Positions 1 to 20,662 of a stretch of 20,662 nt of DNA are shown here, one piece after another (positions within the stretch are counted from its first letter, which is position 1; the number at the start of each line of letters is the position of its first letter). The position numbers and the translations under genes are program-made. The stretch is from positions 1 to 20,662 of the IMG/VR virus record IMGVR_UViG_3300044675_000606; one strand, written 5' to 3'. The notes below the pieces were generated by a model that saw nothing but the letters and a program-made list of their open reading frames with translations, was not told the origin of the DNA and did no database searches. Source of the stretch: a virus.

Positions 1-179
1 CTCGCACACAATATGCGTAGCGGCTCTTTAGCGCCCTTGATCAGCAATGCCCTAGCTATCCCCCAAGACTTGGCGCCACCACGTCCACCGTAGGCTACCT
101 TGTAGCGTGATGGCTTGAATAAGCCTTGTAGCTTGATTGGAAACTCAGCATTGGCAATGGCGCTTGATACATCACTCAT
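1..179 (-). CDS. terL: terminase large subunit, N-terminal part (cut by window edge)
   Basis: The reverse strand from an ATG at 179 opens a frame that runs off the left edge after about 59 residues. It contains AYGGRGGAKSW (residues 29-39), the Walker A ATPase loop of phage large terminases, preceded by the usual short segment ending in SRYKVAYGG. The large terminase is the packaging motor: it hydrolyses ATP to pump DNA into the prohead and cuts the concatemer with a C-terminal nuclease that is not in view. The start lies inside the end of the small terminase gene (8-nt overlap), the standard terS-terL arrangement. The gene is incomplete only because of the window boundary. Confidence 0.9.
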   Translation of the reverse strand, partial: MSDVSSAIANAEFPIKLQGLFKPSRYKVAYGGRGGAKSWGIARALLIKGAKEPLRILCA

Positions 180-591
180 TGGGCTTCACAAATGTCACCT
201 GAATGCCTGTAAGCAATGGCGCACCATCCGCGCCTGTAATCTCTTGCTTTGTGCTTTCCCTGTACTTCTTTGGAAACCTTGCAGCCATTGACCTTGACCA
301 CAGGCTTGCATTCAATCGGTCGCTTTCTTTGTTCTCAACCATGTAAGCTGCGGCTTGTTCTTCCCACCATGCCTGCTCATATGTCTTTGCATCTTCCAAG
401 GCTTGCATAAATTCTTCATGCGTGTCTTTCCATAAGTAAATGGTTCTAATACTTATGTTTAATTGATAGCAGATTTGTTCAATGGATTTGCCAATGCGTC
501 CTAGTTCCCTGACTGTCTCGCAATATGCGGGGTCATATAGGGTTGGGCGACCTACTGGGCGCTTTTCTAGGACGGGTACGGTATCGGTCAT
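172..591 (-). CDS. terS: terminase small subunit
   Basis: A 139-residue protein. The N-terminal region GRPTLYDPAYCETV, followed by a helix-turn-helix-like stretch (about residues 34-56, IEQICYQLNISIRTIYLWK), is typical of DNA-recognition small terminases. The middle has the common WSRSMAARFPKKY segment and the C-terminal part the ITGADGAPL motif often seen in this family. It should bind the packaging site and hand DNA to the large subunit. Its start overlaps the upstream ADP-ribosyltransferase-like gene by ATGA, and its end overlaps terL by 8 nt, so all three are probably translationally coupled. No clear Shine-Dalgarno precedes its ATG, which fits coupling. Confidence 0.9.
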   Translation of the reverse strand: MTDTVPVLEKRPVGRPTLYDPAYCETVRELGRIGKSIEQICYQLNISIRTIYLWKDTHEEFMQALEDAKTYEQAWWEEQAAAYMVENKESDRLNASLWSRSMAARFPKKYRESTKQEITGADGAPLLTGIQVTFVKPNE

Positions 592-1526
592 TTGATTGGC
601 TGGCTGTTACGTTCAAGAATGGTAAGGTGCTTTGGGTCAAACACAACAAAATTGCGTTTCCATTGTGCAGGGCCACCTTTCATTTCATTGTAGTACTTAA
701 CGCCGGGGATGCCAGCATCTTGCAAAATCTTCTTGCCCTCATCACCTTTGCCAATTTTTACAATTAAATCGCCACCAAGATCATTCATATCCATACCCAA
801 TGATTTGGCAAGGTTGCGGATTGGTTTAGGCTGGTTTTTCAATGGCGCATCAAAATCCAACATTCTTCTTACATGGGTGTCAGGCAAATCTACTTTATAG
901 AAGCCGCCTTTGTTTTCAGCAACACCCTGCTTCATTGTTTGCAAGTCTTGGATATTTTTTTCTGTCAATTGAAGAAAACTGTTTGCTCTATTAATGTCGC
1001 CACCACCACCTGAAGCAATTAAATCCTTGTAATGCTGTAATTTTTGATTTTGCGCGGCAATGGCTTCATCAAAATTGTTGTTGTTTTGGCGTAAAGCTGA
1101 TTTAGCGCCAGAAGAATACCCAGATAAATTAATTTTGTATTCGTTTGCTGTGGCCGGTGATTCAGCAAGATAAAACCCTTTGCCATAAACTTGTTGCCCA
1201 GTTCCAGTGCCAATTTTTGAGGCATCAAACTTTGCAAATAAATGAGGTGACCCATGAAACACAGTCATGCCCACAGGGTTGTAGGCATCAGCTATTGTTT
1301 GCGTCACATATTTATCAGCCGCCATTTGTTCTGGCGTGGGTTGCATTCCCCTAGCTGGCGCACCTGTTCCCTGCGCCGCCAAACTTAATTGTTGGTTGTA
1401 AACCCTTGCGCGGTCATTTGCATTACCAACCATCTGCTGCAAGCTAGTGCCGGGATTCTGTACAAAATCCGATGCTTTGCGCTTGGCAGTGTCAATTGCG
1501 CTATATATGTCCGCAAGGGTTGGCAT
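588..1526 (-). CDS. ADP-ribosyltransferase-like protein (polyvalent-protein ART type)
   Basis: A 312-residue protein. Residues 88-130 contain VFHGSPHLFAKFDASKIGTG followed by YGKGFYLAES. This resembles the ART-like domain found in phage polyvalent proteins and some head-associated proteins: an HG motif (H91), the KIGTG turn, and GFYLAE with Y119. The C-terminal part carries GIPGVKYYNE and NFVVFDP, the usual closing strands of that fold. ART domains transfer ADP-ribose from NAD to a protein or nucleic acid. The target here cannot be read from sequence. The first 85 residues are hydrophilic and unrecognised and may be a virion-docking part. It sits directly upstream of terS with an ATGA overlap. 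It may be packaged and injected or act late in infection; both are inference. Confidence 0.72.
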   Translation of the reverse strand: MPTLADIYSAIDTAKRKASDFVQNPGTSLQQMVGNANDRARVYNQQLSLAAQGTGAPARGMQPTPEQMAADKYVTQTIADAYNPVGMTVFHGSPHLFAKFDASKIGTGTGQQVYGKGFYLAESPATANEYKINLSGYSSGAKSALRQNNNNFDEAIAAQNQKLQHYKDLIASGGGGDINRANSFLQLTEKNIQDLQTMKQGVAENKGGFYKVDLPDTHVRRMLDFDAPLKNQPKPIRNLAKSLGMDMNDLGGDLIVKIGKGDEGKKILQDAGIPGVKYYNEMKGGPAQWKRNFVVFDPKHLTILERNSQPIK

Positions 1527-1676
1527 TTACTTCTTCTTTGGCTTTTTAGCCTTTTCAGCTTCACGCTTAACCGAATAGCCAATGGCAACAGCCTGCTTAA
1601 CAGGCTTGCCAGCTTCTATTTCAGCCTTGATGTTCTGCTTCAGCGCCTTGGGTGTCATTGACTTGATCAGCGGCAT
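1527..1676 (-). CDS. small lysine-rich phage protein (49 aa)
   Basis: A 49-residue gene. It begins MPLIKSMTPKALKQN and continues with an AGKPVKQAVAIGYSVKR segment, then an alanine/lysine-rich tail ending KKPKKK. From memory, this belongs to a family of tiny phage proteins with the core AGKPxKQAxAIAYS; its function is unknown. The ATG at 1676 is preferred over the internal ATG at 1658 because GGAG lies 7 nt upstream of it and family members begin MPLIK. It overlaps the end of the next upstream gene (stop at 1621) by 56 nt and ends immediately before the ADP-ribosyltransferase-like gene. The strong positive charge would suit binding DNA or RNA, but that is speculation. Confidence 0.75.
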   Translation of the reverse strand: MPLIKSMTPKALKQNIKAEIEAGKPVKQAVAIGYSVKREAEKAKKPKKK

Positions 1677-1809
1677 CTTTGCTCTCCAATTGGTTTAGCC
1701 AATATTGGCAGTCTTGAATTGCCCCGCCAATCGCATGGAGGCTTAATTCCAATTGTTTGGCTTGGGCAGTCAAAATTTCAATCCTCGCTTTGATTTGATC
1801 TGTTGTCAT
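1621..1809 (-). CDS. small coiled-coil phage protein (62 aa)
   Basis: A 62-residue protein. Residues 1-43 form an amphipathic helix with regular hydrophobic spacing (IKARIEILTAQAKQLELSL), then AIGGAIQDCQYWLNQLE, then a polar tail. The AIGGAIQDCxYWL segment recurs in small phage proteins found beside structural genes, of unknown function; that statement is from memory. It overlaps the neighbouring genes at both ends (32 nt upstream, 56 nt downstream), as expected in a tightly packed late block. A structural or assembly helper role is a guess from context. Confidence 0.7.
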   Translation of the reverse strand: MTTDQIKARIEILTAQAKQLELSLHAIGGAIQDCQYWLNQLESKDAADQVNDTQGAEAEHQG

Positions 1810-1939
1810 ATTCTTCTAACTTTTGCTTTAGCTCGGTGTTTTCCCTAAAGAGGGCAGCGGCTTGCACCATTGCATTATCACGCTGCCCCTCTAGCATCTC
1901 GACTAAGGCTTGCACATCAATGTCGGGATGTTTCAACAT
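1778..1939 (-). CDS. small helical phage protein (53 aa)
   Basis: A 53-residue frame from an ATG at 1939 to a TGA at 1778. It begins MLKHPDIDVQALVEML and continues as a charged helix with RENTELKQKLEEYDN, a probable short coiled coil. It starts just after the TAA of the upstream virion-protein-like gene and runs 32 nt into the next gene, keeping the block gap-free. The product is not recognised. The coiled-coil character and position suggest a small oligomeric structural or assembly protein. Confidence 0.6.
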   Translation of the reverse strand: MLKHPDIDVQALVEMLEGQRDNAMVQAAALFRENTELKQKLEEYDNRSNQSED

Positions 1940-2536
1940 TTAAGCAACCGTACTGACCATGACGTAGTAGGTAGTGCCGCCGCTGGTCACTGGAATGGTA
2001 TGGGTAACCACTGGTGAACCGACTTTAGCTCTAAACACGCCTGTTGCGCTAACCGCTGGCATTGCCGCAAAGTTACCGACTTCGCCTGTGCCCGAATTGG
2101 TTACACGCAAGAATGATGCGTTTGACCATGTGCCGCCAGTTGCAAAATCAGAGTCCAACTGCAATGCCGCCAATGTACCGCCTGGGTTTGTTGACGAACC
2201 GCCAATGGTTGCACGAATTGCATTTGCCGCACCCGAAATCGTGCCTGATCCATTGATGGATGTGCTGATGTGTGCGCCGTTGATAGTACCCGCCGCCGCA
2301 GCGCCAGCGCCTGTGACCACCGAAAATGCTCGGTAAGTCTCGCCACTACCAGTGCTGGTAAACGTCAGCTTGTCATAAGACAAACGGGTGTCGCCGCTGC
2401 TTGCGGTAGTAGACGCATAAGCGCCATTGAGTACGCCAGCAGATGAAATGCTAATGGGTACTGAGGATGTACCAACTTGAACTGAGGTAAAAGCTGGGTC
2501 TGCGTAAGCTACGCCTGTTGCAATTGAATTTGCCAT
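1940..2536 (-). CDS. probable virion surface protein, glycine/serine/threonine-rich
   Basis: A 198-residue protein, very rich in Ala, Gly, Ser and Thr with few charged residues, and a repeating beta-strand/turn texture (GSGTISGAANAIRATIGGSS, GGTLAALQLDSDF). That texture is typical of phage capsid decoration, head-fibre or other exposed virion beta proteins. There is no signal peptide or membrane segment. An AAAGGAAA ribosome-binding stretch precedes the ATG, suggesting strong translation. The family is not named with certainty; a capsid decoration or head-stabilising protein is the most likely reading, with tail-associated fibre as the alternative. Confidence 0.6.
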   Translation of the reverse strand: MANSIATGVAYADPAFTSVQVGTSSVPISISSAGVLNGAYASTTASSGDTRLSYDKLTFTSTGSGETYRAFSVVTGAGAAAAGTINGAHISTSINGSGTISGAANAIRATIGGSSTNPGGTLAALQLDSDFATGGTWSNASFLRVTNSGTGEVGNFAAMPAVSATGVFRAKVGSPVVTHTIPVTSGGTTYYVMVSTVA

Positions 2537-2566
2537 GATATTTCCTTTATTTTTTCCAAAAGGGAT

Positions 2567-2839
2567 TTAACAATTCCAGTTTTTTAGACTGGCCTTTGCC
2601 CGTTCCGCTGGGCCTTTCGAGTGCTTTACCACCCCCTCCATTCTTGCACAGAAACTGGCTTTTCGACCAGCATCTGCTTTAGTCTTGGGGTTGGGGGCAG
2701 GCGGTTTCAGATTTGAATTGTTCTTTGCGTTGTATTCAGCACGACCTTTTGCGGTCATCCCAGCGCCCTTTTCAGTTGGGTTGTAGGTTTTACCCTTACC
2801 CGTGGTCTTATGTGGAATGGGCTTGTCGTGCTTCTTCAT
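2567..2839 (-). CDS. conserved small basic phage protein (90 aa)
   Basis: A 90-residue protein with Lys/Gly/Pro/Asn-rich sequence and no evident hydrophobic core. Segments KGAGMTAKGRAEYN, LKPPAPNPKTKADAGRK and SFCARMEG, with the ending RAKASLKNWNC, match a recurrent phage protein type seen near structural genes, in my recollection; no function is established. Two cysteines (C64 and the final residue) are conserved in such proteins. Its ATG overlaps the upstream gene's TGA as ATGA. The composition suggests a disordered nucleic-acid-binding or virion-internal protein; that is inference. Confidence 0.72.
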   Translation of the reverse strand: MKKHDKPIPHKTTGKGKTYNPTEKGAGMTAKGRAEYNAKNNSNLKPPAPNPKTKADAGRKASFCARMEGVVKHSKGPAERAKASLKNWNC

Positions 2840-2997
2840 TTTTTGGCAGTCTTGGCAGATTGCTTGAATGCGGCTGCGGTGGGTGCGCCCTTGTCGCCGG
2901 GCTTTCTCATACGTTCAGGCGTTTTACCCGCAGCTTTTTGTTTTTCGATGCGTTCTTGTTTCGCATGAATATTTGCATAAAGTCCAGTTTTTGCCAT
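2836..2997 (-). CDS. conserved small basic phage protein (53 aa)
   Basis: A 53-residue protein. It starts MAKTGLYANIHAKQERI and ends with GAPTAAAFKQSAKTAKK. The NIHAK...RMRKPGxKGAPTAxAFxxSAKTAKK pattern is a recognisable small phage family of unknown function. The start at 2997 is chosen because GGAGGCGTA lies just upstream and the start shares one base with the stop of the GroES-like gene (TAATG). It is followed by an ATGA overlap with another basic protein. The strong positive charge suggests nucleic-acid or capsid-interior contact. Confidence 0.75.
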   Translation of the reverse strand: MAKTGLYANIHAKQERIEKQKAAGKTPERMRKPGDKGAPTAAAFKQSAKTAKK

Positions 2998-3254
2998 TAC
3001 GCCTCCACTACTGCACAAATGTCTGCTTCTTGAATGATCTGATAATCTTGCCCGTCAATGTTGTGGACAGGCCAATTCAGATAATCCCCGTTTCCATACT
3101 TGATAAAGTCGCCCACCTGTGTCTGATCCACCGCTGGCCCGACCGCCACGACAGTTCCCTCATTGAATGCTTCTTTGTTGTTGACATAAATAATGTCGGA
3201 CAACTTGCGAACATTGGGGCGAACAACTACACGGTCACGCAGGGGTTTGATCAT
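2997..3254 (-). CDS. GroES-like co-chaperonin (Cpn10)
   Basis: An 85-residue protein. The N-terminus MIKPLRDRVVVRP and C-terminus IQEADICAVVEA align with the ends of bacterial GroES (usually about 95-97 residues). The central EGTVVAVGP and VGDFIKY also match. The mobile loop that docks on GroEL is shortened, with SDIIYV where GroES has GGIVLT, so the hydrophobic contact may persist. It probably replaces host GroES on the host GroEL ring to fold a phage protein, as T4 gp31 does for its coat protein. No GroEL gene is in the window. It sits in a block of virion-type genes, which fits a folding role in morphogenesis. Confidence 0.85.
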   Translation of the reverse strand: MIKPLRDRVVVRPNVRKLSDIIYVNNKEAFNEGTVVAVGPAVDQTQVGDFIKYGNGDYLNWPVHNIDGQDYQIIQEADICAVVEA

Positions 3255-3477
3255 ATTTAGGCTTTCTTCCGGGCTTTTTCTTCAACGGCGGTTCAACCAC
3301 CGTATCGGTTTGAATGTCGTACACAGGCAATTTCACCATTACTGGTTCAGCTTGTTGCACCGCAAAATGTTCACCACACCAATCGTTCATGTGCCTGTTA
3401 ATCGTTTGCGGATAACGGCGACAACTGCCCATAATCTGGGCATTCAGAAAGAATTTACAACTGGCGCAGCTTGCCAT
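3235..3477 (-). CDS. small cysteine-rich, probable zinc-binding protein
   Basis: An 80-residue protein from the ATG at 3477; a GTG one codon earlier is possible. The N-terminal half has CASCKFF, GSCRRYPQT and DWCGEHF, i.e. CxxC plus two further Cys and a His, a compact metal-binding pattern found in small phage and bacterial proteins of unknown role. The C-terminal half is an extended tail ending in the Lys/Pro-rich stretch PPLKKKPGRKPKYD, which looks like an AT-hook-type DNA contact (GRKPK). It overlaps the GroES-like gene by 20 nt and shares one base with the upstream stop (TGATG). Confidence 0.7.
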   Translation of the reverse strand: MASCASCKFFLNAQIMGSCRRYPQTINRHMNDWCGEHFAVQQAEPVMVKLPVYDIQTDTVVEPPLKKKPGRKPKYDQTPA

Positions 3478-3689
3478 CACTGGCTACATTTGCGGTCGTG
3501 TGTGTAGCAAACGCCGCTAGAACGTCCACCGTCAAATGCCTTGTCTGGGCCTGTCATGTTGGTTTTGGCGGCTGGAATGCCCTTTTTGGCGCTGCCTTTT
3601 TCACCTGTTTTGTCAGATGCGGCTGGGTTGCCAGACATTGTGGCTTTTGTGCCATAGCCCTTGGGTTCGTTTTTCATCAGTTGTGCCAT
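3477..3689 (-). CDS. conserved small phage protein, disordered (70 aa)
   Basis: A 70-residue protein rich in Gly, Lys, Ala and Ser (KGYGTKATMSGNPAASDK, GEKGSAKKGIPAAKTN), with a C-terminal VCYTHDRKC segment holding two Cys and one His. An AAGGAA ribosome-binding site precedes the ATG. It looks disordered and basic, like the neighbouring small proteins, and may share their unknown virion or DNA-associated role. No hydrophobic core, signal peptide or catalytic motif is visible. Confidence 0.65.
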   Translation of the reverse strand: MAQLMKNEPKGYGTKATMSGNPAASDKTGEKGSAKKGIPAAKTNMTGPDKAFDGGRSSGVCYTHDRKCSQ

Positions 3690-3698
3690 GATTTTTCC

Positions 3699-4058
3699 TT
3701 AGTCAAGAAAACGCAGTTTGTAAAGGGTTGAATTGATCAAGTCGGCGATTTCATCTACCAAATTTTGCAATTCGCTATCCTGTGGCAGTTCCTTGCGGGA
3801 TTCTTCCACAAAATCTTTCATGTTTTCCAAATACTTCACGGGGTCTTTTTCTGCGTGAAACTCATCAGGAAATTTTTTAAGTTGATCATATTTGCCCATA
3901 TACGCTTCGGCAAATTCGTCAACCAAGTCAATAATTTGGGCATAGTATTCCCCTAATGCAACGTGTTTTGCATAGCTGGTTGTTGACCAGTGCATGAAAT
4001 GCGTCACCGTTGAACTGTGCAACAGGTGCGCTACGAATTCGGCGACTTCATCATTCAT
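3699..4058 (-). CDS. DUF5856-like helical phage protein
   Basis: A 119-residue, all-helical, acidic protein. The pattern HLLHSSTVTHFMHWSTTSYAKH, LGEYYAQIIDLVDEFAEAYMGKY and DSELQNLVDEIADLINSTLYKL is characteristic of a phage family (DUF5856, as I recall) that looks like a four-helix ferritin/Dps-like bundle. The paired H, E and D residues could bind metal, but function is unknown. It is the first gene after the minus-strand terminator, so it needs its own promoter. A TATAGT box lies 6 nt before the ATG, and there is no good Shine-Dalgarno. Confidence 0.8.
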   Translation of the reverse strand: MNDEVAEFVAHLLHSSTVTHFMHWSTTSYAKHVALGEYYAQIIDLVDEFAEAYMGKYDQLKKFPDEFHAEKDPVKYLENMKDFVEESRKELPQDSELQNLVDEIADLINSTLYKLRFLD

Positions 4059-4064
4059 ATTGCC

Positions 4065-4070
4065 ACTATA
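4065..4070 (-). promoter_or_regulatory. candidate -10 box for the DUF5856-like gene
   Basis: The reverse strand reads TATAGT, then GGCAAT, then the ATG at 4058. This is a 5-of-6 match to a sigma70 -10 box, 6 nt from the start codon, so transcription would begin at or next to the ATG. No good -35 box is visible upstream because that stretch is the terminator hairpin. The call is weak and rests on position (first gene after a terminator). Confidence 0.25.
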
Positions 4071-4072
4071 TC

Positions 4073-4101
4073 AAAAAAAGGGGGGATGCAACACCCCCCC
4101 C
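4073..4101 (-). terminator. Rho-independent terminator of the leftward early operon
   Basis: On the reverse strand a run of G (4101-4094), then TG-TTG-CA, then six C (4085-4080) forms a stable GC stem with a tiny loop. It is followed directly by seven T (4079-4073). The stem begins in the stop codon of the HNH-like gene. It ends the early leftward transcript and isolates the DUF5856-like gene and the block beyond it. Confidence 0.88.
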
Positions 4102-4433
4102 TAAGACAACTGCGTTGCCATTGTAGGCACAGGAACATCAGCAGGCCATAACCCCTGCTCGCAAAGTTTTGCCACCGTAAGGGTATGCGCTAAATACCAC
4201 ATCAATTGGCGTTCATCTTTGGTTAGGTCTTTGCCTTGGTCAACTTCAAAATGGCATTTCAGGCACAACGCCGCCACCAGATTGTCATCAGCTTTGATCC
4301 CTCTGCCCTTGCCACCGCCCCAATTTGTGTGTGCAGCCTGCACCATCTGGCCTGACCCGCAGGCTTGGCAATCAAGTCCCGCTACCAGTTTTAGGAGTTT
4401 TTTTGACCTGATGTATTCGTGTTTTTGAAACAA
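4101..4433 (-). CDS. HNH-like nuclease-type zinc protein
   Basis: A 110-residue protein. It contains RSKKLLKLV, then C22-x2-C25, AAH35, KADDN51 and C57-x2-C60-H61. This is the layout of small phage HNH-type nuclease-domain proteins (the DUF1364 or NinG-like neighbourhood): a zinc knuckle of four cysteines holding a beta-beta-alpha metal finger. Such proteins may process recombination or packaging intermediates; activity here is inferred. The start is a TTG at 4433, chosen because GGAG lies 7 nt upstream and because the conserved RSKKLL needs this frame. It overlaps the zinc-ribbon gene by 62 nt and is the last gene before the terminator. Confidence 0.75.
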   Translation of the reverse strand: MFQKHEYIRSKKLLKLVAGLDCQACGSGQMVQAAHTNWGGGKGRGIKADDNLVAALCLKCHFEVDQGKDLTKDERQLMWYLAHTLTVAKLCEQGLWPADVPVPTMATQLS

Positions 4434-4557
4434 TTATTGTCTCCAAGGTTGTAAATCGGTGTTCGTTAGCGCATTCCAGCCTGCGGCGGCGGCTGTTTCC
4501 TGTGCTGGTTCTGGTTTCTTTGACGATTGTCCATGTGCCGCATTCTGGGCATTTCAT
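4372..4557 (-). CDS. small zinc-ribbon protein, NrdR-like N-terminal type
   Basis: A 61-residue protein. MKCPECGTWT at the start and LECANEHRFTTLET at residues 27-40 give C3, C6, C29 and H33 as metal ligands. RRRR before the second half and RFTT after it resemble the zinc ribbon at the N-terminus of the NrdR repressor, without its ATP-cone. Small phage proteins of this type probably bind DNA or RNA; no target is known. It starts in an ATGA overlap with the upstream gene and runs 62 nt into the HNH-like gene. Confidence 0.72.
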   Translation of the reverse strand: MKCPECGTWTIVKETRTSTGNSRRRRLECANEHRFTTLETIIVSKTRIHQVKKTPKTGSGT

Positions 4558-4883
4558 TGATGCGACCTGTCTTGCATCCTGTTAGTGGCTTCGCGTGTGC
4601 GCCAAATTTCGACTTCAAGGCGGTAGCTTTCCAACTCCCAACGCAATGTTTCTTCTTTTTCCACCGCAGCGGCTAACCCTTGGATCAGTTTCTGATATTC
4701 AGGGCTTGAATAGGCTTCACGTTCTTGGTGGCTGGCGGCATCAATCCCGTTAAGCAGGGCATCCCGCATCAGCATGGCTTTCTTAGATTTGCGAAATTCC
4801 TCAAGATAAACCCTTTGTCCCTTTGCGTCTCCGTACAGTGGCGCTTTGTCCCTGATGGCTTGTGTGGCTTCTTCTGGCTTCAT
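4554..4883 (-). CDS. conserved helical phage protein (109 aa)
   Basis: A 109-residue, charged, mostly helical protein. The segments APLYGDAKGQRVYLEEFRKSKKAML, AYSSPEYQKLIQGLAAAVEKEE and the ending WRTREATNRMQDR recur in a phage early-region protein type I recognise but cannot name functionally. No catalytic motif or membrane segment is visible. It is joined to both neighbours by ATGA overlaps, and the genes around it are nuclease- or zinc-finger-like. A role in DNA metabolism is possible by association only. Confidence 0.72.
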   Translation of the reverse strand: MKPEEATQAIRDKAPLYGDAKGQRVYLEEFRKSKKAMLMRDALLNGIDAASHQEREAYSSPEYQKLIQGLAAAVEKEETLRWELESYRLEVEIWRTREATNRMQDRSHQ

Positions 4884-5170
4884 TTAATCACCCCAATCAT
4901 TCGTAATGCCGCATCAGGGCTGTCTACAACCGCCAATGCGCCCCCAAACCAGTTGTGATGCCATCGTAGCTGGTCTTCCGTCAAAAGTCGCGCAGACGGG
5001 CTTTTATTGCCATCTTTAATTTCCATAAGCAGGGTCTGGCCTTTATAGCCCACCAGCAGATCAGGAACACCCTTGCCAACATTAGCCAAAGACTGAACCG
5101 TAGCGCCAGCCGCCCGTAACGCCGTAACAATTTGGTCTTGGTTTGCATCAATTTTTGCTGCTCTCATCAT
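4880..5170 (-). CDS. PD-(D/E)XK nuclease, VRR-NUC/resolvase-like
   Basis: A 96-residue protein. GKGVPDLLVGYKGQTLLMEIKDG gives the PD...ExK catalytic signature with D37, E50 and K52, followed by a conserved Q67 in EDQLRWHHNWFGG. This is the layout of the small VRR-NUC-type nucleases of phages, related to Holliday-junction resolvases. It would cut branched DNA during replication or recombination. Two ATGs are in tandem (5170 and 5167). GAGG lies 4 nt from the first and 7 nt from the second, so translation may start at the second. It overlaps the upstream frame by 23 nt and the downstream gene by ATGA. Confidence 0.85.
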   Translation of the reverse strand: MMRAAKIDANQDQIVTALRAAGATVQSLANVGKGVPDLLVGYKGQTLLMEIKDGNKSPSARLLTEDQLRWHHNWFGGALAVVDSPDAALRMIGVIK

Positions 5171-5429
5171 TCATCCTCTTTTGTAGGTCTTCAACGGCGG
5201 GTTGTCCACGCTTTTTCACTAAGTCGGATAAGGTTCTCTGCCACCATGCCCATGCTTCTGCTTTGCCCTCCTCCTTGGCTTTCTTCCTGAACCGTTTGAT
5301 CCAGTACCTCGCCTCCGTTTGGCGTAATGTCTCCTGTATCTCTAAGCGCTTGGTCAATGGCAGATTGGCTAAATTCTTCACCGTCTTTAAATCGGTCAAG
5401 GATTGAATTGGCGATTTGTCTGTGTTCAT
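5148..5429 (-). CDS. small basic phage protein, frame B of an overlapping pair
   Basis: A 93-residue frame. Residues 38-90 (EARYWIKRFRKKAKEEG, AWWQRTLSDLVKKRG, DLQKRMNDE) look like a real small phage protein family, with RYWxxRF, WWxxxLxDxxKxRG and LxxRMN. The first 35 residues look unlike that family and could be non-coding shadow. The ATG overlaps the methyltransferase stop as ATGA. No Shine-Dalgarno is at the right distance; the nearest GGAG is 15 nt away and better placed for the GTG at 5436. Either this is a separate coupled gene, or its C-terminal part is reached by a +1 shift from the frame starting at 5436. Confidence 0.6.
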   Translation of the reverse strand: MNTDKSPIQSLTDLKTVKNLANLPLTKRLEIQETLRQTEARYWIKRFRKKAKEEGKAEAWAWWQRTLSDLVKKRGQPAVEDLQKRMNDESSKN

Positions 5430-5436
5430 GATTCAC
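5191..5436 (-). CDS. small phage protein, frame A of an overlapping pair
   Basis: An 81-residue frame starting at a GTG (5436), with GGAG 8 nt upstream and the TAA of the 269-residue methyltransferase-overlapping gene directly before it. Residues 1-37 (EHRQIANSILDRFKDG, FSQSAIDQALRDTGDI) look like a genuine protein start, of the type GxxFSxxxIDxALxxTGD. From about residue 38 on, the sequence becomes Gly/Gln/Ser-rich and no longer protein-like, just where the other frame begins to look real. That suggests a frameshift join, two overlapping genes, or an assembly indel. The function is not known. Confidence 0.45.
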   Translation of the reverse strand: MNHEHRQIANSILDRFKDGEEFSQSAIDQALRDTGDITPNGGEVLDQTVQEESQGGGQSRSMGMVAENLIRLSEKAWTTRR

Positions 5437-6250
5437 TTAGGATTCTCCATGCTGTTGCTGCACATAGTGGGACTTGTCCATTTCCAATGGCTTTAAGTCT
5501 GTCCACCCTGGCGGCCACCCCATTAGCCACTCGACCCACTCGGGGTTCAGTGGCCCACCAACCTGTGCCGCTAGGGGTATCTCGTTCCTGCCGTACTCCG
5601 ATGGGTATCCCCTGTCTTTGTGCATCCGAGAAACCGGTGTGGGCCAAAGTCTTGGATTGTTCACTTGATCCACCAATCTGATTTGGATGGGTTGACCGTT
5701 CTTTCGATGATTCTGGCCCTGTTTGAGGAGTCCAGATGTCCCCCCCCCCCCAGTGTCGGGAGTTCGCCACAATCCACGTTCTGTCCCTTTGGTGCGTCGC
5801 CCCAACGTCGTATGCGCCCATAACAGTCCATCGCGAGTCATACCCGAGACAGGAAAGGTCTCCAAGCACTCGCCCGATTCCTCTATGAATGAGCATTGGG
5901 CTGTTTTCCACAAATACGAATCGTGGTCGAACTTCGCTAACCACCCGCGCCATGTGATACCACATTGAGGAACTTTCTCCGTCAAGTCCTGCGCCTCGGC
6001 CTGCGATTGAAATGTCTGTGCATGGAAAGCCCCCCGAAACAACGTCAACAATTCCTCGCCACGGGTTTCCGTCAAAGGTTTGTATGTCATCCCAAATCGG
6101 GAAAGGCGGGAGAAGACCGTCATTTTGTCGGGCGCACAATACGCTTGCTGGATAAGCTTTCCATTCGACTGCACAGACTGTTCGCCATCCAAGCAGTTTT
6201 GCGGCAAGTATTCCTCCACCAGCGCCTGCGAATAAAGCCAGCTCATTCAT
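5426..6250 (-). CDS. C5 cytosine-specific DNA methyltransferase
   Basis: A 274-residue protein with the full ordered motif set of C5-cytosine methyltransferases. These are SAM-binding LFAGAGGG (6-13), the catalytic Pro-Cys loop GGFPC with C77, VEN (114-116), QRDR (154-157), and GNGQVP (256-261) with a closing helix. It methylates carbon 5 of cytosine in a short target site, using SAM. The variable region between motif VIII and IX (about 165-230) is short and hydrophilic, giving a small target-recognition part. The likely role is protecting phage DNA from host restriction or marking it; no restriction partner is visible. A second complete frame (5437-6246) overlaps nearly all of it. Confidence 0.93.
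   Translation of the reverse strand: MNELALFAGAGGGILAAKLLGWRTVCAVEWKAYPASVLCARQNDGLLPPFPIWDDIQTFDGNPWRGIVDVVSGGFPCTDISIAGRGAGLDGESSSMWYHMARVVSEVRPRFVFVENSPMLIHRGIGRVLGDLSCLGYDSRWTVMGAYDVGATHQRDRTWIVANSRHWGGGDIWTPQTGPESSKERSTHPNQIGGSSEQSKTLAHTGFSDAQRQGIPIGVRQERDTPSGTGWWATEPRVGRVANGVAARVDRLKAIGNGQVPLCAATAWRILSES
5437..6246 (-). CDS. methyltransferase-overlapping protein with WLMGWP motif
   Basis: A 269-residue frame lying wholly inside the methyltransferase gene, in a different frame of the same strand. It looks like a real phage protein rather than a shadow. Segments include LYSQALVEEYLPQNCLDGEQ (4-21), APDKMTVFSRLSRFGMTYKPLT (38-59), WLAKFDHDSYLWKTAQ (102-117), LWPTP (200-204) and LNPEWVEWLMGWPPGWTDL (233-251). 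I recognise the series CLDGEQS, FGMTxxPLT, WRTPxA and LMGWPxGWTxL from stand-alone phage proteins often adjacent to cytosine methyltransferases; their function is unknown. Its ATG follows the upstream TGA directly, with GGAG 7 nt away. A regulator or partner of the methyltransferase is a guess. Confidence 0.75.
   Translation of the reverse strand: MSWLYSQALVEEYLPQNCLDGEQSVQSNGKLIQQAYCAPDKMTVFSRLSRFGMTYKPLTETRGEELLTLFRGAFHAQTFQSQAEAQDLTEKVPQCGITWRGWLAKFDHDSYLWKTAQCSFIEESGECLETFPVSGMTRDGLLWAHTTLGRRTKGTERGLWRTPDTGGGGTSGLLKQGQNHRKNGQPIQIRLVDQVNNPRLWPTPVSRMHKDRGYPSEYGRNEIPLAAQVGGPLNPEWVEWLMGWPPGWTDLKPLEMDKSHYVQQQHGES
5740..5751 (-). repeat. 12-base G homopolymer in the dual-coding region
   Basis: Twelve consecutive C on the plus strand (G in the coding sense). 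It encodes the W-G-G-G part of the methyltransferase (residues 167-170) and the GGGG part of the overlapping protein (about 166-169). Losing one G would carry methyltransferase translation into the frame of the overlapping protein. Gaining one would do the reverse. Confidence 0.95.
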
Positions 6251-7017
6251 TGTCTCCCTCTCAATAGTTTTAATTTTTGCAAAACCTCATTACTAGGTGG
6301 GACTGCCTTTTTGCTATCTTCATCTATTTTGACCAGCGCCGGGTCACGTTCTTGTTTGGATGGCACTGTGGTGGTCACAACATCAAACCTGTTAACCAGC
6401 TTCGGTTTGTCAGCAACCCATTCAGCTTTAAATGCCTGCCAGCCGCGCACACAGCATTCAGTCAATGCCTGTTCCAATGTCCAGCCAGCTTTGTTTGCTT
6501 CAGCAATAAGTCCATCAATGGCACGTTGGGTAATTGGTGCTTTCTTAGCTTTCCGCAGGATTTTGAAGTCATCCCAAACAGATTGGGAAACGCCGACAGG
6601 CGTAGCCACGACAGTGGCTTTTTCTTTTATTGGTTTATGGTTTATCGTTATTGGTTTATCGTTTATAGTTGCCTTAGCGATGGGTTGCGAGTCGGAAGCC
6701 ACTGGGTTCTTTTTGCGCCCACCAAGCCGACCATTTACCCTATTTTTCTCAGCCATTGCGTGATATTGGTCAATAACTGTTTCACATCGACCATGATGCC
6801 AACCCACTTCAGTTAGCTTGAACATATCTTGCAAAACAGATTTGACCACCTCGGTATCCAGACGCAAGCGCTTGGCAACCCACTGGGTATCCAATGGGAT
6901 TTGGTTTTCAGTGTCGTAATACATATCCAAAAGTCGGCGGTAGGCCAAATCTTCTTCGTTGGATAAATGTGCAGTGGCGGCTCGGTAGTCGCCAATATTG
7001 AATTGGTAATAATGCAT
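6247..7017 (-). CDS. DUF1376 (YdaU-type) phage replication protein
   Basis: A 256-residue protein. Residues 1-90 (MHYYQFNIGDYRAATAHLSN, LAYRRLLDMYYDTE, PLDTQWVAKRLRL) are a clear DUF1376 domain, found at the N-terminus of phage replication-initiation proteins. A linker follows with the heptad repeat TINDKPI/TINHKPI (117-130). Residues 147-200 (DDFKILRKAKKAPIT, GWTLEQALTECCVRGWQAFKAEW) form the helical domain common in such proteins. It probably opens the origin or loads a helicase. GAGG lies 7 nt upstream of the ATG. The gene follows a structured 108-nt leader and overlaps the methyltransferase start by ATGA. Confidence 0.85.
   Translation of the reverse strand: MHYYQFNIGDYRAATAHLSNEEDLAYRRLLDMYYDTENQIPLDTQWVAKRLRLDTEVVKSVLQDMFKLTEVGWHHGRCETVIDQYHAMAEKNRVNGRLGGRKKNPVASDSQPIAKATINDKPITINHKPIKEKATVVATPVGVSQSVWDDFKILRKAKKAPITQRAIDGLIAEANKAGWTLEQALTECCVRGWQAFKAEWVADKPKLVNRFDVVTTTVPSKQERDPALVKIDEDSKKAVPPSNEVLQKLKLLRGRQ
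6254..6262 (-). promoter_or_regulatory. shared ribosome-binding site for two overlapping starts
   Basis: The reverse strand reads GAGAGGGAG, then ACA, then ATGAATGAG. AGAGG lies 6 nt before the methyltransferase ATG (6250), and GGAG lies 7 nt before the ATG of the overlapping protein (6246). The extended purine run can therefore position a ribosome on either start. The TGA of the upstream replication gene (6249-6247) falls between the two ATGs, so re-initiation after termination could also serve both. Confidence 0.65.
6629..6670. repeat. two-copy 21-bp direct repeat inside the replication gene, candidate iterons
   Basis: 6629-6649 and 6650-6670 are adjacent 21-bp units that match at 19 of 21 positions. 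Each starts ATTGGTTTAT and contains a second GTTTAT. The stretch is AT-rich and encodes the TINDKPI/TINHKPI linker. Repeats of this kind within an initiator gene are where lambda and related phages place their origin. Two copies are few for an iteron array, so this is a candidate only. Confidence 0.5.
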
Positions 7018-7125
7018 TTTCAGACCTCAACAAGACCCTGAAAAAGAAACCTCGGCAGGAGGGGTCTGTTCTCTTTTCGGCGGGATAGCTACCCCCCGCC
7101 TAGCCGTGTCTCAAACAATGTTACA
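7018..7125 (-). promoter_or_regulatory. structured leader of the replication gene
   Basis: 108 nt without a gene. Going downstream in the transcript there is a GC hairpin (7100-7079, GGCGGG and CCCGCC arms, 10-nt loop). Then comes CAGACCC (7068-7062), which can pair either with GGGTCT (7038-7033) or with GGTCTG (7026-7021). The second pairing includes part of the Shine-Dalgarno before the ATG at 7017. No T-run follows the GC hairpin, so it is not an ordinary terminator. A translational switch is possible but unproven. Confidence 0.35.
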
Positions 7126-7275
7126 TCAATAACAGTTAGTGCTGCAATTGTTTCCAAAACAACAGGTCTGGCAAGTCACATAACGACCATTTGAATAATA
7201 TGAATGAGTCGAACAAGCTGCCCAAACCATTGTGGTGGATGCCGCAAACCAAACTGCTAAAAGTGCTTTTTTCAT
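7126..7275 (-). CDS. secreted small cysteine-rich protein (49 aa)
   Basis: A 49-residue protein. The N-terminus MKKALLAVWFAASTTMVWAA is a classic Sec signal peptide, with likely cleavage after VWA or VWAA. The mature part of about 29 residues holds seven cysteines (C21, C35, C38, C39, C44, C48 pattern: TCQTCCF, NNCSTNCY) and would be disulphide-bonded in the periplasm; by my count six or seven Cys are present. AGGAG lies 5 nt upstream of the ATG, and the start overlaps the repressor stop as ATGA. The function is unknown. A periplasmic host-interaction or exclusion role is inference. If C21 were a lipobox cysteine it could be lipidated, but the VWAA context fits signal peptidase I better. Confidence 0.75.
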   Translation of the reverse strand: MKKALLAVWFAASTTMVWAACSTHSYYSNGRYVTCQTCCFGNNCSTNCY

Positions 7276-7436
7276 GTTTTCTCCTGTAAAAACCATTCAG
7301 GGCGCAAGTCTTTCAACTGGCGCAGGCGTAGTTCAGGCACATTTTTCCATTGGCAAATTGCTGGCTTGGAAATGCCCAAAATCTTGGCAAGCTCACTCTG
7401 TGACCCTGCTAGTTTGATAAGTTCTTGTTTAGTCAT
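7272..7436 (-). CDS. Cro-like helix-turn-helix repressor (54 aa)
   Basis: A 54-residue protein. LIKLAGSQSELAKILGISKPAICQWKN (residues 6-32) is a helix-turn-helix of the Cro/YdaS type: SQSELAKILG (helix 2), ISKPAICQW (recognition helix). It continues with VPELRLRQLKDLRPEWF, typical of tiny Cro proteins. It is the first gene of the leftward early operon and most likely binds the dyads in 7437-7534, shutting its own and the rightward promoter. The ATG at 7436 is the first possible start (an in-frame TAA lies just upstream). It has no Shine-Dalgarno, and a -10 box lies 6 nt before it, suggesting a leaderless message. Confidence 0.85.
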   Translation of the reverse strand: MTKQELIKLAGSQSELAKILGISKPAICQWKNVPELRLRQLKDLRPEWFLQEKT

Positions 7437-7452
7437 AGCTTAATTGTAAGCT
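7437..7452. promoter_or_regulatory. operator-like inverted repeat over the leftward -10 box
   Basis: AGCTTA, 4-nt spacer ATTG, TAAGCT: a perfect 6-bp dyad. It covers the -10 box and transcription start of the Cro-like gene, the place for autorepression. The CTTA half-site recurs in the dyads at 7502-7534. Confidence 0.5.
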
Positions 7453-7470
7453 GGATTAACAGAAAAGCAA
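7443..7470 (-). promoter_or_regulatory. leftward early promoter (leaderless for the Cro-like gene)
   Basis: On the reverse strand TTGCTT (7470-7465), a 16-bp spacer and TACAAT (7448-7443) resemble sigma70 -35 and -10 boxes; the -10 matches 5 of 6 positions and the -35 matches 3 of 6. The start codon lies 6 nt after the -10 box. A 16-nt inverted repeat (7437-7452) overlaps the -10 box, so the promoter is probably autoregulated. Confidence 0.55.
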
Positions 7471-7501
7471 CATTAGGGTAAATCCTTAGAAAATAATCTG
7501 T

Positions 7502-7534
7502 CTTAACTGTTGACATGATGTTAAGTTGGCTTAA
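7502..7534. promoter_or_regulatory. operator-like dyads over the rightward promoter
   Basis: Two perfect inverted repeats share a half-site. CTTAAC (7502-7507) pairs with GTTAAG (7520-7525) around the -35 box, and TTAAG (7521-7525) with CTTAA (7530-7534) lies between -35 and -10. A protein bound here would block RNA polymerase. The Cro-like protein is the obvious candidate; assignment is inferred from symmetry and position. Confidence 0.5.
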
Positions 7535-7538
7535 TAAT
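7510..7538 (+). promoter_or_regulatory. rightward early promoter
   Basis: A perfect TTGACA (7510-7515), a 17-bp spacer and AATAAT (7533-7538, 5 of 6 to consensus) make a strong sigma70 promoter. Transcription would start near 7545 and read the whole plus-strand block. The dyads at 7502-7534 overlap it. Confidence 0.8.
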
Positions 7539-7583
7539 ACACCCATGCCCCAGCACAACGCATAGGGTCTTTTAGGAAACAAA

Positions 7584-7805
7584 ATGACATTCGCACAACG
7601 TATTGAAGCAGCAGCACAATCAGCACACGCAGCAGCAGCCCCATTTATGGCATCAAAAGCTGAGATTGAAAATGCAATTCAGCCTGTAATAACCGAACTC
7701 TTAGCAATTCCTCAACAGCAAGCATGGGATTACATCCGCGCCAGCTTTTCACACGTTGGGCATCAAGCGCTTGCAGTGCGTATGTTTAAAGGTCAACCCA
7801 CTTAA
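7584..7805 (+). CDS. early protein of unknown function (73 aa)
   Basis: A 73-residue, alanine- and glutamine-rich, mainly helical protein (QRIEAAAQSAHAAAAPFMASK, PVITELLAIPQQQAWDYIRASF). It is the first gene after the rightward promoter, with AGGAAA just before the ATG. No known domain, signal peptide or membrane segment is seen. First-position early genes in phages often act on host functions; that is only a positional hint. Confidence 0.65.
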   Translation: MTFAQRIEAAAQSAHAAAAPFMASKAEIENAIQPVITELLAIPQQQAWDYIRASFSHVGHQALAVRMFKGQPT

Positions 7806-7812
7806 ATTAAAT

Positions 7813-7826
7813 GGGGCGCAAGCCCC
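7813..7826 (+). promoter_or_regulatory. GCAA-tetraloop hairpin between early genes
   Basis: GGGGC, loop GCAA, GCCCC: a perfect 5-bp GC stem with a GNRA-type tetraloop. It lies between the first and second early genes, directly before the AAAGGA ribosome-binding site of the gene at 7840. No U-run follows, so it is not a standard terminator. It may protect or process the mRNA or tune translation. Confidence 0.5.
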
Positions 7827-7839
7827 TAAAGGAACAACC

Positions 7840-7962
7840 ATGTTTGACATTGAAACCTACAAAAAACCAACTGACTGGGCGCAAGTCGCCCTTTACTTGG
7901 TATCCATAGCTGCCATCGTGGTGGTTGCCCTTGACGTTTTTGTTTGGAGGGCATCATGCTGA
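7840..7962 (+). CDS. small single-span membrane protein (40 aa)
   Basis: A 40-residue protein from the ATG at 7840, with AAAGGAAC upstream. A short polar head (MFDIETYKKPTDWAQ) is followed by one hydrophobic segment (VALYLVSIAAIVVVALDVFVW, about residues 16-36) and a stop soon after. It is an inner-membrane micro-protein. An early-gene position argues against the main holin role. The function is unknown. Its last codons overlap the start of the next gene. Confidence 0.65.
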   Translation: MFDIETYKKPTDWAQVALYLVSIAAIVVVALDVFVWRASC

Positions 7963-8228
7963 ACAATGGCGACAACGGCGAATTCACCACCTACCTAATT
8001 TGGGATGAAGTCCATGTCGAATGGACATGGTGCGAGGGTGACGATTGGGAATGCGATGGATTCTTTGACATTTTTGTCAGCAAGGATGGCATCGACATTA
8101 CCTATGACCTACCCAAAATGCACTTTCAATGGATTGAACAAGAAGTCAAAGAGTTGGCAGGCTATACGCCACCAAGCCGCCAGCGTGTGGCGCAAGCAAT
8201 TAATGGTTATCTCAACAAAACTTTTTAA
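7956..8228 (+). CDS. acidic early protein of unknown function (90 aa)
   Basis: A 90-residue acidic protein. The tryptophan/aspartate-rich half (YLIWDEVHVEWTWCEGDDWE, DGFFDIFVSKDG) looks like beta strands, and the C-terminal part (YTPPSRQRVAQAINGYLNKTF) like a helix. The ATG at 7956 is chosen over an upstream TTG because GGAGG lies 5 nt before it. It is highly acidic, as some phage inhibitors and DNA mimics are, but no known family is recognised. It overlaps the end of the membrane protein gene by 7 nt. Confidence 0.65.
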   Translation: MLNNGDNGEFTTYLIWDEVHVEWTWCEGDDWECDGFFDIFVSKDGIDITYDLPKMHFQWIEQEVKELAGYTPPSRQRVAQAINGYLNKTF

Positions 8229-8237
8229 GGAATTGAA

Positions 8238-8525
8238 ATGAAATACGCACTTCTACTTTTGGCCTTGGTGGGTTGCGCCAGCCAGCCCCCAGCACCTGTT
8301 ACCACCATTCGTTCTGAACCACCCGTAGTGGTAGCCAACACCACACAGGAACTGGTGATGGATAAACAAATCCAGCCAATGGGTCGCAATGAAGTTATTG
8401 ACGGGGTTAAGCAATGCGAGTCTTCAGGGCTTCGTGCTATCCCTATTTACGCCAAACGCAAGATCAATGGCTACACGGTGGAAACCGTTGTGGAAGTGAC
8501 TTGTGGCCCACGTTACGCATACTAA
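8238..8525 (+). CDS. small lipoprotein
   Basis: A 95-residue protein. MKYALLLLALVGC is a short signal peptide ending in a lipobox (LVGC), so C13 should be lipidated and the protein anchored to the outer or inner membrane of the host. The mature part begins with the proline-rich ASQPPAPVTT and ends with a segment containing two further Cys (KQCESSG, VEVTCGP) that may pair. AAGGAA precedes the ATG. Its early position, apart from the lysis cassette, makes an Rz1-like spanin role unlikely. Superinfection exclusion is plausible but inferred. Confidence 0.8.
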   Translation: MKYALLLLALVGCASQPPAPVTTIRSEPPVVVANTTQELVMDKQIQPMGRNEVIDGVKQCESSGLRAIPIYAKRKINGYTVETVVEVTCGPRYAY

Positions 8526-8534
8526 GGAGAAATT

Positions 8535-9116
8535 ATGGAAACACCAATTGGAAACAAAATTGCCGCAGCGTTTGTCAAAGCACAACGCCAGTTTGGGCCA
8601 GCCTTAAAAACGTCTACAAACCCTCATTTCAAATCTAAGTACGCTGACCTTGCCAATTGCATTGAAGCTGTTATTGGGGCTTTAAATGACAATGGCATAG
8701 GCTTAATGCAACGCACCTATGAATGCAAAGATGGCGTAATGGTGGAAACCATGCTGATCCATGAATCAGGTGAAGTTATGGAATGTGGAATGCTTCATGT
8801 GCCTGCCACAAAAATGGATGCAATGGGTTTTGGTAGTGCTTTGACCTATGCGCGGAGATATAGTTTGTTAGCCGCCACTGGTCTCGCGCCAGAAGATGAT
8901 GACGGTGTAGCCGCCAGCCGCAAGACCGAAATCAAATCCACGGTCAACGAAAACCAAGTGGCTGACCTAATGGCAGCAATGGACGAAACCAGCACGCTAG
9001 AAGAACTTCAGAAGACCTACAAAGCAGCTTATGCCGCAGCCAATGGCGACCCAGCTTGGCAAAAGAAAGTCATTGCGCGAAAAGATGAAAAGAAAAAACA
9101 GTTGGAGGTTAAATAA
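8535..9116 (+). CDS. erf: ERF-family single-strand annealing recombinase
   Basis: A 193-residue protein. TNPHFKSKYADLANCIEAV (28-46) and MGFGSALTYARRYSLLAATGLA (97-118), followed by the acidic EDDDG, are the defining ERF-family blocks (P22 Erf type). Such proteins form rings that anneal complementary single strands. The C-terminal third (about 130-193) is a charged helical tail, often a partner-binding part. It pairs with the exonuclease immediately downstream (the stop and next start share one base) to form a Red-like recombination unit, useful for genome circularisation or repair. Confidence 0.92.
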   Translation: METPIGNKIAAAFVKAQRQFGPALKTSTNPHFKSKYADLANCIEAVIGALNDNGIGLMQRTYECKDGVMVETMLIHESGEVMECGMLHVPATKMDAMGFGSALTYARRYSLLAATGLAPEDDDGVAASRKTEIKSTVNENQVADLMAAMDETSTLEELQKTYKAAYAAANGDPAWQKKVIARKDEKKKQLEVK

Positions 9117-9727
9117 TGGAACAACGTTCAGAAGATTGGTTTGCTGCGCGGTGCGGCAAAGTCACCGCCAGCAGGGTGGCAGACATTATTGCCAAGACCA
9201 AAACAGGTTACAGCACTAGCAGAGAAAACTATCTTGCCCAGATTGTGTGTGAACGCATGACAGGCAAACCCGCAGAGTCATACAGCAATGCGGCAATGGC
9301 TTGGGGTACTGAACAAGAACCTTTTGCCCGTGCCGCCTATGAGTCCGCTAAAGACGTTTTAGTTGAAGAAGTAGGGTTTGTGTTGCATCCCAACATTTCA
9401 GAAGCTGGTGCGTCCCCTGATGGGCTTGTAGGGTTGTTTGGATTGGTGGAAATCAAATGCCCCAACACCGCCACCCACATCAGTACATTGCTGGATCAAA
9501 AAGTGCCTGAAAAATACAACACGCAGATGCAATGGCAAATGGCTTGCACTGAACGACATTGGTGCGACTTTGTAAGTTTTGACCCCAGAATGGCAGAGGG
9601 CTTGCAATTGTTCATCAAACGGGTTGAATTTGACCCACTCTATGTAGCCAGCCTTGAAAAAGAAGTTTTGAATTTCTTATTTGATGTTGAATACAAAATT
9701 ACCCAACTTAACAAACTAAAGGATTGA
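9116..9727 (+). CDS. YqaJ/lambda-type recombination exonuclease
   Basis: A 203-residue protein. N-terminal RSEDWFAARCGKVTASRVADII is the typical YqaJ-fold opening. The active site reads ASPDGLVG (D102) and LVEIKCP (E112, K114), with the downstream helix YNTQMQWQMACT. This is a 5'-3' exonuclease of the PD-(D/E)XK class that makes single-stranded tails for the ERF annealer. Its length is near the family norm (lambda Exo, 226). It is preceded by a TAATG stop-start and followed two bases later by the SSB-like gene, so the three form a functional operon section. Confidence 0.92.
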   Translation: MEQRSEDWFAARCGKVTASRVADIIAKTKTGYSTSRENYLAQIVCERMTGKPAESYSNAAMAWGTEQEPFARAAYESAKDVLVEEVGFVLHPNISEAGASPDGLVGLFGLVEIKCPNTATHISTLLDQKVPEKYNTQMQWQMACTERHWCDFVSFDPRMAEGLQLFIKRVEFDPLYVASLEKEVLNFLFDVEYKITQLNKLKD

Positions 9728-9728
9728 A

Positions 9729-9977
9729 ATGAAAAAGATTAAAAACATTGTTGTCATTACTGGCACTTACACCAACAAAGACGGTCAAGAAAAGAAACGC
9801 TACCAGACCATTGGCAGTTTGTTTGAAGATGGTGAAAACTTAAAAATCAAGCTGGACACAATCCCTTTGGTGGACGGTGGCTGGACGGGCTGGGCAAATT
9901 GCTATGAATTAGAAGATCGTGCAGAAAAGCCACGCAAGATGGGTATTGCAGATATGCCTGATGACATACCTTTTTAA
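9729..9977 (+). CDS. single-stranded DNA-binding-like protein
   Basis: An 82-residue protein. It starts MKKIKNIVVITGTYTNKDGQEK, a beta-strand pattern resembling a small OB-fold, and ends in the acidic, Phe-terminated tail MPDDIPF. That tail is the hallmark by which SSB proteins recruit partners. With 82 residues it is shorter than bacterial SSB (about 170). AAAGGA precedes the ATG. Position next to the ERF and exonuclease genes fits a role in covering single strands. The SSB assignment rests on tail plus context. Confidence 0.65.
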   Translation: MKKIKNIVVITGTYTNKDGQEKKRYQTIGSLFEDGENLKIKLDTIPLVDGGWTGWANCYELEDRAEKPRKMGIADMPDDIPF

Positions 9978-9986
9978 GGAATACCC

Positions 9987-10286
9987 ATGCTGCATCCAAG
10001 AGTCAGAAACACCGACCCTTTGACCAGTTGGCAGGCAGCAGGGTCTGCAAAAGACCTTGCCAGCCGCCATGCCCAAATCATTGTGGATTGCTTGACCAAA
10101 CATGGCGCACTGGGCAAAGATGGCATTGCTGCCCACACAGGGCTGGAATCCATGCAAGTCGCCAGACGGTTGCACGAATTGGAACGCGATGGCGAAATTT
10201 GTTTGACAGGTAAAGTGGTCAAATCTAAATCAGGGCGCATGGAACGCGAATGGAAGATCACGCCAATGCAGAGGGAATTAATATGA
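9987..10286 (+). CDS. winged-helix DNA-binding phage protein
   Basis: A 99-residue protein. RNTDPLTSWQAA (7-18) leads to HAQIIVDCLTKHGALGKDGIAAHTGLESMQVARRLHELERDGEICLTG. This reads as a winged helix, with the recognition helix at SMQVARRLHELE and the wing at GEICLTGKVVKSKSGR. Many phages carry this small protein near recombination or replication genes. It may regulate transcription or load replication factors; no target is visible. The start follows the SSB-like gene by 9 nt, and the end overlaps the next start as ATGA. Confidence 0.78.
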   Translation: MLHPRVRNTDPLTSWQAAGSAKDLASRHAQIIVDCLTKHGALGKDGIAAHTGLESMQVARRLHELERDGEICLTGKVVKSKSGRMEREWKITPMQRELI

Positions 10287-10486
10287 TTCGCAAGCGCCAG
10301 ATTGAAGCTGCAAATATTGAAAAACAAATGATGTATTTGCAACAAAGTGCTGATACAGCATATTTGATTGGGTGGAATGATGCACTGGAATTAGCTGCAT
10401 CCAAAATTGAAAATGATTTTGTTAAGGCTTTTGGAAAAGATACGTTAGCAAGCATTTCTGTTTATCTTAGGAAATTACAAAAATGA
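10283..10486 (+). CDS. small helical early protein (67 aa)
   Basis: A 67-residue protein from the ATG at 10283, with GAGGG 7 nt upstream; an earlier in-frame start at 10250 lacks a ribosome-binding site. It is alpha-helical, with IEAANIEKQMMYLQQS, YLIGWNDALELAASKIEND and VYLRKLQK. WNDALE/AASKI recalls small phage accessory proteins, without a named function. It is joined to both neighbours by ATGA overlaps. Confidence 0.7.
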   Translation: MIRKRQIEAANIEKQMMYLQQSADTAYLIGWNDALELAASKIENDFVKAFGKDTLASISVYLRKLQK

Positions 10487-10941
10487 CACAAAAACCAATT
10501 GCATACATCAATGTCGAGAAGCGCACACTGGAATTTGAAAAGCCGATCAAATGGCATACACCTACTGTTGCAAACCTAGATCGCATTCCATTGTTTACCA
10601 AAGAAGCCTTGGCACAAGAGCAGGAGCCTGTGGCGTGGCTTATTACAGATGAAAAAATCAACAGCCTTCAAGTGGATTCAATTCAACGCTTGGTTGACCG
10701 AGCAAGACACGCACACATGACTGACATCAAGTTGCGTATCAACGGTCAAGATGAGTGGCATCAGGCTGATTGGCTGAAGCATCTAACTCGCACCACCCCA
10801 CCACAGCGCACATGGGTAGGGTTGACTGATGAGGAGATTCAAGAATGTTACAGCGAGGCTTACAAGATAGTCCAAGGTAGGCAACTTGAAATTGCCTTTT
10901 ATAAAACTATTGAAGCCAAACTCAAGGAGAAGAACACATGA
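10483..10941 (+). CDS. accessory early protein with QRTWVGLT module (copy 1)
   Basis: A 152-residue protein. The first part has IPLFTKEALAQEQEPVAWL, of the type found in phage proteins of the PLYT/DUF551-like group, as I recall. It then has a central acidic/basic helix and a C-terminal module TPPQRTWVGLTDEEIQEC...IEAKLKEKN. The same module ends the next gene. It starts in an ATGA overlap and ends in one. The function is unknown; it is accessory by appearance. The DNA encoding the module contains a 25-bp stretch repeated exactly in the next gene. Confidence 0.75.
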   Translation: MTQKPIAYINVEKRTLEFEKPIKWHTPTVANLDRIPLFTKEALAQEQEPVAWLITDEKINSLQVDSIQRLVDRARHAHMTDIKLRINGQDEWHQADWLKHLTRTTPPQRTWVGLTDEEIQECYSEAYKIVQGRQLEIAFYKTIEAKLKEKNT

Positions 10942-11053
10942 CCACTTGTCCAAACTGCGGAAAGGTAGCGAGGATTCACTCAAGCATATTGCAAGGGTGT
11001 ATGTGTCAATACTCAATGCAAGCGCCAGCACAGCGCACATGGGTAGGGTTGAC
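10802..11053 (+). repeat. 25-bp exact direct repeat marking a duplicated gene module
   Basis: 10802-10826 and 11029-11053 are identical over 25 bases, encoding the end of (P/A)QRTWVGLT. The ends of the two genes also share AAGGAGAAGAACA (10924-10936 and 11154-11166), which is the ribosome-binding site of the following gene in each case. Together these show that one gene end was copied to make the other. Confidence 0.85.
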
Positions 11054-11171
11054 GAATGATGAGTTAACAGATTTGCTGTACAACCAAAATTTAGGCCAAC
11101 AGAGTGCTGTTTTACAAGCAATTGCCTTGCTAAAGCAAAAGAACGGCTATGCCAAGGAGAAGAACATTTGA
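10938..11171 (+). CDS. accessory early protein with QRTWVGLT module (copy 2), zinc-knuckle N-terminus
   Basis: A 77-residue protein. The N-terminus TTCPNCGKVAR has CxxC, and GCMCQY adds two more Cys, giving a possible four-cysteine zinc site. The C-terminal half carries APAQRTWVGLTNDELTDLL and ends LLKQKNGYAKEKN, the same module as the preceding protein. It thus looks like a new N-terminus joined to a copied module. The start overlaps the previous stop as ATGA, with AAGGAG upstream. The function is unknown. Confidence 0.72.
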   Translation: MTTCPNCGKVARIHSSILQGCMCQYSMQAPAQRTWVGLTNDELTDLLYNQNLGQQSAVLQAIALLKQKNGYAKEKNI

Positions 11172-11353
11172 TTAGCCGCGTTATTTTGTGCTTGTCAATG
11201 ATAGGCGTTGGCGGTTATAACCTATTGCCGCCAGCGCCCCTTAATATCTACCAAATGCAGCGCAAGTCAAAAGAAAAGTCAATCAGTAAGTTATGTCAAA
11301 AACCTAAAAAAACCAAAAACGTACAGGAGATATGCGACCGATGGAAGAAGTAA
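11168..11353 (+). CDS. small membrane-anchored early protein, TTG start (61 aa)
   Basis: A 61-residue frame starting at a TTG that overlaps the preceding stop (TTGA). The duplicated AAGGAGAAGAACA ribosome-binding stretch lies 8 nt upstream, where the parallel copy serves an ATG. The N-terminus VILCLSMIGVGGYNLLPP is hydrophobic and may be a signal anchor. The rest is basic and ends in a Cys-containing helix (KKTKNVQEICDRWKK). No known family is assigned. It is plausible as a real gene because of the start-site parallel. Confidence 0.58.
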   Translation: MISRVILCLSMIGVGGYNLLPPAPLNIYQMQRKSKEKSISKLCQKPKKTKNVQEICDRWKK

Positions 11354-11436
11354 TTATCACCATTGCCGTTCTGTTCATAGGCGCAATTATTGGCATTGTT
11401 GTTGTTGTTGCCTTACTGCATTTTTTTGCAGATTAG
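11341..11436 (+). CDS. tiny single-span membrane protein (31 aa)
   Basis: From the ATG at 11341 the frame reads a short acidic head (MEEV), then one hydrophobic stretch of about 23 residues (ITIAVLFIGAIIGIVVVVALL), then HFFAD. An in-frame ATG three codons earlier (11332) is possible. AGGAG lies 11 nt before 11341 and only 2 nt before 11332, so the later start is preferred. It ends in a TAG overlapping the stop of the endolysin gene on the other strand. It is a membrane micro-protein of unknown role, at the end of the rightward operon. Confidence 0.5.
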   Translation: MEEVIITIAVLFIGAIIGIVVVVALLHFFAD

Positions 11437-11771
11437 ACATTGCGTTCAAAGTGTGGGCAATCCACTAGATTGGAAAAGTGTCCACCCCAGCGGTTCTTAG
11501 GGTGCAGGCTTTCCCAATAGATGCCCAGCGGTTCAATGGTGGCCTTGTCCCAAATGATCTTGCCATCTTTGAAAAAGTTCAGGTCAATGGCGCAGCGCTT
11601 CAGGTGGATAGATTTCATGGTCTTGGATCGCCCTGTTTTGACGTAAATAGCCTGTTGTTCTGGTGTGCGGGATAGTTCCCCGCCAGTAACCATAAAACCT
11701 TGTTCTGTGGCGTATTGGATCAGTTTGCAAGCATCCAGCAAGAATGCGGCTTGTTCGGTGCTTAAACTCAT
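11433..11771 (-). CDS. endolysin, M15 peptidase (VanY/L-alanyl-D-glutamate type)
   Basis: A 112-residue protein. SIHLKRCAIDLNFF (54-67) is the SxHxxxxAxD zinc signature (H56, D63) and VDCPHFE (103-109) supplies the third ligand H107. RWGGHFSNLVDC is typical of phage M15 endolysins. It cleaves the peptide part of peptidoglycan. There is no signal peptide, so it needs the holin upstream to reach the cell wall. The start overlaps the holin stop as ATGA. It is the last gene of the late leftward transcript and meets the early rightward operon with overlapping stops. Confidence 0.92.
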   Translation of the reverse strand: MSLSTEQAAFLLDACKLIQYATEQGFMVTGGELSRTPEQQAIYVKTGRSKTMKSIHLKRCAIDLNFFKDGKIIWDKATIEPLGIYWESLHPKNRWGGHFSNLVDCPHFERNV

Positions 11772-12280
11772 TTCTTGCCCCTCATTTCCATAATTTTTTC
11801 AGCCGTTCTGCCAGCAAAATATGCGCCCATCACTAACTGACCCCAGCCAGCCAGCAAATTAACGTACCCTTCGTTAGCGTTGTACCCAAAAGCCGACATG
11901 GTTGTAAAAATAAAATAAGCCGCCAAAATGGCTATAAGGCTTATAGGGCGTATGTTTTTTGATAGCCAAGAGTCAGATGCCATATCCGCATTCCAGCGGT
12001 CTGTAATGTTGTCTGCATCGTTTTGGGCGGCCTTTGCCAACAGGTCAAGTTCAGCCAATTCCATTTTGGCTTTTTCAATGCCCAATTCCATCAGACGTTC
12101 TTCGTGTTCAAATTGAAGCTGGCGCAGCTTGCTAACATCTTCAGGTGTTGGCGCGTCAGGAATTTTCACGCCCAACGTGTTTTCAACCACTTGTTTGCCT
12201 TTGGCTTGGATGGCGCTAGATAGCAGGCCAAGGCCGTTTTGAGCCAATGTGCCAAGCAGTGATGCGACTATGGGAATCAT
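11768..12280 (-). CDS. holin, 3-TM (GTA_holin_3TM-like)
   Basis: A 170-residue protein. The N-terminal part is mildly hydrophobic (IPIVASLLGTLAQNGLGLL). The middle is a long charged helix (QLQFEHEERLMELGIEKAKMELAEL). Then come NITDRWNADMASDSWLSKNIRP and two clear membrane spans (about 109-128 ISLIAILAAYFIFTTMSAFG, and 138-156). The DRWxADMxSDSWLSKNIRP segment before the spans is characteristic of this phage holin family. It forms the lesion that lets the endolysin out. It sits between the 94-residue membrane protein and the endolysin, with ATGA overlaps on both sides. Confidence 0.85.
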   Translation of the reverse strand: MIPIVASLLGTLAQNGLGLLSSAIQAKGKQVVENTLGVKIPDAPTPEDVSKLRQLQFEHEERLMELGIEKAKMELAELDLLAKAAQNDADNITDRWNADMASDSWLSKNIRPISLIAILAAYFIFTTMSAFGYNANEGYVNLLAGWGQLVMGAYFAGRTAEKIMEMRGKK

Positions 12281-12561
12281 TTCTTTTCCTCCAGTTGGGT
12301 AATAAGGCGGCGAATAATGGCCTGATGCTGTTTGTTTTCTTGTTGCAACACAAGCATATCAAAATACATAGAGGCCATCAAATACAGGAACAGCGGCAGA
12401 ATCAACACCACCACAATCAATGAAATCAAAAAAACTATTTGCCCGCTGTCATCTGTTTTATTGACCATAACAGGAGGTGGAGGTATATAGTAACTGTCAG
12501 AATTGCCCCGATTATTAGGGCTTTGTCTTGCAGATTGTTGAGTCTTTTTCTGCGTTGCCAT
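12277..12561 (-). CDS. membrane protein with C-terminal coiled coil, lysis region
   Basis: A 94-residue protein. Residues 1-42 are polar with a YIPPPP stretch; one strong membrane span follows (about 43-65, IVFLISLIVVVLILPLFLYLM); then a short coiled-coil-like helix (LVLQQENKQHQAIIRRLITQLEEKK). The N-in, C-out layout with a helical periplasmic part recalls an inner-membrane spanin, but it is short and no lipoprotein partner is seen. GGAG lies 11 nt before the ATG. It overlaps the upstream membrane-protein gene by 127 nt in another frame, and its stop overlaps the holin start. Confidence 0.65.
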   Translation of the reverse strand: MATQKKTQQSARQSPNNRGNSDSYYIPPPPVMVNKTDDSGQIVFLISLIVVVLILPLFLYLMASMYFDMLVLQQENKQHQAIIRRLITQLEEKK

Positions 12562-12950
12562 TTGCGTTGAATCTCCATCTGGCGGTCAAGTTCAATTTGC
12601 CTTTCGTTTTCTTCGTTCAGCTTTTTATATTCTTCTTCAAACCTTGACCAGACTGCACCAAGCGCTGGGTCTGTGTGGTAGATCAAAAACTCACGCAATT
12701 CTACTGACTGCCTTTCCAATTCAATCTGATGGAAGACGTTCTCAAGCGCCTGCGCTTTCATTGATTTGGTCTTGGGCGGGTCAAGTTCTTGTTTTTTGAC
12801 TTCTTTTTTTATTTCTTCGTGCGATTCAAAGAATTGCCCAATGAAACCAGATATTTCCTTGGTTATCTTGTAAAGGTCTGTTCCCGCAGCTTTTGCATCC
12901 TTATACAAAGCCACAGATTGCTTAATTCCAGCAATTGCAGCCAGTGCCAA
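12435..12950 (-). CDS. phage protein with long charged helix and C-terminal membrane span
   Basis: A 171-residue protein. N-terminal YKDAKAAGTDLYKITKEISGFIGQFFESHEEIKKE, then QALENVFHQIELERQSVELREFLIY, a long Glu/Arg/Lys helix, and a terminal span (about 145-163, IIGAILTVTIYLHLLLWSI). It resembles a recurrent phage lysis-region or tail-associated protein of unknown function. The start given is a TTG at 12950 without a Shine-Dalgarno. An ATT five codons upstream (12965) would give a start reading (M)EPITLALAAIAG, which looks more like the family, and it overlaps the preceding stop by one base. The true start is uncertain. Confidence 0.72.
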   Translation of the reverse strand: MALAAIAGIKQSVALYKDAKAAGTDLYKITKEISGFIGQFFESHEEIKKEVKKQELDPPKTKSMKAQALENVFHQIELERQSVELREFLIYHTDPALGAVWSRFEEEYKKLNEENERQIELDRQMEIQRKWQRRKRLNNLQDKALIIGAILTVTIYLHLLLWSIKQMTAGK

Positions 12951-12960
12951 TGTGATAGGT

Positions 12961-13185
12961 TCAATTCTTACCCACCCAGTGGCTTACATAGCCCACAGCA
13001 GATGACAAAGCAGATACCAAGGCCATACCCGCCCAGAACCCACCACGCCCTTGATTTGCCAGTGCTACTAGCTTTTCAATGGAAGATTCCATTTTGTCAA
13101 TCTTGGTTTCCATCTGGTCGAATCGGCGTTCATAGTCCTGAACCTTTTGCCAAAGCACCCCGTATTTAACTAAGTCAATTTCCAT
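12961..13185 (-). CDS. small XhlA-like membrane protein
   Basis: A 74-residue protein. The first half is a coiled coil (LWQKVQDYERRFDQMETKIDKMESSIEKLVAL). Then comes GRGGFWAGMALVSALSSAVGYVSHWV, a single span near the C-terminus. Coiled coil plus terminal span is the layout of XhlA-type hemolysin/holin-accessory proteins of phages. It likely helps the holin or anchors the lysis complex on the inner membrane. It begins one base after the tail-fibre stop codon, without a strong Shine-Dalgarno of its own. Confidence 0.7.
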   Translation of the reverse strand: MEIDLVKYGVLWQKVQDYERRFDQMETKIDKMESSIEKLVALANQGRGGFWAGMALVSALSSAVGYVSHWVGKN

Positions 13186-13186
13186 C

Positions 13187-13924
13187 TTAGGCTTTCATTA
13201 CATACGCAAGTGCGTAGTAAGGGGGCAGATTTGCATTTGTGCCAGAAACGCCAGCGGCTACGTTTGTTGTGGCAACTGTGATGCCTGTAACCGCGCTTCC
13301 AGTGTTTGTGGTTAAAGCACTAACCCTTGCACCACCACCACCAGCATTACCAATTCCGGGTTGGTTGTATGTGGTTTCTGTATGTAAGTGACCGGGGTCT
13401 GTGACCACTGAAGTCGCCGTGTGGTTGTGACTAACCACAATTGCATCAGTTGAACCACCAGTAGCTGCTACAGAATAAGTTGAACCAGCGCCCACCACAA
13501 ACTTGTCTCGCAAGTCTGGTGTGCCGTTTGTGCCATCACACAAGTACCAGCCCAATGGAACGCTGCCAATTGACCCATACCACAATGAAATCATGCCCGT
13601 GGGAATGGTTGTACCTGTGCTGGTGTTTAGAACGCCAATAATTCCATATATGTTGTCGTATGTGCCAAGGGTTACCGCAGCAGATGTTTTGACAACAAAT
13701 TTGTAAAAGAAACCATAGGTCAGCCACACCTCAGATGGCAGGCGACCAGACGAATCCAACACAATAGGATTTGAATTTGCAATTGTGCCATTCACATCTG
13801 TGTAAGTTGCCAAGGGCGTGGTTGAACCAGCTTGGTAGGTGTAGATCAAGCCACCATTCAATGGCAACCCTGTGTTGTCAAAGAATTGTTGCCCGTTGCC
13901 AATAGGCGAAAGATTAACTGCCAT
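13187..13924 (-). CDS. tail fibre/receptor-binding protein with collar domain
   Basis: A 245-residue protein. Residues 1-95 (NGQQFFDNTGLPLNGGLIYTY, ATYTDVNGTIANSNPIVLD) form the N-terminal domain common to podovirus tail fibres, which attaches to the tail. Residues 107-170 (IPTGMISLWYG, PLGWYLCDGTNGTPDLRDKFVVGAG, SHNHTA) are a phage tail-collar domain. The remainder, with Gly/Thr-rich repeats and ending LPPYYALAYVMKA, is the usual trimeric tip. It should recognise the host surface. AAGGA lies 6 nt before the ATG. It follows the ejection-protein genes and precedes the lysis block. Confidence 0.88.
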   Translation of the reverse strand: MAVNLSPIGNGQQFFDNTGLPLNGGLIYTYQAGSTTPLATYTDVNGTIANSNPIVLDSSGRLPSEVWLTYGFFYKFVVKTSAAVTLGTYDNIYGIIGVLNTSTGTTIPTGMISLWYGSIGSVPLGWYLCDGTNGTPDLRDKFVVGAGSTYSVAATGGSTDAIVVSHNHTATSVVTDPGHLHTETTYNQPGIGNAGGGGARVSALTTNTGSAVTGITVATTNVAAGVSGTNANLPPYYALAYVMKA

Positions 13925-13933
13925 GATGCGTCC

Positions 13934-16495
13934 TTATTTGTTTATCAAGTCTTTGATTGGTACAAAACGCGATTGTGCGTTTTTAAATGCTTCAGCTTCA
14001 GCTTTTTCAATTTTCTTTAGTTTGCCTTTTTCTAATTTTGCACCAATATATTCATGGGCAGCAAGCGCGGGTAATCCAAAACCAGAACCGCCTGTGGCAA
14101 CTTCAGCAGCAGCAGCACCGCCTTTTTGCAAAATTTGCTGCCCAATTTTTCCAGTCAGTTTTTGTTCTATGTTTATTTTTTGAACAGCAGCGCCGGGATA
14201 ACCCGTGTCTGTTTTTAAGATATGCGCCACATTATGCAAATCTCTAAAATTGTTCATTTCTTCGGCATTGAACAATCGCGGCATAACTTCACGATTGTCA
14301 TTCATAAACTTGGTCAACTGTTTTGGCTTATCTGCCAATCCAGCTATGTTGCTTGCAAATTGTGACTTGATATTTGCCAAGGCTTGATTGCCAGCAACAC
14401 GCAATTCTGGCGGCATATTTTTCAACGTATCAATCACATGGGTAAATTGCTCAACAGACATATTTGCAATGTTTTGAGAAATCTTTTCTTTGTCAACTTT
14501 GCGGTTTATGTTGTTTGGCCCACTTTCATCCAAAATTGCAGATATGCCTTTTGGATTGTCCAATGTGTTTTTACGCAATTCAACCAAACTTCTGGCATCT
14601 TTATAAATTGGCGAATTCGTATCTAAGTTTGCCAAAACATCTTCATCTACTGCTGACTTTAAAGCACGGTGTAAATTTGCGTTTTTTCTATCGTAATTTT
14701 CATTTAAAAATTGTCTAAAATTTTCAGCGGTTTTTGCATCAGTAGGCAACAAATTGCCATCTTTATCGATCATATTCAATTGACGCATTCTTGCTTTTGC
14801 AATGTTTGTCAAACCAATGGTTTCGGTGTTTGCCAAAGTCAAAGAATCATCATTTAAAACTTTTAATATGTTGTTTGATTCAACAGGAATAGTTGCAGCT
14901 TGTGCATCTCTTTCTGCATATATTTTTTTGGTTTCTTTGTTAAAGTAATCTTCTAATTTTTTCAGTGGATCAAGAATTGCCTCGCCACGTTTGTACTTAG
15001 CGCTTTCATCCAATCCAACAATACCGCCTGTTTTTTGCGCTTGTTGATCAGCAAATATTTGCAGCCGCCTTTGTTCATCTTTAAACTTTTCAGCAAGAAA
15101 ATTACCCAATGGCGTATCAGATTTAGAAGTTTGATAATTTGTTGCGCGTTCTTTACCCTTACCCTCTAATGCCGCCAAATCAGCCGCATGGTCTTCGCCT
15201 AATACCCGCTGCATAGCTTTTGCTCTTGCAAATTGTTCATCCAATGGCAGACCATTTTCAGCATATTCAACAGGCTTAAATTCAGAATTTGGGCGGGTTG
15301 GTTTTGCTGTACCAAGGTCAGCTTGTCCAATCACTTGCCCATTTGTGTCTAAAATTGGTTGTTGAACCGACTGAGCTTCAGTTGTGCTTGCCCGTTGTTG
15401 TTCATAGTTTTGATTCAACTGCTCGGCATTTTGTTTTAAATTGCCGCCCCTAGCTTCGAATTGCGCTTGCAATTGTTCTGATGTTAAACCGCCACTTTTA
15501 GCAGGCTTGTTTAAATTAGTATCAGAACGCACAATTTCCAAATCTTTTGCTATTTCACGCAAAGGTTGCGTGGCGCTTTTGACTTCTTTAAGTGCTTGCG
15601 GTATGGCTGTTGATCCAATGACCACCATGTTTCTTATGTCTTCTGGCGGTAAAGTCACATTAAATTTTGACTTTAATGTTTCTGAAATTTGCTCTGGGGT
15701 CATGCCCATTGCATTAAACATTTTGTTAATTTGTTCAGCAATAGGCTCAGTCACACCACCCAATGGTTGCTGATAGGATTCTTTGCCTGTGATACCAAAA
15801 ACCTTACCTAAAGGTTGGCTTGGAAACATAAATTGACCAGCTTGTTTGCCTAATTCTTCAGCTTTTGCAGGCGTAGTGAATGGGCGCACAATAGCTTGTT
15901 GCACCGCACCATAAGTAGCAGGCAAAACCTCATAAATAGTATCAACAGCGCCAGCAATTCTTTGTGCCAAATCAGGTGATTTAGGTTGCACCATTGGCGT
16001 TGCCATTGTCAAAGCATTGGTCAGAATCTGCCGCACCATTGGCACTTTTTGTTTGACCTTGCCAGCTTTTTGTTCTTCAGCAGCAGAGTAACCTTGATAA
16101 CGATTAGACCCAGAAACTGCCGCTGGTTGTGTTGTTGACTGCGCCGCTGGTTGCGCTACTGGTTGTGCTGCGGGCGCAGGCTTACCAGACAAGAACGCCT
16201 CTAGCGGATCAGATGTGGTAGCTTGGGCAACAGGGGCGGCAGGGGCGGCTTTTGCTACCGCTGGTGATTTTTTTTCAAAACGGGCAATTTCACGTTTTAA
16301 TGCAGCAACATTTATTTCTGCTTCTTTATCGCCTTTTGCTGCCCTTTCTTGGTTTTTCCGCAATTCCTCTTTAATCATTGCCAATGCAATTTGTTCGCGC
16401 TTGGCTTGTGCATCTGATAGAACTTGACCACTCGGTTTTTTAGGCGGTTCAGCAACAGCTTGATTGCCTCCAAGGAATTTTTCTAAGGCATCCAT
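13934..16495 (-). CDS. large DNA ejection/internal virion protein (P22 gp16 position)
   Basis: An 853-residue, mostly helical protein, the largest in the window. An N-terminal part rich in Ala, Pro, Gln and Thr (about 78-130) is disordered. The motif DALEKFLGG (2-10) recurs as DPLEAFLSG (96-104). Later regions include SPIYKDARSLVELRKNTLDN and a long helical domain ending ALANIKSQFASNIAGLADK. Its size, lack of a signal peptide, and place after two other ejection-type genes match the third ejection protein of P22-like phages (gp16 position), which enters the host with the DNA. GAGG lies 8 nt upstream. No lytic transglycosylase motif was recognised. Confidence 0.72.
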   Translation of the reverse strand: MDALEKFLGGNQAVAEPPKKPSGQVLSDAQAKREQIALAMIKEELRKNQERAAKGDKEAEINVAALKREIARFEKKSPAVAKAAPAAPVAQATTSDPLEAFLSGKPAPAAQPVAQPAAQSTTQPAAVSGSNRYQGYSAAEEQKAGKVKQKVPMVRQILTNALTMATPMVQPKSPDLAQRIAGAVDTIYEVLPATYGAVQQAIVRPFTTPAKAEELGKQAGQFMFPSQPLGKVFGITGKESYQQPLGGVTEPIAEQINKMFNAMGMTPEQISETLKSKFNVTLPPEDIRNMVVIGSTAIPQALKEVKSATQPLREIAKDLEIVRSDTNLNKPAKSGGLTSEQLQAQFEARGGNLKQNAEQLNQNYEQQRASTTEAQSVQQPILDTNGQVIGQADLGTAKPTRPNSEFKPVEYAENGLPLDEQFARAKAMQRVLGEDHAADLAALEGKGKERATNYQTSKSDTPLGNFLAEKFKDEQRRLQIFADQQAQKTGGIVGLDESAKYKRGEAILDPLKKLEDYFNKETKKIYAERDAQAATIPVESNNILKVLNDDSLTLANTETIGLTNIAKARMRQLNMIDKDGNLLPTDAKTAENFRQFLNENYDRKNANLHRALKSAVDEDVLANLDTNSPIYKDARSLVELRKNTLDNPKGISAILDESGPNNINRKVDKEKISQNIANMSVEQFTHVIDTLKNMPPELRVAGNQALANIKSQFASNIAGLADKPKQLTKFMNDNREVMPRLFNAEEMNNFRDLHNVAHILKTDTGYPGAAVQKINIEQKLTGKIGQQILQKGGAAAAEVATGGSGFGLPALAAHEYIGAKLEKGKLKKIEKAEAEAFKNAQSRFVPIKDLINK

Positions 16496-18151
16496 TTAAA
16501 AATCCTCTGGGCCAAGTGGTTCTACTGGCAAACCTGTGGCCGCCATGCTTTTTAAGTTTTTGTATTGCTTGAGAATTGTTTTGCGTTTTTTCTCAGATGG
16601 AAATAATTCTTTAAATTTGTTTTCCATCTTTTTAGGGTCAGATTCTGTTTCCAAAATATTTATGGCTTCAAAAATTTTGGTATCTTTTGAATTTGCATTC
16701 CATGCTTGCTGAAATGCTTTCATGTTGTTGTCGCCAAATCTTGAACCAAATTGCTGTGCGGCACTTGCTTGCATATCAATGTTTGTTTGATCAGCTTGCA
16801 CCCTACGGGCAATTTTTACCAACACATCAGGTGTAACTTTAATTGTGCCGTTTGCAACCGATGCCATATCTAATCCAGCAACAGTTCCACCAACATTTCC
16901 CATTGCTTGGGAATTGTCAATTGCCATTTTTGCCAAGTCTTTGGCAAGCAAATCGTATTGTTCGCTTCCAAAAAACTGACGAACAGCACGTTCCATTTTT
17001 TCTGGTGTGCCACCTTTTGGAAACCCAAACTGAGCCAAGAAATTAGGCACAACCAACGATTCACTGATTTTATTAGCTTGGTTAATTACTTCTTCAACAT
17101 TGCGGCGTTTTGTGGCTAAGTTACTTTGAGCATTGACCAAATTATCTCTAAATGTATAACCAGATGCTGAATCTTTGTTTTCAGTTGGCATTTCTGTATA
17201 GGGGACGTCTGACCGTCTTACAGGGTAAGGTAAACGCATTCCGGGGGCAACTTCAGAACCAGCTGGGGCAGCCGCGCCCGGTACATTTGCGCCTTGTGTT
17301 GTTTGGGGTTGCAAACCCGCAGGAATGCTAACTTCAACAGTCGGTTTGCCGCCAATAATGCTTGGAGTTGTTGTTAACACTCGACCTTTTTCATCTATAG
17401 AAACTTGAGGCGCAAACTTTTCTTGTTGTTCTGCTGGAGTCATTAAAGTTGCTACGCCTGCCATTACTTTTGCGGGCAAATCAGGGCCAGATTCCATTCC
17501 TTCAGTCCATGTGATCAAGTAGGCATCAAGCAGTCGATGAAAATCAACATTGTCTGGGTCTTCCTTTTTCATCAATTCCATTTCATTCATGTATAGTTTT
17601 TTGTCTTGAATGCCTAATCTTGCATAAACACCAAGTCTTTGACCAATCCTTGCTTGTTGATCTTTGGTTAATCCTTGTTTGGCTTTGATAGCTTCTGTTT
17701 GCGCTTGTGCTAGTGTGGTGTATTTGTTGATGCTTTCTGAACCAGTTAAAGGCGCAATCTTTGGCACAGCAGAATTAATCTTATCTATATCAATTCGACC
17801 ATTGGTTTGAAAATTATTTGGGTCAGCAAAGAACGTTTGCATATTCTTGCGTTCAAGTTCTTTTTGTTTTTCAACTTCTAAAGCAATTCCTCCTGAAGTT
17901 GTTGTTTGCTGTGCTTGTTGCAACAACTCAGGATTCATCTGTTGCGCTTGCTCATAAGTTTGTTGCAGTGTTCGCAATTGTTGTTGCTGTGTCTGCAATT
18001 GTTGCTGCTGTTGCTGAACCGCCAAAGGGTTCATTTGTTGCGCTTGTTTATATTGTTGTACGCCACTGGCAAAGTTAAGCATTTCACCCAACGACATGGG
18101 CGTAGGTGTTTTTAAAGTTTGAGCAATAGGGGTAACTGAAAAATCTGCCAT
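16496..18151 (-). CDS. DNA ejection/internal virion protein, glutamine-rich (P22 gp20 position)
   Basis: A 551-residue, helical protein. Residues 33-82 are strongly glutamine-rich, with two copies of QAQQMNP (36-42 and 68-74). The middle has GRIDIDKINSAVPKIAPL and LGVYARLGIQDKKLYMNEMEL, and a Pro/Ala linker near residue 280. The C-terminal region is charged and helical. It lies between the gp7-like and gp16-position proteins, where P22 has gp20. Such proteins leave the virion and help make the DNA conduit across the envelope. AAGGAT precedes the ATG. The function is mostly from gene order and composition. Confidence 0.68.
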   Translation of the reverse strand: MADFSVTPIAQTLKTPTPMSLGEMLNFASGVQQYKQAQQMNPLAVQQQQQQLQTQQQQLRTLQQTYEQAQQMNPELLQQAQQTTTSGGIALEVEKQKELERKNMQTFFADPNNFQTNGRIDIDKINSAVPKIAPLTGSESINKYTTLAQAQTEAIKAKQGLTKDQQARIGQRLGVYARLGIQDKKLYMNEMELMKKEDPDNVDFHRLLDAYLITWTEGMESGPDLPAKVMAGVATLMTPAEQQEKFAPQVSIDEKGRVLTTTPSIIGGKPTVEVSIPAGLQPQTTQGANVPGAAAPAGSEVAPGMRLPYPVRRSDVPYTEMPTENKDSASGYTFRDNLVNAQSNLATKRRNVEEVINQANKISESLVVPNFLAQFGFPKGGTPEKMERAVRQFFGSEQYDLLAKDLAKMAIDNSQAMGNVGGTVAGLDMASVANGTIKVTPDVLVKIARRVQADQTNIDMQASAAQQFGSRFGDNNMKAFQQAWNANSKDTKIFEAINILETESDPKKMENKFKELFPSEKKRKTILKQYKNLKSMAATGLPVEPLGPEDF

Positions 18152-18160
18152 TTTTTATCC

Positions 18161-18922
18161 TTATGATGGGCTAAATCTTAAACCTTGCGCCCCGCCCATG
18201 TCTGGGTTGTTTTGCCCAATTCCATAATTTGTTGGCGTAATACCGTAATTTGTGGGTGCGCTACCTTGTGGGCGCAACATATTTGCCATCATGTATGAAT
18301 TGCCAGCACCTTGAATAGCGTTTGAATAAGCATTTGCAGCACCAATCTGACCGCCTGCCATTGCGTTACCAATTCCAATCGTAGCTTGACCAATGTTGCC
18401 GCTTACATTTTGTGCAAGGTCTGAAGTCTGCTTTTGTGCGGTTTGACCAATTCCAGCAATGCCTGCCAATGTGTTGTAAATATTGCCTCTTTGCGTTTGA
18501 AAACGATTAAAAGCATTCTGAAACTCTGTACTTGCAGCGCCTTGCCCGTAATCTGTCAAACCTTGCAAAGCATTACCGCCAACCAACCCACCAGCTCGAT
18601 TTAGAACATTTGTGGTTGCTAAATTGCCTTGTTGAAGTCTGAAGTTGTAGCTGGGGTCAATGCCTGCTTGAAATTCCTCTTGCCCAAATTTCTGGGTCAG
18701 ATAAGGTTTCATGCCAGCAATGTCGCTTAATGCACTGTAACCAGCCTCTCTGTAAGGGCGTTGCTGTTCGTTTTGAATATCGAACATTCTTTGTTGTTGG
18801 GCAATAGCTTCACGGGCGGCAGCAGCTTGCGTTTGAGCAGCTTTTTCTGCCCCTCTCCCACCAAGATAGCCGCCAAGAAGACTGCCACCAGCACCTATTA
18901 ATGCTACTGTTGTCCAAGTCAT
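18161..18922 (-). CDS. DNA ejection/transfer protein (P22 gp7 position)
   Basis: A 253-residue protein. The N-terminal glycine-zipper-like segment (VALIGAGGSLLGGYLGGRGAEKAAQ) is followed by a helical region with QQRPYREAGYSALSDIAG and DPSYNFRLQQGN. These are the signature of the DNA-transfer protein family of podoviruses (p32-like, as I recall). The rest is Ala/Gly/Asn-rich with a small tandem repeat near the end (PTNYGI twice). It enters the cell with the genome; the N-terminal zipper may insert in membrane. GGGGA precedes the ATG. First of three consecutive ejection genes. Confidence 0.78.
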   Translation of the reverse strand: MTWTTVALIGAGGSLLGGYLGGRGAEKAAQTQAAAAREAIAQQQRMFDIQNEQQRPYREAGYSALSDIAGMKPYLTQKFGQEEFQAGIDPSYNFRLQQGNLATTNVLNRAGGLVGGNALQGLTDYGQGAASTEFQNAFNRFQTQRGNIYNTLAGIAGIGQTAQKQTSDLAQNVSGNIGQATIGIGNAMAGGQIGAANAYSNAIQGAGNSYMMANMLRPQGSAPTNYGITPTNYGIGQNNPDMGGAQGLRFSPS

Positions 18923-18923
18923 A

Positions 18924-19388
18924 TTATTCCCCTTTAATTTCCAGCGTTTTCAATTTATTAGAAGAATCAAACAACGCGAATTCATCTGGTTCAATCAATT
19001 CTTTTTCCAATTTGTCCAAGTCGGTTTCCGCACTGTTGTGAAACGTTATCCCAATTGCATCAGTCACTGATAGCGTCACCCGCTTTGTGCCGGGTCTGCT
19101 CTGCACAATGTCTCCAGCGTACAGGTGCTTCATGCCGCCCTCTGTCCATGCAATTATTTCACCTTTGGCGCACAAAAAGAAGTGATCTTTCTTGTGTACC
19201 TTGCCAACAATCAATGTGCCTGCTGGTCGGGTTAACTTTCTTGCATACATTCCGGCATGGAAATAATGTTCTGTCTGCATGGCATCAGCCGCCAATTGCA
19301 AATCTGCTCTTGGCATCTGCGACATTTCCATTTGCAGTCTTTCGATCTGCTCACGGCTTGGCACATTATTTAAAATCAGGTCGTTCAT
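18924..19388 (-). CDS. cupin-like phage protein
   Basis: A 154-residue protein. Residues 42-120 (YFHAGMYARKLTRPAGTLIVGK, KKDHFFLCAKGEIIAWTEGG, YAGDIVQSRPGTKRV) read as a small beta-barrel of the cupin type. It has HYFHAG and KKDHFF supplying histidines where a metal might bind. N- and C-terminal parts are helical. It is common in phage tail/ejection gene clusters but without known activity; it may be structural rather than enzymatic. Its ATG overlaps the preceding stop (ATGA). Confidence 0.75.
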   Translation of the reverse strand: MNDLILNNVPSREQIERLQMEMSQMPRADLQLAADAMQTEHYFHAGMYARKLTRPAGTLIVGKVHKKDHFFLCAKGEIIAWTEGGMKHLYAGDIVQSRPGTKRVTLSVTDAIGITFHNSAETDLDKLEKELIEPDEFALFDSSNKLKTLEIKGE

Positions 19389-19609
19389 TGGTTGTAATAT
19401 GGCACTTTATACGCCACACCATTGACGGTCACGTTGATGAACCCCACAGGGTTAGCAGGCAATGTTGCTGATCCCGCAGTCGCTGTGCTGGCACTAGTAA
19501 AGTTCAACAAGTTAATGAAAAACTGTTGCCATGCCCGTGTCGGCCTTTTGGTTTGCCCATCCAAAAACTCTGATTGAGGATATGGCTGGCTTTGTGGTGT
19601 TGGCAACAT
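19385..19609 (-). CDS. small structural protein (74 aa)
   Basis: A 74-residue protein. TRAWQQFFINLLNF (23-36) is a motif found in small phage proteins next to tail genes, and the ending LPANPVGFINVTVNGVAYKVPYY looks like a beta-rich virion surface or tail-tip segment. No catalytic motif. It sits between the gp10-like and cupin-like genes, sharing a base with the first (TGATG) and four with the second. A minor tail or head-tail connector role is inferred from position. Confidence 0.68.
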   Translation of the reverse strand: MLPTPQSQPYPQSEFLDGQTKRPTRAWQQFFINLLNFTSASTATAGSATLPANPVGFINVTVNGVAYKVPYYNQ

Positions 19610-20662
19610 CAGTTTTCCCCTACGCTAGATTTCAAGTTTGCAGAAATAATGACCGCTTTTACAGGGTCAGAAATTGAAACTTCAAACACACGATCCCGCG
19701 CTGTACCCAACCGCCGCCAGATAGCACGGTTTGCATATTTACCAATCAGGCCAATGGTAGTCCAATGTTCGTTTGACCAAGTAGAACCGCCGTTGTCTGA
19801 CCACCGCAACATGGCTTGAGGGTTTTCCCCTTGTCCTGTGGAAAGACCAACACCGGGCTGGAATTGAATCTGCAATTCATCAAAGTATTCCCGCTGAAAG
19901 TCTGCCACCAAATGCGGTGCGCGGCGCAAACGCCTAACGTGCTGACCATCATCTGTGTAATTCAGCTTGTCAAGTTTGTAAATCTTGCCGTTGGCGTAAT
20001 CCCCAACCATTACCAAACCTTGAAATTCCGCGCAGCAATTACCCCGCGCACGTTCATATTGACCTAAGTTGTTTGTATACAACCACTTGTGCCACATTCC
20101 TGAAGCTACGTCATAAGCCCAAGTCAGGTTAATTGATGGGAAGCTGATAACGTAAACTTCGTGGCCCTCTAATTGGTAAGTCCAGCCAACAGCATCACTA
20201 ATCACTTGGTTTGTCAAAGAGTTTTCAACTGCGTGGGTGGAAATCCTTGTGGGTACATAGCCATTCATTTGCACAATTTGGGCTTGACCCCTAATGTTTC
20301 GGCTTAAATATGCAAAGGAATTGCCAAGCCGCGCTACGCTAAATGCGGCTGCAATGCCGTGCTGAGTTGATGTGCCGGGGATTCTTTGAAACGGGAAAGG
20401 GCTTGTCCCCGCATCAATCCACACCTCACTAGAAACCTCACCCAACAAATAAACTTCACGGTGGTCAACAATTAATGAAACTAAGTCATCAGGCGCACCG
20501 TCTTTGCTAGCAAAACTCAACGCTGGCGAAATAGGCGACAAAGCCGCAGATGCACCAAACTGCTGAGTATCAGGGCGGTTATACACAAAATAGTTGTCCA
20601 CAATGTCAACAGAAGTGGCGCTGGTGAATGCGCCATCAGTGCTTGGCAACACCGACCAATTT
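19609..20662 (-). CDS. P22 gp10-like packaged-DNA stabilisation/tail protein (5' cut by window edge)
   Basis: An open frame of at least 350 residues that runs off the right edge; the N-terminus is missing, and the GTG at 20652 is internal. Beta-propeller-like repeats (VYLLGEVSSEVWID, GNSFAYLSRNIRGQAQIVQM, YVISFPSINLTWAYDV) are followed by HLVADFQREYFDELQIQFQPG and AMLRWSDNGGSTWSNEHW with NRAIWRRLG. That ending is typical of P22 gp10-type proteins that plug the portal and hold packaged DNA, forming part of the tail. It is the first late gene visible on the right. Confidence 0.82.
   Translation of the reverse strand, partial: NWSVLPSTDGAFTSATSVDIVDNYFVYNRPDTQQFGASAALSPISPALSFASKDGAPDDLVSLIVDHREVYLLGEVSSEVWIDAGTSPFPFQRIPGTSTQHGIAAAFSVARLGNSFAYLSRNIRGQAQIVQMNGYVPTRISTHAVENSLTNQVISDAVGWTYQLEGHEVYVISFPSINLTWAYDVASGMWHKWLYTNNLGQYERARGNCCAEFQGLVMVGDYANGKIYKLDKLNYTDDGQHVRRLRRAPHLVADFQREYFDELQIQFQPGVGLSTGQGENPQAMLRWSDNGGSTWSNEHWTTIGLIGKYANRAIWRRLGTARDRVFEVSISDPVKAVIISANLKSSVGEN

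Follow-up and report, generated by a model that had tools for sequence, protein, structure and literature searches.

Small, probably exported cysteine-rich proteins encoded by an optional gene cassette in phages of several virion lineages

Closest described systems

T4 Spackle (gp61.3) is a small periplasmic phage protein of 97 residues, with a cleaved signal peptide of 22 residues and a single disulfide (C29-C81), which binds gp5, a virion protein, at its lysozyme domain and is believed to protect infected cells from later T4-like phages (PMC7650644). T5 Llp is an early-expressed lipoprotein acting on FhuA at its periplasmic face (PMC9586334).

The DNA analyzed here is a viral stretch of 20,662 nucleotides (IMG/VR record IMGVR_UViG_3300044675_000606, positions 1 to 20,662), referred to as the window, and encodes a 49-residue protein, hereafter the mini-protein. 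Both Spackle and the mini-protein are small phage proteins with a signal peptide, a periplasmic location and disulfides (all three only predicted for the mini-protein), yet Spackle has 97 residues and one disulfide, whereas the mini-protein has 49 residues and three predicted disulfides. The likeness to Llp and Cor-type proteins lies in small size and export (predicted for the mini-protein); those proteins, however, are lipoproteins that jam an outer-membrane receptor, while a lipobox (the pattern [LVI][ASTVI][GAS]C) was found in none of the 141 distinct proteins of the mini-protein family. In addition, T5 llp adjoins a receptor-binding protein gene, whereas in the window the mini-protein gene adjoins Cro-like and DUF1376 genes instead. 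No similarity to Spackle was detected, with no PDB chain matching a profile of 68 members up to E 10 and no Pfam match better than E 0.035 among those members. Given the missing lipobox, the lack of a sequence match and the differing size, the mini-protein appears to join neither the Spackle nor the Llp family.

NCBIfam yielded weak matches, mostly to lipoprotein or signal-peptide-bearing models (best E 0.0024), including the PG1828 lipoproteins model in 9 of the 68 members, and none for the window protein itself. In PHROGs, phrog_27496 was matched by 4 of the 68 (E 0.0037). A preliminary description of the window, made from its letters alone, had stated that no family of known function was evident, and this holds in Pfam, NCBIfam and PDB, none of which gave a match better than E 0.002. 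No paper describing the family was found in the literature collection searched; a match of the motif to a coronavirus primer paper was rejected as chance. The family appears to be new as far as the searched libraries reach, with a functional kind that would resemble that of known exported proteins.

Gene, family and predicted fold

The features of the locus are as follows.

7272..7436, minus strand: Cro-like regulator gene (PF14549 P22_Cro, E 1e-10; phrog_409, E 1.6e-12)
7281..7285, minus strand: AGGAG, a ribosome-binding-like site by sequence, within the 3' end of the Cro-like gene
7126..7275, minus strand: mini-protein gene, 49 codons plus stop (stop codon 7126-7128), from translation and family conservation
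7219..7275, minus strand: predicted signal peptide, residues 1-19, with a predicted signal peptidase I cut between VWA and AC; faster evolution, no lipobox
7129..7218, minus strand: mature part, residues 20-49, a predicted three-stranded meander (AlphaFold models, paired gain of cysteines)
6247..7017, minus strand: DUF1376 / primosomal replication gene (PF07120, E 1.5e-22; phrog_6451, E 8.4e-34)

Translation of positions 7126-7275 on the minus strand gives MKKALLAVWFAASTTMVWA, the predicted signal peptide, followed by ACSTHSYYSNGRYVTCQTCCFGNNCSTNCY, the mature part, and a stop. The frame, strand and coordinates of the 49-residue product are thereby exactly those of the preliminary description, and its place behind an early regulator, as second gene of the leftward set, is borne out by the upstream Cro-like neighbor (PF14549), whose frame the mini-protein start overlaps by 4 nt. 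The leftward order is Cro-like gene, mini-protein gene and DUF1376 replication gene; the ERF and exonuclease genes of the window run rightward, across the control region. A consensus scan found no leftward sigma-70-like promoter before the Cro-like gene. Among the 79 loci that hold the 20 nt before the start, 72 present GGAG within them. The product is indeed rich in cysteine, as had been claimed, but the proportion given, about one in four mature residues, was too high: the 30 mature residues hold six, or one in five.

Of the 198 open reading frames of 30-70 aa in the window, ten have at least six cysteines, the mini-protein included. In 100 Markov-1 resamples, 0.55 frames per window (40-70 aa, ATG start, at least six cysteines after residue 19) were obtained, and the expectation falls to 0.01 per window when a crude signal-peptide test is added to the same resampled windows. 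Since cysteine-rich short frames are frequent by chance in this window, cysteine composition is insufficient proof of the gene. The decisive evidence is conservation, which, at the level of sequence, confirms the frame as real.

Homologues had been proposed as a check in phages and hosts, and the searches uncovered a phage family with a single locus in 84,980 species genomes. A first IMG/VR scan gave 89 relatives among 117 candidate stretches, 80 of which were kept; an alignment-based scan gave at least 568 among the 599 candidate stretches listed; and scans from divergent members gave 117 of 135 stretches in one case and at least 539 among the 600 listed in the other. The species-genome scan (one genome per species), which is sensitive to close relatives only, returned its one locus among 43 candidate stretches, and the neighbors there read like ERF, SSB and lysozyme (labels by reading sequences; locus L114). 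In GenBank phages, two Manatee Spring records match with equal length and 57% identity, and the frame in MW202462 has no annotated gene on its own strand. A GenBank match in MW202640 (H3, E 5), inside a long annotated CDS, was rejected as chance, plasmid matches were discounted given that every one had E 1 or worse, and an eight-cysteine query found no match in GenBank phages. Copy number is one in all 43 records; in G021 a second match lies at the opposite contig end.

Every one of the 141 distinct proteins has the pattern C-x13-C-x2-CC-x4-C-x3-C (the fourth loop being five residues long in three of them), a set selected by a pattern demanding six cysteines, which only 2 of 229 loci failed; the family search patterns themselves also favor conserved stretches. 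One miss, L071, is a relative truncated by the end of its contig, and the other, L116, is a chance match in GenBank. Two extra cysteines, at residues 27 and 32, occur both together in 48 of the 141 proteins and are both missing in 93, with one alone in none. Four of the 141 have one cysteine each in the signal part. The residue three before the first mature cysteine is W in 90, Y in 50 and A in one, and the net charge of the mature part, with His uncounted, is 0 in 55 and +1 in 86.

Selection was assessed on 50 distinct 49-residue proteins (1225 pairs), with medians taken over pairs with dS 0-1.5 (576 for the whole protein, 454 for the mature part, 699 for the signal peptide). The median dN/dS is 0.15 over the whole protein; the mature part has 0.09 and the signal peptide 0.37. 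Judged by these ratios, the mature part is under purifying selection. The signal-like N-terminus noted earlier is likewise supported, as a cut between VWA and AC is predicted and the N-terminus evolves faster than the mature part.

AlphaFold, given 67 rows, places strands at residues 19-28, 31-40 and 43-48, with mean pLDDT values of 85, 86 and 81 in blocks from residue 21 onward. With 20 eight-cysteine rows, strands are at 19-27, 30-39 and 42-47, which is the same register after a shift of one, the eight-cysteine numbering being shorter. Confidence in the models is moderate (pLDDT about 81-86 in the mature part; pTM 0.39 and 0.38). In the predicted register, the numbers of two facing residues add up to 59 in hairpin 1 and to 83 in hairpin 2, so that each cysteine lies opposite another (C21-C38, 27-32, C35-C48 and C39-C44), a pairing drawn from strand register and not from coordinates. 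Residues 27 and 32 border a two-residue NG-type turn at 29-30, and, counting from the turns, the four facing pairs would sit on non-hydrogen-bonded sites. The protein would probably have three disulfides here and four in the eight-cysteine subfamily.

When covariation is computed over all 138 sequences of equal length, two facing pairs stand near the top, 27-32 in first place and 34-49 in third; over the 91 six-cysteine sequences alone, no facing pair is in the top 20, and covariation there does not support the hairpins. Neither Foldseek against PDB (best E 0.95) nor VIA-align (best Z 3.2) gave a fold match, the matches being generic. In inhibitor cystine knots, the cysteine order is C-C-CC-C-C and the knotted bridges are I-IV, II-V and III-VI. 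The mini-protein has the same order of cysteines, yet its bridges, predicted from the model register only, are I-III, II-VI and IV-V.

An optional cassette in phages of several lineages

A scan with the Cro-like protein gave 105 relatives, of which 80 loci were kept. The mini-protein gene is behind cro in 27 of these and missing in 53, missing meaning that the six-cysteine pattern was not seen in the 600 nt after cro. Among the 53, a DUF1376-like start lies within 150 nt behind cro in 31, and something else is found in 22. In three loci without the gene (L297, L298 and L349), cro joins directly the flank that in the window trails the mini-protein stop codon, with few differences, and DUF1376 follows. 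For L297, 147 of 165 aligned flank columns are identical to the window, and DUF1376 presents 80% nucleotide identity over 600 nt. The flank behind the gene in another carrier, L285, is unlike that of the window. The AGGAG site falls in a stretch that differs in relatives without the gene.

The three direct joins of cro to the flank suggest the gene is gained or lost as one unit, which would also rewrite the last cro codons. This comparison of loci shows the mini-protein gene to be an optional cassette. The preliminary description had regarded absence of the frame or of the cysteines in close relatives as evidence against it. The cysteines are kept in 227 of 229 loci, while the frame is absent in 53 of 80 Cro-like loci, and this absence indicates an accessory gene, not an unreal one.

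An upstream frame is present in 220 of 227 loci, on the same strand in 197 of the 220. For 179 of these 197 loci the distance to that frame ranges from -4 to +20 nt, and in 79 the two frames overlap by 4 nt. These upstream frames belong to an SSB-like cluster (64), the Cro-like group (41), two clusters of 27 and 23, and others (42). Of four proteins scanned from the SSB-like cluster, three have SSB PHROG matches and the fourth has none; the upstream protein of L082, from another cluster, has no SSB PHROG match. RecT, ERF, resolvase and small-terminase-like genes are labeled nearby in single loci, and the labeled neighbors overall, with neighbors only partly labeled, are Cro-like, ERF, RecT, SSB-like, Holliday-resolvase and DUF1376. 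The early-type position proposed for the gene fits its Cro-like and replication or recombination neighbors, as far as gene content can tell, and early timing is inferred from this gene order. In L098 and L102 (a lineage III record), which have the same gene order, the gene lies between SSB-like and small-terminase-like genes; at that place in Methylophilales phage MEP301, the genes for SSB and the small terminase share a single base.

The carriers were compared over 23 longer records (32-54 kb), chosen as carriers and possibly incomplete. The mini-protein gene is in 23 of 23 by choice, and the next most frequent gene cluster is in 12 of 23. At least five virion lineages are present, differing in large-terminase clusters; the lineages were defined by blastp clustering, and PHROG labels were given to representatives alone. 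The virion types are as follows.

P22-like portal: G001 and others
Tape-measure protein: G008 and others
T7-like connector: G026 and others
Further types: that of G012 and that of G010
G018: stands apart
G027: without identified terminase

For 16 of the 23 records, the mini-protein gene closest in nucleotide sequence belongs to a different lineage; the count is 15 if lineages I and Ib, which have a terminase cluster in common, are merged. The best cross-lineage pairs have 97% identical mature proteins at dS 0.9 or saturated. Six- and eight-cysteine forms are both present within lineages II, III and IV.

No tyrosine integrase was found in 42 records. By this search, which covered tyrosine integrases alone, and by the species-genome scan, which reaches close relatives only, the carrier phages seem lytic, but some may be temperate. 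Lineage II has a large terminase 70.9% identical to its counterpart in Methylophilaceae phage P19250A, and between the lineage III connector and the MEP301 one the identity is 71.9%. No mini-protein was found in either phage. Given that the nearest named records are Manatee Spring and Methylophilales phages, the hosts are probably aquatic bacteria. P19250A encodes another small protein with a signal-like start near a recombinase gene (L278, 31145-31399, minus strand).

Putative function and alternative explanations

We tentatively favor the reading in which an exported, disulfide-stapled mini-protein binds a common host envelope component in the periplasm, most likely excluding later phages. 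What we infer, from early timing and export through disulfides and fold to a host target, is the following course. The pre-protein would appear early in infection, leave the cytoplasm by the Sec route and be cleaved by signal peptidase I to approximately 30 residues. The mature part would fold in the oxidizing periplasm as a three-stranded antiparallel meander, with each cysteine stapled to the one directly opposite, through three bridges here and four in the sister subfamily. It would then bind an envelope component that the hosts of several unrelated phages share, and this binding would most likely bar later phages from the infected cell (superinfection exclusion).

The near-constant mature part across unrelated virion lineages suggests that the target belongs to the host and is neither a phage-specific receptor nor a piece of the virion. 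For a protein that is probably secreted and stapled, non-essential, early-placed and nearly constant while virions change, a host envelope component is the simplest target. Exclusion is the best-precedented benefit, given T4 Spackle and T5 Llp, and exclusion of rival phages, already suggested in the preliminary description, is plausible by this analogy. Nevertheless, each of the cited exclusion proteins has one particular receptor or virion component as its target, whereas the mature mini-protein is nearly constant across lineages, and the presence of both cysteine forms within lineages II, III and IV would also speak against exclusion. The moderate model confidence, the missing fold match, the poor ranking of facing pairs among six-cysteine sequences and the failure of the promoter scan before the Cro-like gene likewise weigh against the favored reading.

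A stronger version, which we regard as doubtful, is that such proteins constitute a class of phage shields, in which a disulfide-laddered 30-mer, moving as a single-gene cassette among unrelated virulent lineages, would jam a conserved envelope component against many phages. If true, the presence of the mini-protein in at least five virion lineages would mark a shared weak point in the envelope of the hosts, and a broad exclusion factor independent of any one receptor would be at hand. A 30-residue stapled fold should be simple to produce and test.

It is possible, if short of probable, that the mini-protein takes over a host function with no exclusion involved, inhibiting or redirecting a conserved periplasmic process (envelope stress signaling, a protease, a transporter or pilus assembly) in aid of the infection and leaving later phages unaffected. 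Under this explanation too, a mature sequence that hardly changes over at least five virion lineages agrees with a target common to their hosts, and no other gene cluster occurs in more than 12 of the 23 records, so that no phage partner is evident. Its difficulty is the absence of the gene from 53 of 80 Cro-like loci, 31 of them with a DUF1376-like start directly behind cro, which indicates the gene is not essential.

Compared with exclusion or takeover of a host process, a lysis-timing factor, such as a periplasmic antiholin or endolysin regulator, is improbable. A small, probably exported, phage-borne protein would suit the role, and L077 has a frame reading like endolysin, four frames off and on the opposite strand; yet no lysis gene is among the labeled direct neighbors (most neighbors being unlabeled), and the late genes of carriers are unrelated.

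Slightly less credible still is a released peptide that harms other cells or competitors, a disulfide-stapled beta-hairpin of the tachyplesin and capitellacin kind. The spacing of capitellacin Cys5, 9, 14 and 18 (PMC7761999) is matched by C35, C39, C44 and C48 of the mini-protein, and this C-x3-C-x4-C-x3-C spacing of the C-terminal hairpin is present in 138 of 141 proteins, with a middle loop one residue longer in three. Those peptides, however, are cationic, whereas the mature charge is only 0 or +1 in 141 of 141 proteins, which makes an antimicrobial role unlikely. The mini-protein also differs in its extra strand, in a third or fourth predicted bridge and in being phage-encoded with a bacterial signal peptide, and an early-type gene position is odd for a released weapon.

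A cytoplasmic thiol- or metal-binding protein of the replication region, its hydrophobic N-terminus merely an anchor, is very improbable: the CxxCC motif and the replication and recombination genes labeled as neighbors would agree with it, but the number of mature cysteines changes by a pair only and the signal-like N-terminus evolves faster than the rest. Least credible is a secreted signal for phage-phage communication as in arbitrium systems, for which a signal peptide, the early regulator beside the gene in the window and weak matches to Phr and AimP models (E 0.0065 and 0.033, in one member each of 68) weigh little against a mature part that barely varies, tyrosine integrases in 0 of 42 records and a Cro-like group directly upstream in only 41 of 220 loci.

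Three other observations concern the window itself. Directly behind the mini-protein gene, positions 7079-7100 (minus strand) hold a hairpin, GGCGGG...CCCGCC. Relatives have stems altered in both halves (GGTGGG/CCCACC in L283; GGCAAGG/CCTTGCC in L349 and L288), and a stretch after the hairpin is well conserved in seven aligned sequences. The hairpin looks like a conserved RNA element ahead of the replication gene.

Two long frames on the same strand, 5426-6250 and 5437-6246 (minus strand), share approximately 800 nt. One matches PF00145 (E 1.6e-27) and phrog_363 (E 1.1e-64); the other has no Pfam family and matches phrog_1008 (E 3.7e-21) and phrog_26627, of unknown function (E 2.9e-14). These overlapping phage DNA methyltransferase-like frames present a possible case of dual coding.

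Finally, positions 8238-8525 (plus strand), in the opposite early set and before the ERF gene, encode a small lipoprotein-like protein beginning MKYALLLLALVGC, with weak matches to Rz-like spanin PHROGs only (best E 0.00049). This product is a separate candidate for an early exclusion lipoprotein.
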